From assembly GCF_022267555.1 (NCBI RefSeq), contig NZ_CP073586.1, positions 744,001-808,000 of the forward strand: a stretch of DNA of 64,000 nt, in the 5' to 3' direction. This DNA comes from Proteiniphilum propionicum (GTDB taxonomy: Bacteria > Bacteroidota > Bacteroidia > Bacteroidales > Dysgonomonadaceae). The notes under the pieces were generated by a model. That model was not told where the DNA came from. It searched no databases and saw only the letters and a program-made list of their open reading frames with translations. Positions 1 to 64,000 of this stretch are shown piece after piece. Both the position numbers and the translations under genes were made by a program. Position 1 is the stretch's first letter. Each line of letters opens with the position of its first letter.

Positions 1-1965
1 TCTCTATCTGCATATTCACCTGAAGAGTTATATGCAAGAAAATATCTACTGGATGAGAAGCCTGACGTAATTGTGAATGTGGTGTCAGCTTCTGCGCTGG
101 AGAGGAATCTCTATCTCACCACCGAACTGATAGATCTGGAAGTCCCCATGGTTATAGCCCTGAACATGTACGACGAACTGGAACAGAGCGGCCGCAAATT
201 CGATTATGAAAAGTTCTCTTCACTTATCAATATTCCAGTTGTACCTACCGTCGGCAAGAGGGGAGAAGGGATTCCGCAACTGCTTGAGAAGGTTATTGCA
301 GTACACAATGAGGAGGTACACAATTATGTACAGATCCCCTACGGCAGGGTATTGGAAAAATCGATCAGCATCATGGAGCGTGAAATAAAAAACTGCAATA
401 TTTCCGGATGGGGAATACCTCAACGGTATATATGCATCAAGATGCTTGAAGGCGACCACGAGGTAGAAAGGCGTACCAGGGAACTCCCCCTGAATGAACA
501 GATATTTGCACGTAGAGATAAGGAACAAGCATATATCGGGAAACTTCTCCGCGAAGACCCGGAGTCGGCATTCACCAATGCCCGCTATGGCTTTATCGCT
601 GGTGGGCTGCAGGAAACGCTCACGGAGAAAGGTCAAAAGACAGATAAAACAAAACTGCTAGACTCCATACTTACCCACAGGTATCTTGGCTTCCCACTAT
701 TCTTTCTCTTTCTCTGGGTCATGTTTGAGGCTACGTTCCGTCTGGGGGGCTATCCAATGGAGTGGATCGAATGGCTGGTGGCCCAACTGGGTAACCTCAT
801 CAGAAACAATATGGCTGAAGGGCCTCTGAAAGCTTTGATTGTTGATGGTATTATCGGGGGTGTGGGTGGAGTTATCGTGTTTCTTCCCAATATCGTAATA
901 TTGTACCTCTTTATTGCTTTTATGGAAGATTCTGGTTATATGGCACGTGCAGCCTTTATCATGGATAAGCTTATGCACAAGATAGGGCTGCATGGGAAAT
1001 CGTTTATTCCGTTAATCATGGGATTTGGTTGTAACGTTCCGGCTATCATGGCTACACGTACTATCGAAAGCCGCAGTAGCCGGATGATAACCATGTTCAT
1101 TGTTCCGTTCATGTCGTGTAGCGCCCGCTTACCAGTATATATACTCTTTGTTGGAGCATTTTTCCCTTCCCGGGGCAGCATTGTAATGCTGGGATTGTAT
1201 ATTTTTGGTATTGCGATAGCAGCTCTGACAGCCCGAATGTTCCGGAATACACTGTTCAAAGAGGAAGAGACTCCGTTTGTTATGGAGCTGCCTCCCTACA
1301 GAATGCCGACTAAAAAATCAATTCTCACACATATGTGGGATCGTTCAAGCCAGTATCTCCGTAAAATGGGAGGACCAATTCTCATCGCATCCATCCTGAT
1401 ATGGTTTCTGGGATACTTTCCACAAGACAAGGAGAGAGACAATTTGTTCGACAGAGATATAGTGCAGATAGGTGTACAATATGACAAGAATGAAATCAGC
1501 AGCGACGAGAAAAAGCAGATGACAGCCGTGATTGATCATGCCCGTAACACCTCTCATCAGGAAAACTCATACATAGGAAGGATCGGAAAATTTATTGAGC
1601 CTGTGATGCGTCCCCTTGGGTTTGATTGGAAAATATCAGTCAGCCTGCTTTCAGGGATGGCTGCCAAAGAGATCGTTGTCAGCACAATGGGAGTACTCTA
1701 CACCGGCGATAGTAACAATCAGCATTCGTTGCAGGAGCGGCTGCAAGCAGAAACCTATCCGGGAGGGGCACCAGTTTTCACTAATCTCGTGACCATTGGT
1801 TTTCTCCTTTTCGTGTTGATCTACTTCCCCTGCATTGCCACAATCGTGGCTATTAAGGAAGAGTCTCACTCTTGGAGATGGGCTCTCTTCAGCGTACTTT
1901 ATTCCACCGGCCTGGCGTGGCTTGTTGCCTTTGTGGTGCATCAGGCAGGAAATCTTTTTGTTTAA
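1..1965 (+). CDS. feoB: Ferrous iron transport protein B, 5'-truncated by window edge
   Basis: Inner-membrane GTPase-coupled Fe(II) importer. The reading frame is open from base 1, so the start and the first G-domain motifs lie outside. The visible part begins inside the G domain, with the typical stretch 'PDVIVNVV.ASALERNLYL' and a G4-like 'ALNMYDE'. A helical spacer follows, then the polytopic permease with the family hallmarks 'GFGCNVPAIMATRTIESR' and 'FMSCSARLPVYILF'. It ends in a hydrophobic C-terminus. About 654 residues are visible of a usual 700-830. A small Cys-rich FeoB-associated gene follows 152 nt downstream. Identification is firm; the reported internal ATG at 73 is not the real start. 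Confidence 0.96.
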   Translation, partial: SLSAYSPEELYARKYLLDEKPDVIVNVVSASALERNLYLTTELIDLEVPMVIALNMYDELEQSGRKFDYEKFSSLINIPVVPTVGKRGEGIPQLLEKVIAVHNEEVHNYVQIPYGRVLEKSISIMEREIKNCNISGWGIPQRYICIKMLEGDHEVERRTRELPLNEQIFARRDKEQAYIGKLLREDPESAFTNARYGFIAGGLQETLTEKGQKTDKTKLLDSILTHRYLGFPLFFLFLWVMFEATFRLGGYPMEWIEWLVAQLGNLIRNNMAEGPLKALIVDGIIGGVGGVIVFLPNIVILYLFIAFMEDSGYMARAAFIMDKLMHKIGLHGKSFIPLIMGFGCNVPAIMATRTIESRSSRMITMFIVPFMSCSARLPVYILFVGAFFPSRGSIVMLGLYIFGIAIAALTARMFRNTLFKEEETPFVMELPPYRMPTKKSILTHMWDRSSQYLRKMGGPILIASILIWFLGYFPQDKERDNLFDRDIVQIGVQYDKNEISSDEKKQMTAVIDHARNTSHQENSYIGRIGKFIEPVMRPLGFDWKISVSLLSGMAAKEIVVSTMGVLYTGDSNNQHSLQERLQAETYPGGAPVFTNLVTIGFLLFVLIYFPCIATIVAIKEESHSWRWALFSVLYSTGLAWLVAFVVHQAGNLFV

Positions 1966-2117
1966 AAATAAGAGTCAGCTCCTAAAACCCAAAATATAAA
2001 ATTGATTACATATTATTGAATACAAACATCTGTTTTGGCCCGATTATAATGAAAGAGACTTTTAGGGAAGAGATTTAAAAAATATTTATCTAACATCACA
2101 AAATTTGTTTCAAGGAG

Positions 2118-2282
2118 ATGGACCTACAACTACTTATAGTTATTATAACAGGTATTGCGGTTGCGGTTAAGCTTATACGCTCAATATATAATCTCTTTGT
2201 TGAAAAGAGAGACAACCCCTACTGCGGCGGTTGCAAAGGATGTGATATATCAAACATGGTAATGCCACCAAAAAAAGAGTAA
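2118..2282 (+). CDS. FeoB-associated Cys-rich membrane protein (54 aa)
   Basis: A 54-codon gene just downstream of feoB. The N-terminal half is one hydrophobic segment (LLIVIITGIAVAVKLI). The C-terminal half carries a tight CxxCxxC cluster (Cys36, Cys39, Cys42; NPYCGGCKGC), followed by a short Lys-rich tail. This layout and position match the small FeoB-associated proteins (Pfam FeoB_associated), whose function is not well defined. They may bind iron or help FeoB assembly. AAGGAG directly abuts the ATG, which is too close for a normal Shine-Dalgarno. The gene is well supported by composition and context. Confidence 0.85.
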   Translation: MDLQLLIVIITGIAVAVKLIRSIYNLFVEKRDNPYCGGCKGCDISNMVMPPKKE

Positions 2283-2477
2283 TTCTCATTAATTGAATTC
2301 TCTGTTAAATATAGGATATCACATTTGCCTGACTCCCGCCGGCAGCTGCATACACTAACTCCGTTATCTGAAAAGAACCGCTTAGTCAATCCCGGAAAAT
2401 AGCTCTTTCGTCAGGAAATTTGCATTACTCACCAAAAGTTGTCCGGCAATTTCAAAGAACCCGTATGGTACCGTGAA

Positions 2478-2574
2478 AACGTTAGTGAACTATTTCGTTA
2501 AGCTAAATGAGCAGAGGACAAGTTTATTTGGACTATTCCATAGCGAGAAATAGTCTAACGTTAGTGAACTATTT
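2478..2574. repeat. 18-bp direct repeat pair
   Basis: AACGTTAGTGAACTATTT occurs at 2478-2495 and again exactly at 2557-2574. The second copy is preceded by CT, making the palindrome CTAACGTTAG. The segment between also contains the arms GACTATT and AATAGTC, so the unit can fold into alternative hairpins. Confidence 0.85.
2496..2551 (-). repeat. Dispersed intergenic repeat, copy A (degenerate)
   Basis: Read on the minus strand, this aligns end to end with 61565-61620. Shared blocks in the same order are a CTCGC start, a TAGT(T/C)CAA core, CTTG, and CTCTGCTCATTTAG followed by TAACG. The match is imperfect, as expected for an old REP-like or MITE-like family. It lies between genes in both places. 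Confidence 0.6.
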
Positions 2575-2725
2575 TGCTGCAATCGTGATGCATTCGAAGA
2601 ATGAATGAAAAATTTTCAATGAAAAAAACATTACTTCATGTTGAACAAAAGCAAATAAATTATGTTTATTTCAGGTATAAATTCTCACCAATATCTTTTT
2701 TTAAAAATCATATTGTGAAACTTTT

Positions 2726-5107
2726 ATGAAAAAGTTTTTCATTTTTATTTTCTTACTCATAAGCGTTTTGTCTTATGGCCAGAAAGGAAATATCCAGGGT
2801 CGCGTTTACAATGCCAAAACAAACGAACCGCTTGAATTTGCTACTATTCAGATTGAGGGTACTACCATTGGATCAAATTCAGATATTGACGGCAATTTCC
2901 GGCTTACAGGTATTGATCCCGGGTTCAAAAAACTTATCGTGACTATGGTGGGCTTTGAAAAGACAATCTCACCGGAAATACAGGTACAGGGAAATCAAAC
3001 TTCGTATATAGATATTGAGGTTAGGGAGGCATCTATCCAGCTTCAGGGTGTGGAGATAATGCCCAGGATCACGGCAAAGCGTATCGAAAGCCCATTGTCG
3101 GTGGTAACTATCGGAGTACAACAGATTGAAAAAAGCGCCGGTGCCAACCGCGATGTATCTAAAATAGTGCAGACATTGCCCGGCGTGGGCGCAACCGACC
3201 CAAACCGTAACGACCTGATTGTCCGTGGTGGAGGCCCCTCGGAAAATGTCTTTTACCTTGATGGCATAGAGATACCGGTGATCAATCATTTCTCCACCCA
3301 GGGAGCTTCTGGAGGTGTAGTCGGAATCATCAATCCCGATTTTGTTCGCGAAATCAGCTTCTACACCGGAGCATTCCCTGCTGCTCGCCCCAATGCATTA
3401 AGCTCAGTGATGGAAATACGTCAGAAAGATGGCAGCAAAGACCGTCTGCATAGCAAGATTTCAGTCGGAGCTTCGGATGCAGCTCTTACCCTTGACGGCC
3501 CAGCAGGTAAGAAATCCACTTTTATCATTTCAGCCAGACAATCCTACCTTCAATTGCTTTTCAAAGCGATAGGACTTCCCTTTTTACCTACATACAACGA
3601 TTTTCAAATTAAATATAAGTACTCTGTCGGCCTCAAGAACGAACTCACGTTTATTGGCCTCGGCGCTATCGATAACATGACACTCAACACCGATTTGCAA
3701 AAGACCGGTACCGAGTCGCAACAGTATCTGTTAAGCTATCTTCCCGTTTACAAACAATGGAATTATGCTTTAGGGACCGTTTACAAGCACTTCTCCGACA
3801 ACTATTTTGACACTTGGGTACTCAGTCGCAACATGCTGCGAAACAGTAATTACAAATATCCTGAAAACGATGAATCCAAACCTAAGAGTTCCGATTATCG
3901 CTCCGATGAAGCAGAAAATAAACTGCGCTTTGAGCGCAGTTACCCTGCATTTCCTGTAAAACTGCAGTTTGGTGGAGGAGTAAAGCATACCCGATATACC
4001 AATTATACTTACAGGAAGATCTTTATTGACGGAACAACTCGCGATTTTGATTATCAAACTAAACTCAACCTGTTTGCTTATCAGGCTTTCGTACAGCTTT
4101 CCGACGATTATATAGACGGAAAGCTTAGGCTCTCTCTAGGACTCAATACGGCAGGAAACACATTCAACGATAATATGAGAAACCCTTTTAATCAACTTTC
4201 GCCCCGCTTTTCGATATCATATGCCTTATCCGAAAGATTGAACCTGAACACAAACATTGGACGTTATGTTATGCAACCTTCCTATACGACTATGGGATTT
4301 AAAAACAGTAACGGAACATTTGCAAACAGAAATGAAAGTGTTCGATATATTCTTTCAGATCAGGTAGTTGCAGGTTTTGAATATAATCCCCAGGAAATGA
4401 TACGGTTTACGGTAGAAGGGTTTTACAAGCAATATAACCGCTATCCGATTTCTGTAGCCGATGGAATAAGCATTGCCAGCAAGGGCACCGAATACGGCCA
4501 GGTGGGAGACGAAGAGGTGATTTCCGAAGGCAAGGGAAGAGCATACGGTGTAGAGTTTCTAGCCAGGGTTATGTCGTTGGGAAATGTAGATCTAACCTCT
4601 ACCTTTACCCTTTTCAGAAGCGAATTCAGCAATAGTAAAGGCCTCTATATCCCTTCATCATGGGAAACAAAGTCAATATTGAATATTACGGGGGGCTACC
4701 GTTTCGGCAAAAGCTGGTATATTGCAGCACGGTGGCGATATGTGGGTGGGGCACCCTATTCTCCCATCGACTGGAACCTGTCGACCGACAAAGAGGCATG
4801 GAGCATCACCAGTCAGGCTTATATCGATTATAAGAAATTCAACACATTGCGTTTAAAAGATTCTCATCAGCTGGATATTCGTATCGACAAGGAGTTCTAT
4901 TTTCAGTGGTTGATGCTGAATGTTTATGCCGATGTACAAAATGTATATAACTTCCGTTCTGAGAATACGCCCATCTATACCAATAAAGATACTGAGGGGA
5001 AGATAATGGACGATCCGAATGATCCAGGGAAGCGGCAGTTGCTTCGCACGCTCGACTCTTTCAGAGGAACAGTATTACCAACAATAGGGCTTATCGTAAA
5101 ATTTTAA
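2726..5107 (+). CDS. TonB-dependent outer-membrane receptor with N-terminal carboxypeptidase-like domain
   Basis: A 793-residue outer-membrane receptor. It has a signal peptide (cleavage near SYGQ at about residue 18). A CarboxypepD_reg-like beta-sandwich follows at about 22-105 (GRVYNAKTNEPLEFATIQIEG), then a plug domain at about 125-235 (VSKIVQTLPGVGATDPNRND, IVRGGGPSENVFYLDG). The rest is a 22-strand type barrel ending in a terminal Phe (LIVKF). It lacks the length and motifs of SusC and has no SusD partner. The nearby feoB suggests an iron or siderophore substrate, but position alone is weak evidence. ATG 2726 gives a clean signal peptide. Confidence 0.88.
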   Translation: MKKFFIFIFLLISVLSYGQKGNIQGRVYNAKTNEPLEFATIQIEGTTIGSNSDIDGNFRLTGIDPGFKKLIVTMVGFEKTISPEIQVQGNQTSYIDIEVREASIQLQGVEIMPRITAKRIESPLSVVTIGVQQIEKSAGANRDVSKIVQTLPGVGATDPNRNDLIVRGGGPSENVFYLDGIEIPVINHFSTQGASGGVVGIINPDFVREISFYTGAFPAARPNALSSVMEIRQKDGSKDRLHSKISVGASDAALTLDGPAGKKSTFIISARQSYLQLLFKAIGLPFLPTYNDFQIKYKYSVGLKNELTFIGLGAIDNMTLNTDLQKTGTESQQYLLSYLPVYKQWNYALGTVYKHFSDNYFDTWVLSRNMLRNSNYKYPENDESKPKSSDYRSDEAENKLRFERSYPAFPVKLQFGGGVKHTRYTNYTYRKIFIDGTTRDFDYQTKLNLFAYQAFVQLSDDYIDGKLRLSLGLNTAGNTFNDNMRNPFNQLSPRFSISYALSERLNLNTNIGRYVMQPSYTTMGFKNSNGTFANRNESVRYILSDQVVAGFEYNPQEMIRFTVEGFYKQYNRYPISVADGISIASKGTEYGQVGDEEVISEGKGRAYGVEFLARVMSLGNVDLTSTFTLFRSEFSNSKGLYIPSSWETKSILNITGGYRFGKSWYIAARWRYVGGAPYSPIDWNLSTDKEAWSITSQAYIDYKKFNTLRLKDSHQLDIRIDKEFYFQWLMLNVYADVQNVYNFRSENTPIYTNKDTEGKIMDDPNDPGKRQLLRTLDSFRGTVLPTIGLIVKF

Positions 5108-5344
5108 AAACTCCCGGAATAGCACTTTAACTTCATTTATAACTCAGCTGCTTAAGATTGATATGATGAGTCTGATTCAAAAACCATAAAACCAATTTAA
5201 CGGATTGTAAAACACTGAATTTCAGAATATGTTCCCGTATATTTTGGACATAAAAGACTTATCGGAGGAAACTAATAGGAATAATATTACTGAAGAAATA
5301 AAGTAAAAGCTTTTACATCTGCGCTTTAAGTAACCTTGAAGAAT

Positions 5345-5377
5345 AAAAAAACTCCCCTCGGGTTTCCCTGAAAGGAG
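5345..5377 (-). terminator. Rho-independent terminator after purN/tRNA-Leu
   Basis: On the minus strand, CTCC..CAGGG pairs with CCCGAGGGGAG (some G-U pairs) around an AAA loop, followed by seven T. It lies just past the 3' end of the tRNA gene. Confidence 0.75.
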
Positions 5378-5385
5378 CTTTAATG

Positions 5386-5467
5386 TGCGGCTGAAGGGAC
5401 TCGAACCCCCACGACTCTCGTCACTAGATCCTAAGTCTAGCGCGGCTACCAATTACGCCACAGCCGC
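5386..5467 (-). tRNA. tRNA-Leu (anticodon UAG)
   Basis: An 82-nt class II tRNA on the minus strand. The acceptor stem is GCGGCTG/CAGCCGC with discriminator A. The D-arm contains AATTGGTAG. The anticodon stem is CTAGA/TCTAG with loop CTTAGGA, giving anticodon TAG (reads CUA/CUN leucine codons). It has a long variable arm (GACGAGAGTCG) and a T-loop TTCGAGT. CCA is not encoded. It begins 23 nt after the purN stop and shares its terminator, so co-transcription is likely. Confidence 0.95.
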
Positions 5468-5490
5468 AAAACGGGATACAAAGGTACTAC

Positions 5491-6087
5491 TTATTTTTTT
5501 ATCTGCGACTCTCCGCTTGCTATTTTTTTTACCACCTCTTCAACCACCCGCGGATAGTGAGTATACTCCAGAACATGAACTTTCCGGGCAATATCATCAG
5601 GCGTATCCTCTTTATTTACTTCACAGGTTGCCTGATAGATGATGCTACCTTCATCATAATTTTCATTTACATAATGTATTGTGATTCCCGACTCCTTATC
5701 ACCTGAATCAACCACAGCACGATGCACCCTGTCGCCATACATTCCTTTTCCTCCGTGCCTTGGCAGAAGAGCAGGATGAATGTTAACTATTCGTTCAGGA
5801 TAACTGTCAAGAAGAGGTTGCGACAATTTCAGGAGAAACCCGGCAAGTACAATAAAATCGATATTGTATTCACGAAGAGTGTCGAGAACAAGCAGGCCGT
5901 CATCAAATTCAGGCTTGCTGAATGTAAAAGAGGGGATACCCAGATGCCTGGCACGCTCGTGCACATAAGCATCTCTTTTATTAGAGATAATTAGTGAAAC
6001 CACAATATCGTCACTATCGGAAAAATAACGGACAATATTTTCAGCATTACTGCCGTTACCCGACGCAAAAATAGAAATACGAGTCAT
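5491..6087 (-). CDS. purN: Phosphoribosylglycinamide formyltransferase
   Basis: GART transfers formyl from 10-formyl-THF to GAR, the third step of purine synthesis. The protein starts MTRISIFASGNGSNAENIV, with the nucleotide-binding SGNGSN loop at residues 9-14. Later come 'NIHPALLPRHGGKGMYG', containing the catalytic Asn/His region, and 'GITIHYVNENYDEGSIIYQ', typical of PurN. The start at 6087 gives about 198 residues, the usual length. The frame is open upstream to 6162, but that extension has no homology-like features and would run into the acpP promoter region. It is divergent from acpP. Confidence 0.93.
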   Translation of the reverse strand: MTRISIFASGNGSNAENIVRYFSDSDDIVVSLIISNKRDAYVHERARHLGIPSFTFSKPEFDDGLLVLDTLREYNIDFIVLAGFLLKLSQPLLDSYPERIVNIHPALLPRHGGKGMYGDRVHRAVVDSGDKESGITIHYVNENYDEGSIIYQATCEVNKEDTPDDIARKVHVLEYTHYPRVVEEVVKKIASGESQIKK

Positions 6088-6153
6088 AAAACGGATGTTT
6101 TTTGCACAAAAAAACGTGATTTGTGCACTTATTTTGATTTTAATAGACAAAAG

Positions 6154-6186
6154 TTTGCACAATTAGAGAAAAAATGCGTTACTTTG
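6154..6186 (+). promoter_or_regulatory. Bacteroidales-type promoter for acpP-fabF-rnc
   Basis: TTTG at 6154-6157, a 22-nt spacer, then TACTTTG at 6180-6186, close to the TTTG/TAnnTTTG consensus (one base short in the -7 box). The acpP start follows about 52 nt downstream. Confidence 0.5.
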
Positions 6187-6238
6187 CATCGCAAATTTAA
6201 GAATAAAATTTTTAATTTATTAATTAATATCGAAAGTT

Positions 6239-6475
6239 ATGTCTGAAGTAGCACAAAGAGTAAAATCGATTATTGTCGACAAATTAGGTGTTGAAGAAGC
6301 TGAAGTAACAGAAACAGCAAGCTTTACCAATGATTTGGGAGCCGACTCACTTGACACAGTAGAATTGATCATGGAATTTGAAAAGGAATTCAATATCTCA
6401 ATTCCAGACGATCAGGCAGAAAAAATCTCTACTGTTGGCGACGCAGTTTCTTATGTAGAACAACACGCGAAATAA
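6239..6475 (+). CDS. acpP: Acyl carrier protein
   Basis: A 78-residue acidic carrier of growing fatty acyl chains. The phosphopantetheine attachment serine is in the canonical [15 protein letters not shown] motif (Ser at about residue 37). Helix II and helix IV ([14 protein letters not shown]) are intact. It is followed 12 nt later by fabF and then rnc, the classic acpP-fabF-rnc cluster. It works in the cytoplasm with the FAS II enzymes. Confidence 0.97.
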
Positions 6476-6487
6476 TCCATTCTATTC

Positions 6488-7750
6488 ATGGAGTTAAAAA
6501 GAGTAGTAGTAACAGGCTTGGGAGCAATTACTCCGCTGGGTAACGACGTTAAGACAACGTGGGAAAATGCCTTAGCGGGTAAGAGTGGTTCCAGGCCTAT
6601 TACTCATTTTGATGCATCGCTTTTTAAAACGCAGTTTGCCTGCGAAGTAAAAGATTTCAACCCCAGCGATCTTTTTGACCGCAAGGAAGCAAGAAAATAT
6701 GACAGATATGCCCAACTTGCGATCAAGGCAGCCAAAGAGGCGATGGAAAATTCCGGACTTGACCTGGAGAAAGAAGATACAAGCCGTATTGGGGTAATAT
6801 TTTCTGCGGGGATCGGAGGAATAAGAACATTTGAAGACGAGGTAGGTGACTATTATATCAATAAGGAGAAAGGACCACGGTTCAACCCCTTTTTCATTCC
6901 GAAAATGATAGCGGATATCGCAGCTGGGCATATCTCTATGATTTACGGACTGAGAGGTCCGAACTATGCAACCGTATCCGCTTGCGCTTCATCAACAAAT
7001 GCCATCGTGGATGCTTTCAACCTCATTCGTCTTGGTAAGGCAAATGTGATCGTTACCGGTGGTGCTGAATCGACCATCAGCCCGTCTGCCGTGGGCGGAT
7101 TCAATTCAATGCATGCTCTGTCTACACGAAACGACTCTCCGGAAACAGCATCACGCCCGTTCAGTGCGAGCCGTGACGGGTTTGTTATCGGCGAGGGAGG
7201 GTCAGCACTCATCCTGGAAGAGCTGGAGCATGCAATAGCCCGTGGAGCAAACATTTACGCGGAGGTGGCCGGTGGAGGTATGTCTGCCGATGCATACCAT
7301 ATAACCGCTTCACATCCTGAAGGATTGGGAGCAAAGTTAGTTATGCGTAATGCACTGGAAGATGCCGGAATGAAGCCCGAAGATATCGATTACGTAAACG
7401 TACATGGAACATCTACAACTGTTGGAGATATATCAGAGGTAAAAGCTATTCTCGAAGTATTCGGTGAACATAGCTATAAACTGAATATCAGCTCTACAAA
7501 ATCGATGACAGGCCATTTGCTGGGAGGAGCAGGCGCACTTGAAGCAATGCTTAGTATCCTGGCAATCAGGGATCAGATTGTCCCCCCCACCATCAACCAT
7601 GAAGAAGGGGATGACGATCCGGAAATTGACTATAATCTTAATTTTACATTCAACAAAGCTCAAAAAAGGGAGATAAGAGCTGCGTTATCTAACACTTTTG
7701 GCTTTGGGGGACACAACGCAAGTGTAATTCTCAAGCAATACAGCAAATAA
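6488..7750 (+). CDS. fabF: 3-oxoacyl-[acyl-carrier-protein] synthase II
   Basis: Condensing enzyme of type II fatty-acid elongation, 420 residues. The thiolase-fold active site is visible: nucleophile Cys166 in VSACASSTNAI, His in VNVHGTSTTVGD (about 306), and His in TKSMTGHLLGGAGALE (about 342). The C-terminal NTFGFGGHNAS glycine loop is also present. Start codon ATG lies 12 nt after acpP. The gene ends 1 nt before the rnc start, so translation is probably coupled. Confidence 0.97.
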   Translation: MELKRVVVTGLGAITPLGNDVKTTWENALAGKSGSRPITHFDASLFKTQFACEVKDFNPSDLFDRKEARKYDRYAQLAIKAAKEAMENSGLDLEKEDTSRIGVIFSAGIGGIRTFEDEVGDYYINKEKGPRFNPFFIPKMIADIAAGHISMIYGLRGPNYATVSACASSTNAIVDAFNLIRLGKANVIVTGGAESTISPSAVGGFNSMHALSTRNDSPETASRPFSASRDGFVIGEGGSALILEELEHAIARGANIYAEVAGGGMSADAYHITASHPEGLGAKLVMRNALEDAGMKPEDIDYVNVHGTSTTVGDISEVKAILEVFGEHSYKLNISSTKSMTGHLLGGAGALEAMLSILAIRDQIVPPTINHEEGDDDPEIDYNLNFTFNKAQKREIRAALSNTFGFGGHNASVILKQYSK

Positions 7751-7751
7751 T

Positions 7752-8555
7752 GTGTTAAGAAGACTCGTAAAAAGGATCAAGGCTCTCCCTCATATTGGGA
7801 AAGAGCCTTATCTTTCATATTACAATGTACTTGGGTTCTATCCTGACAGGATTGATCTCTACAGGGAAGCTATGACTCACCGTTCCTCTTCCGTACGCTC
7901 CAAAAAAGGGAGATGGGTGAACAATGAGCGACTTGAATTTTTGGGAGACGCCATTCTCGATGCTATCGTTGCAGATATTCTCTATAAAAAATTCGAACAC
8001 AAAAAGGAGGGATTTCTTACAAGCACTCGCTCACGTATTGTACAAAGAGAGACACTTAACAAGTTGGCAGTAGAATTAGGACTTGACAAGAAGATTGTAT
8101 CATCTACCCGAAACCTGGCACACAACACTAACATATATGGAGATGCTCTCGAGGCTCTAATTGGCGCCATCTACCTTGATCAGGGCTACAGGGTAGCCAA
8201 GAAATTTGTATACGAAACACTTATAAAGGAGCATCTGAACATTGAAAAGGTACTAAAGAGTGAAGTCGATTTCAAATCACGCCTAATTGAATGGGGACAA
8301 AAAAACAAGGTGGATGTCTGTTTTGAGGTCACAGAATCGCTGTATGATACCCAAAACAACCCTGTTTTTATTTCATGTGTAAAGGTTGCAGGAGCTGAGA
8401 TTGGTTCGGGAAAAGGATATTCAAAGAAAGAGTCGCATCAGATGGCAGCCAAGGTGGCCATCAAAAAACTTAGAGAAAGCGACAGCCTGCAGGAAGCCAT
8501 CGCCAAAACTCAACAAAATAACTTATCAGCTCAAAACGAAATAACACAGGAGTAA
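7752..8555 (+). CDS. rnc: Ribonuclease III
   Basis: Double-strand-specific endoribonuclease (rRNA and mRNA processing), 267 residues. The RNase III signature NERLEFLGDAILD is at about 57-69, with the second acidic cluster DALEALIGAIYLDQGY at about 131-146. A C-terminal dsRNA-binding domain follows at about 175-242 (DFKSRLIEWGQKN; GKGYSKKESHQMAAKVAI). The start is GTG at 7752, one base after the fabF stop; the ATG at 7750 is out of frame and hits a stop at once. There is a short polar C-terminal tail. Confidence 0.95.
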   Translation: MLRRLVKRIKALPHIGKEPYLSYYNVLGFYPDRIDLYREAMTHRSSSVRSKKGRWVNNERLEFLGDAILDAIVADILYKKFEHKKEGFLTSTRSRIVQRETLNKLAVELGLDKKIVSSTRNLAHNTNIYGDALEALIGAIYLDQGYRVAKKFVYETLIKEHLNIEKVLKSEVDFKSRLIEWGQKNKVDVCFEVTESLYDTQNNPVFISCVKVAGAEIGSGKGYSKKESHQMAAKVAIKKLRESDSLQEAIAKTQQNNLSAQNEITQE

Positions 8556-8634
8556 TGTCCTGAACAGAATTAAGGCAGCTAAAAAAATCATCTGTACTGA
8601 CAGTCTTCAGAATGTGGTGCGTGCAACGCTTACC

Positions 8635-9651
8635 CTATAAAGTACCAAAAGAGATACCCATGCGCTTACCATGGACAACCAGGTCAGTGTCGGGTGTTAC
8701 CAGTCGAAGCTTTCCTGCAATTTCTGACAAAGGTATATCGGAGATGCTGTTTCCCAGCTTTGCCACCATTCTCCCAAACTTCCCTTCATGGATCAGTTCC
8801 GCAGCATGTCCCCCCAGCAACGTACCAAGATTTCTGTCATAAGGCGAAGGTGATCCGCCTCTCTGTATATATCCAAGCACTGTTTCACGTGTCTCGAAAC
8901 CGGTATGCTCCTCAATTTCACGGGCGAAATATGTAGCTGGCCGTTCTCTCACTGGCACTTCCACACCCTCTGCAACAGCAACAATAGAATAAGCTTTCCC
9001 CATCTCCATCCGTTTGTTGATTTTTTCTATTATTGCCTTCATATTATATCCCAGTTCGGGTATAAGAATTATATCCGCACCCCCTGCCATTCCTGCATAA
9101 AGGGTAATCCACCCAGCGTGATGCCCCATCAGCTCAATCACCATAACGCGACGGTGAGAACTGGCTGTGGAGTGTAGCCTGTCGATAGCCTCGGTAGCAA
9201 TATTTACCGCCGTATCAAAACCGAAGGTTATATCAGTGCCGTACACATCGTTATCAATGGTTTTTGGTATCCCCACCACATTTAATCCAAGCTCCGAAAG
9301 CATCCATGTTGTTCGTTGGGTGCCGTTTCCTCCAATGCATACCAGACAATCGAGCCCCAGCTCGTGATAGGCATTTTTTATCTGCTCCCTGTCCTTCTCG
9401 TCGGGAGAGGTAATCATCTTGCGAAATACCTTTTCACGCGCAGTCCCTAAAATTGTACCACCCATATTAAGGATACCGGACAACGACGGGTCGGTAAGTT
9501 CTACAATATCTTTATGCAACAATCCTGAAAATCCATTCAAGATACCTATTACCTGCATACCGTAATTATTGATGACTGTTTTACCTACACCACGTATTGT
9601 AGCGTTAATGCCTGGAGCATCTCCGCCTGAAGTAAGAATACCGACTTTCAT
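8635..9651 (-). CDS. pfkA: 6-phosphofructokinase (variant active site)
   Basis: Phosphorylates fructose-6-phosphate to fructose-1,6-bisphosphate; 338 residues. Family motifs are GILTSGGDAPGINA (9-15 region), GGTILGTAR (64-72), PKTIDNDVYGTD (129-140), the FDTA helix, and EL.GHHAGW (substrate His). The nucleotide/PPi-discriminating loop is IGGNGT (107-111): it has Gly at the E. coli 104 position, as in ATP enzymes. It has Asn where E. coli has the Mg-binding Asp103, and Lys at the E. coli 124 position (PKTIDND rather than PGTIDND). The donor is probably ATP but cannot be settled from motifs. Single-gene unit, convergent with rnc. Confidence 0.9.
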   Translation of the reverse strand: MKVGILTSGGDAPGINATIRGVGKTVINNYGMQVIGILNGFSGLLHKDIVELTDPSLSGILNMGGTILGTAREKVFRKMITSPDEKDREQIKNAYHELGLDCLVCIGGNGTQRTTWMLSELGLNVVGIPKTIDNDVYGTDITFGFDTAVNIATEAIDRLHSTASSHRRVMVIELMGHHAGWITLYAGMAGGADIILIPELGYNMKAIIEKINKRMEMGKAYSIVAVAEGVEVPVRERPATYFAREIEEHTGFETRETVLGYIQRGGSPSPYDRNLGTLLGGHAAELIHEGKFGRMVAKLGNSISDIPLSEIAGKLRLVTPDTDLVVHGKRMGISFGTL

Positions 9652-10000
9652 AAAATTTTTCTTTTAATCATTCAGGTCTGTGGATAATTGAATAGTCGCA
9701 TAGATGCTGAATTGCAAACTTGTTACCTCCCTATTCTACTTATCCTTCAAAATTGACATGTAAATGTGACATGCAAAGGAAATAAAAAAGAGGTAAAAAA
9801 AGAACAGGAGGGGGTTATTTTATTAAGGAGACTTCATAAAAGCCCTTAAAAATTATGCTTAATTGTTGGAACCCCCACTAAATGCTTGTTAACGCCTTAA
9901 AACTCTTTCCTTATATCAGTCGCAAGATATTTATTTAAAAAAACTCCAAAGCCTCCCGGTACCGGCTGCTTATTAAAAAATTGAAAGCTTGGAAGAATAT
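9652..10000. other. 349-bp intergenic region upstream of pfkA
   Basis: No gene seen. It is AT-rich, with a short repeated TGACATG/TGACATG motif near 9757-9776. No convincing TAnnTTTG box was found for pfkA. Nothing resembling a strong terminator follows lpxB. Confidence 0.5.
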
Positions 10001-11134
10001 TTATTTATTGCTGCTAAAAATTATCTCCGCAGCTCTGTCAGATGCACCGGGCCCACCCAGAACCTGTTTCATATTTTTGTAATTATTAAGCATATTCTGC
10101 CTGTAGCTCTGCACATGAAGAATCTGATGCAACTCTTTGCGAATATTGTCTTCCGTAAAGTTAATTGCAAATAATTCTTTTACAACCTCATGTCCGCATA
10201 TCAGGTTAACCAGCGAAATATAAGGTGTGTGAAGAAGATGTCTGAATCCCCAATAAGATAGCCTGGGCATTGCCATGCGGTAACATACCACTTGGGGCAC
10301 TCCAAGCAAAGCAGTCTCAAGGGTGGCTGTCCCCGATGTCACCAACGCCGCATCCGATTGTGCCAGAATGCGATAAGTTTGATTGAAAAGCACGGTTGCA
10401 GGAGGGAAAGAGGTGGTGAAATCTTCATAAAATTGTGGATCTATTCCTGGGGCACCGGCTACAATAAACTGGTAACCATCAGCAAAACCCGCTACCGCCT
10501 GTAGCATAGAAGGTAAATTGCCCGCGATCTCCTGTTTGCGGCTTCCGGCCAGAAGAGCAATAACAGGCTTGTTCTCGAGGTTATTGACAGTGATGAAATC
10601 GTTGAAAACCTCATCTTTATGGCTTCTTGCCGCAATAGCATCTAACGTTGGATTACCAACATAACGGACTTTATATTGATGTTTTTGGTAAAAATCGACT
10701 TCAAACGGCAGGATGGAGAGCATCTCATCAACATATTTTTTTAACAATCTTATCCTGTACTCTTTCCATGCCCAAACTTTTGGTGATATATAATAATAAA
10801 CAGGAATTCCAAGAACTCCTTTTGCATACCTGGCTATTTTCAGGTTGAATCCCGGATAATCTACCAGAATAACCACATCGGGACTGTATTCTGAAATATC
10901 TCTCTTGCAGTAAGCTAGATTTTTGAGAATAGTGCGAGAGTTCATAACAACAGGAATTATACCCATATATGCCATATCGCGGTAATGTCTTACAAGTGTC
11001 CCACCTTTTGACTGCATAAGATCACCTCCGAAGAAACGAAATTGAGCCTCATCGTCAAGTTTTTTGAGCGACTGCATCAGGTTCGATGCATGCAAATCGC
11101 CTGATGCTTCTCCTGCCACAAGATAATATTTCAT
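10001..11134 (-). CDS. lpxB: Lipid-A-disaccharide synthase
   Basis: Peripheral inner-membrane GT19 glycosyltransferase that joins UDP-2,3-diacylglucosamine and lipid X in lipid A synthesis; 377 residues, the normal length. The N-terminus MKYYLVAGEASGDLHASNLM is diagnostic. Other LpxB features are 'VDYPGFNLKIARYAK', 'YYISPKVWAWKEYRI', 'LLAGSRKQEI' and 'TSGTATLETALLGVPQVVCYR'. It lies 10 nt downstream of surE and is likely co-transcribed. A second lipid A gene, lpxH, is about 12 kb away. Confidence 0.95.
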   Translation of the reverse strand: MKYYLVAGEASGDLHASNLMQSLKKLDDEAQFRFFGGDLMQSKGGTLVRHYRDMAYMGIIPVVMNSRTILKNLAYCKRDISEYSPDVVILVDYPGFNLKIARYAKGVLGIPVYYYISPKVWAWKEYRIRLLKKYVDEMLSILPFEVDFYQKHQYKVRYVGNPTLDAIAARSHKDEVFNDFITVNNLENKPVIALLAGSRKQEIAGNLPSMLQAVAGFADGYQFIVAGAPGIDPQFYEDFTTSFPPATVLFNQTYRILAQSDAALVTSGTATLETALLGVPQVVCYRMAMPRLSYWGFRHLLHTPYISLVNLICGHEVVKELFAINFTEDNIRKELHQILHVQSYRQNMLNNYKNMKQVLGGPGASDRAAEIIFSSNK

Positions 11135-11144
11135 GTTTTTTATT

Positions 11145-11912
11145 TTATAATCGCCACTCGTTCAACTCGGGAAGAAAATTGTGAGCTGTCATATCTATTT
11201 TGACCGGGACTACTGCTGCATAACCGTTCGCAAGTGCCCACTCATCGTTATTATTGTTTTCCTCTTCCCAATTTTCAAAATTACCGGTCATCCAGAAGAC
11301 ATCTCTTCCCATGCCATCTTTCGACCGGTGATACTCATTCACCCATTTCCCTTGTGTCTGGGTTGTCATTCTAATCCCTTTAATGTTGCCCGCAGGAACA
11401 TTGACATTCAAACAGATCCCTCTGGGAAGCCTAACTTCAAGAACTTTTTTTGCAAGCTTGCGAGCAACATTTGCCGTAATTGAAAAATCCGCGTCGGGCG
11501 TAAAATCACAAAGCGAGAAACCTATTGAAGGTACATCAAAAATACAACCTTCAATTGCTGCCCCCATAGTTCCTGAATAGAGCACACTGATGCCGGCATT
11601 TGAGCCGTGATTGATTCCTGAGACAAGCAAATCGGGTTTTCTGTCCATGAACTCGTTGAGTGCAAGCTTCACACAGTCTGCCGGCGTTCCGTTACACATG
11701 TATGCTGTAAGATCCTCTTCTTTGTGAAATACTCTTGCACGAAGCGGTGTTGAAGTAGAGATAGCACTCGACATGCCCGAGCGGGGTGAATCGGGTGCAA
11801 AAACAACAATCTCTCCCAAACCTTTCATCGCTGAAGTAAGCGAAACAATTCCTTTAGCCTGATATCCATCATCGTTGGTGACAAGGATCAGGGGTTTTCT
11901 ATTACTCATCAT
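11145..11912 (-). CDS. surE: 5'/3'-nucleotidase SurE
   Basis: Metal-dependent nucleotidase acting on nucleoside monophosphates, often tied to stress survival; 255 residues. The metal-binding N-terminus 'ILVTNDDGYQAKGI' holds the DD pair. It is followed by APDSPRSGMSSAIS, CNGTPADCVKLAL and SGINHGSNAG, all SurE signatures. Two adjacent Met codons (11912 and 11909) can serve as start. First gene of surE-lpxB, with a promoter match at 11930-11962. Confidence 0.95.
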   Translation of the reverse strand: MMSNRKPLILVTNDDGYQAKGIVSLTSAMKGLGEIVVFAPDSPRSGMSSAISTSTPLRARVFHKEEDLTAYMCNGTPADCVKLALNEFMDRKPDLLVSGINHGSNAGISVLYSGTMGAAIEGCIFDVPSIGFSLCDFTPDADFSITANVARKLAKKVLEVRLPRGICLNVNVPAGNIKGIRMTTQTQGKWVNEYHRSKDGMGRDVFWMTGNFENWEEENNNNDEWALANGYAAVVPVKIDMTAHNFLPELNEWRL

Positions 11913-11929
11913 TCAATTTTTTAAAACCA

Positions 11930-11962
11930 CAAATATAAGTAAATTCAAACACTTCCGCACAA
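11930..11962 (-). promoter_or_regulatory. Bacteroidales-type promoter for surE-lpxB
   Basis: On the minus strand, TTG (11960-11962), a 22-nt spacer, then TATATTTG (11930-11937), a full match to TAnnTTTG. The surE ATG is about 18 nt downstream of the -7 box. Confidence 0.55.
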
Positions 11963-12023
11963 TGATGACTGTTTACAGGTCTAATTATTATGTAATCCTT
12001 ATAATAACATAAGAAGAATTTAC

Positions 12024-12031
12024 TACCTTTG
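12024..12031 (+). promoter_or_regulatory. -7 box (TACCTTTG) upstream of alkaline phosphatase
   Basis: Full TAnnTTTG match 32 nt before the ATG at 12064. No clear -33 TTTG at the expected distance. Confidence 0.45.
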
Positions 12032-12063
12032 GACGGTTAGATTAAATAAAAAAAATCAATATA

Positions 12064-13692
12064 ATGAGAAAATTACATCTTTTGTTTTGCTTATTACTTA
12101 TTTCCCTTACACTTTTTGCACAGGAAGTAAGACCAGTAAAAAACTTAATCGTTATGATCCCTGACGGCACCTCCATAGGTGTGTATTCCGCAGCAAGATG
12201 GTTCAAATACTATAACAATCAGGGCGAGTCGCTTCACATTGACCCCTATCTCACCGGGACCGTTACAACTTTTTCATCCAACGCGCCCATAGGCGACTCT
12301 GCACCTACAAGCTCAACATATGCCACAGGAATCTTGCAGCAATCGGGTAATGTAGCAATTTATCCGGAAAAATCGGATAACGACATTTTCCCGGTTGACG
12401 AATCAAGAACCTGGCAGCCGGCGGCAACAATACTTGAAGCGTCTAAAATTGAAAAGAAAAAAGCAGCCGGACTGGTAGTAACCTGTGAATTCCCGCATGC
12501 AACTCCTGCCGACTTTTCGGCACATCATTATAAACGAAGCAATTATAAAGCCCTTGCAGCTCAAATGGCATATCAGAATTTAGACGTGATGTTTGGAGGT
12601 GGAAACGGAATTCTTACGGATGACATCAAACAACATTTGTCCAACAACGGGACCACACTTATTCAGGATGATAAAAATTCACTTCTTAACTATAAGGGAG
12701 ACGGAAAGGTTTGGGCATTGTTTGGTGACAAGGCTCTGCCTTACAACATCGACAGAAACACTGATAAGATACCAAGCCTTGCAGAAATGACAGAAAAAGC
12801 TATTGAACTACTATCAAAAAATGATAACGGTTTTTTCCTTATGGTAGAAGGGAGTCAGGTGGACTGGGCAGCACACGCCAATGACCCTGCTGCTATGATT
12901 GACGAATTTCTTGCTTTTGACGAAGCTGCAGGCAAAGTGATTGAATTTGCTATAAACGATGGAAATACAGCTGTGGTAATTCTTCCCGATCACGGGAACA
13001 GCGGCTTCTCAATAGGCAGGAAAGACTGCCCCGGATATGATAAGCTTTCAATTGAAAAATTATTTGGAGCAGTATCAAAATATAAACTTAGCACCAATGG
13101 TTTGGAATCAATCCTGGCAGATACGAAACCTGAAAATATTAAAGCTGTTTTTAAGAAATATACCAGTATAGACATTACGGACGAGGAGTTAGAAACGCTG
13201 CTCTCTTCCAAGAACTACAAAGAAGCCGATTATACAAAGGTGGGCACAGGCAACAATCTGGCGCATAATATTGGGAATATTTTAAATTCACGCACCTGTT
13301 TTGGGTTCACCACAGGAGGCCATACCGGAGAAGAAGTACTTCTTGCAGCCTATCACCCACAGGGTGATGTACCTGGAGGGCACCTGATGAACACACAGGT
13401 AAACGAATATCTTCAGAAGGTATCGGGTCTGGAAACATCGTTGCAAGAGCTTACAGACCGGATTTTTGTAAAACATTCGGAGTTGTTTTCAGGACTTAAT
13501 TACTCTATTGATAAAAAAGATCCTGACTTTCCTTTGTTACGAGTAAAAAAAGGGAAGAACAGTCTTGAAGTGAAGGCTTTTTCATCGGTGGCAAACCTTA
13601 ACGGAAAACCATTCGATATAGGCTCAGTAGTGGTTTACATCGATAAAAACGATACTTTTTATCTGCCAAAGATGCTTGCTGAGAAATTATAA
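12064..13692 (+). CDS. phoA: Alkaline phosphatase (PhoA family)
   Basis: Exported phosphomonoesterase, 542 residues with a signal peptide ending near LFAQ (residue 20). Catalytic features are visible. The nucleophile region is GDSAPTSSTYATG (Ser79 after Asp78), and VTCEFPHATPADFSAH is the metal-binding Thr region. EGSQVDWAAHANDP provides Asp/His for zinc, LPDHGNS the Asp-His pair, and FTTGGHTGEEV the zinc His. The C-terminal 100 residues form an extra domain beyond the core. Likely periplasmic phosphate scavenging; no recognisable Pho box was identified. Confidence 0.93.
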   Translation: MRKLHLLFCLLLISLTLFAQEVRPVKNLIVMIPDGTSIGVYSAARWFKYYNNQGESLHIDPYLTGTVTTFSSNAPIGDSAPTSSTYATGILQQSGNVAIYPEKSDNDIFPVDESRTWQPAATILEASKIEKKKAAGLVVTCEFPHATPADFSAHHYKRSNYKALAAQMAYQNLDVMFGGGNGILTDDIKQHLSNNGTTLIQDDKNSLLNYKGDGKVWALFGDKALPYNIDRNTDKIPSLAEMTEKAIELLSKNDNGFFLMVEGSQVDWAAHANDPAAMIDEFLAFDEAAGKVIEFAINDGNTAVVILPDHGNSGFSIGRKDCPGYDKLSIEKLFGAVSKYKLSTNGLESILADTKPENIKAVFKKYTSIDITDEELETLLSSKNYKEADYTKVGTGNNLAHNIGNILNSRTCFGFTTGGHTGEEVLLAAYHPQGDVPGGHLMNTQVNEYLQKVSGLETSLQELTDRIFVKHSELFSGLNYSIDKKDPDFPLLRVKKGKNSLEVKAFSSVANLNGKPFDIGSVVVYIDKNDTFYLPKMLAEKL

Positions 13693-13724
13693 ACGGCAAT
13701 GGAATTTAATCCAGGTTGTTGAAC

Positions 13725-13754
13725 AAAAAAATCCACTTTACCGTGGATTTTTTT
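13725..13754. terminator. Bidirectional Rho-independent terminator
   Basis: AAAAAAATCCAC, a short loop, then GTGGATTTTTTT lies between the convergent phoA and DUF4251 genes. It has A/T runs on both sides and can serve both strands. Confidence 0.85.
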
Positions 13755-13788
13755 GTAATAATGCAATGAAAGACTTCATGGTCGGGAC

Positions 13789-14292
13789 TTATCTCTTATT
13801 TGCTGTTTCAATATTTCCCAGAAATGAGATATGTTCTCTGTTTACATCACTCACATCGAGGCGTGCTGTACCGTTCTCCCAGATATCAAAGCTAAATGTC
13901 ACAGCCCTGTCCAAATCTAAAATGGAAATTTGAGCAATCCAATTCCCTTTTTTCTTTCCCTGAGCGACCTGGTACGAAAAATCGGTACTTGTGAAGTTAA
14001 AACCACCTTCCCGCGGATCCATGAGTGCCCGGTATGCCCGTCCATAATATGGCAGATATGCCTTTACAGTATCGGGAGTGACTTTTACATCATAATAGGG
14101 AGAAAGGTAAACCGACATAAATCTGTTAGGATAGGCATAAGTGGCTTCAAAAGTAAAGTGAGGTATCTCCACCGCATTTTTTATCTCTGCTGCCCGCATC
14201 TCTTTATCGGCGGCTGTCTGTGTGCTTCCGCATGCCTGAAAAACAAGCAGGACAAAAAGCACAACTATTACATAGCGTAGCAATTTTGTCAT
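13789..14292 (-). CDS. DUF4251-family lipoprotein
   Basis: A 167-residue Bacteroidetes lipoprotein of unknown function. It has a hydrophobic signal and lipobox LLVFQAC (Cys21). The conserved core includes PNRFMSVYLSPYYDVKV and AYLPYYGRAYRA, then the GGFNFTSTDFSYQ region, as in DUF4251. The minus strand has AAGGAGGTG just before the ATG, an unusually good Shine-Dalgarno for this phylum. It stands alone, convergent with phoA. No function is assigned. Confidence 0.75.
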   Translation of the reverse strand: MTKLLRYVIVVLFVLLVFQACGSTQTAADKEMRAAEIKNAVEIPHFTFEATYAYPNRFMSVYLSPYYDVKVTPDTVKAYLPYYGRAYRALMDPREGGFNFTSTDFSYQVAQGKKKGNWIAQISILDLDRAVTFSFDIWENGTARLDVSDVNREHISFLGNIETANKR

Positions 14293-14448
14293 TTTTCACC
14301 TCCTTAATTATTTGAAAGATCTTTCTGAGTTAAAGCCAAAACAGCACCGTATATCAATGCTGCTAGCGAAAAAACTAATCTCAGGCAAGAGAATATTTTT
14401 ACGCGGGTTTAATGCAAAAAATAAAATAATCACATGAAACCTATATAT

Positions 14449-15492
14449 TTAACACCTGAAAACATGATATTGTTTAACTAAAAGATCAGCAAAAAAGGAA
14501 AAATGAGAAAGGTAAAAACAGGTCATCACCACTATAATGAAATATGCCATATATATAGCTGACTTGGAAACAGTCCTAGTGTAGAAGTATGCATTCAGAT
14601 AAGATATTAGAGGCACGACAAGAGTTAGAAAGAATATGTTCCGGCTCCAGTAAACAATCTGCAATAATAACATAAATACGGTGAGGAATACCACAAACTG
14701 CATAAAGCTAATTGTTAGCACTTTATCTCTTGAGTAGGTATTTATACTAAAAATCATGTTCGACACAAAAAACAGGCCGGTAATAATCACAGCCACCCAC
14801 TCCGAAACGGAAAAAGCTGGAATCCCGGGAAGCGAAAATAAAGCAAAAGCTAAAAAAGGCTGAACGAAACCGGGAATATCATCGAAAAGAAAATAGAGAG
14901 AAAAAACAGATAGATATATTAGTGAAACACCGAAAAGCGATGACAAGAGCGAACGGAACTGAGGGCCGCGCATTGTCCGTTCCCCTTTCCACCATAGAGG
15001 TATCAGCATAAGCGCGTAGATCTGGAACAATGAAGCTGCAGCTATTAACACCCCTGCACGAAAGGAATAGAGGTATGAACTTGACTTTTGATAAGATCTC
15101 AGTAGAGGAAAAAATGCCAGCAGGACAAACACGATGGCGATATAGTTGCCGTTCATCACAAGAAAACATGGATGGAGGCTTAACAAAAAAAGAGGAACAA
15201 CAAAGGGAAGATTTGAACGTGAACGGATAAGGTTAAACCTGCCATTCATAGTGGCAATTATTGATGCAATAAGAAAAACAGAGAGAGTGGAAACGAAAAA
15301 CGATGTAAACGGATCATCAAACAAATGTTCAAAATATCTCCAAAGATGGCTATCGTCGATAAAAGAGGCTTGTGCCCTGTTTCCCCAATAAAACATTGCG
15401 GCACGCATACCTATCACACATATTGAAGTGAGCACAGGGATGAAGCGTCCCTCGACTATTACTGACCTGAATCTCCTTACAACACTGTGCAT
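14449..15492 (-). CDS. Polytopic membrane protein, possibly DUF6427 family
   Basis: A 347-residue integral membrane protein with about ten hydrophobic segments, including ICVIGMRAAMFYWGN near the N-terminus and IVFVLLAFFPLL in the middle. No catalytic motif is evident. Size and layout resemble DUF6427 proteins of Bacteroidetes, often linked to gliding or envelope loci, but I am not certain of the family. It begins 13 nt after the purD stop and is probably co-transcribed with it. No functional link to purine synthesis is visible. Confidence 0.6.
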   Translation of the reverse strand: MHSVVRRFRSVIVEGRFIPVLTSICVIGMRAAMFYWGNRAQASFIDDSHLWRYFEHLFDDPFTSFFVSTLSVFLIASIIATMNGRFNLIRSRSNLPFVVPLFLLSLHPCFLVMNGNYIAIVFVLLAFFPLLRSYQKSSSYLYSFRAGVLIAAASLFQIYALMLIPLWWKGERTMRGPQFRSLLSSLFGVSLIYLSVFSLYFLFDDIPGFVQPFLAFALFSLPGIPAFSVSEWVAVIITGLFFVSNMIFSINTYSRDKVLTISFMQFVVFLTVFMLLLQIVYWSRNIFFLTLVVPLISYLNAYFYTRTVSKSAIYMAYFIIVVMTCFYLSHFSFFADLLVKQYHVFRC

Positions 15493-15505
15493 GAGGATTG
15501 ATTGT

Positions 15506-16783
15506 TTACGGGATGCGAAGATCGAACCCTATATCTTTTCTGAAATAACTCTCTTCGAATCTTATTTTTTCAATGTTCTTGTAGGATGTTTTTAATGCTT
15601 CATCCATTGTGTTGCCATAAGAGGTAACTGCCAACACGCGGCCGCCTGCAGTAACCACATCGTTGCCCTGAATTTTTGTTCCTGCATGAAACACAATACT
15701 ATCCTGAATATTTTCAAGACCGTCAATCTTTTTACCTTTTTCATAGGCTTCTGGGTAACCCCCTGAAACCATCATAACGGTTGTTGCAAAACGACCGTCA
15801 ACCTCCAGCGTTTTGCTATCAAGCGTCTCGGTTGCCACACTGATAAACAGTTCTAAAAGGTCGGACTTGACAAGCGGCATCACCACTTCCGATTCCGGAT
15901 CACCCATACGCACATTGTATTCAATCACTTTTGGGTCTTCTCCTATCTTAATCAGTCCCAGGAAAATAAATCCTTTATATTCGATCTTCTCTTTTTGTAA
16001 TCCTTTTATGGTAGGTTCAACAATGCTAATGCGCACTTTTTCCATGAATTCTTTATCTGCAAAGGGGACAGGCGATACGGCACCCATGCCGCCGGTATTC
16101 AAGCCGGTATTACCTTCTCCAACACGCTTATAATCTTTTGCAACAGGAAATATCTTGTATGAGTTTCCATCGGTCAACACAAAAACCGAACACTCTATAC
16201 CAGACAGGAACTCCTCTATCACTACCTTGCTGCTTGCCTTGCCGAACTTCCCGTTAAGCATCTCCCAAAGCATCCTCTTTGCTTCATTAAGTTCATCAAT
16301 AATAAGTACACCCTTACCTGCAGCCAATCCGTCAGCTTTTAACACGTAGGGTGAAGGAAGTGATTCTAGAAAGGTGTTTCCCTCTACAATATTTTCAAGA
16401 GTGACAGTTTTATAAATTGCCGTGGGGATATTGTGGCGAATCATGAAATCTTTGGCAAAATCCTTGCTCCCTTCCAGCTGTGCCCCCTTTTTTGAAGGGC
16501 CTATTACGGCAATATGACAAATATCTTCATCGTCATGAAAAAAATCGTAAATACCTTGTACCAAAGGGTCTTCAGGACCGACCACAATCATATCAACATC
16601 ATTGTCGAGCGAGAATTGCTTCATCGCTTCAAAATCAGTAACGCTAATAGAAACATTTGTCCCCAGCATTGCAGTGCCTGCATTACCAGGAGCAATATAA
16701 AGATTATTCAGATAGCCGCTTTTGCGTATTTTCCACGCTAAAGCATGCTCACGACCACCGGAACCAAGAAGAAGGACATTCAT
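15506..16783 (-). CDS. purD: Phosphoribosylamine--glycine ligase
   Basis: GAR synthetase: ATP-dependent joining of phosphoribosylamine and glycine, second step of purine synthesis; 425 residues, normal length. It opens [19 protein letters not shown], the diagnostic N-terminus. ATP-grasp motifs follow: [43 protein letters not shown] and [15 protein letters not shown]. Together with purN at 5.5 kb, it is one of two de novo purine genes here, in separate units. The -7 box TAGCTTTG lies at 16851-16858. Confidence 0.96.
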
Positions 16784-16850
16784 AATGTCAGCGATTCATT
16801 TACAATTTTACTTATTCATTGCCTTATCAGAGACATCAGGCAACAGCTTA

Positions 16851-16858
16851 CAAAGCTA
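16851..16858 (-). promoter_or_regulatory. -7 box (TAGCTTTG) upstream of purD
   Basis: Full TAnnTTTG match on the minus strand, 67 nt before the purD ATG. A -33 element is not clear. Confidence 0.4.
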
Positions 16859-16932
16859 CTAAAAATATTCTTAAGAAGCAGATAGTAAATTAAAATTTGG
16901 ATTATGATTAGATAAAATTGATAAGCAAAAGC

Positions 16933-16940
16933 TATCTTTG
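16933..16940 (+). promoter_or_regulatory. -7 box (TATCTTTG) that decides the start of the nitronate monooxygenase-like gene
   Basis: Full TAnnTTTG match. It lies inside the longest open frame (which begins 16918) and only 16 nt before ATG 16957, so the downstream ATG is the likely start. Confidence 0.5.
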
Positions 16941-16956
16941 CACAATAAACAAAAAA

Positions 16957-17910
16957 ATGAACAGTAACAGGATATCAGCCCTATTTGGCATACGCTACCC
17001 TATTGTACAGGCCGGCATGGTATGGTGCAGCGGGTGGAGGCTGGCTTCAGCAGTTAGCAATGCCGGTGCTTTGGGATTGATTGGAGCGGGATCAATGCAT
17101 CCTGTCACGCTGCGGGAGCATATTAAAAAATGCAAGGCAGCAACTGAAAAACCCTTTGGGGTGAATGTCCCGCTGATGTATCCCCAGATAGAAGAGATTA
17201 TAAAGATAGTGATGGAAGAGGGAGTACCTGTAGTTTTCACTTCCGCTGGAAATCCAAAAACGTGGACCCCGGTACTGAAAGCCAGGGGAATAAAAGTAGC
17301 GCATGTTGTCTCAAGCTCCCTGTTTGCCCAAAAATCCGCTGCTGCAGGTGTTGATGCCATAGTTGCCGAAGGGTTTGAAGCAGGTGGCCACAACGGCCGC
17401 GAAGAGACCACCACACTTACTTTAATACCACAGGTAAGGGGTGCAGTTGATCTGCCGCTTATTGCCGCCGGTGGTATTGCCTCCGGAGAGGCGATGGCTG
17501 CAGCATTTGCTCTGGGTGCAGAAGGGGTGCAGTCAGGTACACGCTTCGCCCTTACTTATGAGAGCTCTGCCAGCGATGCATTCAAAGAAAAGTGCATCAC
17601 CTTGGATGAGGGCGATACCATGCTTTCACTCAAGAAAGTAAGTCCCACACGCATAATTAAAAACGACTTTTACCGTCAGGTTCAGGAGATGGAAGACAGG
17701 GGGGCCACAGAGGACGAATTACGGCAACTCCTTGGCAGGGGTCGTTCCAAAAAAGGTATTTTTGAAGGTGATCTCAACGAAGGCGAGCTAGAGATTGGGC
17801 AGATAGCTTCACAGATCAAACAGATTATCCACGCCGAAGATGTGGTGAGAAAGATGATTGAAAGCTATAACCAAACAGTAATAAGGCTGTCTCAGCAAAC
17901 TTTTGAATAA
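16957..17910 (+). CDS. Nitronate monooxygenase / FabK-like FMN TIM-barrel protein
   Basis: A flavin-dependent TIM-barrel enzyme of the NMO/2-nitropropane dioxygenase family, which overlaps in sequence with enoyl-ACP reductase FabK. From the chosen start it is 317 residues. Visible motifs are IRYPIVQAGM (FMN region), SNAGALGLIGAG, FGVNVPLMYP, AEGFEAGGHNG and PLIAAGGIASGEAMAAAFALGAEGVQSGTRF (phosphate-binding loop). The substrate (alkyl nitronate or enoyl-ACP) cannot be decided from motifs. It is divergent from purD. The start ATG 16957 is preferred because a promoter box overlaps the longer frame. Confidence 0.85.
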   Translation: MNSNRISALFGIRYPIVQAGMVWCSGWRLASAVSNAGALGLIGAGSMHPVTLREHIKKCKAATEKPFGVNVPLMYPQIEEIIKIVMEEGVPVVFTSAGNPKTWTPVLKARGIKVAHVVSSSLFAQKSAAAGVDAIVAEGFEAGGHNGREETTTLTLIPQVRGAVDLPLIAAGGIASGEAMAAAFALGAEGVQSGTRFALTYESSASDAFKEKCITLDEGDTMLSLKKVSPTRIIKNDFYRQVQEMEDRGATEDELRQLLGRGRSKKGIFEGDLNEGELEIGQIASQIKQIIHAEDVVRKMIESYNQTVIRLSQQTFE

Positions 17911-17994
17911 ACAAGCGTTGCAACCAAACGTAAGCCGGCATGCCAATATCTGCAAATGAGGAATAACTTTATAGATATCCGTTAGTTAATTGAA

Positions 17995-18834
17995 ATGAAA
18001 TCATATGTAACACTTGTACCATACGGGGGACTTGCAAACCGCATGAAAGCTATCGAATCAATTATAGCTTTAATAAGAGGTACGAATATACAAGCTACGG
18101 CGATATGGTTCAAAGACAAAGGACTGAACTGCTCTTTTGAACAATTATTCCAATCAATTGACATACCAAATTTAAGATTGCGCAACGCTGTATTATCGGA
18201 TTACATACTGTATGACCGTCCCCGTAGGAAAAACCTTTTTATTCCATTTATTTTTGAAAAAGCTGCTTTCAATAACTGCCTGTATGAAGATGATGTAACA
18301 CAAAGGGTAAGCATGAATTTCGACTTCCGTCAATGGGTGTTATCAAATAAAAAAACTTATCTGTCAGCATGCGTGCTATTCTATCCAGGCGAATCTAAGT
18401 TCAGATTCAACTCTTTTATTCCTGTACCCTGGTTGCAGGAACGGATAAATGAAAGGTGCAAAAATTTTACAAACTATACTGTTGGGGTACATATCCGCCG
18501 CACAGATAACATTAACTCCATCAGAGAAAGTCCTACTGAATTGTTTATCCAGCGGATGAAAAAAGAGATAGAAAGTGAAAGTGACGTACGTTTCTACGTA
18601 GCATCGGATTCTACGGAAGAAAAAAAGAAGCTTACAAGCATTTTCGGAGATCGAATAATAACGGACTGGAAACCCACTTCACGATCTACCCCCGAAGGGA
18701 TAGAGGATGCTTTAGTGGAACTATACTCCTTATCACGTACACAAAAAATATTTGGATCACATCGCAGTTCTTACTCAGAGACAGCTGCTGAAATAGGCAA
18801 GATATCACACGAGAAGATAAAAAGCAAATTATAA
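17995..18834 (+). CDS. Fucosyltransferase-superfamily-like glycosyltransferase
   Basis: A 279-residue protein with the N-terminal loop YGGLANRMKAIES and the central motif VGVHIRRTDN. Both resemble the nucleotide-sugar-binding Gly-Asn-Arg loop and HxRRxD motif of GT11/GT23/NodZ-type fucosyltransferases. A C-terminal segment with FGSHRSSYSETAA is typical of these folds. Donor and acceptor are unknown. It is first of a same-strand run with three other glycosyltransferases and may modify LPS, capsule or protein O-glycans. No signal peptide; probably cytoplasmic. Confidence 0.65.
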   Translation: MKSYVTLVPYGGLANRMKAIESIIALIRGTNIQATAIWFKDKGLNCSFEQLFQSIDIPNLRLRNAVLSDYILYDRPRRKNLFIPFIFEKAAFNNCLYEDDVTQRVSMNFDFRQWVLSNKKTYLSACVLFYPGESKFRFNSFIPVPWLQERINERCKNFTNYTVGVHIRRTDNINSIRESPTELFIQRMKKEIESESDVRFYVASDSTEEKKKLTSIFGDRIITDWKPTSRSTPEGIEDALVELYSLSRTQKIFGSHRSSYSETAAEIGKISHEKIKSKL

Positions 18835-18873
18835 GCTGCCCATAAAGAGATGCCGGTATTGATTTATTTACTT

Positions 18874-18881
18874 TATCTTTG
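18874..18881 (+). promoter_or_regulatory. -7 box (TATCTTTG) immediately before the YycJ-like gene
   Basis: Full TAnnTTTG match ending 9 nt before ATG 18891. It overlaps the TTG (18879) that an ORF caller would choose, so 18891 is the better start. The 5' leader would be only a few nucleotides. Confidence 0.45.
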
Positions 18882-18890
18882 TATTCAACT

Positions 18891-19715
18891 ATGCAATACG
18901 AACTTTTTCAATTGGAACGATTCTCATTTTTCAGCCTGAGCAGCGGGAGTTGCGGCAATTGCTACTATCTGGGTAACAGCCGTTACGGCATCCTTATAGA
19001 TGCCGGTATAGGGCCCCGCGTTATCAGAAAGCGACTTGCCGAAAACGGAGTTGATCTATCATCTATTATGGCAGTTCTGATAACTCACGATCACTACGAT
19101 CATATAAAATCGGCCGGATACCTGGGAGAGAAACTGCATATCCCGGTGTATGCAACCCGTGAGGTGCACAGAGGCATATCAAACAGTCCACTTATACGCC
19201 ACAGCCTCAACGGGTCATCAAAATATATTAAAAAAGGGAACCCTTTTCAGATTGAAGATTTCCGCATTACTGCTTTCAACGTGCCACACGACAGTATCGA
19301 TAATGCAGGCTATTTTTTTGAATTCGGCAACAACAAGCTTACTCTGGTTACCGATGTAGGTGCCATAACCGATGAGGTAGCATACTATATCTGCAAAGCA
19401 AACCACTTGGTTATTGAAAGCAATTATGATGAGGAGATGCTCCGTAACGGCTGCTATCCCTATCATCTGAAACGCCGGATCACATCAGGAGAAGGACATC
19501 TCAGCAACCGTGAAACTGCCGAATTCCTAGCTAACAACTATTCATCGGAGCTGCGCAATATCTGGCTCTGCCATCTGAGCGGCGACAATAATAATCCAAC
19601 ACTGGCTTATGAAACAGTAGAGAGACAGCTTTCGCAGAGAGGTATAGAAGTGGGGCGCCACGTTGCGCTACATGTGCTAGAACGAAATGTGCTGTCGAAC
19701 AAAATAGATTTTTAG
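18891..19715 (+). CDS. MBL-fold metallo-hydrolase, YycJ/WalJ-like
   Basis: A 274-residue metallo-beta-lactamase-fold protein. It has the N-terminal SLSSGSCGNCYYLG stretch typical of YycJ-like proteins and the zinc motif LITHDHYDH. Further metal ligands lie in FNVPHDS, VTDVGAI and IWLCHLSGDNNN. Family members are linked to nucleic-acid processing or cell-wall regulation, without a settled substrate. It sits between glycosyltransferase genes (4 nt before the next), so it may share their transcript. Confidence 0.8.
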   Translation: MQYELFQLERFSFFSLSSGSCGNCYYLGNSRYGILIDAGIGPRVIRKRLAENGVDLSSIMAVLITHDHYDHIKSAGYLGEKLHIPVYATREVHRGISNSPLIRHSLNGSSKYIKKGNPFQIEDFRITAFNVPHDSIDNAGYFFEFGNNKLTLVTDVGAITDEVAYYICKANHLVIESNYDEEMLRNGCYPYHLKRRITSGEGHLSNRETAEFLANNYSSELRNIWLCHLSGDNNNPTLAYETVERQLSQRGIEVGRHVALHVLERNVLSNKIDF

Positions 19716-19718
19716 CCT

Positions 19719-20615
19719 ATGAACCCTGCCCCTGTCATACTCTTCACATATAACCGTCCTTCCCATACCCGGCAAACATTAGAGGCATTGCTCAACAACA
19801 AGTTAAGCAGCCAGAGCGTGCTATATATTTTTTCTGACGGTTATAAAGACAACTCCGATAAGAGTGAGGTGCTGAAGGTACGTGAACTTATACACTCAAT
19901 AGAAGGCTTCAAGGAGATTCATATTATTGAAAACAAGTTTAACCAGGGCCTGGCAAGAAATATTATCGACGGTGTTACCAGGATTGTAAACGAATATGGC
20001 AGAGTAATTGTTCTTGAAGACGATATTGTTACATCTCCATATTTTCTGACGTTTATGAACGAAACGCTTGAGAGATTCAAAGATGAAGAGAGGATAGGTC
20101 ATATACAGGGATTCTGTTTCCCTTTGCCCGACCTGCCGGATGTCTTTTTAATAAGATGGACAGGCAGCTGGGGATGGGCAACCTGGAAAAGAGCTTGGCA
20201 GATGTTTAACCCTGACGGGGAAGCTCTGTTATTGTCACTGAAAAAGAAGAGACTAACAAAAGCGTTCGATTTCAATGGAAATTACCCATATACACGTATG
20301 CTGAAAAGGCAGGTTAAAGGGAAAAACGACTCCTGGGCTATCCGCTGGTACGCTTCACTGTTCCTGAACAACGTTCTTTCACTCAATGCAGGAAAATCAC
20401 TCGTTCAAAACATTGGATTTGACGGAAGTGGAAGACATAGCGGAAGGAACATCGTTTATTCGACCAGTCTCCATAAAGATGATTTAAAGACAGAGATCGG
20501 AGTAATCAGAGAAAACAGAGCTGTAAAAAAAGCAATCGGTAAATATTACAGAAGAAAAAACTCTGTTTGGGCAAAGTTAAAGGGAAGGATTAACCGTTTT
20601 CTGAGAAGTAGATAA
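19719..20615 (+). CDS. Glycosyltransferase, GT-A fold (GT2-like)
   Basis: A 298-residue glycosyltransferase. The start PVILFTYNRPSHTRQTLEAL is the GT-A nucleotide-binding strand, and VIVLEDDIVTSPYFLTFMN gives an acidic metal-binding EDD motif near residue 107. WTGSWGWATWKRAW and NDSWAIRWYASLFLN are typical of bacterial GT2/GNT-I-like proteins. The C-terminus is basic (KYYRRKNSVWAKLKGRINRF) and may contact the membrane. It is 3 nt from the next gene, clearly in an operon. Confidence 0.8.
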   Translation: MNPAPVILFTYNRPSHTRQTLEALLNNKLSSQSVLYIFSDGYKDNSDKSEVLKVRELIHSIEGFKEIHIIENKFNQGLARNIIDGVTRIVNEYGRVIVLEDDIVTSPYFLTFMNETLERFKDEERIGHIQGFCFPLPDLPDVFLIRWTGSWGWATWKRAWQMFNPDGEALLLSLKKKRLTKAFDFNGNYPYTRMLKRQVKGKNDSWAIRWYASLFLNNVLSLNAGKSLVQNIGFDGSGRHSGRNIVYSTSLHKDDLKTEIGVIRENRAVKKAIGKYYRRKNSVWAKLKGRINRFLRSR

Positions 20616-20618
20616 CAT

Positions 20619-21848
20619 ATGAACATTCTCATTGTAAGCACATCAGACATTTACGGCGGGGCAGCTTTGGCAGCATTCAGGCTAATGAGAGCACTAAATT
20701 CCGGTGGAGAAAATGTTAAAATGCTTGTCCGGGATAAAAGGTCAAATGACCCTGATGTGTTTGTGGTTGGCAACCAACTCAAAAGCAGATGGAATTTTTA
20801 TTTTGAACGGGGAGCGATTTTTTTACAAAACCGTTTCTCAAAAGAAAACTTATTCGACGTTTCTATCGCCAACACTGGCTGCTCAATTACAGAGCTACCC
20901 TTATTCAGGGAGGCCGATGTTATTCATCTGCATTGGATTAATCAAGGGATGCTATCCGTAAATGAAATTGAAAAGATCATTGCCTCCGGCAAAAAGGTGG
21001 TGTGGACAATGCACGATATGTGGCCGTTCACCGGAATCTGCCACCATGCGGTTACTTGCATTAACTACGAGAGGTCATGCGGTTTGTGCCCCTATTTAGT
21101 ATCAGCATCGCCTGAAGATCTGTCACACAGTATTTTTCTGAAAAAACAAGCCATCTACGGAAATGGGAAAATCACTTTTGTGGCCTGCAGCAACTGGCTC
21201 AAAGAACTTGCAATCAGAAGTCCGCTAACGCAAGGACATACGGTAGTATCCATACCTAATCCCATAAATACTGATGAGTATTGCCAAAAAAACAAATTTG
21301 AAGCGCTCAAAAGGCTCAATCTGCCCGTTGACAGGAAAATTGTGCTGTTTGCAGCAGTAAAAGCATCTGATCCCAGAAAAGGGATTCACTGTCTGCTCGA
21401 GGCAAGCCGAATACTTGCAAAGAATCACAACAACATACTGTTCATCATTGCCGGCGGCAACGGTGAAGAATTGGAGGAAAAGCTTTCGCTCCCTGCTATT
21501 GACTTGGGACTTATTCCGCCTAATAAAATGGTTGATGCCTATAACGCTGCCGATCTGTTTGTAACACCATCGTTACAGGAGAACCTGCCCAATACCCTCA
21601 TGGAGGCAATGGCATGCGGAACACCCTGTGTAGGGTTCAATACAGGTGGTATTCCCGAGATGATCTTACACGGTGAAAACGGTTACGTAGCCAAATACAA
21701 AGACGCCGGAGACCTGGCAAACGGGATATTATGGACTCTTTATAAGGCCGATTACGCAACACTATCATCCAACGCACGCAAAAAAGCACTTAAAGATTAC
21801 AATGAATCACTGATAGCACAACAGTACATCGATATATATCATGCTTAA
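20619..21848 (+). CDS. Glycosyltransferase family 4 (GT-B)
   Basis: A 409-residue GT-B fold glycosyltransferase. The N-terminus is MNILIVSTSDIYGGAALAAFRLM, with the Gly-Gly-Ala acceptor loop. 'VIHLHWINQGM' and 'VWTMHDMWPFTGICHHA' follow. The C-terminal donor site is 'ADLFVTPSLQENLPNTLMEAMACGTPCVGFNTGGIPEMI', the EX7E retaining motif of GT4. It overlaps the next gene by 8 nt. Likely part of surface-polysaccharide assembly. Confidence 0.88.
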   Translation: MNILIVSTSDIYGGAALAAFRLMRALNSGGENVKMLVRDKRSNDPDVFVVGNQLKSRWNFYFERGAIFLQNRFSKENLFDVSIANTGCSITELPLFREADVIHLHWINQGMLSVNEIEKIIASGKKVVWTMHDMWPFTGICHHAVTCINYERSCGLCPYLVSASPEDLSHSIFLKKQAIYGNGKITFVACSNWLKELAIRSPLTQGHTVVSIPNPINTDEYCQKNKFEALKRLNLPVDRKIVLFAAVKASDPRKGIHCLLEASRILAKNHNNILFIIAGGNGEELEEKLSLPAIDLGLIPPNKMVDAYNAADLFVTPSLQENLPNTLMEAMACGTPCVGFNTGGIPEMILHGENGYVAKYKDAGDLANGILWTLYKADYATLSSNARKKALKDYNESLIAQQYIDIYHA

Positions 21849-22584
21849 ACTTTCTGTCATAACTGTTACCTTCAATGCCGAAATGACTCTGGAACGAACA
21901 CTGAAAAGCGTTCAGGAGCAAACATATCATAACATTGAGCACGTGATTGTAGATGGAGCGTCAAAAGACGATACACCGATGCTCATCAGTCGATATTCAA
22001 ATGAGAAGATGAAATGGATGAGCGAGCCGGATAAAGGATTATACGACGCAATGAACAAGGCTGTAGCAATGGCATCGGGCGATTATATCTGTTTTCTGAA
22101 CGCCGGTGATACCTTTTTTGAAAAGGAAACGGTAGAAAAAATGATGCAATCTTTTAAGGAGAAGGCTTCTCCCGATATTCTCTACGGAGAGACTGCCATT
22201 GTAAATGGAGAGGGTGAATTTTTACATATGCGCCGCCTGAAAGCTCCTGACAGACTCTCTTGGAAGAGTTTCAAAATGGGAATGGTAGTGTGTCATCAGG
22301 CATTTTTTGTGAAACGGATACTCTTTGAGCCTTACGATATTTCATACCGATTCTCCTCCGATTTCGACTGGTGCATTCGAATGATGAAAAAGGCTGCATC
22401 AATTTACAACACTCGCAGTACGCTCATCAACTATCTTAACGAAGGAATGACTACTGCCAACCGTAAAGCATCTCTAAGAGAACGGTACCGTATCATGGTG
22501 AAATATTACGGCCACCTGTCAACCTTGCTTCATCATGCATGGTTTGTTATAAGGGCTGTTATAAAACGCGATGGGAAAAAGTGA
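21841..22584 (+). CDS. Glycosyltransferase family 2 (WcaA-like)
   Basis: A 247-residue GT-A glycosyltransferase. It opens LKLSVITVTFNAEMTLERTLKSVQEQ, with VIVDGASKDDT (donor Asp) and 'YICFLNAGDTFF' at the DXD position. 'VCHQAFFVKRILFE' is typical of GT2 proteins adding sugars to undecaprenyl-linked glycans. It overlaps both the preceding GT4 gene and a possible 54-codon gene at its 3' end. Confidence 0.88.
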   Translation: MLKLSVITVTFNAEMTLERTLKSVQEQTYHNIEHVIVDGASKDDTPMLISRYSNEKMKWMSEPDKGLYDAMNKAVAMASGDYICFLNAGDTFFEKETVEKMMQSFKEKASPDILYGETAIVNGEGEFLHMRRLKAPDRLSWKSFKMGMVVCHQAFFVKRILFEPYDISYRFSSDFDWCIRMMKKAASIYNTRSTLINYLNEGMTTANRKASLRERYRIMVKYYGHLSTLLHHAWFVIRAVIKRDGKK

Positions 22585-22735
22585 TTTAATATTGAGAAAT
22601 ACCTTCTCTGTTTACTTTATTTATGCCTCTTTGGCCTTTGAAAAGGTAACTGAGTATTTGGAAAGACCATTTGAAATAACAGGAGGATGCGTGCGAATGT
22701 TTATCTACGAAAAGGCTATCGAGTGTTGGAAATGA
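22571..22735 (+). CDS. Possible small gene (54 aa), unknown
   Basis: ATG 22571 opens a 54-codon frame overlapping the 3' end of the GT2 gene by 14 nt. It starts MGKSDLILRNTFSVYFIYAS and ends YEKAIECWK. The composition is protein-like, with an aromatic/hydrophobic first half and a charged amphipathic second half. Overlapping starts are common in this gene run. No family is recognised; it could be a gene remnant or chance. Confidence 0.3.
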   Translation: MGKSDLILRNTFSVYFIYASLAFEKVTEYLERPFEITGGCVRMFIYEKAIECWK

Positions 22736-22799
22736 CGGATTGATACGATAGAGATGTTTGAGATGATTGAAAACAACAGCATGATAATGAATAAATCTG

Positions 22800-23351
22800 A
22801 TGTTTAGTAAAATGAAAAGACGAAAACTTAAGGTTGAAGAGCTGAATCGTATAAGTATTGAGGAGTTTCAGGCTGCTGAGAAAATTCCCCTGGTAATAGT
22901 ACTTGATAACGTACGCAGCAGGAACAATATAGGTTCTGTTTTTCGCACAAGCGATGCTTTCAGAGTCAAGGAGATATTACTTTGCGGTATAACCGCAACA
23001 CCACCCGATGCCGAAATCCACAAGACTGCTCTCGGTTCCGAAGACTCAGTAAAGTGGCGCTATTTTGAAAAAACATTATCGGCCGTTCAGCAACTGCGAT
23101 CTGAAGGCTATACAATCTTCTCCGTTGAGCAGGCTGAGAACAGTCTCTCATTGGAATCAACGGAGTTGGACAAAAACAAAAAATATGCTGTTGTCTTCGG
23201 ACACGAAGTTTACGGTGTGCAACAATCAGTTATCGATGCTTCGGACGGGTGTATCGAGATCCCGCAATATGGCACCAAGCACTCTCTCAATGTGTCGGTT
23301 GCTGCAGGTATTGTAATATGGGATTTTTTCAAAAAAATTTTGCATCCCTAA
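22800..23351 (+). CDS. TrmH/SpoU-family RNA 2'-O-methyltransferase
   Basis: A 183-residue SPOUT methyltransferase without an N-terminal substrate-binding domain. Motif 1 is VLDNVRSRNNIGSVFRTSDAF, motif 2 is YAVVFGHEVYGVQQSVIDASD, and motif 3 is IEIPQYGTKHSLNVSVAAGIVIWDF, making up the SAM-binding knot. It probably methylates a tRNA or rRNA ribose; the target is not resolvable. Met5 (22812, MKRRKLK) is an alternative start. Confidence 0.9.
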   Translation: MFSKMKRRKLKVEELNRISIEEFQAAEKIPLVIVLDNVRSRNNIGSVFRTSDAFRVKEILLCGITATPPDAEIHKTALGSEDSVKWRYFEKTLSAVQQLRSEGYTIFSVEQAENSLSLESTELDKNKKYAVVFGHEVYGVQQSVIDASDGCIEIPQYGTKHSLNVSVAAGIVIWDFFKKILHP

Positions 23352-23462
23352 AATTACACTGCATGAATTGAAGTTCGCCATGTGCGAAGGCCCATTATAT
23401 GTTTACCGGGGATATAGCTTCGTAAATCTCGGTACATCAGTTAAAAAGGATAAAACTGATAT

Positions 23463-24233
23463 TTAAGAGTCGTACCTCTCTAGCCTTAAGGTTTTCCCGT
23501 TGAATACTGCATAGGAGAAGTATGTTATCCAGTCCCCAAGCATAATTACTTTAGAGCTCTCTGCTATGGGCAGTTCAAGCAATATATGGCGGTGTCCGAA
23601 AATAAAGTAATCAATATCAGGAACTTCACTCAGTTTCTGTTTTGCAAAGTTGACAAGATTCTCCTTTTCCTCGCCCAGGTAGGGCTGCACTCCGCCGTAG
23701 AGGCGGCTGCTATTCGACCAGGCATGTGCCATCGGTATGGTCCACCTTGGGTGAATAGCCGAAAAACATCTCCTGAGGAATTTGCTGTGGAACACTTTTC
23801 TAAGCAGGCGAAACGACCTGGAGTTATCCCCCAGCCCATCGCCGTGAGCAAGAAAAAATTTCTTTCCTTCTATTTCGGTTATAAAAGGTTCGAAATGCAG
23901 AATTAGCCCACACTCTTCTGAAAGGTAGTCGGTTAACCATATATCGTGGTTCCCAATAAAAAAATGGACCTCCACCCCTGAATCGGTCACCTCTGCCAGC
24001 TTTCCCAAAACACGAGTAAACCCTTTAGGTACAACATACCTGTATTCATACCAGTAGTCAAATATATCACCCATCAGATAAATCGCCTGGGCATCCTGTC
24101 TTGCGAAATCAAGCCAACGACACAGCTTCCGTTCCGTCTCAAAGGAATCGTTATGCGATTTTGATCCTAAATGGGCATCAGCGAGGAAATATATCTTTTT
24201 ATCCACTGTTAATGATTCTGCAAATTTCCACAC
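23463..24233 (-). CDS. lpxH: UDP-2,3-diacylglucosamine diphosphatase-like phosphoesterase
   Basis: A calcineurin-type metallophosphoesterase of 256 residues. The metal-binding blocks are visible in order: FLADAHLG, GDIFDYWYEY, FIGNHDIW, LAHGDGLGD and FGHRHI. The GDxFDxW variant and overall spacing match LpxH, which cleaves UDP-2,3-diacyl-GlcN to lipid X in lipid A synthesis. lpxB, the next enzyme, is in the same window. It starts 4 nt after sufT and is the last gene of radC-sufT-lpxH. Confidence 0.88.
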   Translation of the reverse strand: MWKFAESLTVDKKIYFLADAHLGSKSHNDSFETERKLCRWLDFARQDAQAIYLMGDIFDYWYEYRYVVPKGFTRVLGKLAEVTDSGVEVHFFIGNHDIWLTDYLSEECGLILHFEPFITEIEGKKFFLAHGDGLGDNSRSFRLLRKVFHSKFLRRCFSAIHPRWTIPMAHAWSNSSRLYGGVQPYLGEEKENLVNFAKQKLSEVPDIDYFIFGHRHILLELPIAESSKVIMLGDWITYFSYAVFNGKTLRLERYDS

Positions 24234-24237
24234 CAGA

Positions 24238-24555
24238 TTACATCATTCCCAGCTCCAGAAGAGCCTCTTCACTCATCATCGAACGATCCCACGGCGGATC
24301 GAAGGTAAGATTGATGTCCACCTTTTTCACCTCCTGTATCGATTCAACTTTCAACTGCACATCCATAAGGATAAAATCTGCAGCCGGACAAGCGGGCGAT
24401 GTAAATGTCATTTCTATTGTTACATTGCTATCATCATCTACATCCACATCGTAGATCATACCCAGATCATAGATATTCACGGGAATTTCGGGATCATACA
24501 CCGTACGGAGCATCACCACTATTTTATCTTGTATCGCCTGTATCTTTTCGTTCAT
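24238..24555 (-). CDS. MIP18/DUF59-family Fe-S assembly protein (SufT-like)
   Basis: A 105-residue MIP18-fold protein. Visible features are DPEIPVNIYDLGMIYDV, the conserved core, and FTSPACPAADFILMDV, with the single conserved Cys used in Fe-S cluster maturation. The C-terminus FDPPWDRSMMSEEALLELGM is typical. It probably acts as an Fe-S cluster assembly or transfer factor. It lies between radC and lpxH with short gaps. Confidence 0.88.
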   Translation of the reverse strand: MNEKIQAIQDKIVVMLRTVYDPEIPVNIYDLGMIYDVDVDDDSNVTIEMTFTSPACPAADFILMDVQLKVESIQEVKKVDINLTFDPPWDRSMMSEEALLELGMM

Positions 24556-24604
24556 AATTCATTTTTTATTATTAAACCGAATTCCGGGCAAATTGTTTCT
24601 TTAA

Positions 24605-25294
24605 TCAGATAATTCCTTCATCTGCATAACTGAAATAAGTTTCCCCGCATACTATAATATGATCCAACAGCATGATATCCATCAATTGAGCAGCATCTTT
24701 CAGCTTTTTTGAAATATGAGTATCCTGAGGGCTAGGACGGCAATTCCCGGAGGGATGATTATGCCCAAGTATTATACCTGATGCATAATGATTTAGCGCC
24801 TCTCGAAGAATCAGACGGATATCCACAACGGTCCCCGAAATACCTCCCCTGCTGACCTGCATTGTGGTAAGTACCTTGTTTGACCGGTCTGTAAGCAAAG
24901 CCCACGTCTCTTCATGGTTCAGATCGGAAAGAATTGGAAAGAAATGTTCATGTGCATCGCGTGATGATACTATTTTTCTTCTGTCGGAGATATCCGTATT
25001 TTTCCTTCGCCTCCCCAATTCGAGAGCCGAGATAACTGTAACTGCCTTGGCTTCACCTATTCCACGGAAGTTCCGCACCAGGTCGGCCACACTCATACGG
25101 GCAAGATTATTCAAATCGTTGTCGGCTTTAAGCAGAATTCGTTTACTCAGTTCTACCGCACTCTCCCTGTCATTACCAGAGCCAATCAATATAGCAAGTA
25201 GCTCCGAATCGGAGAGCGCCGATACCCCTTTCATCACTAATTTTTCCCTTGGACGATCTTCCTCTGCCCACTGTTTGATACTTAACCTGTTCAT
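24605..25294 (-). CDS. radC: RadC/JAB-domain protein
   Basis: A 229-residue RadC-family protein. It has an N-terminal helix-hairpin-helix-like UPF0758 region (SDSELLAILIGSG; FRGIGEAKAVTVISALELG). The C-terminal JAB1/MPN metalloprotease-like domain has the zinc motif HNHPSGNCRPSPQD. Its biochemical role is uncertain despite the name; it has not been firmly tied to DNA repair. First gene of radC-sufT-lpxH, with a -7 box at 25323-25330. Confidence 0.93.
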   Translation of the reverse strand: MNRLSIKQWAEEDRPREKLVMKGVSALSDSELLAILIGSGNDRESAVELSKRILLKADNDLNNLARMSVADLVRNFRGIGEAKAVTVISALELGRRRKNTDISDRRKIVSSRDAHEHFFPILSDLNHEETWALLTDRSNKVLTTMQVSRGGISGTVVDIRLILREALNHYASGIILGHNHPSGNCRPSPQDTHISKKLKDAAQLMDIMLLDHIIVCGETYFSYADEGII

Positions 25295-25322
25295 GTTATT
25301 ATATTTCCGGATTGTAACAGAA

Positions 25323-25330
25323 CAAATGTA
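25323..25330 (-). promoter_or_regulatory. -7 box (TACATTTG) upstream of radC
   Basis: Full TAnnTTTG match on the minus strand, 28 nt before the radC ATG; no clear -33 box. Confidence 0.4.
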
Positions 25331-25375
25331 CGAATAAAAATCATAATGGGAAGGGGACGGCAGTTTTAAAACAAA

Positions 25376-25409
25376 AGAGGACGGACATTTTCTTTCATGT
25401 TCGTCCTCT
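25376..25409 (-). terminator. Terminator after efp
   Basis: AGAGGACGAACAT pairs with ATGTCCGTCCTCT (one mismatch) around an 8-nt loop. On the minus strand it is followed by TTTGTTTTAAAA. It lies 34 nt past the efp stop. Confidence 0.8.
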
Positions 25410-25442
25410 CTAATACGAAGTTATTTAAATGTTTACTAAGAA

Positions 25443-26009
25443 TCACTCTCTCACACGTTCCACATAGGATCCGTTTCGTGTATCAACTTTTATTTTTTCA
25501 CCTGTGTTTACAAAAAGTGGCACACGCACCTCAGCACCTGTTTCAACGGTTGCAGGCTTCAAGGCGTTTGTTGCGGTATCGCCTTTTATTCCTGGCTCGG
25601 TATAGGTAACCTCAAGCACAACATGCAGAGGCATTTCTGCTGTAAGAATAGTCCCGCTTTCGGCATGGATCTGCACATCCACTATATCACCTTCTTTTAA
25701 GAACTGCACTCCTTCAATCTGCTCTTCAGGGATGGGTATTTGCTCAAATGTTTCGGTATTCATGAAATTATATCCCATATCGTCGCGGTAGAGATACTGA
25801 AAAGGGCGACGTTCTATACGTACCTCATCCACCCTTACCCCCGAGTTGAATGTCTTTTCAAGCACGCGTCCGGTAGTCACATTTTTAAGTTTTGTACGAA
25901 CGAAAGCTGCCCCTTTACCTGGTTTCACATGCAGAAATTCCACAATAAAAAAGTACTGCCCATCCAAATCGATGCACATCCCGTTCCTGAAATCAGCAGT
26001 TGTTGCCAT
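25443..26009 (-). CDS. efp: Elongation factor P
   Basis: EF-P relieves ribosome stalling at polyproline; 188 residues, normal length. It has three beta-barrel domains: KOW-like N-terminus ([20 protein letters not shown]), middle domain and C-terminal OB ([25 protein letters not shown]). The tip loop reads [12 protein letters not shown], so the modifiable residue is Lys32. The modifying enzyme cannot be told from this window. A textbook promoter precedes it. Confidence 0.97.
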
Positions 26010-26057
26010 AAAATATTGTCAGTGTTAGTATTACTTATTATTAATTGATTCAGAGCG

Positions 26058-26089
26058 CAAAAGTAATTATTTCATCTGTAAAAAGCAAA
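26058..26089 (-). promoter_or_regulatory. Bacteroidales-type promoter for efp
   Basis: On the minus strand: TTTG (26086-26089), exactly 20 nt, then TACTTTTG (26058-26065). Both elements are perfect matches to the consensus. The start codon is about 48 nt downstream. Confidence 0.75.
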
Positions 26090-26099
26090 TGAAAATGCT

Positions 26100-26489
26100 T
26101 TAGCATTTATTAAAGGTGAAGAAATAGTTTGCAACGAAGTTCCACAGGGTTACGAATGCAGTAGCGATAGCTTTAGATATGTAGAAGTTTATCTTCCCCT
26201 TTTCGTGAAGTAGATAAAGAAACAGGTTATTCAATCCTAGGCCAATCACCGAAACTAGGAAAAAAGATAAATATTCAAGTCCCACATCAGGATTTTCGCT
26301 TTCAAATGTCCAGATTCTGTTCAAAACATAGTTGGATGTGGCTGCCAGCATAAAACCGATTGAATTGGAAAGAAATTTATTCCACTTTAACTTCTCCTTG
26401 CACATCCATGTAAAGAAAAAATCGATCACCGTACCCGACAATCCTACCACGCCAAACTTAAGAAACTTTAAAAACAAATCTATCATCAT
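26100..26489 (-). CDS. GtrA-family membrane protein
   Basis: A 129-residue protein with four transmembrane helices. The GtrA signatures are FGVVGLSGTVIDFFFTW at the start and 'SNYVLNRIWTFES', with a terminal 'NFVANYFFTF'. Family members are thought to flip or present undecaprenyl-linked sugars for cell-surface glycosylation. No adjacent glycosyltransferase is present; the nearest are about 4 kb away on the other strand. Confidence 0.85.
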   Translation of the reverse strand: MMIDLFLKFLKFGVVGLSGTVIDFFFTWMCKEKLKWNKFLSNSIGFMLAATSNYVLNRIWTFESENPDVGLEYLSFFLVSVIGLGLNNLFLYLLHEKGKINFYISKAIATAFVTLWNFVANYFFTFNKC

Positions 26490-26573
26490 TCAAAAACTTT
26501 ATTAATCGGTTTTTCCATTAAAAAAAGATACCAGATGAAGCCTGTACCTAACTACCGTTTTCTGCAAAAATAA

Positions 26574-26614
26574 AAAGTAAGTCCCGGTAAAACGAATTTT
26601 ACAGGACTTACTTT
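26574..26614 (-). terminator. Terminator after the purine permease
   Basis: A perfect 11-bp stem, AAAGTAAGTCC/GGACTTACTTT, closes a further inner stem (TGTAAAA/TTTTACC). It is followed on the minus strand by TTTTTATTTTT, 14 nt after the permease stop. Confidence 0.85.
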
Positions 26615-26627
26615 CATTAATAGTTAT

Positions 26628-27938
26628 TTATAGCACATTCATCGCATCCAATACCATCTTCACAATAAACAACACAAATATCACCCACATGGTCGTGGAG
26701 ATCTGCCTGAATTTTCCGCTCAGCGCTTTCAGGAAGACAAAAGATAGCATGCCGAACACGATACCCTGGGCAATACTGAAAGCAAAAGGCATCATCACAA
26801 TGGTAAGGAAAGCCGGCAGGGCTTCTGTCATATCATGGAAATTGATCTTTACAACTGAAGTTATCATGAACAGCCCAACCAGTATAAGCGCTGGAGCAGT
26901 AGCTGAGGCAGGAACCATTAGGAACAGCGGGGCGAGAAACAACGCCAGTGCAAACATTACAGCCGTGGAGAGAGCGGTCAGCCCGGTGCGTCCTCCCACA
27001 GCTACGCCAGAAGCACTCTCAACGTATGAGGTAACTGTACTTGTTCCCAGAACAGCACCAAAGGTTGTGCCAAGAGCATCGGCAAAAAGGGCACGTTTAA
27101 TTTGCGGAAAGCTCCCTTCGTTGTCAGTAAGCCCAATCTTAGAAGCAACTCCCAAAAGGGTTCCAATGGTATCGAAGAGATTTACAAAAAGGAATGTAAA
27201 CACTACGATCAGCATATCGGGTGTAAAGATATTGTGCCATTCAAACTTCATAAAGATTGGTGATATATCGGGAGGGAGAGCAACAATGCCTCCTTCGGGC
27301 AGGTGGACCAGTCCCAGCAAGCCTGCAAAAATTGTAGCGACAATAATCCCTATAAGGAACGCCCCGTGTACTTTTTTATGATACAATACCGCTGTAAGTA
27401 TAAGTCCCGCCGAAGCGACCCATATATGGGGGTTAGACATCGCCCCAAGGGTTAGCATGGTGTTTTCATCTTTCACAATCAATCCCGCGTTCTGCAGCCC
27501 AAGAAAGGTAATGAAAAGGCCTATTCCTACTGGAATAGCATTTTTGATTGAACCCGGAATACTCTTCACTATCAGTTCCCGCACATTAAAGAACGTGAGG
27601 ATAACAAAAATAATCCCTTCTATAAAAACTGCAGTAAGGGCCATCTGCCAAGAATAGCCGAGCCCTAACACTACTGAAAAGGCGAAGAAAGAGTTAAGCC
27701 CCATACCGGGTGCCTGTGCCACCGGCAGATTAGGGATGAACGCCATAAACATGGTTCCCAGTACGCTAGCTAATGCCGTTGCCGTAAAAAGTGCTGCCTT
27801 GTCCATACCCGATGCGCTCAGGATATTTGGGTTCACTATTAAAATATAAGACATGGTGAGAAAAGTTATGATCCCCGCCACAATCTCGGTACGAACAGTC
27901 GTCTTGTGTGCTTTTAGCTTAAATAATTTTTCCAACAT
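26628..27938 (-). CDS. NCS2-family purine permease (AzgA/PbuG-like)
   Basis: A 436-residue inner-membrane nucleobase transporter with about 12-14 membrane segments. Family signatures are ETEIVAGIITFLTMSYILIVNP-type N-terminus (here RTEIVAGIITFLTMSYI), QAPGMGLNSFFAFSVV, FVNLFDTIGTLLGVA and TSTVTSYVESASGVAVGGRTGL. These place it in the hypoxanthine/guanine/adenine branch rather than the uracil/xanthine branch. It is 18 nt downstream of a DUF5020 outer-membrane protein, suggesting a two-membrane uptake route. Confidence 0.92.
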   Translation of the reverse strand: MLEKLFKLKAHKTTVRTEIVAGIITFLTMSYILIVNPNILSASGMDKAALFTATALASVLGTMFMAFIPNLPVAQAPGMGLNSFFAFSVVLGLGYSWQMALTAVFIEGIIFVILTFFNVRELIVKSIPGSIKNAIPVGIGLFITFLGLQNAGLIVKDENTMLTLGAMSNPHIWVASAGLILTAVLYHKKVHGAFLIGIIVATIFAGLLGLVHLPEGGIVALPPDISPIFMKFEWHNIFTPDMLIVVFTFLFVNLFDTIGTLLGVASKIGLTDNEGSFPQIKRALFADALGTTFGAVLGTSTVTSYVESASGVAVGGRTGLTALSTAVMFALALFLAPLFLMVPASATAPALILVGLFMITSVVKINFHDMTEALPAFLTIVMMPFAFSIAQGIVFGMLSFVFLKALSGKFRQISTTMWVIFVLFIVKMVLDAMNVL

Positions 27939-27956
27939 AGATTCTTATATTAAACT

Positions 27957-28667
27957 TCAGAAAGTCCATTTAGTTGCCAGCGTTGGGATGGCATAAAAAT
28001 TCTCAAGTCGCACAAAATTGTAGCTTATCTCCACTTCGCTCCCAACAGAAAAATTGGGAGTGACATTGTACCATATCTGCGGTTCGCTCAGCAAAACCAG
28101 CCTTTTCCCCGATTCAACACCTGTACGGTCTTTGTTCTCGGACCACAAGTCGAAAAATCCGGAAAGCGAAAGCTTGCTATCAGCCAGCAACGAGTTCCAT
28201 GTAAAGGTCCACTGTGCGTCGTGACTCACCTCCTGAAACGAATTCAGCTTGTATGCCACGTATGTGTTCATGTGGAAATTACCCAACTGAAAGGGGTATC
28301 CCAAACCTCCCAGATAAGCAGCAGGAATGGAAAAGCCAATACCTGTACCTTTTACCAGTCCCAGACCCCCATTATATTCTATATGGGGAAAAAGCGGAAA
28401 ATCGCCTATCTTAAATTCACGGGCTATCTCTGCATAAACCAATCCCGGGTTCCTTTTATCGAAACTAAAATCAAAGTCCACAAACATAAAAGTATTCCCC
28501 CACCGGTCGGGTTTAAACATTTCAAATGTAGCCGTAAGATAATTGACAGGGGCAACTTCATCGCCGTAAAATGAATGGCGGGGATCGAAATGCAGTTGTA
28601 GATTCTGCGCCTCAATCACAACCGCAACAGAAAGGATTGCAAGGGAAAGAAAGATCTTCCTGAACAT
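27957..28667 (-). CDS. DUF5020 protein, predicted outer-membrane beta-barrel
   Basis: A 236-residue secreted protein with signal peptide (ends near VIEAQ, residue 21). Alternating aromatic/hydrophobic strands (NTFMFVDFDFSF, YLGGLGYPFQ, FHMNTYVAYKL) and a C-terminal aromatic (TKWTF) are typical of small outer-membrane barrels. It matches DUF5020, which is distantly like Tsx nucleoside channels. Being first in an operon with a purine permease supports a purine/nucleoside channel role, but this is inference. Confidence 0.75.
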   Translation of the reverse strand: MFRKIFLSLAILSVAVVIEAQNLQLHFDPRHSFYGDEVAPVNYLTATFEMFKPDRWGNTFMFVDFDFSFDKRNPGLVYAEIAREFKIGDFPLFPHIEYNGGLGLVKGTGIGFSIPAAYLGGLGYPFQLGNFHMNTYVAYKLNSFQEVSHDAQWTFTWNSLLADSKLSLSGFFDLWSENKDRTGVESGKRLVLLSEPQIWYNVTPNFSVGSEVEISYNFVRLENFYAIPTLATKWTF

Positions 28668-28692
28668 ACTGTAGTTGTTTTGATGAGTTAAA

Positions 28693-28713
28693 CAAAAATA
28701 AATCGCAAAAGTA
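28693..28713 (-). promoter_or_regulatory. Two candidate -7 boxes upstream of the DUF5020-permease operon
   Basis: On the minus strand TACTTTTG (28706-28713) and TATTTTTG (28693-28700) both match TAnnTTTG, 39 and 26 nt before the ATG. A TTTG lies about 23 nt upstream of the second. Confidence 0.4.
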
Positions 28714-28795
28714 ATAAAAAACGCAAAACAACACCGGTTACAGAAGACTTTTTTTCCTTTTTTATACCAAATGCCGTTATTACCGCTTAAATTTG

Positions 28796-28803
28796 TAATT
28801 TTG
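28796..28803 (+). promoter_or_regulatory. -7 box (TAATTTTG) upstream of cysS
   Basis: Full TAnnTTTG match 25 nt before the ATG; no clear -33 box. Confidence 0.4.
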
Positions 28804-28828
28804 CCTTTTTAAAAAACTAGCCGGTAAA

Positions 28829-30307
28829 ATGAACGAAGAAAAAGCAAAAAGTTTGGTAATCTACAACACATTAAGCAGGACAAAAGAAGTTTTTAAGCCA
28901 CTGCATCCTCCTCTCGTGGGTATGTATGTATGCGGCCCCACTGTGTATAGTGATATCCACCTTGGGAACTGCCGTACATTCATCTCTTTCGATATGATAT
29001 ACAGATATCTGCTTCACCTCGGATACAGAGTGCGCTATGTACGCAATATTACAGATGCGGGGCATCTTGAAGGCGACCGTGATGAAGGAGAGGATAAATT
29101 TGCCAAAAGGGCCAGGATAGAACAACTTGAGCCGATGGAGATTGTACAAAAGTACACCATCGGATTTCATGAAGTACTCTCACTCTTCAACACTCTTCCG
29201 CCAAATATTGAGCCCACCGCCACCGGACATATCATTGAGCAGGTAGAGATGATAAAAGAGATTATGGCTGCAGGGTTTGCTTATGAGGTGAACGGATCAG
29301 TCTACTTCGACGTAGAAAAATACAGCCGTCACCACGACTACGGAATGCTTACAAACAGAAAACTGGAAGATCTGCTGGAAGGTACTCGCGAACTGAGCGG
29401 ACAGGATGAAAAACGGGGAAGGCTTGATTTTGCACTATGGATAAAAGCAAATCCGGAAACTCTTATGCAGTGGCCTTCACCATGGGGCCAGGGTTTCCCG
29501 GGCTGGCATATCGAATGTTCAGCCATGAGCACCAAATACTTAGGTACTTCGTTCGATATTCATGGTGGCGGAATGGACCTTCAGGCAACTCACCACACCA
29601 ATGAGATTGCTCAATCGGTAGCCTGCAATCACACTGAGCCTGTAAAGTACTGGGTTCACACCAATATGCTCACCGTAAATGGTACACGTATGTCCAAAAC
29701 GGCGGGAAACGGTTTTTTGCCAAGGGAGCTGTTCACCGGTAGCCATCCATTGCTGGAAAGAGGTTATTCACCCATGACCGTACGTTTCTTTATGGCTCAG
29801 TCTCATTACCGGAGCACACTCGATTTCTCCAACGAGGCTCTTCAGGCATCAGAAAAAGGATATAAAAAATTGATGGAGAGCTTCTCAACAATAGAGAAGA
29901 TAGAGCCTTCACCCTCCTCTTCGGTAAACATCGCCGATCTGGAAGACAGATGCTACGCTGCCATGAACGACGACTTTAACAGCCCCGTGCTGATTGCCCA
30001 TCTGTTCGATGGAGTACGTATTATCAACTCAGCGTACGATAAAACAGAATCTCTCACTGCCGATGATCTGGCAGCACTGAAAAGGGTTATGCACACCTTT
30101 GTTTTTGAAGTATTAGGGTTGGTGGATGAGTCAAAAAGCGTGGCAGGAAGTAATGTGATTGACAATCTTATGAAGTTGATTCTTGATATAAGAGAGACTG
30201 CCCGTGAAAACAAAGACTGGGCTACTTCAGATAAGATACGTGACGAACTGAAAGCCGCAGGCGTGGAGATAAAGGACACCAAACAAGGTGTTGAATGGAG
30301 AATGTAA
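28829..30307 (+). CDS. cysS: Cysteinyl-tRNA synthetase
   Basis: Class I synthetase charging tRNA-Cys; 492 residues. The N-terminal MYVCGPTVYSDIHLGNCRTF carries the zinc Cys and a HIGH variant (HLGN). GWHIECSAMS and GGGMDLQATHHTNEIAQS supply the remaining zinc ligands, and 'GTRMSKTAGNG' is the KMSKS variant. The C-terminal helical anticodon region ends in RDELKAAGVEIKDTKQGVEW. All expected elements are present. Monocistronic by spacing. Confidence 0.97.
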   Translation: MNEEKAKSLVIYNTLSRTKEVFKPLHPPLVGMYVCGPTVYSDIHLGNCRTFISFDMIYRYLLHLGYRVRYVRNITDAGHLEGDRDEGEDKFAKRARIEQLEPMEIVQKYTIGFHEVLSLFNTLPPNIEPTATGHIIEQVEMIKEIMAAGFAYEVNGSVYFDVEKYSRHHDYGMLTNRKLEDLLEGTRELSGQDEKRGRLDFALWIKANPETLMQWPSPWGQGFPGWHIECSAMSTKYLGTSFDIHGGGMDLQATHHTNEIAQSVACNHTEPVKYWVHTNMLTVNGTRMSKTAGNGFLPRELFTGSHPLLERGYSPMTVRFFMAQSHYRSTLDFSNEALQASEKGYKKLMESFSTIEKIEPSPSSSVNIADLEDRCYAAMNDDFNSPVLIAHLFDGVRIINSAYDKTESLTADDLAALKRVMHTFVFEVLGLVDESKSVAGSNVIDNLMKLILDIRETARENKDWATSDKIRDELKAAGVEIKDTKQGVEWRM

Positions 30308-30728
30308 GACAGAATATGTATATCTGGACAGGATATTAAACAATTGAGAAAGCATTATATTGCGCCCTAAACCTAAAATATCAAAAATAATTATTTATAA
30401 TATAAATACCTTTTTGGCAATTGATATTAAAATAGATTTTCAGAGGAGACTCAAGGCATTGAATGTAGAAAGTAAGATAAACAGAGTATGACGAAAACCG
30501 GGATAGTGGTATTCATAGTGAAAAGATATGCAGAAAAGAGATGCAAGGTCAAAACAATATTCAAAGCAGAAGAGTGTAAATAACATCAACAACCGATTGC
30601 CAATATTTCACAAGGCGGAAAAATTAATTAAATGAATTTAAACAACGTAAAAGCGAAAAGAAACAGCTGAACCTTCGTTTTAAAGTATTATTTTTGTATT
30701 ATATATCAGTGATAAAAGTCGCACAGAG
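30308..30728. other. 421-bp intergenic region before aroA
   Basis: AT-rich with no convincing gene. A -7 box TATTTTTG at 30689-30696 lies 33 nt before the aroA ATG. A 31-codon frame at 30488-30583 is not convincing. Confidence 0.5.
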
Positions 30729-31958
30729 ATGCAATTACAATATAAATTGTTTCCACCCGGCTCAATCCGGGTCACAGTACAGCTCCCCTCTTCTAAGAGC
30801 ATGAGCAACAGAGCTCTTATTCTCAATGCATTGAGTTTGAGCGATAATCCTATCAGGAATCTTTCCGATTGCGAAGACACGCAAGTGCTTATAGATGCTT
30901 TCAACTCCGACTCCAACGTGTTCGACGTTAAGGGGGCCGGCACCGCAATGAGGTTTCTGACTGCTTTTCTAGCGGGGATGGAGGGCGAATGGATCGTAAA
31001 GGGGTCAAAAAGAATGCATGAGCGCCCCATTCATCCTCTTGTAGAGACTCTCATAGCGCTGGGAGCAGAGATTGAATATCTCGAGAAAGAGGGATTTCCA
31101 CCTCTCAAGATAAAGGGGCGAAAACTCAAGGGTGGCGAAGTGTATCTCTCCGGAAATATCAGTTCTCAATTCATATCGGCACTACTTATGGTTGCCCCTC
31201 TGATGGAAAAGGGACTGACCATGCATATCGAGAAAGAAATAGTCTCCAGGCCTTATATCGACCTTACTCTGAACATGATGGAGAAATGTGGCGTTCATGC
31301 CAAGTGGGAGGGTAATGATATAACAGTCAAGCACCAAGCCTACAAGCCAATTGAGCATGTGGTGGAGGCAGACTGGACCGCTGCTTCCTATTGGTATGAA
31401 ATGGTTTCCCTGCTTCCAGGTTCTGAGGTAAAGCTGAATGGGCTGAAGAAAAAGAGTCTCCAGGGCGATGCCAATGTGGCTAATCTTTTCGGCGACCTGG
31501 GTGTAACAACTGATTTTGTTTCGGATGGTATTATCATTCGTAATTCAAAGAGAAAAACGAGAAAATTTTTTCACGACTTTGTAAATGAACCTGATCTAGC
31601 ACAAACTTTTGCGGCTACCTGTTGTTTTATGGGTATACCATTTCTTTTCTCAGGTATCCAGAGCCTGAAGATCAAAGAGACTGATCGTGTGCAGGCATTG
31701 ATCAATGAGTTGGAAAAGCTTGGATATCTGCTTAATGAAACTGAAATAGGCATGCTTGAATGGGACGGAACGCGATGTTCTCCCGTAAAAGAGCCGTCTA
31801 TAGACACCTACGATGACCATCGTATGGCTATGTCCTTTGCTCCGGGTGCAATCATTTTAGACACACTGATTATTAATGACCCAAATGTGGTTTCCAAATC
31901 GTATCCCAATTTCTGGGAAGATTTAAAATATGCAGGATTTAGAATAGAAGAAAGGTAA
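30729..31958 (+). CDS. aroA: 3-phosphoshikimate 1-carboxyvinyltransferase (EPSP synthase)
   Basis: Shikimate-pathway enzyme joining PEP to shikimate-3-phosphate; 409 residues, slightly shorter than most. Visible motifs are LPSSKSMSNRALILNAL (family LPGSKS), GAGTAMRFLTAFLAG (PEP-site GTAMR, with Phe where many have Pro), ISSQFISALLMVAP and IKETDRVQALINELEKLG. TYDDHRMAMSFA is the catalytic Asp-His-Arg region. The supplied chorismate feeds the trp operon later in the window. It is followed 6 nt later by a Cys-rich protein gene. Confidence 0.94.
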   Translation: MQLQYKLFPPGSIRVTVQLPSSKSMSNRALILNALSLSDNPIRNLSDCEDTQVLIDAFNSDSNVFDVKGAGTAMRFLTAFLAGMEGEWIVKGSKRMHERPIHPLVETLIALGAEIEYLEKEGFPPLKIKGRKLKGGEVYLSGNISSQFISALLMVAPLMEKGLTMHIEKEIVSRPYIDLTLNMMEKCGVHAKWEGNDITVKHQAYKPIEHVVEADWTAASYWYEMVSLLPGSEVKLNGLKKKSLQGDANVANLFGDLGVTTDFVSDGIIIRNSKRKTRKFFHDFVNEPDLAQTFAATCCFMGIPFLFSGIQSLKIKETDRVQALINELEKLGYLLNETEIGMLEWDGTRCSPVKEPSIDTYDDHRMAMSFAPGAIILDTLIINDPNVVSKSYPNFWEDLKYAGFRIEER

Positions 31959-31964
31959 CTGATT

Positions 31965-32396
31965 ATGCAAAGTTTATTTGTTTTTGCCGGCATCATAGTT
32001 TTTTTCATCATAGCACTTGCTGTATCCAACAGCTTACAGCGCAAAAAGGGTAATACGAAGGAGCGGGAAGCCACTCCCCCCTATATCGACTTAAGTGGAG
32101 GCGGTTGTTGCGGAGCGCACGAAGTGTGCGAAAAAGACAGCCTTATAGCTGCCTTCGAGGAGAAACCGGAATATTTTGACGACGAGGAACTTGATAAATA
32201 CTCAAACCGCGACTCTTCAAAATATGCCACAAACGAGATAGAGGAGTTTCGTGAGGTGTTCTACTCTGTTCTTGATGAGGAGAAACCACGCTGGATAAGA
32301 AGCCTTCAGATGAGAGGAATTTCCGTTCCCGATCAGATGAAAGATGAAGTGCTTATGATAGTAAATGATCTTAGAGCACAAAAAATGCATGCCTGA
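31965..32396 (+). CDS. Single-TM Cys-rich protein of unknown function
   Basis: A 143-residue protein with one N-terminal hydrophobic helix (about 3-22) and a basic stop-transfer (QRKKGNTKERE). A conserved-looking GGGCCGAHEVCEKDSL segment follows (Cys48, Cys49, Cys55). The remainder is acidic and helical (FDDEELDKY; EIEEFREVFYSVL). Bacteroides homologues are sometimes labelled 'phospholipase' without visible catalytic residues, and I see none here. It is sandwiched between aroA and an ABC metal-type permease. The Cys/His cluster could bind metal. Confidence 0.7.
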   Translation: MQSLFVFAGIIVFFIIALAVSNSLQRKKGNTKEREATPPYIDLSGGGCCGAHEVCEKDSLIAAFEEKPEYFDDEELDKYSNRDSSKYATNEIEEFREVFYSVLDEEKPRWIRSLQMRGISVPDQMKDEVLMIVNDLRAQKMHA

Positions 32397-32410
32397 CAGG
32401 GAATAAAGAG

Positions 32411-33238
32411 ATGAATATCATTGAACTGTTTCAGTATGCTTTCTTCAGGAATGCACTTTTGGGAAGCCTTTTCGCAAGCATTGCCTGTGGAATCATAGGT
32501 ACTTATGTAGTTACAAGACGATTGGTATTCATCAGTGGCGGCATTACACATGCATCATTCGGGGGATTGGGAATAGGTTTTTATTTTGGTCTTCCTCCTG
32601 TTTTGTCGGCTATGGCCTTCTCTGTTTTTTCAGCTTTCGGCATCCAGTGGCTATCAAGCAAGCAAGACGTTCGTGAAGACTCTGCCATTGCCGTCTTCTG
32701 GTCGCTGGGAATGGCAATAGGAATAGTACTTACTTTTCTTACCCCGGGGTATGCCCCTAACCTGTCGGAATACCTTTTCGGCAACATCCTTACTATTACA
32801 CGAGCCGATATTGTTTCTCTGTTTGTTTTATCACTTGTTCTCCTGCTTTTCTTTGTACTGTTTTATCATTCTATTGTATCAGTATCGTTCGACACCGAAT
32901 TTGCCCGTACCCGGCGTCTACCCACCCAATTTATTGAATATACGATGATGCTCTTTATCGCTGTTACCATTGTCCTGAGCATCCGCCTTGTGGGTATTGT
33001 GCTGCTTATGTCGCTTATCACCGTCCCGCAGATGACCGCCAACCTGTTCACTGTAAGCTATTCAAAAATTATCTCACTCTCTGTCCTGTTCAGTTTTGTG
33101 GGATGTGTTACCGGCTTGCTTCTCTCTTATTACCTGAACGTTCCCTCCGGAGCATTTATCATTTTTATACTGATCTTGATATTTTTTATCGGGAGAACCT
33201 TAAAACTCATTTTAAAAAACAAAAACAGGAATAATTAA
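32411..33238 (+). CDS. ABC-3-family metal-type ABC transporter permease
   Basis: A 275-residue inner-membrane permease with about 8 helices, of the ZnuB/MntB type. Hallmarks are IACGIIGTYVVTRRLVFISGGITHASFGGLG, ALSVFWSLGMA-like (here AIAVFWSLGMAIG), APNLSEYLFGNIL and the LVGIVLLMSLITVPQMTA segment. No ATPase or substrate-binding protein gene is adjacent, so partners must lie elsewhere. It starts 14 nt after the Cys-rich gene. Confidence 0.88.
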   Translation: MNIIELFQYAFFRNALLGSLFASIACGIIGTYVVTRRLVFISGGITHASFGGLGIGFYFGLPPVLSAMAFSVFSAFGIQWLSSKQDVREDSAIAVFWSLGMAIGIVLTFLTPGYAPNLSEYLFGNILTITRADIVSLFVLSLVLLLFFVLFYHSIVSVSFDTEFARTRRLPTQFIEYTMMLFIAVTIVLSIRLVGIVLLMSLITVPQMTANLFTVSYSKIISLSVLFSFVGCVTGLLLSYYLNVPSGAFIIFILILIFFIGRTLKLILKNKNRNN

Positions 33239-33679
33239 AAACACGATAAGCATAGAAATGCTATTTAATCCATTAACTATCTGAGAATATGCTTTGCCGA
33301 ATCTCAGTAGCCTTTCTTTTCGATTGTCAGTTGTTAAATAAACATTAACCTAAATAAAAGTCCCCTCCGATAAGTTTTTTATACACATAATGCACAAAAT
33401 CACATACTTATTTTTAGCATGTTGCAATCCGTTAATATCGGTTTTCGGGGTTTTCGTGACAATCTCAAGTTTCGATATTGAAAAGCCTAAAACTTTAAGA
33501 AACTTATATGGCATACACAATAAAACAGTGTTTTTAGTGTTATTTACATAGAACAACGCCATATCGATATAAAACATATACTCCTCGCTGCTATCCAGCG
33601 AAAATCTACTAATATTGAACAAAGTAAATATCCTTATATCGAACACGCGTTGCAATAATTATTCATTTTAAACCGGTGA
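33239..33679. other. 441-bp intergenic region before porW
   Basis: Low-GC region with a small AGCATAGAAATGCT hairpin near 33249. It may contain a minus-strand 101-codon frame (33350-33655, listed separately with low confidence). No clear promoter box for porW was found. Confidence 0.45.
33350..33655 (-). CDS. Doubtful hypothetical protein (101 aa)
   Basis: The only long frame in a 441-bp gap, divergent from porW. The product is rich in Phe, Ile, Leu and Cys without clear membrane topology or a known family. It could be real or an AT-rich chance frame; I lean to chance. Confidence 0.2.
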   Translation of the reverse strand: MQRVFDIRIFTLFNISRFSLDSSEEYMFYIDMALFYVNNTKNTVLLCMPYKFLKVLGFSISKLEIVTKTPKTDINGLQHAKNKYVILCIMCIKNLSEGTFI

Positions 33680-35956
33680 GTGAAATTAAAAGACAAAATC
33701 TGCATAGTTATCTCGGGATCTCTCTGTATAGCCCTCATTTTCGGGTGTTCTACCAAAAAGAATACCCCAGTCACACGTGCCTATCACGAGCTAACCACCC
33801 GCTACAACGTTTTTTTTAATGCACAGCAGGCCTATAATGAAGCACTGGCAAATCAGGTGGAAAATTTATCTGACAATTATTATAAACTACTCCCGTTTTA
33901 CCCCTTGGAAACAATACAGGGGAAGACAACACCAGGCGGACCGTTTGATGGCGTGATTGATAAAACCACAAAAGCCATTCGGGAGCACTCTATTTCAACT
34001 AAACCGCGCCGCATCTCCTCAAAGAGATACTCGAAAGAGCAGTTACAGTGGTTTCGACAGGAGGAGTATAATCCCTTTATGAAAAATGCCTGGCTGCTTA
34101 TGGGAAAAGCCTTTGTGCAGAACCGCGACTATGAAGAGGCGTTATCGGTTTTCGGTCAGATCTTACGCTTATACAAGGATGATGCCGATGTGAAGTTTGA
34201 AACAGAGATCTGGATGTTGCGTATATACACTGAGATGAACAGGACGTACGATGCAGACAATATGGCCTATGTTTTGAAGCTGAAAACGGTTCCTACTCAT
34301 TTAAACACTATTTTCACAGAGACTTACACACTCTATCTGCTTCATAAAAAAGAGTACGCCAATGCTATCCCTTACCTGAAAAGAGCAATCAGTACCGAGA
34401 AAAATCACAAACAGCAAAAACGGCTGCAATTCCTTCTCGGGCAGGTTTATGCAATTCTTGGCGAGAACAAAAATGCTTACCAAGCATTCGAAAAAGTAAA
34501 AGGGCTCACTACCCCTTATAATCTTTTGCTGAATGCCACAGTTTACCAGACTGCCCTTTCTACCGGAAAGCAACAGCACAAAAGTCATGGAGAGTGGATA
34601 AACCTAGCTAAGAGAGAAGTCAACAAAGACACTACCGCAACGGCTTATAAGCTCTATAAGATATACAGTGAACTAGGTAGTGATTATCTCTCTCAAACAC
34701 TATATCAAGGACTGACAGAAGAGAAACCAAATAAAAAGGAGACCACATTATCTTCCTTGCCTGCACCCCAAAGCAGGGTATCTCTTTTTACCTACCCTGA
34801 AGAGGAGTTGTATCAAAAAGCATATGAGGCTTATAAAAAAGGAGTTACCGCAAGTGTGCATAATGCTTTTGAAGAATTCATCGTTAAACATCCCGGATCG
34901 GGATTAATGCCTCAGTTCCTTCTGCTTAACGCACTATCTTACGCGCAAACAGGCAATGTGGCACAGACAAATGAATATTTGAACAAGCTTCTTGAAAGCT
35001 TTCCGGACTCAGATGCGGCTCCTATTGCCGAAAACATAGTGGAAGCGATATCGCAAGGCCGGACATTGGCAGACAACGCTTCCATGTATGTTGAGTGGAA
35101 TAACGATTCGGCCGGCTCTCTCAATCAAAAAAAAGTAAAATTTGAGAACACCCTGTTCAGTAACGATAAAAAAGGGCTGCACCTTTTCCTCCTCTTATTT
35201 ACACATAACTACACTGGTAAAAACAGGCTCCTTTTCGCAACGGCAAATTTCAATTTTTCACACTTCAGCTATCGCCGGTTTAATCTTTCTTTCATCCCTC
35301 TCATTAAGATGGAGGCGCTCAGTGTTCAGCCCTTTAACTCTTTTGAAGAAGCTTCACAATATGCACAAACAATATTATCTGATTCCATTTTTATATCTGC
35401 GTTGACTAAGGAAGTTTTTCCCGTAGTAATCTCCGAAGAGAACATCTCCTTACTGCAAATCCCGGAAGATATTGAAGAGTATCTTACCTTCTGCCGGGAG
35501 TATTTAAATACTTCACCGGCAAGAGTTCAGCAGACTGAAATGATTGTAAAAGCAGAAACAGGTGAAAATTTCGCACAAAAAGAGGAAAAGATTGTACCTT
35601 TGGATAGACGGAGTATCCCTGTGGGGGAAGGTTCGGTGAAACCGATCCGGCAAACAGACCGAATTACACCCGATGAGTTGAAACTGAGGCTCGAAGTGAA
35701 GGCCGCTGAGGCGATCCGGCAGAACAGGAAAGCCACGGAATCCGCCAGCAGAAAAGCTTTACAGAAAAAACGGGAACGTGAAAGAAAAGAAAAGATCAGG
35801 CAACGGGAACAGGAACTGAAGAGAAGGCAGCGCTTGCGTGAAATCGAATTAAAACAACGTGAACGGGAAAGAGATTTAAAAATTCGGAAACAGGAGGGTA
35901 CCCGGAGAGAGAAGCTCAATGAAAGAGAGGCACTATTGCGTAATCAGAAAAAATAA
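33680..35956 (+). CDS. porW: Type IX secretion lipoprotein PorW/SprE-like
   Basis: A 758-residue lipoprotein with lipobox ALIFGC (Cys23). The conserved PorW/SprE opening follows, TRAYHELTTRYNVFFNAQQAY, then 'ISSKRYSKEQLQWFRQEEYNPF'. TPR-like helical repeats fill about 125-480 (NAWLLMGKAFVQNRDYEEALSVF). The last 120 residues are an unusually long Arg/Lys/Glu coiled coil (RERERKEKIRQREQELKRR). PorW is needed for the type IX secretion/gliding machinery. The start is GTG at 33680, which fits the signal peptide. Confidence 0.85.
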   Translation: MKLKDKICIVISGSLCIALIFGCSTKKNTPVTRAYHELTTRYNVFFNAQQAYNEALANQVENLSDNYYKLLPFYPLETIQGKTTPGGPFDGVIDKTTKAIREHSISTKPRRISSKRYSKEQLQWFRQEEYNPFMKNAWLLMGKAFVQNRDYEEALSVFGQILRLYKDDADVKFETEIWMLRIYTEMNRTYDADNMAYVLKLKTVPTHLNTIFTETYTLYLLHKKEYANAIPYLKRAISTEKNHKQQKRLQFLLGQVYAILGENKNAYQAFEKVKGLTTPYNLLLNATVYQTALSTGKQQHKSHGEWINLAKREVNKDTTATAYKLYKIYSELGSDYLSQTLYQGLTEEKPNKKETTLSSLPAPQSRVSLFTYPEEELYQKAYEAYKKGVTASVHNAFEEFIVKHPGSGLMPQFLLLNALSYAQTGNVAQTNEYLNKLLESFPDSDAAPIAENIVEAISQGRTLADNASMYVEWNNDSAGSLNQKKVKFENTLFSNDKKGLHLFLLLFTHNYTGKNRLLFATANFNFSHFSYRRFNLSFIPLIKMEALSVQPFNSFEEASQYAQTILSDSIFISALTKEVFPVVISEENISLLQIPEDIEEYLTFCREYLNTSPARVQQTEMIVKAETGENFAQKEEKIVPLDRRSIPVGEGSVKPIRQTDRITPDELKLRLEVKAAEAIRQNRKATESASRKALQKKRERERKEKIRQREQELKRRQRLREIELKQRERERDLKIRKQEGTRREKLNEREALLRNQKK

Positions 35957-35996
35957 ACAGTTAATAAAAGCATAAACATCGTTTTCATTTGCTTAT

Positions 35997-36599
35997 ATGA
36001 ATATGAATAGTCAACGTATGAAACAAATTGTTTTTGCAACAAACAACAGCCATAAACTCGACGAGATCAGAAAAATTATTAACGGAAGACTGCAAATCCT
36101 CAGTCTTTCCGATATTAACTGTCACAACGAGATAGAAGAGACCGGGGGAACCCTTGAAGAGAACGCCCTTATCAAAGCCAGATTCGTTAGAGAAATGTTT
36201 GGATACGACTGCTTTGCCGACGATTCAGGACTGGAGGTGGAAGCACTTGGTGGAGCTCCCGGCGTTTACTCATCGCGTTATGCAGGTGAAGGGTGCAATT
36301 CTATCGACAATATGAATAAACTGCTCCTGGCATTGCAGGGATTGGGAAACCGCATGGCACAATTTCGCACCGTAATAGCTTTGGTTATCAATGGAGAAGA
36401 GCACCTGTTTGAAGGAGTAATAAAGGGACAAATCATTGAGGAAAAGCGTGGGAAAAGCGGTTTTGGTTACGATCCTGTATTTGTCCCCCTTGGTTATGAT
36501 CAAACCTTTGCCGAACTGGGCAACGACATTAAAAACAGCATCAGCCATCGGGCCATTGCCACTCAAAAACTGGTCGATTTTCTGCTGAAGCAAGAGTAA
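35997..36599 (+). CDS. rdgB: Non-canonical purine NTP pyrophosphatase (RdgB/HAM1)
   Basis: Hydrolyses dITP/XTP to monophosphates, keeping them out of DNA and RNA; 200 residues. Motifs are [17 protein letters not shown] (substrate loop SHK), '[25 protein letters not shown]' (metal Asp pair), [13 protein letters not shown] and [10 protein letters not shown]. Three in-frame Met codons (35997, 36003, 36018) compete. The last gives a family-typical N-terminus ([10 protein letters not shown]), so the true start may be 36018. Confidence 0.95.
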
Positions 36600-36625
36600 C
36601 ACTCTCTTTTTATTGAAAAATTCCC

Positions 36626-36633
36626 TATCTTTG
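36626..36633 (+). promoter_or_regulatory. -7 box (TATCTTTG) upstream of the Gfo/Idh/MocA gene
   Basis: Full TAnnTTTG match 27 nt before ATG 36661; no good -33 element. Confidence 0.45.
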
Positions 36634-36660
36634 AGAACTTAACAAATAAATTTATAACCT

Positions 36661-37722
36661 ATGTCAACCAATATTCGTACAGGCATCATCGGCTACGGAC
36701 TCTCCGGCCGCGTGTTTCATGCACCTTTCATCGACGTTGTGGAAGGCTTTGAACTTTCAAAAATAAGCACATCAAATCCCGGAAGGCAGGCCCTGGTAGA
36801 AGAACGATACCCAATCACAACAGTTGTTCCCAACGGAAAAGGGATCATCGATGATCCAGAGATAGATCTCGTAATCGTTACCTCTCCCAATACCGGTCAT
36901 TTCCGTTGGGCAAGAGAAGCGTTGCTGGCTGGTAAGCATGTTGTGGTTGAAAAGCCTTTTACTATAAATGTAGCAGAAGCAAACGAGCTTATTGAGATTG
37001 CGGAACGACAAAAAAAGATCTTGACAGTTTACCACAATCGCCGTTTCACCAGCGACACCAAGACTGTAAAAAAACTACTTGAAAGCGGAATATTGGGAGA
37101 AATTGTTGACTATGAGACCCATTTCGACCGATACCGAACTGAACAACGTCCTAATGGGGCTTGGCGTGAAGAACCTCTTCCCGGATCGGGCATCTTCTAC
37201 GATCTGGGTTCTCACCTTATCGACCAAGCCTTGTGGTTTTTCGGCATGCCTGCAGCAGTAACGGCGCAAATCGACTCACAGCGGCCTTGGGCAAAGGCTG
37301 ACGACCATTTCGACGTGCGCCTCCACTATTCCAATTTCATCGCTACTCTGAAATCTGGAATGATCTGCCGGATACCTGGACCCACCTATATGCTTCACGG
37401 CACTAAAGGGTCGTTCGTCAAGTATGGGCTCGACGTGCAGGAGGCAACACTCGACAGCGGTATAATACCCTCCGGAAAAGATTGGGGGCGTGAACCGGAT
37501 AACATCTGGGGCTCCATCAACATCGAATATAAGGGAGTGAAAATACAGGGAAAAGTAGAAAGTGAGCACGGCGATTATCGCGATTATTTCATCAATCTGC
37601 GTGATGCTATCAACGGTGAAGCCGAACTGGCCGTAAAACCGGAAGAGGCACGCAACGTAATGAGGATCATTGAACTTGCATTCCAGAGTAGCAAGGAGAG
37701 AAGGACCATCAAAGTCTTGTAA
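36661..37722 (+). CDS. Gfo/Idh/MocA-family NAD(P)-dependent oxidoreductase
   Basis: A 353-residue sugar/polyol dehydrogenase-like protein. The Rossmann fold has GIIGYGLSGRVFHAPF at the N-terminus, then LVIVTSPNTGHFRWAREALLAGKHVVVEKPF with the catalytic-site EKP. The C-terminal domain includes 'VYHNRRFTSDTKTVKKLL' and the His-containing YDLGSHLIDQALWFFG. Similarity is closest to the YdgJ/IolW (scyllo-inositol dehydrogenase-like) branch, but the substrate is not known. It is convergent with the glycan locus. Confidence 0.9.
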   Translation: MSTNIRTGIIGYGLSGRVFHAPFIDVVEGFELSKISTSNPGRQALVEERYPITTVVPNGKGIIDDPEIDLVIVTSPNTGHFRWAREALLAGKHVVVEKPFTINVAEANELIEIAERQKKILTVYHNRRFTSDTKTVKKLLESGILGEIVDYETHFDRYRTEQRPNGAWREEPLPGSGIFYDLGSHLIDQALWFFGMPAAVTAQIDSQRPWAKADDHFDVRLHYSNFIATLKSGMICRIPGPTYMLHGTKGSFVKYGLDVQEATLDSGIIPSGKDWGREPDNIWGSINIEYKGVKIQGKVESEHGDYRDYFINLRDAINGEAELAVKPEEARNVMRIIELAFQSSKERRTIKVL

Positions 37723-37736
37723 TAGCTATGACAATC

Positions 37737-37773
37737 AGGGAAGATGTTAAATTGTTATTTCAACATCTTCCCT
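37737..37773. terminator. Hairpin between convergent oxidoreductase and glycan-locus genes
   Basis: A perfect 12-bp stem AGGGAAGATGTT/AACATCTTCCCT with a 13-nt loop, 14 nt after the oxidoreductase stop. The T run on either side is poor, so termination strength is uncertain. Confidence 0.55.
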
Positions 37774-37859
37774 TCACCATTTTGAAAGTGTGTTTCATTA
37801 CTATAAAAATGAAACGCTTTCGTATTTAACCTTCTGTCCCGATAATGCCAGCAACTTAA

Positions 37860-39521
37860 TTATTTTCTTTCTGAATTGATTTGTTCTATTCTGATAAAGG
37901 CCAAATCCGTTTTATCAAAATCAGAAACAGTAAAGGTAAAAACACTGTTTGTCTCTGAGAAAAATTTCTCAATTTTTTTTTCTTCTTTGGAGGTATATAC
38001 CTTAATGGCATATTTCCCGGGCATGGTTACAGAACATTGGATAGCTACATCTTCGTTCTTAGCCCCTTCTAAATTATCAGTAATTTCAATGCCGGTAAGG
38101 TCGTATATCAGAGCAAGCGTTTTTCCGCCATCTAAATTCAAGTGGCTGATTTTTATATTATCGTCTTTTGCCGTCAGCACAGCATATCCAGGTCCCGGTA
38201 GACCCGGGTAAATAATGTCTACATTACTGGTGATATTTGAAAATATTCTCGTCAATGCTTCTCTTTCTGTTACTTTATTTGGCAGTTCTTCTCTTACCTC
38301 TCCGTAACAATACACTCCAAATCCTTGCGCAGCACGTTCAAGTGTTTGTGCTGTGAATCGGCGGAAGTAAGGCAAGGAATTGAAAGATCCTATCCCAATC
38401 TCTGATGGTATGAGTACAGGCAGTCTGTAATTATACATATTTCCGTAATGTATGTCTAACCCCAAAAGAGCTTTTTCTCCCCAATGTTTATAAAGCATTG
38501 TACCTATAGCATCTAAGTTCCCGTCGGCATAAGTGGCAGCACTGGTCCCGGTCATTTCTACTCTTTTCGGGTCATTGGCTTCCGCTTGTCCCGCATCTAA
38601 ATTAAAAGAGATAATTTTATAGGGGTCGCCTTCGTGATAGGCAGTTGTAAATTGTTTCCACCACCAATCCATAGCATCTTTCTTAAAGAGCGCATAATCT
38701 GTTTTGTTTGTCTTTAGCTTCCATTCTTCGTAGAGTGCTGATGTAACCGGATTAAAGTCGCTTTCATCCAAAAAGCTAAATCCTTCCTCGTTCCCCAACT
38801 GAATGCCCAATACTGTTGGATCGTCGCGATAATGTACCGCCAGTTTATATAACATGCGACGAATACGGTGAAATATTTCGGGATGCCCGTAAACGTGCAG
38901 CGGACGAATTCCGCCATCTTCGAGCAAACTCTTAATATCTTTATATACTTTTCCGTTTCGTTTTGGCCATTGCATTGTATAATTGGCCGAATCTCTATTG
39001 TCGAGGTGAAAAGTCCATGCTGTCTCAGGTTTTTCAGTCGGCACTTTGTCACGCTGGGCATGGAGAAACAGTATCCATTTAATTTTGAGTCCTTGCTTTG
39101 CGGCAGCATTTGTTACTTTATCGGAAAAGCTGAAGTCGAATTTATTATCCTGTGTTTCAATATCTTCCCAATGCAACATAACATAAGCGGTATTAGCTCC
39201 AATCCCCTTCATATCAGCAAACACCTTGTTGTAATCCGTATCCGGGTGGTAGCGTGTGTCCCAATAGCCTGTTTCTATAGCTTTTATGAAGAATGGCTGC
39301 ATCACACCATTTTCTTTTGACATGTAAACAACTTTCTTGTTAGTAAGGCGTACTAATGAAAATGGTGCGTTAACTGTGTCTTTGTGCTCATAATCTGTTA
39401 TGATTGCCGATTTTGGAGCAAACGGAGTCATAAAAGGAATTTCTTTGCTCATCATAGACTGAGCGCTGACTGCCAGGGATAAAATTAATCCGGCGACTAA
39501 ACAAATAAAAGGTCGTATCAT
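37860..39521 (-). CDS. Clan GH-A glycoside hydrolase, beta-galactosidase-like
   Basis: A 553-residue exported hydrolase (signal peptide ends near AVSAQ, residue 21). The TIM-barrel GH-A features are GIGANTAYVMLHWEDIE and a strand-4 Asn-Glu acid/base in GIQLGNEEGFS (Glu245). A strand-7 nucleophile candidate is in LIPSEIGIGS (Glu374). It has about 100 C-terminal residues of beta-sandwich type. It resembles GH35/GH42-like enzymes of Bacteroidetes loci; the exact family is unsure. It starts 4 nt after GH16 and is the last gene of the locus. Confidence 0.8.
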   Translation of the reverse strand: MIRPFICLVAGLILSLAVSAQSMMSKEIPFMTPFAPKSAIITDYEHKDTVNAPFSLVRLTNKKVVYMSKENGVMQPFFIKAIETGYWDTRYHPDTDYNKVFADMKGIGANTAYVMLHWEDIETQDNKFDFSFSDKVTNAAAKQGLKIKWILFLHAQRDKVPTEKPETAWTFHLDNRDSANYTMQWPKRNGKVYKDIKSLLEDGGIRPLHVYGHPEIFHRIRRMLYKLAVHYRDDPTVLGIQLGNEEGFSFLDESDFNPVTSALYEEWKLKTNKTDYALFKKDAMDWWWKQFTTAYHEGDPYKIISFNLDAGQAEANDPKRVEMTGTSAATYADGNLDAIGTMLYKHWGEKALLGLDIHYGNMYNYRLPVLIPSEIGIGSFNSLPYFRRFTAQTLERAAQGFGVYCYGEVREELPNKVTEREALTRIFSNITSNVDIIYPGLPGPGYAVLTAKDDNIKISHLNLDGGKTLALIYDLTGIEITDNLEGAKNEDVAIQCSVTMPGKYAIKVYTSKEEKKIEKFFSETNSVFTFTVSDFDKTDLAFIRIEQINSERK

Positions 39522-39525
39522 TGTA

Positions 39526-40542
39526 TCAATAGTATCTGGCTTTAGAAGGAGCTTCTCCTTTATATTTTTCGTTTGTATAAACCCTGATCCAATCTATTTG
39601 CATATTTGGAGGATTACCTGGATTCCAGTCTGCCGGGTTTGCGCTTCCCATCCAGGATCCCTGACTAAAGGAGAATCCGGGAGTCATCATAAAATACCAT
39701 CCTTCGGGGGTATTCCAGGGCCAGTCGATATTCCCGTTGTCCCCATATTTATGAATAAAATAGCAATCTCCATTAATACCAGCACGTATCTCTTTTTCTG
39801 TCAGTTCAATCCAATATATATGCCATTGGTTCATATCGTCAAGATCAAGCGTTTTATGAGTACTTCCATTAGGAGATTGATTATTGAAATTTTTGGAGTG
39901 CAGCGTAAACCACGCCTTCTCATTGGGCTTAGCCCGAGGTGTTTCCAGGAGATCTATCTCTCCGCATTCGGGCCAGCCAACGTAAGACGCGCCGCCATCT
40001 TTTCCGTAACGGGAGTTCTCCGGCATAAACCACAAGGCATGATTAAACCCGAGTTCGGGACCACACTTCATACGCACCTCATAGCGCATATTTTCTGTAA
40101 AAACGCCCCAGTATTGTGGAGATATGGGGGCAACCGTTTGTGTGGAGTAGGTAGAGTATTTCACAGTATTTCCGAAGAAATTGACAACTGAGTCGGGCTC
40201 TTCGATAGTAAGAAGATGGAGAACACCTTTTTTTACTCTCATACACTTGCTATTGTCTATTGCAGCATGATTCTTAAACCATTTCATTTGGTCTTCAAAT
40301 CCGTAAGGGACACCATTAGGATTTACATCTTTGTCTTTAAATTCATGGGCTGTAAAGAAATACCATCCTGTCTGTGTCGGGTGCTTATCACCTGGTTTCA
40401 ATTTAATTGGTTTGGAAGGGTTGGAATAAATAAGTGTTTCGTCTTCCTTGGGTTGTTTTACTTGTTTTGTCTGTGCTATAAGCGGGGTATAGTTGAGTGT
40501 CAACAAGCAGACACTAATAATAGTAAATAATATTCTAATCAT
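39526..40542 (-). CDS. GH16 family endo-glycosidase
   Basis: A 338-residue exported enzyme (signal peptide ends near LIAQ, residue 24). The beta-jelly-roll GH16 catalytic motif is GEIDLLE (Glu195 nucleophile, Asp197, Glu200 acid/base), the beta-bulge ExDxxE type. Conserved surrounds are ALWFMPENSRYG, HIYWIELTEKEIRAGING and the C-terminal IDWIRVYTNEKY. This GH16 type cleaves beta-1,3 or beta-1,4 bonds in laminarin, agar/porphyran or host O-glycans; activity cannot be fixed by motif. Paired with the GH-A gene. Confidence 0.9.
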   Translation of the reverse strand: MIRILFTIISVCLLTLNYTPLIAQTKQVKQPKEDETLIYSNPSKPIKLKPGDKHPTQTGWYFFTAHEFKDKDVNPNGVPYGFEDQMKWFKNHAAIDNSKCMRVKKGVLHLLTIEEPDSVVNFFGNTVKYSTYSTQTVAPISPQYWGVFTENMRYEVRMKCGPELGFNHALWFMPENSRYGKDGGASYVGWPECGEIDLLETPRAKPNEKAWFTLHSKNFNNQSPNGSTHKTLDLDDMNQWHIYWIELTEKEIRAGINGDCYFIHKYGDNGNIDWPWNTPEGWYFMMTPGFSFSQGSWMGSANPADWNPGNPPNMQIDWIRVYTNEKYKGEAPSKARYY

Positions 40543-40760
40543 AGTTTTATAAAGATTAGCAGTTTATTTGTTTAATTCAAACAAAAAAGTCATCGAACTA
40601 TTTCTTTCTATTTTTTTTGGCAAATAAATTTTCACTTTGTTGCCTTTTACTTCGCATCTCCCCTTTTATAAAGTTTCAATAGCCCATAATCTGTTAATTA
40701 ATGGATTACGTGGCATACAGGAACTTTATTACCGAACTGATTTAAATTATAAAAGAGAAA

Positions 40761-40790
40761 AAAGCACCGGCACTATTGCCGGTACTTTTT
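40761..40790 (-). terminator. Terminator between susD-like gene and GH16
   Basis: AGTACCGGCA, a 4-nt loop, then TGCCGGTGCT followed by T on the minus strand, 8 nt past the SusD stop. It would cut the susCD message from the downstream hydrolase genes, at least in part. Confidence 0.85.
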
Positions 40791-40797
40791 AAAAAAT

Positions 40798-42777
40798 TTA
40801 GTAGCCAATAGCTCCTGAATTTGAAGTAAGCGGCCAACCGGGATTCTGATAGATTACCGAAGTAGAGGGATCATCGGGATTGGTGGCTGTAATTCGGAAA
40901 TGCTCAATGTTGATCGGACTCAAATAATGAGCTTCACACCATTTGTAACCATCTTTCACGTAGTTGCTCGCAGTCAGGTTGATGCGATATGGACGGATAT
41001 ATTCGCTCTCATCAGGACTAGAAACGTTAGCTTTAGCAGCCGGAGCAGGAATCAGCACTTTTTTGGCATCTATTTTCCCTTCCGCTTCATAGAGAGGTTT
41101 ATAATGAGAGCCCCAAAGACGGAATCCTTCGGGCATAAAACCGTTGATATTATCAAGAGCTCTCCATCGTTTCAGATCGTCCATACGAAAGCTTTCTTCC
41201 ATAAGTTCGCAACGACGCTCTCTTCGGATATTGTAAAGAAGTGAAGATACCAAGTTCTTACCTGAATATTTTCCCCAATCTGACTCTTTACTCAAATCGG
41301 TAGCGGCAACTGTAACAGCGTAATCTGCAGGTAGCATTGCACGGGTACGCAGCTGTTTCCAATATTTATCTGCAGTAGCGTCAACGCTGTTTCCACCATT
41401 TTTAATGCACGAAGCTTCAATATAGTTAAGATAGGCCTCTGTAACTCTGAAGATAGGACAGCCTTCAACGCACCAGCTACCACCTCCGGCATAGGGTTCG
41501 TCCGAAAGGCCTTTGCGGAGAACATATCCGGTTACAGGCCTTACTTCAACCAAATCGACTACGTTGGGAAGAAGTGGCGCTTTGTCAAGGTTATCGCTTT
41601 TGGTGGTAAATTTTTCACCGGGTGTCATCATGAAAATCTGCAAACGATTATCGCGGTTTTCTCTTACACTTTCGATTGAAAGATCACCTTGATAAAGCGA
41701 TGATGCATAAATTGGCTTGCCATCGCTGCAGAGGAATGTTTCAACAAATTGACGAGTGAATCCGTTATTTCCGCCATGACGGAGGTAGGAAGACGCACTG
41801 TGATTCAATTTGTCATTACCGCTACCTAAATCTTTCTCATAAGCACGCCAAAAAAGTATTTCAGGATATTTTTCCAGGCTCTTGTCAGCAAATTGTATGT
41901 AATAGGGGTTATTGGCATATCCACCGTTGTTTTCTGCCAAAGGAATAGCATCTGCTAGTTCTTTGGAAGCTTTCATACATTCATCGAGAAAGAAAGATAT
42001 TTCGGTTTCGATATTGATACCTGTTTTTTTGCCAGGCCAACCCGGGCCACCAGGAACAAGAGCTGTTCCTTTATGATAGCTTAACCAGCTTGCTTCAAAC
42101 AGTGCTACACGAGATTTCATCAACAATGCAGCATTTTTTGTCAGTCTGTTTTTACCTCCAACAGGTGCATTATTCATATATTCAATAGCTTTATCAAGAT
42201 CAGAAAGAATGAACCGTGCCACTTCATTGCGTGGAGCACGTACGCTTGCCTCGGTAAGAGCAGCCATATCGTCAGGTAATTGAGTTGTGATAATAGGGAA
42301 GTCGCCCAATTCTTTCAAACGGGTAAAGTAGTCGTAAGCACGAATGAAATACACTTCTCCAATGTATTGTCTGAGGTTTACATCATTACCTGTCAGTTCT
42401 TTTCCTTCATAACGGGGAAGAACTGTTTCGAGGAAGTAGTTGCACGAGCGAATTATTTCAAATTTCCAACTATCATTGTTAGAATCAGTTTCAGGTACAC
42501 GCCATTGCCCCGGCACCCAACGCGTGCTGTAATCTGCGGAAGTCTGATTGTCGGTATGCCTGTCGTTACCAAATGTCCCAACACTTCCCCACACACCGTG
42601 AACCGGGAAAATTGTATACAGATTGACAGCATAGGCGGCAAGATCGTTATCTGTCTTTAAGAACGTGTTTGGGGTGATCTGCGACAGAGGTTCTCTGTCA
42701 AGATAATCATTGCAAGAGGATGTTACAAGCCCAAAAAGGAACAGAAACATCACGGAGATTTTAATATTTTTATTCAT
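40798..42777 (-). CDS. SusD/RagB-like surface glycan-binding lipoprotein
   Basis: A 659-residue outer-membrane lipoprotein with lipobox LVTSSC (Cys22). SusD features are CNDYLDREPLSQITPNTFLKTDNDLAAYAVNLY and TPR-type helices (YIGEVYFIRAYDYFTRLKELGDFP). The C-terminal INGFMPEGFRLWGSHYKPLYE/RPYRINLTASNYV region is also present. It binds oligosaccharide at the surface and hands it to SusC. It is long for a SusD, within the range of RagB-type members. Starts 17 nt after SusC. Confidence 0.95.
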   Translation of the reverse strand: MNKNIKISVMFLFLFGLVTSSCNDYLDREPLSQITPNTFLKTDNDLAAYAVNLYTIFPVHGVWGSVGTFGNDRHTDNQTSADYSTRWVPGQWRVPETDSNNDSWKFEIIRSCNYFLETVLPRYEGKELTGNDVNLRQYIGEVYFIRAYDYFTRLKELGDFPIITTQLPDDMAALTEASVRAPRNEVARFILSDLDKAIEYMNNAPVGGKNRLTKNAALLMKSRVALFEASWLSYHKGTALVPGGPGWPGKKTGINIETEISFFLDECMKASKELADAIPLAENNGGYANNPYYIQFADKSLEKYPEILFWRAYEKDLGSGNDKLNHSASSYLRHGGNNGFTRQFVETFLCSDGKPIYASSLYQGDLSIESVRENRDNRLQIFMMTPGEKFTTKSDNLDKAPLLPNVVDLVEVRPVTGYVLRKGLSDEPYAGGGSWCVEGCPIFRVTEAYLNYIEASCIKNGGNSVDATADKYWKQLRTRAMLPADYAVTVAATDLSKESDWGKYSGKNLVSSLLYNIRRERRCELMEESFRMDDLKRWRALDNINGFMPEGFRLWGSHYKPLYEAEGKIDAKKVLIPAPAAKANVSSPDESEYIRPYRINLTASNYVKDGYKWCEAHYLSPINIEHFRITATNPDDPSTSVIYQNPGWPLTSNSGAIGY

Positions 42778-42794
42778 ATCAATATGTCTTTTAA

Positions 42795-45700
42795 TTAAAA
42801 GTTAATACTCATACCAACGGATAATGTCCTGACCAATGGATATGTCTTTGTAACACCGGATGCCCAGGTACTGCTATAACCGGTACCCAAGACTTCAGGG
42901 TCAAACTGACTGGTCAAACTGGTAATAGTGAACAGGTTTTCGCCTGATAAGAATAATCTGAGGTTATTGAGGTTTATTTTATTCATCATTTTCTTTGGAA
43001 AGGTATAACCAATTTGAGCATTCTTCAAACGAATATAGGCCGCATTTTGTAAGTAACGGGTCTGAACATACTGGTTCTTACCGGCGCTTAGGATCGGACG
43101 TGCAAAATAAGCATCAAGGTTTGCACCATCGGGGTCTCCTTCCGGACGGAAGAAGTCGAGATGTTGAACAAATCCACTCGATTGCCATTTACCTCCTGCT
43201 GCACCAAAGAATGTATTTCCGGCACACCAGTAGTCGCGTTTTCCAACTCCCTGGAAGAAGATGCGAACATCAAAACCTTTCCATGCTGCATCAAGATCGA
43301 GACCGAATTTGTAGCGAGGGAGATTGTTGCCAATAATCCTGAGATCACCCGGATCTGTGATAGTGCTGCTCCCGGTATTTATTTTTTTGTCATCGTTGAG
43401 GTCGCGATACATAATGTCTCCGGCTTCCCATTTGCTGCCAATTTGAGACTGGTCGGTAGTAGCCAGGTGTTCTTGCATCTCTGCATCAGTTTTGGCGATG
43501 CCGATTGTTTCAAATCCCCAGATCTCACCTAAATATTGACCTGCCAGGTATGTTGAGATTGATCCGGTCGGGTTAGGGTAACGGTCAATTTTTTGACGGT
43601 CGTCTGATAAGTTTGCTTTAATTCCATAAGAGAAACTTCCTATAATATCGCGCCAGCTAAGGTCTAATTCAAAACCTTTTGAGGTTAAGTCAGCATTGTT
43701 GGTACGAGGTACTGCAATACCAAGAATATTTGGAAGCGCTGGTGCAGGCCCTACCATATTCAATGTATTCCGTACAAAGTATTCGGCTGATAAATTTAGA
43801 CGGTTGTTGAACGCTGAAAGGTCAAGGCCGATATTCCACAAACGGACAGTTTCCCATCCCAACGATCTGGAAATAAGGGCGGGAATGCTCGATATGTTTT
43901 GCTTGGCTCCATTAATTATCCATGAATTCCAGTTAGTGTTTGAAGCACCTGCTGTAAAAGGCATAGTCTGTATATACGGATACAGGCTTTCTGTATTCTG
44001 ATTGCCCAACTCTCCCCAGGATCCGCGTAACTTGAAGTTACTTACGAACTTGTTGGAATCAATTGTTTCCCAGAACGATTCGCGTGCAATGTTCCATCCG
44101 AGAGAGAAAGAGGGGAAGAAATTCCAACGTTTTTCCCTTGCAAAACGTGAAGTACCGTCGTAACGGCCACTGACTTCCAAAAGATAGCGCTCTTTGAAGT
44201 TGTAGTTGATACGCCCGAAAAAACCTGCAGTAGCCCAATCGTTGATGTTGCCATAAATCCCCGTATCTTTACCTGATGCAGCTCCGATTGCCTGAACCTC
44301 CTGGCTGATAAGGCCAGCACGAGTAACCCCAACTTCATTGTACTTGTTCAGTTCGGACTGAAATCCAGTCAAGAACAGAAAAGAGTGTCCGCTATCTAGA
44401 TTAAGCGCGTAGTTAGTATAAACGTTTGGGTTGAAAAAGTTAGTGCGTGCGCGGCTCTCTGAAATACTTGTAGTGCCTGATGTATTGGCAGGCGTATTTT
44501 GGACAGTCCAATCGGTGGTAAATAATGTTGTTTTGTGAGTAAGATAATTATCTGTACGATAGTTCATCTCAGCAAAAATCTTCCAATTCTTTACAAATTC
44601 GAATTCCAGCTGCAACTGCTGATAGAAAATATCATTTTGTTGAATATTCCTGCCGCTGTTCATAATAGCATTGGCAAAGCTTCTGTAGTGCCCGTTAGGA
44701 TCAATTAATGGCTCAGTTGGCCAACGCTTAGCAATATCGTGATAAATCTGGGCATCGTTCATTGACAAATATGTTGGTTTGTCAAGGTCGTTACGTATCC
44801 ACTTCGTACTGTAATTAGCCTTTAGGTAATCGGTAACCTGAGCATTGATTTTTGCAGTAGTAGTGTAACGTTGCAATTTATCAGGGGCAAAAGAGATAAT
44901 ACCGTTTTGAAGCATATAGTTACCTGATACGTAATATTGGAACTTTTCCGTACCACCACTAATGCTTAAGTTATGCTCGTGTGAGGTATGTGTTTCGCCA
45001 AACATGATGTCATACCAGTTATTGTTTGCATTCCCAATCCAGTTCCAGGTTGTTCCATCAGCATTGGCATAAGTCTGATCGGTAATTTTTCCTGCTTGAT
45101 AGTCAAGAATTAATTTCATCACTTCATCGTTATAGGTGACCCCCTCACCATTATTTATCGCAGCTCGATTGAAGTATTTAGCGAAAGTATAAGAGTCCAT
45201 TGTCTCCGGCCTGTTAATAGCATTGGTAAAACGGATGTTGTTGTTGTAATTTACAACCACTTGTCCGGCTTTTCCTTTTTTAGTTGTAATCAAGATAACA
45301 CCGAACGGAGCACGTGAACCATAAATAGCCGAAGATGCAGCATCTTTCAAAACCGAAACACTTTCAATGTCTTGAGGGTTGAGATTATCAATGCTACCTT
45401 CCATCCCATCAATAAGTACCAAAGGGGATGCTTTTGAGTCTTTACCGATGGTGCCTGCACCACGAATGTTAATATTAAGGTTATTACCTAACTCCCCTCC
45501 GTTTCCACCGTAGCTGAAGTTCATACCCGGAATAGCACCTTGCAGGGCTTGAGTCACAGAGGCGACAGGGCGAGATTCAAAAACCTTGCTGTCAACTGTT
45601 GATACAGCACCGGTTAAATTTACTTTCTTCTGGGTACCAAAACCTACCACAACAACCTCTTCCAATAACTCAGTGTCAGAAGTCATAACCACATTAATAG

Positions 45701-45989
45701 TAGTGCGTCCGTTTACAGAAACCTTCTGCGTTTTCATACCTACGTAGGTGAACATCAAGTTTCCGCTTGCCGGAACATTGTTCAACACATAGTTTCCTTC
45801 AATATCGGTAGTGGTGCCTATAGCAGCATTACCTTCCACAATAATGGTCGCTCCTATCACTTCCAGTCCGGTATCGTCTTTCACGTTACCTTTCACCGTA
45901 ATGGTTTGAGCATACATTCCTAAAGACATCATCCACAGCATGGTGAATATTAGTCCTTTCCACATAATAATTGAATGTTTCCTATTCAT
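42795..45989 (-). CDS. SusC/RagA-like TonB-linked outer-membrane transporter
   Basis: Imports oligosaccharide across the outer membrane with its SusD partner; about 1064 residues from the chosen start. It has a signal peptide (to GMYAQ) and a CarboxypepD_reg-like domain at about 30-110 (KGNVKDDTGLEVIGATIIVEG). The TonB box region LLEEVVVVGFGTQKKVNLTGAV comes next. The plug has NINIRGAGTIGKDSKASPLVLIDG and 'VSVLKDAASSAIYGSRAPFGVILITTKKG'. A 22-strand barrel ends SVGMSINF. The frame is open to 46022, but Met at 45989 gives a better signal peptide. Confidence 0.96.
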   Translation of the reverse strand: MNRKHSIIMWKGLIFTMLWMMSLGMYAQTITVKGNVKDDTGLEVIGATIIVEGNAAIGTTTDIEGNYVLNNVPASGNLMFTYVGMKTQKVSVNGRTTINVVMTSDTELLEEVVVVGFGTQKKVNLTGAVSTVDSKVFESRPVASVTQALQGAIPGMNFSYGGNGGELGNNLNINIRGAGTIGKDSKASPLVLIDGMEGSIDNLNPQDIESVSVLKDAASSAIYGSRAPFGVILITTKKGKAGQVVVNYNNNIRFTNAINRPETMDSYTFAKYFNRAAINNGEGVTYNDEVMKLILDYQAGKITDQTYANADGTTWNWIGNANNNWYDIMFGETHTSHEHNLSISGGTEKFQYYVSGNYMLQNGIISFAPDKLQRYTTTAKINAQVTDYLKANYSTKWIRNDLDKPTYLSMNDAQIYHDIAKRWPTEPLIDPNGHYRSFANAIMNSGRNIQQNDIFYQQLQLEFEFVKNWKIFAEMNYRTDNYLTHKTTLFTTDWTVQNTPANTSGTTSISESRARTNFFNPNVYTNYALNLDSGHSFLFLTGFQSELNKYNEVGVTRAGLISQEVQAIGAASGKDTGIYGNINDWATAGFFGRINYNFKERYLLEVSGRYDGTSRFAREKRWNFFPSFSLGWNIARESFWETIDSNKFVSNFKLRGSWGELGNQNTESLYPYIQTMPFTAGASNTNWNSWIINGAKQNISSIPALISRSLGWETVRLWNIGLDLSAFNNRLNLSAEYFVRNTLNMVGPAPALPNILGIAVPRTNNADLTSKGFELDLSWRDIIGSFSYGIKANLSDDRQKIDRYPNPTGSISTYLAGQYLGEIWGFETIGIAKTDAEMQEHLATTDQSQIGSKWEAGDIMYRDLNDDKKINTGSSTITDPGDLRIIGNNLPRYKFGLDLDAAWKGFDVRIFFQGVGKRDYWCAGNTFFGAAGGKWQSSGFVQHLDFFRPEGDPDGANLDAYFARPILSAGKNQYVQTRYLQNAAYIRLKNAQIGYTFPKKMMNKINLNNLRLFLSGENLFTITSLTSQFDPEVLGTGYSSTWASGVTKTYPLVRTLSVGMSINF

Positions 45990-46088
45990 TCTGATTTTTT
46001 TTAAAATTAATAATTGATTCATAAATCATGGCTGTTTTTATTGTTTTAGAATAGCTTTTTATATTTTTGATTAACTACATATGTTTTG

Positions 46089-48392
46089 TTAGTTTATAAC
46101 AACTTCATCCAGATAAACCCATGTTTTTTGTCCTTGTCGCACGTGATATGGCGGACAAATTCCCGGATTTTTCACATCGATACGTATATATCTTGCAGAA
46201 ATATTACAGAGAAGGAGTGATTTATCTTCACTAAAAGTTCCTTCGCGAAATATTTCCTCATAAGGGGTTTTCAACTGTCCGATTTGATGGAAATTCTCAC
46301 TGTTTTCTGAAACAGATACTGTGAATTCGGATGGTTGATGCACCCCCATACCACTATTGGTTATGGTGCCAATGGAAAGAAACTGTAACGCCTGTACTGT
46401 CCCCAAATCAATAACAAACGAAAAATCAGTATCGTACCAACCCCTCCATTCAGAATCGGTGTGTTTCAAACTTCCCCGAACTCCGTTCACAAGCAACAAT
46501 AAATTTCCGCTTGTTCCTTTAATTTTTGCTGCTGTAGCTTTGTTGAAACGTATTGGAAACGACAACACCTCTCCCATTCGCAAACCGTTTTTAAATGCGG
46601 CGGCTTTTATAAAAGTATACTTATCCACAACTAAACTTTTTTCAAAAATATGCGATTGATGTGTAGGTTGTGACCCATCCACGGTATAATGCACTTGCAC
46701 ATCGGGACGGATACAACTTATCGATACTTCTAATCGTTTATCATCTATTGGGAGCACAAGGTGATCGAGGTTATACATAGATGCGGCAAAGGAGATACGC
46801 ATTGCCGCAAGCCTATCTGTAAATGCATCAAGCCGTGGTAAGAAATCATTCCAGTCTGCAGCATTTTTATCGCGCCACGCCATATCTGCAAAGGCTATCA
46901 AACGCGGGAAAACAAGATATAGTACATCTTCAGGCGATGAGCAAAATTCAGTCCAAAGTGAGGCCTGAACGCCCATCAAGAGGTTTTGCGCGTTTTTATC
47001 CCAGTCCGGTTGAACAGGTTCGTAATCGTAAACGTCTTTAAGCGTATTGTTCCCGAAATAGGTAAACGGCTCAAACCACTGAGGCCCCTGATATCGGATT
47101 AAATAAAGCTTTTTGGCAGGAGTCATTACAAACCTGTGTCCGAGTTTAGCTGCTTTTATCGCTTCTTGTCCATTGCCCTGCCAACCGAAAATTATTGCAT
47201 TTTCAGGAATTTTACTATTCGTCAGTTCATCCCAACCCATTACTTCCTTTCCTTTACTCTGAACATATTGACCGACACGTTTCATGAAATAACCTTGCAA
47301 TTCTTCTTCTGTTTGGATATTCTCTTTTTTCATTCTTAATTGGCATCGCGGGCATTTCTTCCAATAATACTTATTGGCTTCATCGCCGCCAAGATGAATG
47401 TATTTTGAAGGGAAGAGAACCATAATCTCATCCAAAACATCTTGGAGAAAAGTGAAAACACTGTCGTTTCCTGCACAGTAAATGTGTGAACGACCCTCTC
47501 CACCGCCAGGTATTACACCGAAAAACTCATCATCAACAGGACATGCTAATTCGGGATAAGCTGCCAGTGAAGAAACCGTATGGGCAGGCATCTCTATCTC
47601 TGGAATTACATCTATCTGACGATCAGCCGCAAAGCTCACTATTTTGCGGACATCATCCTGAGTGTAAAATCCACCAACTGTAGCCGGTTCATGCGCCTTT
47701 TGATTTCGCCTGTTCGGAAAAGGATAAACATTACGGTTTACGCACCACGCTCCAATACCGGTAAGTCTTGGGTATTTTTTGATTTCAATTCTCCAGCCAT
47801 TATCGTCAACCAAATGCAAATGAAGTATATTGAGTTTAAGCATTGACATTGCCTCAATGATTTTCAAAACCGTTTCCTTAGGAATAAAGTAACGCGACAC
47901 ATCCAACATTAATCCGCGATAGCCGAAACGCGGCTTATCTATTATTTCTCCGCATGGCACTTTCCACTCAATTTTCTTTATATTAATGCTGCCTTCAATA
48001 TCAGCAGGCAGCAACTGTCGTAAAGTTTGGAATGCATAAAAAAATCCGGCATTTGTTGATGCTGAAATCTGAATTTTTGATGGATATACGTTCAGCTTAT
48101 AGCCTTCAAAAGGAATTGATCTGTCTGTTTTGAGCTGAATGTCTGATTTATTTGATTCCCCTGATATAATCACAGGTCGAAATCCAGCTGAACTAACAAA
48201 AATATCTGCAAAAATTTTTGCAGATATATATTGCTCTTCACTTTCAACCGAAATTGTGGTTTGCGGAGAAAAGTTAAAATAATCTTTGTTGTGCCTATGA
48301 GCTGATACAACTGGTGTAATATTATATGCCTTAACTAAAGGACTAAAAGCAGATATTAATATAAATACGAAAAAAAAACTTTTTTTCCTCAT
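46089..48392 (-). CDS. GH20 beta-N-acetylhexosaminidase
   Basis: A 767-residue exported exo-hydrolase removing terminal GlcNAc/GalNAc. It has a signal peptide (to about residue 22), then the GH20b alpha/beta domain (about 30-150). The TIM barrel carries 'YRGLMLDVSRYFIPKE', LNILHLHLVDDNGWRIEI and the catalytic Asp337-Glu338 pair in YIHLGGDEANKYYW. The C-terminus has a chitobiase-like segment (VQVHYTVDGSQPT) and an F5/8-type (discoidin, CBM32-like) domain at about 630-767. It is the first gene of the minus-strand locus. Confidence 0.95.
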   Translation of the reverse strand: MRKKSFFFVFILISAFSPLVKAYNITPVVSAHRHNKDYFNFSPQTTISVESEEQYISAKIFADIFVSSAGFRPVIISGESNKSDIQLKTDRSIPFEGYKLNVYPSKIQISASTNAGFFYAFQTLRQLLPADIEGSINIKKIEWKVPCGEIIDKPRFGYRGLMLDVSRYFIPKETVLKIIEAMSMLKLNILHLHLVDDNGWRIEIKKYPRLTGIGAWCVNRNVYPFPNRRNQKAHEPATVGGFYTQDDVRKIVSFAADRQIDVIPEIEMPAHTVSSLAAYPELACPVDDEFFGVIPGGGEGRSHIYCAGNDSVFTFLQDVLDEIMVLFPSKYIHLGGDEANKYYWKKCPRCQLRMKKENIQTEEELQGYFMKRVGQYVQSKGKEVMGWDELTNSKIPENAIIFGWQGNGQEAIKAAKLGHRFVMTPAKKLYLIRYQGPQWFEPFTYFGNNTLKDVYDYEPVQPDWDKNAQNLLMGVQASLWTEFCSSPEDVLYLVFPRLIAFADMAWRDKNAADWNDFLPRLDAFTDRLAAMRISFAASMYNLDHLVLPIDDKRLEVSISCIRPDVQVHYTVDGSQPTHQSHIFEKSLVVDKYTFIKAAAFKNGLRMGEVLSFPIRFNKATAAKIKGTSGNLLLLVNGVRGSLKHTDSEWRGWYDTDFSFVIDLGTVQALQFLSIGTITNSGMGVHQPSEFTVSVSENSENFHQIGQLKTPYEEIFREGTFSEDKSLLLCNISARYIRIDVKNPGICPPYHVRQGQKTWVYLDEVVIN

Positions 48393-48473
48393 GTAATCTT
48401 AAAATTAGCATTTTGAAATAAAAGACAAGATCATAGTTTATTAAAAAAACTCACATATAGGGATATATTGATA

Positions 48474-48492
48474 AATGTCATTAAATGACATT
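48474..48492. promoter_or_regulatory. Perfect 19-bp palindrome upstream of GH20
   Basis: AATGTCATT-A-AATGACATT, 9-bp arms around one base, 82 nt from the GH20 start codon. Candidate operator for the divergent regulator. Confidence 0.5.
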
Positions 48493-48845
48493 ACCGATTA
48501 GAACTATTATAATTTGTTTGAATGTTTTTGCGAAATTCTAAAAAAATTCGTGAAAGAATGTTCAAAAACATCTAATCTATTTCAAATAATATCTATTTAA
48601 CATATTCTCTTGCTTATAAAGGCCTATGATAATATATTGATATGTTTTAGCATTTTATTGATAACATGATATATAAGTCCACTTCTATAAGTATTTTTCA
48701 CGTAAAGTGGACCAAATGCATATTAAAATTAAATGTATCCTGTTAAATGTACAGGTTTATATTCAACGATGGAATAATTGTCCATGCGTGTATTTACATC
48801 CCAACTTATTTGAGATTCATTTAAAATAGAAGCAGGTTTCTCCGC

Positions 48846-48922
48846 AAATTAAGTTAAGGTTATATCTCCTTTATTTAATTGAGATAGTTAAGGGGTGGAT
48901 CTGATCTATAAATTAAGTTAAG
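48846..48922. repeat. 13-bp direct repeat upstream of the hybrid regulator
   Basis: AAATTAAGTTAAG at 48846-48858 and again at 48910-48922, 64 bp apart, with a related GATAGTTAAGG between. AraC-type regulators often bind direct repeats. Confidence 0.5.
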
Positions 48923-48995
48923 ATAGTAGTTGAAGAGCACAATTATGAGACAAAATTTATTAAGAAAAAAACATCATTTATCAGTTTCAATTAGC

Positions 48996-49003
48996 TAATT
49001 TTG
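48996..49003 (+). promoter_or_regulatory. -7 box (TAATTTTG) upstream of the hybrid regulator
   Basis: Full TAnnTTTG match 29 nt before ATG 49033; -33 element unclear. Confidence 0.4.
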
Positions 49004-49032
49004 TAGAATGAAAACGAAAGGGGAAAATTTTT

Positions 49033-52000
49033 ATGAGCTATACATTTAGAAACCGGTTTTTAATTTTTATAGCTATCTTATTTTATCTTTTACCGTTATT
49101 TACAAAAGCTCAAAATAACAACTTCTACAATTTCCATACTTTTTCTCTTAAGGATGGATTGACACAATCTACAGTATATGCTATTTTACGTGATAATAAT
49201 GGCTATTTGTGGATTGGCACAGGTGCTGGGTTGAGTCGTTTTGACGGTCAACTAACCACCAGATATTTTGCTTCTATTAATGACAGCGAAACAATTCCCG
49301 GAAACCGTATCTTTTCTATCATTGATGATACAATGGGCAATGTATGGATAGCTACTTCCGGAGGATTAGTGCGCTTCGATGATAATAAAAATATCTTTGA
49401 GCGTCAGGAAATCAATGGAAAACCAATTATCGGAAACACTTTATCTGTTTTACCTGATGGCATTTTTTGCACCTCTGTCGACTCGTTTTACAAATATGAT
49501 TACAAAACAAAAAAATGGCAAACACTACCTGTAAAAAGTAAAAATAAAGTTGATTTATTTTTCACAAGTACTGTTATGCTGAGTAATAACAAATTCTTAT
49601 TAAGCGCCCGGCACAAGAATTTGTATCTTTACGATATCAACACAGGCGAATTCTGTGAAGCTGCATTTTACGAAGGAAAACATGATGTGAACAAAGTTTA
49701 TCTCGATAATCAAAATCTCATTTGGGTTGCACCATACGGCGAAGGGCTCATGTGCTATTCACAAACAGGACAACTGATTAAAATCTACAATACCGCTAAC
49801 TCCGGCTTGAACAACAATGTGGTATTAGATATTATTGAGCACAACGGCAGCCTATGGATTGGAACTGACGGAGGAGGGATTAATATTCTGAATACTGCTA
49901 ACGATGAGTTTTCTCATTTACTGCCTATCCCGGAGAAAACATCTTCATTCCCTGCAAGGGCTATCGCTTCACTTTACAAAGACAAATGGAATAATCTTTG
50001 GGTAGGCAGTATTCGCAACGGATTAATTGAAGTCAAATCAGTATTTATGACTACTTACCTGCAAACTACATTTGGCAACCCTCATGGACTAAGCAGTTCT
50101 ACCGTTATCTCATTACTGCAGGAGGACGACAGTACCATTTGGATTGGAACAGACGGAGGTGGGATTAACAAATTTAATCCTAAAAACAGAAGTTTTGAAC
50201 ATTTTCAGGCTTCAATTGGCGACAAAGTTTCCTCAATTGTGAAACATACAAAAGATGAGTTGTTGATTTCGGTTTTTGGGCAGGGTGTTTATTATTTTAA
50301 CAAAAAAACCGGTCGGAAACGTCGTTTGATAGTGATGAATGAAAAGGAAGATTTTCGTGTGCTCAGATCTGGCTATACAGCAACCTTGCAAACCAATGAT
50401 GGCATACATTATCTAATTCTTTCCGATAGTATCTATGAATATGACAGCCGGAATAATTCATTCACAATAATACATTTAGAGAAAAATATCTCTGAACAAA
50501 GTCATGTGATACGACAGGTAATATCTGATACTAATTGCAGATTTTTATTCACTGCAAACACCCTGTATTCACGTACTGAAAATAAAGAGTGGAAAAAAAT
50601 GATTTCATTCCCTTCGGAGGAGATTATTGGGACTGTTGCACTCGGCTATGGTGAGACCTTATGGATTGGTACAAACTACGGGCTTAATCGTTTTAATCCA
50701 CATACAGATAGTGTGGCACATACAATTCCATTACCTTACGAAAGTTCCATCACATCTCTTATATGTGATTACCAAAATCGTCTATGGATAGGTACAAATG
50801 GTACATTATGGGTATATTATGTTAACGAAAACCGTTTTGAACAATTCGATGTGTCAAGTGGAGCCATACCTAATGAGTATATGCCACGCTCAGTTATGAT
50901 CTCCGGCAGTGGAAATATCTATATGGGTGGAGTAAACGGACTATTGTTTATTGACAAGAATATTATTCCATCAAAAACTACACAACCGGAAATTCAACTT
51001 AATGAGGTAATTTGTAACGATAATTTGCGTCAAAAACTTTATACAGCCGGAAAAAATATTGGGGAACCACCACGCTTAAAATTAGCTTGGAACAAATCAT
51101 CGATAACTATGCAAATAATGGTTCCGGAAAAAGATATTTTCAGAAAACGTTTGTTTCATTACTATATTTCAGGATTTTCCGGTAAGCCAATTGAGACTGA
51201 AGACCAAAATATTACTCTGCAGTCACTTCCCTCAGGCAACTTTACTATTTCTGTATCGTGCAATTTAGCTAATGGCTTATGGAGTGACCCGCAAAAAATC
51301 CTATATCTTTCCGTATTGCAGCCCTGGTGGAAAAGTAGCTGGTTCATCGCTCTTTTTACTCTTGCTGCTTTGGCTGGTATCATTTTGACTGTATTTTGGT
51401 ATATTCGCAAAAAAGAGAATGCTCATAAATGGCAACTAGTTATGCATGAGCAGGAAGTTTATGAAGAAAGGCTGCGGTTTCTTACCAATATAAGTCATGA
51501 ATTACGCACACCACTAACACTTATTTATACGCCGCTAAAACGAATTATAAATCGGTTGCCTGAAACAGGAACAGGAACAGGAACAGAAAATGAAAAAAAT
51601 GAAATTACCGGGATTTACAAACAGGCAGCAAAAATGAAAGAGATTATCGATATGGTGCTCGATATGCGTAAAATTGAAACAGGTAATGAAAAGCTAAACA
51701 TCGAATTATATCCGCTGCACGAATGGATTATAGATACGGTAGAGTATTTTTCTGAAGAGATGAAGTACAATGAAATTACCCTTAAGTACAATTTTGACGA
51801 ACATGTAGATAAAATTTCTTTTGACAAGAGAAAATGCGCCATAGTCTTATCTAATCTTTTATCCAATGCGCTAAAATTTGGCGGATTCAAAGGCAATATA
51901 ACCATAAGTACCAAGTTGAGCAAAATTGAAAATTGTGTTCGAATATCTGTCTCGGATGAAGGTAAAGGGCTGAATGATTTAGATACCGACCGGTTATTTT

Positions 52001-53031
52001 CATGGTTCTATCAGGGAAAGCACGAGTATGGGGGGAGCGGTATCGGCTTGGCTTTTTCAAAGAAGTATGTTGAAATGCACAAAGGAAAAATTGGTGCACA
52101 AAGCAACAAAAATGGAGTAGGAGCAACTTTTTATTTCGAATTGCCTTTAAATCAACATCAGCTTAATAACGATGTTACCATAAAAGCTCAATGCAACGAG
52201 CTAACTGATAACGAGAACGATTCATCATATTCACAATATAAAGCAATACCTCGTTTCAACACCTCAAAGCTCTCTTTGTTGGTTGTTGAAGACAATCCTG
52301 AATTGCTCATCTTCTTAAAACAAAATTTCAGAGACACATTTCACACCGTTTTAACTGCAACAAATGGTGTAAATGCATTAGAAATAATTCGCAGTATGCA
52401 ACCCGACATTATTTTGAGTGATGTTGTTATGCCTCGTATGGATGGTTTTGATCTTTGCCGTATTGTAAAATCGGATATCTCCATAAGCCACATTCCTGTG
52501 GTGCTGCTCACTGCACGTACCGGTTCAGAGGATACGTTACTGGGATATAAGCTTGGTGCGGATGCTTATGTAACGAAACCTTTCGATATTGATTTTCTTC
52601 AAACCATACTCGAAAATCAACTTAACGCTAGAGAACAAATCAGGGTGCAATATAAATCTAAAGCTACTGTTATGCAACCTCATGAAATAACTTTCAGTAA
52701 TGCCGATGAGCACTTTATACAAAAACTTAACGCGCTTATTGAAAAACATTTAGATGACTCAAAATTCAACGTCCCATATATTGCCACGGAAATGGGGATG
52801 AGCCGGGCATCGCTTTACAACAAGATGAAAGAGTTACTGAATATCGGGGTAAATGATTATATAAATCGAATAAAACTTGAAAGAGCGGCTTTTTTATTAA
52901 CCTCAAATCCAGATTTAGAGATCGCAGAAATTGCATCGAGAATGGGCTTCTCATCCCAACAATATTTCAGCACAAGTTTTAAACAATACAAAGGTGTTTC
53001 GCCGAGTGAATATCGGAAAAGGGAGCCCTGA
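49033..53031 (+). CDS. Hybrid two-component system sensor/regulator (HTCS)
   Basis: A one-protein glycan sensor and activator, 1332 residues. Domain order: signal peptide (to about 27), then two periplasmic seven-bladed beta-propellers made of Reg_prop repeats (many 'LWIGT.GG.N.F' units). A Y_Y_Y domain follows (about 690-765) and one TM helix (about 773-795). The HisKA domain has His822 in NISHELRTP. The HATPase has LLSNALKFGG and GGSGIGLAF. The receiver has Asp1130 in ILSDVVMPRMDGFDL. A C-terminal AraC domain has two helix-turn-helices (MGMSRASLYNKM; MGFSSQQYFSTSFK). It presumably activates the divergent locus. Confidence 0.97.
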   Translation: MSYTFRNRFLIFIAILFYLLPLFTKAQNNNFYNFHTFSLKDGLTQSTVYAILRDNNGYLWIGTGAGLSRFDGQLTTRYFASINDSETIPGNRIFSIIDDTMGNVWIATSGGLVRFDDNKNIFERQEINGKPIIGNTLSVLPDGIFCTSVDSFYKYDYKTKKWQTLPVKSKNKVDLFFTSTVMLSNNKFLLSARHKNLYLYDINTGEFCEAAFYEGKHDVNKVYLDNQNLIWVAPYGEGLMCYSQTGQLIKIYNTANSGLNNNVVLDIIEHNGSLWIGTDGGGINILNTANDEFSHLLPIPEKTSSFPARAIASLYKDKWNNLWVGSIRNGLIEVKSVFMTTYLQTTFGNPHGLSSSTVISLLQEDDSTIWIGTDGGGINKFNPKNRSFEHFQASIGDKVSSIVKHTKDELLISVFGQGVYYFNKKTGRKRRLIVMNEKEDFRVLRSGYTATLQTNDGIHYLILSDSIYEYDSRNNSFTIIHLEKNISEQSHVIRQVISDTNCRFLFTANTLYSRTENKEWKKMISFPSEEIIGTVALGYGETLWIGTNYGLNRFNPHTDSVAHTIPLPYESSITSLICDYQNRLWIGTNGTLWVYYVNENRFEQFDVSSGAIPNEYMPRSVMISGSGNIYMGGVNGLLFIDKNIIPSKTTQPEIQLNEVICNDNLRQKLYTAGKNIGEPPRLKLAWNKSSITMQIMVPEKDIFRKRLFHYYISGFSGKPIETEDQNITLQSLPSGNFTISVSCNLANGLWSDPQKILYLSVLQPWWKSSWFIALFTLAALAGIILTVFWYIRKKENAHKWQLVMHEQEVYEERLRFLTNISHELRTPLTLIYTPLKRIINRLPETGTGTGTENEKNEITGIYKQAAKMKEIIDMVLDMRKIETGNEKLNIELYPLHEWIIDTVEYFSEEMKYNEITLKYNFDEHVDKISFDKRKCAIVLSNLLSNALKFGGFKGNITISTKLSKIENCVRISVSDEGKGLNDLDTDRLFSWFYQGKHEYGGSGIGLAFSKKYVEMHKGKIGAQSNKNGVGATFYFELPLNQHQLNNDVTIKAQCNELTDNENDSSYSQYKAIPRFNTSKLSLLVVEDNPELLIFLKQNFRDTFHTVLTATNGVNALEIIRSMQPDIILSDVVMPRMDGFDLCRIVKSDISISHIPVVLLTARTGSEDTLLGYKLGADAYVTKPFDIDFLQTILENQLNAREQIRVQYKSKATVMQPHEITFSNADEHFIQKLNALIEKHLDDSKFNVPYIATEMGMSRASLYNKMKELLNIGVNDYINRIKLERAAFLLTSNPDLEIAEIASRMGFSSQQYFSTSFKQYKGVSPSEYRKREP
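51565..51588 (+). repeat. Hexanucleotide repeat (ACAGGA)3 plus ACAGAA inside the HTCS kinase domain
   Basis: In-frame tandem repeat coding TGTGTGTE at residues 845-852, 23 residues after the phospho-His. This is where the two DHp helices turn. Unit gain or loss would keep the frame. Confidence 0.85.
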
Positions 53032-53203
53032 CGTGATGTAACCATTTCTCTGAACCTGATTCCTTTCGGCACTATGATGAAAATGGGCACCAGCACGATC
53101 AGTGCGGAGGCAATACATTGGGAAAAACATTGAAAATCCGTCTATTCTCTTTTCTCGGAACAAGCGGAGTGCAAGGATATATGAATATATTCAAAAAAAC
53201 CAC

Positions 53204-53974
53204 TCAGCGGATCTCTTGAATAAGTTTTTTCACTGCTCTTTCAATCGTCTTTTCACTCTTAAGCAGAGAGATGAATTTGCTACCTATTATTGCTCCCGAA
53301 GCTTCCCTGCAGGCAGCATCATATGTCTCTTTATTTGATATTCCAAAACCTATCAGGCGGGGATTCTTTAACTGCATCGCATTTACCCGCCGGAAATATT
53401 CGAGACTATCCTCACTAAAGGTGTCTTTGGCGCCGGTCACCGAAGCATTGGAGACCATGTAGATAAAGCCGGAAGTATGTCTGTCTATCTGCCTGATCCG
53501 TTCTTCCGATGTTTCAGGAGTAATAAGCATTATCATTCGAAGGCCATACTCTTTAGCAATGAATTTATAAGATTCCATATATTCGGCAAAAGGTAAATCG
53601 GGAATGATAAGACCGTCAATTCCGCATCTGGCTGCTTCCCTGCAATAATTATCGAACCCAAACTGAATTACCGGGTTGAGATACCCCATCAGCACCAGAG
53701 GGATCGATACCGACTGCCGCACATCGGTCAGTTGTGAAAAAAGAGTTTTCACGCTCATACCGTTACAGAGCGACTGCGCTCCAGAAGCCTGTATTACGGG
53801 TCCATCGGCCATGGGATCGCTAAACGGCACACCAATCTCAAGCAAATCCGCTCCATGTTTCTCAAGCGCCTGTATTACACCAACTGTATCGTCTAATTGC
53901 GGATATCCTGCGGTAAAATAGACCGATAAGATATTCTTTCCTTTCTCTTTAAATAATTGATCAATCCTGTTCAT
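53204..53974 (-). CDS. trpA: Tryptophan synthase alpha chain
   Basis: Cleaves indole-3-glycerol phosphate to indole, which channels to TrpB; 256 residues. Motifs are LEIGVPFSDPMADGPVIQ (catalytic Glu/Asp), IPLVLMGYLNPV, GIDGLIIPDLPFAE and GFIYMVSNASVTGA. The C-terminal GFGISNKETYDAACREASGAIIGS phosphate-binding loop is also present. It is the last gene of the trp operon, convergent with the HTCS gene. Confidence 0.96.
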   Translation of the reverse strand: MNRIDQLFKEKGKNILSVYFTAGYPQLDDTVGVIQALEKHGADLLEIGVPFSDPMADGPVIQASGAQSLCNGMSVKTLFSQLTDVRQSVSIPLVLMGYLNPVIQFGFDNYCREAARCGIDGLIIPDLPFAEYMESYKFIAKEYGLRMIMLITPETSEERIRQIDRHTSGFIYMVSNASVTGAKDTFSEDSLEYFRRVNAMQLKNPRLIGFGISNKETYDAACREASGAIIGSKFISLLKSEKTIERAVKKLIQEIR

Positions 53975-54037
53975 ATCTGATTATTTCACTAAATTTAAAC
54001 TTATTCTGCCACCTTCGCACCTCACCAAAAACCGGAC

Positions 54038-54649
54038 TTAACGGAAGTGTTCTATTAATATTCTTATTAATTCAATATCTTTAATTGCCGGGGCAATCTC
54101 AAAACGACTGTTCACATCGATTCCTATATACTTGGGATGTGAAAAATATTTCACTGACTCTGCATCTTCCGGTGAGATACCGCCACTTAACAGAAAAGGT
54201 GTTCCGCCACGGTAATCCAAAAGCAGCTCACGGTTGAATTTCCTGCCGGTACCACCATAAAGCGGTGATTTTGTATCGAAGAGAAAATAGTCGCAACAAC
54301 CTTCATAACGTTCCGTAAGCACTATGGGGAAGGGCTCATCTATGCTTATTCCAAATGATTTTATCACCGAAAAGCCTTTATCTCTCAACGCATTGCAATA
54401 TGCAGGAGATTCATTTCCGTGCAATTGCAAAATCTGCAAGCGGTTATTATCAGCCAATGCAAGAAGAGAATCGATATCCTCATCCACAAAAATGCCTACT
54501 CTCTTCACCTTCTCCGGGATATAGGCCAATTTTCCACCTGTGTAGCGGAGCGACTTCCTGTAAAAGATAAATCCCATCCAATCCACCCCCAGCTGTTCTA
54601 CTTTGCGAATGTTCTCTTCATCGCGCATACCACACACCTTGATGATCAT
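54038..54649 (-). CDS. trpF: Phosphoribosylanthranilate isomerase
   Basis: Amadori rearrangement step of tryptophan synthesis; 203 residues, normal. The N-terminus MIIKVCGMRDEENIR holds the catalytic Cys, VGIFVDEDIDSLL and LQLHGNESPAYCN follow, and YFLFDTKS has the catalytic Asp. The phosphate loop is 'PFLLSGGISPEDAESV' and 'GIDVNSRFEIAP'. Separate from trpC, unlike the fused enterobacterial enzyme. Gap to trpA 63 nt. Confidence 0.95.
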   Translation of the reverse strand: MIIKVCGMRDEENIRKVEQLGVDWMGFIFYRKSLRYTGGKLAYIPEKVKRVGIFVDEDIDSLLALADNNRLQILQLHGNESPAYCNALRDKGFSVIKSFGISIDEPFPIVLTERYEGCCDYFLFDTKSPLYGGTGRKFNRELLLDYRGGTPFLLSGGISPEDAESVKYFSHPKYIGIDVNSRFEIAPAIKDIELIRILIEHFR

Positions 54650-54736
54650 TTTTCAATTCTTTTATTCATGCTTCATCGTTATTAACTTATACGGCTCCTC
54701 TTTATTATCCACTAAATTCAAGTTACTCACTATGAA

Positions 54737-55543
54737 TTACCTGGCATTGCCGTTACTACCGGTAATATCATCTATCATCTCTTTCAGGCTCTTTCCTGGA
54801 TTATCGCCCTTCATAAAATGTTCTCCGATAAGGAAACCACGATACCCTGCCTCTCTCAACTCTTTAACGATTGCAGCATCAGAAATGCCGCTTTCTGAAA
54901 TCAGAATAGCCTCTTCCGGAAGTAGCTCTGCCATACTGAACGACTTCTGCAAGTCGGTCACAAAACTTTCCAGATTACGATTATTTATACCGATAAGAGT
55001 GTTAAGCGGAGTGATATAGTCCACCTCTCGTTCATCGTGTAGTTCCAGCAAGACCTCCAGTTGCAGGTCGCAGGCCAGTTGAGTTAGCTCTATGCATTCC
55101 TTCTTTGTAATAGCTGCCGCAATAAGCAGTACAGCGCTAGCACCTGCCAGTTTTGCTTCAAACAGCTGGTACTCATCTATGATGAACTCTTTCCGCATTA
55201 CAGGAATCTTCACTCCACAGGATGCCTTTTCCAGATCTTCCATCGTTCCTCCAAAGTATCTCTCATCAGTGAGAACAGATAGTGCCGAAGCACCTGAGGA
55301 CTCATATTCCTTTGTCACCCTGCTCACATCGGCAGAACGGTACAGCCACCCCTTGCTTGGAGAACGACGCTTAAATTCTGCTATGATTCCTGTTTCTGAA
55401 AATTCCAAAGCTGTTTTCAATGAATAGAAGGGGATAACGGCATCCTCAAGCTGCTTTTCCAGGAAGGGGAAGGGCTGCTTTTCCTTTCTCCGGGCAACTT
55501 CTGTTCTTTTATGTATAATGATCTCTCTTAATATATCTTTCAT
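54737..55543 (-). CDS. trpC: Indole-3-glycerol phosphate synthase
   Basis: Ring-closing decarboxylase, 268 residues. Motifs: IIAEFKRRSPSKGWL (catalytic Glu/Lys and SPSKG), SALSVLTDERYFGGTMEDL, 'VPVMRKEFIIDEYQLFEAKLAGASAVLLI' (here IPVMRKEF), IGINNRNLESF and ISESGISDAAIVKEL. Start codon at 55543 gives the typical MKDILREIIIHKRTEV N-terminus. Gap to trpF 87 nt. Confidence 0.95.
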   Translation of the reverse strand: MKDILREIIIHKRTEVARRKEKQPFPFLEKQLEDAVIPFYSLKTALEFSETGIIAEFKRRSPSKGWLYRSADVSRVTKEYESSGASALSVLTDERYFGGTMEDLEKASCGVKIPVMRKEFIIDEYQLFEAKLAGASAVLLIAAAITKKECIELTQLACDLQLEVLLELHDEREVDYITPLNTLIGINNRNLESFVTDLQKSFSMAELLPEEAILISESGISDAAIVKELREAGYRGFLIGEHFMKGDNPGKSLKEMIDDITGSNGNAR

Positions 55544-55640
55544 CTGTCGTCTGCTTTCTGTTTACTGTTGTCTGATACCGGCTCACCTATGCGGAAAATA
55601 CTCCGGAACGGATTCAATGAACGTTATCCATATTCTCTTT

Positions 55641-56636
55641 TCAACTGTTTAACGTTACAAATTTCTCCAGCACCATCAATGCCTTTTTCCCATACAATGA
55701 ATCTTCGGCCATTTGTAAACACTCCCCGATAGGTTTCTCCTGATCGATTGTCTGAATGCCGAAAGCAGCATTAACCAACACCGCATTCATCTGTGCATCA
55801 GTCGCCCTGCAATTAAGAACATTCCGGAATATTTGAGCAGCCTCTTCAGGGGTGTCCCCTCCATACAACGCCTCCTGTGATACACGGCTAAAACCGAGTT
55901 CTTCAGGGACAAACAGCTGTTCGCCTTTATTTGAGGACACTTTAAACTGACTTGTGAGAGATACTTCATCATAACCGTCAAGACTATGTACGATACAGAA
56001 TTTCTTATCCTCCTCCTGGTAAATATAACTGTATAACCGCAACATAGACAGGTTGTAGACACCCAGCATCTGGTATTTGGGTTGCACAGGGTTTACAAGC
56101 GGCCCCAGCACATTGAAAAAATTGCGGACTCCAAGGCTTTTTCTCACAGGAGCTACAGCCTTTAATGCCGGGCTGAACAGAGGAGCGTGAAGATATGTAA
56201 TATGGCAGTTCTCCAGACTTTTTCGAAGAAGATTAATATCGGTAGTAAACTTCACTCCCAGCTGCTCAATAACGTTACTTGCACCACTAATGGAGGTGGC
56301 CCCGTAATTGCCATGCTTAACTACGTTGTATCCTGCTCCGGCAACCACAAAGCATGCCGATGTAGAAATATTAAATGTATTTTTGCCGTCGCCGCCTGTT
56401 CCCACAATATCCAGCGGACTGTATTCAGACAGATCTGTCGGTAAACGCATCTCAAGCAGTGCATCGCGAAATCCCAGTATCTCATCCACCGATATGCTTC
56501 GCATCAGAAAGGAGGTGATAAGAGATGCAATCTGGGTATCGGGAATATCTCCATTTACAATATTGAAAAGTATCTGTTTGGCTTCTTCTCGAGAAAGATA
56601 ATGAGAGTCAAAAAGCTTATAGAGTATTTCTTTCAT
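55641..56636 (-). CDS. trpD: Anthranilate phosphoribosyltransferase
   Basis: Transfers phosphoribosyl from PRPP to anthranilate; 331 residues from Met at 56636 (MKEILYKLFDSHYLSREEA). Motifs: DIVGTGGDGKNTFNISTS (PRPP loop), VKHGNYGATSISGASNVIEQLG and a C-terminal EVSLTSQFKV-type region. The frame is open upstream to 56777, but that 47-residue extension lacks family similarity. No TrpG domain is attached, and no trpG gene precedes it; the 175 bp between it and trpE is empty. Confidence 0.94.
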   Translation of the reverse strand: MKEILYKLFDSHYLSREEAKQILFNIVNGDIPDTQIASLITSFLMRSISVDEILGFRDALLEMRLPTDLSEYSPLDIVGTGGDGKNTFNISTSACFVVAGAGYNVVKHGNYGATSISGASNVIEQLGVKFTTDINLLRKSLENCHITYLHAPLFSPALKAVAPVRKSLGVRNFFNVLGPLVNPVQPKYQMLGVYNLSMLRLYSYIYQEEDKKFCIVHSLDGYDEVSLTSQFKVSSNKGEQLFVPEELGFSRVSQEALYGGDTPEEAAQIFRNVLNCRATDAQMNAVLVNAAFGIQTIDQEKPIGECLQMAEDSLYGKKALMVLEKFVTLNS

Positions 56637-56811
56637 ACTATATTCAAATATTTTATTATTCAAGTTTCGTATATATAAATTAAAACATATACAGCTAAAT
56701 ATGAGGCCTGTGAAATGTATAGTGGGAACCCATTCGATGAAACAGTCGTAATCTGATAAGCTGTTTGAGCAAAACAAGTGAGCGCTATATTATCATTGTA
56801 CCGCTTGATAT

Positions 56812-58218
56812 TTATGCATTAAAGAGAGTTGCCGCTTTGTCGATGGCCAGCTTCAACGCTCCCAGCTTATTATTTACTTCGTTCAGTTCGTAAGTATCGT
56901 TACTTTGAGCAATTACACCTGCACCGGCCTGATACCACAGATCATTATTCCTGCTCACAAAGGTCCGGATAGTAATAGCCTGGCTCAAATCGCAATTAAG
57001 ACCAATAAACCCAATACATCCACCATATGCACCGCGGTTGTGAGGCTCTATTTCGGAAATGAGCTGCATAGCCCTCACCTTTGGTGCACCGGAAAGAGTG
57101 CCGGCAGGGAAAGTGTCAAAAAAAGCTTTTATGTGATCGGCATTTCCATTGAGAGTTCCGCTCACGCGTGAAACCAGGTGTATCACATGAGAATAAAACT
57201 GAGGCTCTTTGAAGAACTCCACCTTTACATCGTGTGCATTACGACTCAAATCGTCCCGTGCAAGATCTACCAGCATCGCATGCTCCGCATTCTCTTTCGG
57301 ATCGTTCAATAGATAATCCAAAGCTTTCATATCATCCTGGTAGTTACCGCTCCGTTTGGTTGTCCCGGCAATCGGATCAATAGTTATGGTCGATCCTTCT
57401 ATCTTACAGTGCGTCTCGGGTGATGAACCAAAAATGCGGAATCCGCCGAAGTCGAAATAGAAAAGATAAGGTGAAGGGTTTATGGAACGTAATGCACGGT
57501 AAACCTTGAAATCGTCACCCGAAAAGGGTTGCACAAACCTTCTCGAAAGAACAATCTGAAATAGCCTACCACCTACGCAGTGCTCCACTCCTTCACGCAC
57601 ACTATTTTTGAATTGTTCGTCGGTCATGGTGCTGTATTCTTCTCCTTCTATAAAAAAGTTGTAAGTAGCATAGTTACGTTGATTTATAAGTGATTCCAGT
57701 TTGTGTAGAGTGCTAAGCTCTCCTTGCTCTTTCAGTTCTATCAGTGTGATTTCATCTGTAAAATGGTTGAAGATCATCACATATTTATATAGGATATAGA
57801 GCATGTCGGGGGCATCGTTCCGCTCCTCTATGCTCTCTCGCACAGCAATATTATCCGTATATTTCACACAGTTGAATGTAGTGAAGCCGAATAATCCGCA
57901 ATGCCCACTTTCACTACCAGTCACTTCAAAATGTCCAATAAAGCTGTTTAGTGCATCGGAGATGGTAAAATCTTCCGAAAGTTGCCGTTCTTCCTCCCGG
58001 TCATCAGGAAAGAGGAATCTGCAGATACCCCTGTTCACCTCAACTCGTGCAATTGGCTTTAGTGCCAAATAAGAGATACTGTTCTCATTGGCATGGTAGT
58101 CGGAGCTCTCAAGCAATGCCGACTGGGGAAATGCATCCCTTACTTTCAGGTAAGTGCTCACGGGGGTATGCAAGTCACCCATCACCTTTTTGCTGTTAGT
58201 TTCAAATTTGTATATCAT
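56812..58218 (-). CDS. trpE: Anthranilate synthase component I
   Basis: Makes anthranilate from chorismate with ammonia supplied by a TrpG/PabA glutaminase; 468 residues, no fused glutaminase. The N-terminal LLESSDYH holds the Trp-feedback LLES motif. The catalytic chorismate-binding domain shows RLFQIVLSRRFVQPF, PSPYLFYFDFG, SSPETHCKIEG, IDPIAGTTKRSG and TFPAGTLSGAPKVRAMQLI. It also shows AYGGCIGFIG and YQAGAGVIAQS. Starts 21 nt after trpB. The usual trpG neighbour is absent. Confidence 0.95.
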   Translation of the reverse strand: MIYKFETNSKKVMGDLHTPVSTYLKVRDAFPQSALLESSDYHANENSISYLALKPIARVEVNRGICRFLFPDDREEERQLSEDFTISDALNSFIGHFEVTGSESGHCGLFGFTTFNCVKYTDNIAVRESIEERNDAPDMLYILYKYVMIFNHFTDEITLIELKEQGELSTLHKLESLINQRNYATYNFFIEGEEYSTMTDEQFKNSVREGVEHCVGGRLFQIVLSRRFVQPFSGDDFKVYRALRSINPSPYLFYFDFGGFRIFGSSPETHCKIEGSTITIDPIAGTTKRSGNYQDDMKALDYLLNDPKENAEHAMLVDLARDDLSRNAHDVKVEFFKEPQFYSHVIHLVSRVSGTLNGNADHIKAFFDTFPAGTLSGAPKVRAMQLISEIEPHNRGAYGGCIGFIGLNCDLSQAITIRTFVSRNNDLWYQAGAGVIAQSNDTYELNEVNNKLGALKLAIDKAATLFNA

Positions 58219-58239
58219 ACGATAATAGTTTTATTATGT

Positions 58240-59427
58240 TTAGTACTCTTTTTCATACCTGAAATATGTATCGAGATCCTTGTCTCCTCTTCCGGAAAGT
58301 GTCAATACAACAATATCACCGGGAGAGAAATCCACTTTCTCGAGCGCTGCAAGAGCATGAGCAGATTCAAGTGCCGGAATTATACCTTCATGCCGTGTAA
58401 GGTCAAATGCAGCTCTTAGCGCTTCGTTATCGTTGATAGCGTACACTTTTGCTCGCCCTGTAGCTGCAAGATTGGCATGTACCGGACCTATGCCCGGGTA
58501 ATCGAGTCCGGCAGAGATGGAATAGGGCTCAGTGATCTGCCCGTCTTCGGTCTGCATCAGCAGTGTTCTGCAGCCGTGCAACACACCCGGTTTACCCAGA
58601 TGGATTGTAGCAGCCGATTCGCCGCTGTCTATTCCTTTACCTCCAGCTTCAGCCAACACTATGCGAACCTTTTCATTATCCAGGTACTCATAAATGGTAC
58701 CAGCAGCATTACTCCCGCCGCCCACACAGGCAAAGAGGTAATCAGGATAATCACGCCCCTCTTTTTCTGCAAGCTGAACCCTGATCTCCTTACTGATGAC
58801 CGATTGCAAACGTGCTACAAGGTCGGGATAGGGATGGGGGCCGATGGTCGACCCTATAATGTAGTGGGTGTCGGCGGGATGGCTGCACCAGTCGCGTATT
58901 GCCTCGTTGGTGGCGTCTTTCAGTGTCATATTACCGGAAGTGACCGGAACAACCTTTGCACCCAACATCTCCATCTTTCTCACATTCACCTGCTGACGTT
59001 CTACATCGGTTTTTCCCATGTAAACCGTACACGGCATCTGCATCAGTGCACAAACAGTAGCCGTTGCTACGCCGTGTTGTCCTGCTCCTGTCTCTGCAAT
59101 AATACGTGTTTTACCCATTTCACGGGCTATCAGGATCTGTCCGGTGGTGTTGTTTATTTTATGTGCACCCGTATGGTTTAGGTCTTCCCGTTTCAGATAT
59201 ATCTTCGCCCCGAAACGCTCCGACAGACGGTTTGAGTAATAAAGCGGCGAAGGCCGCCCCACATAATCGTGCAGAAGCCGGTTAAACTCTTTCTGAAAGC
59301 TCTTACTCTCGATAATTGCCAGATAAGCCTCCTTGAGGTCTGTTACACACTGATGCAGTATTTCAGGAATGTATGCTCCTCCAAACTCCCCATAATATCC
59401 CTTCCCATCAATTGAAAAATGTTGCAT
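58240..59427 (-). CDS. trpB: Tryptophan synthase beta chain
   Basis: PLP enzyme joining indole and serine; 395 residues. It shows GYYGEFGGAYIPEIL, 'RPSPLYYSNRLSERFGAKIYLKREDLNHTGAHKIN' with the PLP Lys in HTGAHKIN, ETGAGQHGVATAT, 'CVGGGSNAAGT' phosphate loop, and LTLSGRGDKD at the C-terminus. First structural gene of trpB-E-D-C-F-A, about 290 nt after the leader promoter. Confidence 0.97.
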   Translation of the reverse strand: MQHFSIDGKGYYGEFGGAYIPEILHQCVTDLKEAYLAIIESKSFQKEFNRLLHDYVGRPSPLYYSNRLSERFGAKIYLKREDLNHTGAHKINNTTGQILIAREMGKTRIIAETGAGQHGVATATVCALMQMPCTVYMGKTDVERQQVNVRKMEMLGAKVVPVTSGNMTLKDATNEAIRDWCSHPADTHYIIGSTIGPHPYPDLVARLQSVISKEIRVQLAEKEGRDYPDYLFACVGGGSNAAGTIYEYLDNEKVRIVLAEAGGKGIDSGESAATIHLGKPGVLHGCRTLLMQTEDGQITEPYSISAGLDYPGIGPVHANLAATGRAKVYAINDNEALRAAFDLTRHEGIIPALESAHALAALEKVDFSPGDIVVLTLSGRGDKDLDTYFRYEKEY

Positions 59428-59583
59428 ATGTTTATTTATTTAATTGTCTTCTGTAGCGGCCCACGAAAGAAGTATCGAATGTTGACAATTGTTTGATCAA
59501 CCTATCTCCTCTATTTCGTCCAATCCGTTTGTTGTCTGCCTATTGTCAATATCCTGCCTGCAGTTTGTATATGCTAAAAACAC

Positions 59584-59617
59584 AAAGAGCCTGTCGCAGG
59601 ATTGCGACAGGCTCTTT
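59584..59617 (-). terminator. trp leader terminator (attenuator)
   Basis: A perfect 15-bp stem, AAAGAGCCTGTCGCA/TGCGACAGGCTCTTT, closed by a 4-nt loop. On the minus strand it is followed by GTGTTTTTAG. It lies 157 nt upstream of trpB and 39 nt after the leader-peptide stop codon. On the plus strand it is also followed by TATATTTTTT. Confidence 0.85.
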
Positions 59618-59656
59618 ATATTTTTTCGATTTACTATAAACGCACGATGCTTCTCC

Positions 59657-59716
59657 TTACGACATTTTGAGTAGTAAGTAGCGCCACCAATATCCGTTTA
59701 TAAGTAGATTCGTCAT
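59657..59716 (-). CDS. trpL: trp leader peptide with tandem Trp codons
   Basis: A 19-codon frame reading MTNLLINGYWWRYLLLKMS, with TGG TGG at codons 10-11, flanked by Tyr codons. It lies between a strong promoter match and the attenuator-like terminator upstream of trpB. Tandem Trp codons in a short leader are the classic sensor of charged tRNA-Trp. The ATG is preceded by an A-rich stretch without Shine-Dalgarno, usual for this phylum. A classical antiterminator pairing with the 5' arm of the terminator was not found. Confidence 0.8.
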   Translation of the reverse strand: MTNLLINGYWWRYLLLKMS

Positions 59717-59735
59717 TTCGCTATTATTTTGGTTG

Positions 59736-59766
59736 CAAATATATACGATCGAAAAATAACACGCAA
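59736..59766 (-). promoter_or_regulatory. Bacteroidales-type promoter for the trp operon
   Basis: On the minus strand: TTG (59764-59766), exactly 20 nt, then TATATTTG (59736-59743), a full -7 match. The leader peptide ATG is 20 nt downstream. Confidence 0.75.
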
Positions 59767-59802
59767 CATTTTTTTCTTTTTTAACTTTAAACCATATTCA
59801 GG

Positions 59803-60012
59803 TTAAATTACCTCTGCATCAAAACCGGTTCGTTTCACGGTTTTGATGATATCCTCCGGAACTAGATCTTCCGTTTCCACAACCAATATTTTATCTGGAT
59901 TGTCAAGCTCCATATTCCATGAATGTATTCCTTCCTTTCTATTCAAAAAAGGGGTAACCTTAGCTAGGCAGTTTGAGCAATTTATATTTGTTTTGAATCT
60001 GATAGTTCTCAT
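59803..60012 (-). CDS. Heavy-metal-associated (HMA) domain mini-protein
   Basis: A 69-residue ferredoxin-like HMA domain. The metal site is NINCSNCLAKV (Cys12, Cys15) rather than the GMTCxxC of common copper chaperones. The family fold is otherwise complete, ending VKRTGFDAEVI. Probably a cytoplasmic Cu(I) or other soft-metal chaperone. A copper-type P-ATPase is 2 kb away on the same strand but not adjacent. -7 box TACATTTG at 60080-60087. It is upstream of, and same strand as, the trp promoter. Confidence 0.85.
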   Translation of the reverse strand: MRTIRFKTNINCSNCLAKVTPFLNRKEGIHSWNMELDNPDKILVVETEDLVPEDIIKTVKRTGFDAEVI

Positions 60013-60386
60013 TTTATTTCCTTATTAAAATTAGATGGAAGCAGCTGTTCTTTGAAACATCAAACTTTCATTTTAAAGACAAATGTAAACCTTTTTTGTT
60101 CATATTTCCCCTAAACCAATTGGGAGCTGAAGGGAAATTCTCTTATAATGGTCTGTATTTAGACCATTATAAAACCATTTTAAAACCATAATAACACCAA
60201 ATAAATACGGAGTATATTAGGAGAAGATACGGAGGATCATAAGACAAACCCAAGCTCGGTTGAGGATTATTTCCTGTTCAAAGACAGGCTGGATCTTCAA
60301 AAACATTGAACAAGAAACAAATAACCAAAACAAATGTGATGATTTAGCGGGGCAGAGAGCAAAGATTCGCAATAAATGCATTATTT
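60013..60386. other. 374-bp divergent control region
   Basis: No gene seen. It holds the HMA-gene -7 box TACATTTG (60080-60087, minus), a perfect 10-bp inverted repeat (60145-60170) and further ACCAT/ATGGT runs to about 60190. TATTTTTG at 60382-60389 overlaps the start of the DUF3810 gene. Confidence 0.6.
60145..60170. promoter_or_regulatory. Perfect inverted repeat, candidate operator
   Basis: ATAATGGTCT-GTATTT-AGACCATTAT: 10-bp arms, 6-nt spacer, followed by two more AAACCAT units. It lies upstream of both the HMA gene and the DUF3810 gene. Confidence 0.6.
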
Positions 60387-60392
60387 TTGGAA

Positions 60393-61451
60393 ATGGCAAA
60401 AAAACAAAACAGGCACAAATTTACGCATCTGCTGACAGTTGCAGGGGCGTTGTTTGGAGTGATAATCATTTTCAGCCGCAGCACCCCCCTTTCGGAATGG
60501 TATATGCGCCACATTTACCCTGCGGTTGCAACCGTGCTATCCATGCTATCGGGGTTATTCCCCTTTTCACTCTACGACCTGTTTATTATGGCAGCGTCAC
60601 TTTATCTGATAAAGCTGATTCTCTTTGTGATCATTCGGAAGAGTGGTTTTAAAAAGTTTCTTTATTCGCTGGTTCGTTTTGCGACGATTCTGGTCACCTG
60701 GTTTTATTTCGCATGGGGCATCTCCTATTTCAGGGAAGATTTTTATGCGAAGAGCGATCTCCAGGAGACTACATTTGGCGCAGAAAATCTAAAAAACTTT
60801 GCTGTTCGTTTTATTGCAGATGCCAACAACGCTTTTGTGGATTTCGATATCGTGGACAAAGAGATTGTCCGGGAAGAGATTGAAAAATCTTATATCTCAT
60901 TGCACCGGAAGCTGGGGATTGCCTACCCCAATGGCAAAAGAAGAGTAAAACCCATGATGTTTGAATCGCTCTACTCGAAAATGGGTGTCTCCGGGTATTT
61001 CGGACCTTTTTTCAATGAAATTCATGTGAACGACTACAGCCTGAATTTCACTTACCCTTTCACATTGGCACATGAAATGGCCCATCAGTTTGGTATTGCG
61101 ACCGAATCGGAAGCCAACCTGTATGCATTTATTGTTTGCGTGGGAAGCGAAGATGAACGAATTCGGTACAGTGCTTATGTCTCAACGCTTCTCTATTTGA
61201 TGAACGATGCTGCTTATTTTCTGCCGGATGAGGTTGAGTCATTGACATCGCCAATACGAACGGAAATAATCGCAGATTTGAGAAGAAACCGGGAACACTG
61301 GCTGGTCGTCAGGAACAAGTCTCTCTCGGAGGTGCAGGACAGGGGCTATGATGCTTATCTGAAAACAAACAAAGTAAGCTCGGGGCGTGAGAACTACTCC
61401 GAAGTAGTTGGATTACTGATTTCAAGCTACGACATCTACATAAAAAAATAG
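60393..61451 (+). CDS. DUF3810-family membrane protein with zinc-protease motif
   Basis: About 352 residues. It has three N-terminal membrane helices (about 15-30, 42-80, 95-112) followed by a soluble domain with the zincin motif HEMAHQ (His229, Glu230, His233 in the longer numbering). A downstream Glu-rich ESEANLYAF can give the third ligand. This matches DUF3810, an uncharacterised family with a metallopeptidase-like site. The longer frame begins with TTG at 60387, which overlaps a promoter-like TATTTTTG, so ATG 60393 is preferred. The substrate is unknown. Confidence 0.82.
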   Translation: MAKKQNRHKFTHLLTVAGALFGVIIIFSRSTPLSEWYMRHIYPAVATVLSMLSGLFPFSLYDLFIMAASLYLIKLILFVIIRKSGFKKFLYSLVRFATILVTWFYFAWGISYFREDFYAKSDLQETTFGAENLKNFAVRFIADANNAFVDFDIVDKEIVREEIEKSYISLHRKLGIAYPNGKRRVKPMMFESLYSKMGVSGYFGPFFNEIHVNDYSLNFTYPFTLAHEMAHQFGIATESEANLYAFIVCVGSEDERIRYSAYVSTLLYLMNDAAYFLPDEVESLTSPIRTEIIADLRRNREHWLVVRNKSLSEVQDRGYDAYLKTNKVSSGRENYSEVVGLLISSYDIYIKK

Positions 61452-61564
61452 CAAAGAAACTCCCGGAAGAACCGAGCTAACTAAAGTTTAATTCAGCTGT
61501 TATATATAGTAAATAACCGGTTATAAAACGGGCATGAATTGCTTGCAATCGATGAAAGGTAGGT

Positions 61565-61620
61565 ATTCGCTCGCAGTAGCATAGTTCAAGCAAGCTTGAC
61601 TCTGCTCATTTAGTCTAACG
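61565..61620 (+). repeat. Dispersed intergenic repeat, copy B
   Basis: 56-bp element running from ATTCGCTCGCAGTAGCATAG to CTCATTTAGTCTAACG. It contains the palindrome CAAGCTTG at its centre. It matches the reverse complement of 2496-2551 along its length. It sits in the gap between the DUF3810 and DUF6146 genes. Confidence 0.6.
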
Positions 61621-61658
61621 CGGACATTCCTTACACAAATGAAAAAATAAATAATCAG

Positions 61659-62075
61659 ATGAAAAAGTTATTCCTTTTATTTACAGCCGTATCATTCATT
61701 GTTGCCTGCTCGGGGCCAAAAGGATTGGTAAAGATTGAACCGAACGGTAGTGAGGCCGCTCCGGAAGATTCCGTGGAATACGAGCTGATTGTCATGGATG
61801 CGGGATTCGAGACCTGGTATACACTCCAGGATTCACCGGCCAGGTACCGTTCGCAACAGTACTACGAAGGCTGGAACCAACAATATGTGTCGGCCTGGAA
61901 CTATCTGGCTACACAACCGGGCAGAAGATCTTTTTTTCAGACCATCGTTGGATATGAACCGGGTGTGGACTATGGCTTCAAGCTAAACCACAAACTGTTC
62001 TACTATTTTCAGTACGTGGAACATGTTCTGGGTATTCCCATTCTGTCCTACCATCCGGAGGGCGTGGTCTTTTGA
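61659..62075 (+). CDS. DUF6146-family lipoprotein
   Basis: A 138-residue lipoprotein with lipobox FIVAC (Cys17). The core is rich in aromatic residues: DAGFETWYTLQDSPARYRSQQYYEGWNQQYVSAWNYLA, then FFQTIVGYEPGVDYGFKLNHKLFYYFQYVEHVLGIP, as in DUF6146. Function unknown. Same strand as the DUF3810 gene but 207 nt away; convergent with the P-ATPase. Confidence 0.78.
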   Translation: MKKLFLLFTAVSFIVACSGPKGLVKIEPNGSEAAPEDSVEYELIVMDAGFETWYTLQDSPARYRSQQYYEGWNQQYVSAWNYLATQPGRRSFFQTIVGYEPGVDYGFKLNHKLFYYFQYVEHVLGIPILSYHPEGVVF

Positions 62076-62162
62076 AGATATTTGTCCGTCATAACAAAGG
62101 GTAGAGCCTAAGGGCATGCCTTTACGTTGCTTTCCGGGATATTTTCCGGAAAATAAGCATTG

Positions 62163-64000
62163 TCATATTTTTTTGTTCTTCAGACGCAGGCTGTTTGTCA
62201 CCACACTTACAGAACTCAATGCCATTGCAGCACCAGCAATCATGGGGTTTAGCATAAAGCCTGTGAGAGGATACAATACCCCTGCCGCTATGGGGATGCC
62301 AATAATATTATAAATAAACGCCCAAAAAAGGTTCTGACGGATGGTCTTGACTGTTGCCCGGGAGAGTTGGATTGCCTTAGGTATCTTATTCAGATCAGAA
62401 GAAATAATGGTCATTTTCGCCACATCCATTGCGATATCGCTCCCCGCTCCCATGGCGATGCTTACATCGGCCTGAGCCAGCGCACCACTATCGTTTATTC
62501 CATCTCCCACCATCGCAACTTTTTTTCCCTTTTGCTGGAGTTCCTTCACCATTTCGGCCTTTTCTTCGGGTAAGACACTCCCTTTATAGTGAGTGATGCC
62601 CAACTCTTTTGCCAATGCAGCTGCTACTTTCTCATTATCTCCGGTATATATAGCCACGTCAATTCCCATATCGCGAAGTTTATCTATCGCCTCTCTGGAA
62701 GTAGGTTTCATTTTATCGGTAATACCTACCACACCATATGCCTTCTTCTCATCGGCAAACAGGGAGACAGTATGCGCAACATTCAGTTCTTCGTCGATTT
62801 TGCGTTGCAGTTCAGATGAGATCAATATGTTCTTCTCCTTTATAAACTGCTCATTCCCCACATAATACGTCAACCCATTATATCTCCCCTCTATTCCTCT
62901 TCCGCTTACCTGTTGCACAGTCACATCGCCAAGTAATGTACAGTTCTCTTTCAGTGCTCCCGTGATAGCATCCGCCAGGGGATGCTCCGACCTGTATTCA
63001 ATACTGTAAAAGATGTTATGATAAAACGTAAGAATACCAGGCTCCCACATAACAGAGCTAACCTGCGGCCTCCCCTCGGTAATGGTACCGGTCTTATCGA
63101 GCACCACAACATCAATATCCTTTGTCATCTCCAGGCTCTCGGCATCCTTGATCAGAATACCCTCTTCCGCTCCTTTACCTATACCAACCATAATGGCTGT
63201 AGGTGTGGCCAGTCCCAGAGCACAGGGACAGGCAATCACCAGCACCGTCACCATCGCCATCAGTCCGAAAACAAAGCCGTTGCCACCACCGGAAATAACC
63301 CAAACAACAAAGCTCAGCAAAGCAATAATGATCACTACCGGAACAAATACACCTGCAATTCTGTCCACCAATCCCTGTACGGGTGCCTTACTTCCCTGTG
63401 CTTCATCCACGGTTTTTATTATATGTGCCAGCAACGTCTCCTTACCCACCTTCCGGGCCTTGAAGCGGAAGCTTCCTTTCTGGTTGATGGTACCGGCATA
63501 AACCTTTTCTCCCGGGAGTTTTTCAACATGAATCGGTTCACCTGATATCATGCTTTCATCTACAAAAGAACTTCCTTCCGTCACCTCGCCATCCACAGCA
63601 ATTTTGTCTCCCGGCTTCACGAGAACTATATCACCTACAAGTACCTCTTCAATGGGAATCTCTTCCGGTTTCCCGTCCCTGAAAACAATCACAGTGGAGG
63701 GCTGCAGCCCCATCAGCTTCCTGATAGCCTCAGAGGTGTTTCCCCTGGCACGGGCTTCTAGCAATTTCCCAAGCAGGATAAAGGCGATAATCACACCCGC
63801 CGCCTCAAAATAAACATGTGCTTCCAAACCGCGGTTTTCCCAAAACCGAGGGTAGAGCATATTAAAAAGGCTGAACAGATAGGCGATCCCGGTACTTAGT
63901 GCAACCAGCGTATCCATGTTGGCGGTATGGTGTTTGGCTTGCTTCCAGGCACCAACAAAAAAACGTCGTCCGAATATAAACAGGGCAGGGGTTGCCAGCA
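62163..64000 (-). CDS. copA: Copper-type P1B ATPase, 5'-truncated by window edge
   Basis: Heavy-metal-exporting P-type ATPase. The frame is open through the window end (FGRRFFVGAWKQAKHHTANMDTLVAL), so ATG 63917 is internal. Visible elements are the A-domain ISGEP, membrane metal site VIACPCALGLATPT (Cys-Pro-Cys), phosphorylation Asp in LDKTGTITEG, P-domain MVGDGINDSGALAQ and C-terminal MALSSVSVVTNSLRLK. The CPC and SSVxVxxN sites fit Cu(I)/Ag(I) specificity. Any N-terminal HMA domains lie outside the window. Confidence 0.93.
   Translation of the reverse strand, partial: LATPALFIFGRRFFVGAWKQAKHHTANMDTLVALSTGIAYLFSLFNMLYPRFWENRGLEAHVYFEAAGVIIAFILLGKLLEARARGNTSEAIRKLMGLQPSTVIVFRDGKPEEIPIEEVLVGDIVLVKPGDKIAVDGEVTEGSSFVDESMISGEPIHVEKLPGEKVYAGTINQKGSFRFKARKVGKETLLAHIIKTVDEAQGSKAPVQGLVDRIAGVFVPVVIIIALLSFVVWVISGGGNGFVFGLMAMVTVLVIACPCALGLATPTAIMVGIGKGAEEGILIKDAESLEMTKDIDVVVLDKTGTITEGRPQVSSVMWEPGILTFYHNIFYSIEYRSEHPLADAITGALKENCTLLGDVTVQQVSGRGIEGRYNGLTYYVGNEQFIKEKNILISSELQRKIDEELNVAHTVSLFADEKKAYGVVGITDKMKPTSREAIDKLRDMGIDVAIYTGDNEKVAAALAKELGITHYKGSVLPEEKAEMVKELQQKGKKVAMVGDGINDSGALAQADVSIAMGAGSDIAMDVAKMTIISSDLNKIPKAIQLSRATVKTIRQNLFWAFIYNIIGIPIAAGVLYPLTGFMLNPMIAGAAMALSSVSVVTNSLRLKNKKI

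Follow-up and report, generated by a model that had tools for sequence, protein, structure and literature searches.

A candidate Bacteroid-trp attenuator in Proteiniphilum propionicum whose antiterminator strand is predicted to pair with the loop and 3' arm of the terminator

The leader of the trp operon of Proteiniphilum propionicum raises the question of which RNA strand could keep its terminator from forming. The window analyzed here (64,000 nucleotides of contig NZ_CP073586.1, positions 744,001 to 808,000; the 3.9-Mb genome consists of one contig) carries this operon on its minus strand, and the features discussed below are collected in Table 1. A preliminary description had placed a promoter, a 19-codon leader with Trp10-Trp11 and a perfect 15-bp terminator ahead of trpB, and these elements were found to be right to the base. 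The leader thus has what defines a ribosome-mediated attenuator, a leader peptide with regulatory codons followed by an intrinsic terminator, and trpB starts ~150 bases beyond that terminator. Positions 59428-59730 folded 5.8 sd below dinucleotide shuffles (0/100 shuffles as good). The terminator palindrome, with exact arms, occurred at one place in the genome, which ruled out a generic repeat terminator.

Table 1. Features of the trp leader and operon, in window coordinates.
Feature	Position	Strand	Detail and basis
Promoter	59736..59766	minus	TTG 59766-59764, 20-nt spacer, TATATTTG 59743-59736; Bacteroidota consensus
Leader peptide MTNLLINGYWWRYLLLKMS*, 19 codons	59657..59716	minus	ATG 59716, TAA 59659-59657; sequence read
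Tandem Trp codons TGGTGG, residues 10-11	59689-59684	minus	Sequence read
Region 1, codons preceding the Trp pair; partner, region 2	59695..59703	minus	Fold, Rfam consensus structure, swap test
Segment A (CUUAC), partner of B if the ribosome is absent	59674..59678	minus	Folding; within the Rfam structure
Segment B (UGUCGUAAGGA), across the leader stop codon	59654..59664	minus	Covariation with loop and 3' arm; folding
Region 2 (CGUUUAUAG)	59634..59642	minus	Partner of region 1; weak alternative partner, A/U-rich base of the 5' arm
Segment D, terminator 5' arm AAAGAGCCUGUCGCA	59603..59617	minus	Sequence and fold
Terminator hairpin, perfect 15 bp	59617-59603 / ATCC / 59598-59584	minus	Sequence and fold
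Segment C, loop UCC and upper 3' arm UGCGACA; target common to B and D (covaries with B)	59592..59601	minus	
Terminator 3' arm UGCGACAGGCUCUUU	59584..59598	minus	Sequence and fold
GUGUUUUU, directly after the 3' arm	59583-59576	minus	Sequence read
trpB, first gene of the operon	58240-59427	minus	TIGR00263, 576 bits
trp operon, trpB-E-D-C-F-A	53204-59427	minus	TIGR00263, TIGR00564, TIGR01245, NF001377, NF002298, TIGR00262

Conservation was examined at 29 trp loci of the genus. A TGGTGG leader frame within N-G/R-Y-W-W-R was found upstream of trpB at 28 of them (NGYWWR, with NRYWWR in L010); at the remaining locus, L026, the second Trp codon is altered (TGG CGG). The leaders listed from the wider order and class carry two or three tandem Trp codons, as expected since they were found by the Rfam model. 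The promoter, described earlier as TTG-N20-TAnnTTTG, is present in that form in the window; among 27 genus leaders examined the exact TAnnTTTG with TTG 18-21 upstream was seen in only 12, and 14 others retain TTTGC only (in L014 the region is lost at the contig end). Near-invariant blocks of the genus were AACGGATATTGGTGGCG, CTTAC, GTCGTAAGGA at the stop codon, and the terminator core including the loop AATCC. Within the terminator, GCCTGTCG was invariant in 29 aligned genus leaders and the 3' arm drifted through changes that leave G-U pairs. A conserved loop, with one arm more conserved than the other, calls for a second pairing partner.

The bases of segment B were kept in five leaders in which the reading frame through B is shifted and the peptide end therefore differs (L023, L024, L034, L040 and L195), so that B is conserved as RNA and not as peptide. 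Pairing of regions 1 and 2 was better than every swap (0/5000 as good; 108 leaders). Among the 105 leaders with a B duplex below -7 kcal/mol, the helix begins 26 nt past the first Trp codon in 75 and 23-30 nt past it in 104. A ribosome covers ~13 nt ahead of its A site, and at this position B would therefore be free with the ribosome on the Trp codons and covered with the ribosome at the stop. Conservation of the Trp codons, the stop block, the terminator and this geometry strongly supports the ribosome-mediated attenuation proposed for the locus.

The leader was compared with known RNA families. In the default Rfam scan the sole match in the whole window was a tRNA, with no T-box or other riboswitch at gathering score; in the sensitive scan the best match of the leader was Bacteroid-trp (RF01692; 44.0 bits, E 5.1e-4 in a 471-base search), under the gathering cut-off of 49 bits. 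Other matches in the region (ar14, Thr_leader and others) were far under their cut-offs and were set aside. RF01692 model positions 1-131 aligned full length to the window with the 1:2 and A:B structure conserved, and the short frame that precedes the trp genes, with its tandem Trp codons, is present. At E 0.1, 30 of 39 genus genomes matched and 10 of the 39 reached the cut-off, which overlooks 20 of the 30; because those 10 reach it, the window leader is taken as an RF01692 homologue lying just below the cut-off. In the family, 72/101 genomes matched at E 0.01, and at E 0.001 matches were found in 26/295 genomes of an order sample and 26/395 of a class sample (six genomes common to both). The model stops partway along the terminator 5' arm (GGCUUGUC), which leaves the 3' arm and the pairing of B with C outside it.

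The class itself is already catalogued (RF01692, 2010). In the parts of the sources available to us, the motif is tabled as a probable Bacteroidetes cis-regulator (Weinberg et al., 2010; PMC2864571) and is called similar to the E. coli leader in a study of Flavobacterium psychrophilum (PMC6414381); a transcriptome study reports clues of leader-peptide attenuation ahead of amino-acid operons (PMC9723704). No description of the B:C pairing or of a switch mechanism was found in the literature searched, though the Weinberg supplement may say more; the leader class is known and its antiterminator design appears to be undescribed there.

The preliminary description had matched a 7-nt block at the stop codon (UGUCGUA) to the terminator 3' arm. 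The partner is indeed the 3' arm, and the pairing is longer than that and takes in the loop (UCC with GGA): UGUCGUAAGGA pairs with UCCUGCGACA, the terminator loop plus the upper 3' arm, with one bulge. For covariation, 115 leaders were collected (29 from the genus, 41 from the family, 27 from the order and 18 from the class), and a terminator was parsed in 114. L043 was dropped because its contig stops ahead of the terminator, L065 because the parser overlooked its imperfect stem (on visual inspection the stop block, GUCGUGAG, matches CUUACGAC), and L002 and L031 as distant TrpB paralogues. Family matches outside the genus were used in 42 of 45 cases (21 + 20 loci, plus L045 counted under order), leaving out G729, G763 and G771.

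Over the 114 leaders (104 distinct B/C sets), B:C duplexes had a mean energy of -11.10 kcal/mol for a leader's own strands vs -8.64 kcal/mol for species-swapped ones, and 0/20,000 permutations were as good in this test, which ignores kinship. Pairing of B with the 5' arm and loop gave no signal in the same leaders (own -5.01 vs swapped -5.14 kcal/mol; 16,422/20,000 permutations). Restricted to the genus, where B and C hardly vary and the test has no power, the B:C count was 2075/5000. Because kinship can mimic covariation, draws of one leader per family were made (19 families; 200 draws x 1000 permutations). In the median draw no permutation was as good, whether the whole of C, the loop only or the 3' arm only was swapped; pairing of B with the 5' arm again gave no signal across these families (median p 0.166). 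The stop-codon block thus covaries across 19 families with the strand proposed for it in place of a classical antiterminator, and not with the 5' arm. Judged from sequence comparison, this pairing is the best-supported mechanistic feature of the leader, and the relatives as aligned bore out the Trp codons (28/29 genus loci), the kept stem and the B:C covariation together.

Individual base pairs were inspected in a hand-chosen alignment of 50 rows (4/29 genus, 17/41 family, 22/26 order and 7/18 class leaders). It omits near-duplicates and the poor fits L046, L055, L070, L071, L072, L073, L075, L076 and L078, so its percentages flatter the B:C model; all 114 leaders were retained in the duplex-energy, one-per-family, nascent-folding and arm-preference tests. 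In the alignment, 91.2% of B:C cells were paired with a covariation score of 0.329 (0/500 shuffles for both), two-sided changes were present in 6 of 8 B:C pairs (5/500 shuffles), and versions of B:C slid along the alignment were paired at most 48%. The terminator itself had 99.1% paired cells and was the only structure returned by RNAalifold on these rows. Compensated pairs include GUCGUGAG with CUCACGAC, UUGUGAG with CUCACAA (L052), ACCGUGAG with CUUACGGU (L057) and UCGUGAA with UUCGCGA (L056). In a further, mostly new set from named records (among them Bacteroides fragilis, B. finegoldii, Phocaeicola plebeius and Alloprevotella; L189 and L190 repeat earlier contigs), B:C exceeded B:D in 18 of 20 leaders (1/10,000 permutations; 1765/10,000 for the 5' arm), and 60 of its 80 trpB loci had yielded no leader under the strict parser.

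The same method was applied to his and phe leaders of the genus (26/30 his and 29/30 phe loci used; L129-L131 and L139 of the his set and L161 of the phe set were unparsed). A his leader (e.g. MKANLFHHHHFHTCNQAS) carries a run of His codons before hisG at L132 (G000:C1, ~3.438 Mb) and 25 other loci, with ACCCGUCUGA...UCAGGCGGGU as the terminator in most. A phe leader (e.g. MNNSVFAFSFWFYFYFSR, with a GTG start) and its terminator lie ahead of the prephenate dehydratase gene at L168 (G000:C1, ~1.12 Mb) and 28 other loci; the FYFYF frame was present in 29/29, and a strand just past the stop codon (e.g. GGCAGGAUUUU) binds the 5' arm. The stop-proximal strand paired better with the 5' arm in 25/26 his and 29/29 phe leaders, and in 0/29 genus and 0/41 family trp leaders. 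The method thus recovers the classical design where it occurs, and trp differs. All three kinds of leader have regulatory codons and, at the stop or just past it, a strand in competition with the terminator; in his and phe that strand mimics the 3' arm and binds the 5' arm, whereas in trp it mimics the 5' arm.

The trp set has exceptions. With 10-nt arms, B paired better with the 5' arm in 13/114 trp leaders (6/26 order, 7/18 class). The clearest are L070 and those of family f159, which look classical; L046 is a further exception to the B:C design. The f159 leaders (L072, L073, L075 and L076) precede a trpD-like gene, and a strand at or after their stop (e.g. GGCAGCC, GGCAAUUC) binds the 5' arm. 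Family f159 may represent a classical design within the same Rfam class, and the two designs may have been interchanged.

Attenuators of the E. coli trpL type share with the window leader a leader peptide with regulatory codons, an anti-antiterminator, an intrinsic terminator and the ribosome as sensor. In those systems the antiterminator binds the terminator 5' arm, whereas in the window it would bind the loop and 3' arm; apart from a weak, lineage-limited helix of region 2, the antiterminator:5'-arm pairing of the four-segment scheme was not found in the window or genus trp leaders. For the three-hairpin attenuator of ilvBNC in Corynebacterium glutamicum, a fast, low-barrier switch has been proposed; as far as the consulted part of that paper goes, its terminator and antiterminator likewise compete over a common segment, which there is a GCC trinucleotide on the terminator 5' side and not loop plus 3' arm (PMC11857589).

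Nascent RNA was folded with the part masked by an assumed ribosome footprint removed, and a leader was scored as passing when B:C merely exceeded D:C, even if both were small. By this measure, with a stalled ribosome and 6 nt of the 3' arm exposed, B:C was ahead in 108/114 leaders (failures L046, L052, L055, L071, L075 and L109); it was ahead in 112/114 at 5 nt and only 99/114 at 7 nt. Free of ribosomes and at 6 nt, D:C exceeded B:C in 111/114 (failures L057, L060 and L089), with 106 at 5 nt and 113 at 7 nt. With the ribosome at the stop the terminator formed in 114/114, a count that is not independent since B is cut away by construction. Shuffled B yielded B:C in 14-20% of trials.

The completed terminator was more stable than B:C. 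In stepwise folding of seven leaders the hairpin was ahead by 8 nt of exposed 3' arm in L059, by 10 nt in five leaders including the window and by 12 nt in L090; in the window B:C persisted at 8 nt and was gone at 10 nt. Because the finished terminator outcompetes B:C, such a switch must be kinetic and its margin narrow. RNA polymerase shields ~14 nt, and with 8 nt exposed it would have reached about base 22 counted from the start of the 3' arm, where the U-tract ends or nearly ends (base 23). In this model the less stable structure may win while it matters.

Taken together, these results argue that the locus is probably a ribosome-mediated Bacteroid-trp attenuator in which B, a decoy of the terminator 5' arm, serves as the proposed antiterminator strand by capturing the terminator loop and upper 3' arm. 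The elements, their conservation, their covariation and their predicted folding states were established here; from them we infer ribosome positions, timing, the sensing of tRNA-Trp and actual termination. With tryptophan plentiful, the ribosome would reach the stop codon and cover B, the two arms would pair and transcription would stop. With tryptophan short, a ribosome stalled at the tandem Trp codons would cover region 1 and A and leave B exposed; B would catch the emerging loop and the first bases of the 3' arm before the hairpin nucleates, polymerase would clear the U-tract with B:C formed, and trpBEDCFA would be transcribed. Without translation, A:B and 1:2 would form, hiding B, and transcription would stop. 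Visual inspection also suggested that the Trp-codon region (GGAUAUUGGUGGCG) could bind the 5' arm and loop; this was rejected as having the wrong sign, because the ribosome would release that region only when tryptophan is plentiful.

Among other readings, a composite antiterminator deserves most attention and is a possible but not a likely arrangement: a helix between region 2 and the 5' arm (2:3) would first hold the base of that arm, B:C would close around it, and both would be needed. The two helices are nested, and the minimum-energy structures of the stalled state combined B:C with some inner helix in 6 of the 7 leaders printed, the window included; the cross-family backing for 2:3 is weak, however. 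The same helix is central to a classical four-segment attenuator, in which region 2 binds the 5' arm on stalling and B:C is a by-product. Its short A/U helix (UUUAUA:UAUAAA in the window) beat swaps within the genus (17/5000) and family (2/5000), 5'-arm pairing is used by some relatives (L070, L072, L073 and L075; the L076 block is the same as that of L073), and classical 5'-arm pairing occurs in the his and phe leaders of the genus. Across families, however, the 2:3 signal was lost (one-per-family median p 0.25; order 692/5000; class 2821/5000), in the window the helix is limited to the A/U base of the stem, and B:5'-arm pairing does not covary in the 114 leaders or the 19 families. As tested, the classical antiterminator was weak and lineage-limited, and we regard it as improbable.

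It is more doubtful still that conservation of the stop block serves nothing but the A:B and 1:2 hairpins or translation (release, reinitiation), and that the block matches the terminator by an accident of common descent. The A:B pairing does belong to the Rfam structure, but loop bases follow B across families, both in the loop-only swap and in alignment columns 56/162, where 162 mostly falls in the loop (GC 30, AU 17, GU 2, other 1). That the terminated leader acts in trans as a small RNA, with the exposed C/U-rich loop as seed and B as lid, is very improbable, since the loop changes along with B and is not fixed, although a trans-acting trp leader peptide reported in Sinorhizobium, in the part of that study consulted, offers a precedent (PMC7298713).

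Capture of the loop and 3' arm by B thus remains the preferred reading for the window. Somewhat less firmly, we think it likely that throughout Bacteroidales and in some of the wider class (f173, a family that looks like Flavobacteriaceae) the trp leader represents a second class of attenuator switch, in which a decoy strand acts as a kinetic antiterminator by seizing the loop and 3' arm and blocking nucleation, the his and phe leaders of the window's genus having the standard 5'-arm design. Textbook attenuation hides the terminator strand that is made first, and the present design would catch the one made last. If so, termination would be decided by timing alone, with the less stable structure winning at the decisive moment. 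The proposal supplies a catalogued RNA, from a phylum that is prominent in the gut, with a mechanism open to testing, for which nature provides compensatory changes and the his and phe leaders are built-in controls.

In the operon itself, TrpE and TrpF scored under their curated cut-offs among the profile matches in the window, and the nearest named relative of TrpB was that of Proteiniphilum acetatigenes (85% identical, in a search that may omit very near records). TrpG was above cut-off in 28/39 genus genomes, for example just past trpE in G002 and G024. In the complete genome of the window trpG was missing, the one weak match (48.5 bits) lying elsewhere in a 513-aa frame that is perhaps GMP synthase. 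About 175 bases between trpE and the likely start of trpD (window 56637-56811) hold no recognized gene. Upstream of the operon, a 69-codon frame with NCSNC (59803-60012, minus strand) resembles a heavy-metal-binding domain. It stops 36 bases ahead of the trp promoter and has the same orientation; visual inspection showed no hairpin in the gap, and read-through from the frame into trp is possible. A copper-type P-ATPase is encoded at 62163-63917, also on the minus strand.
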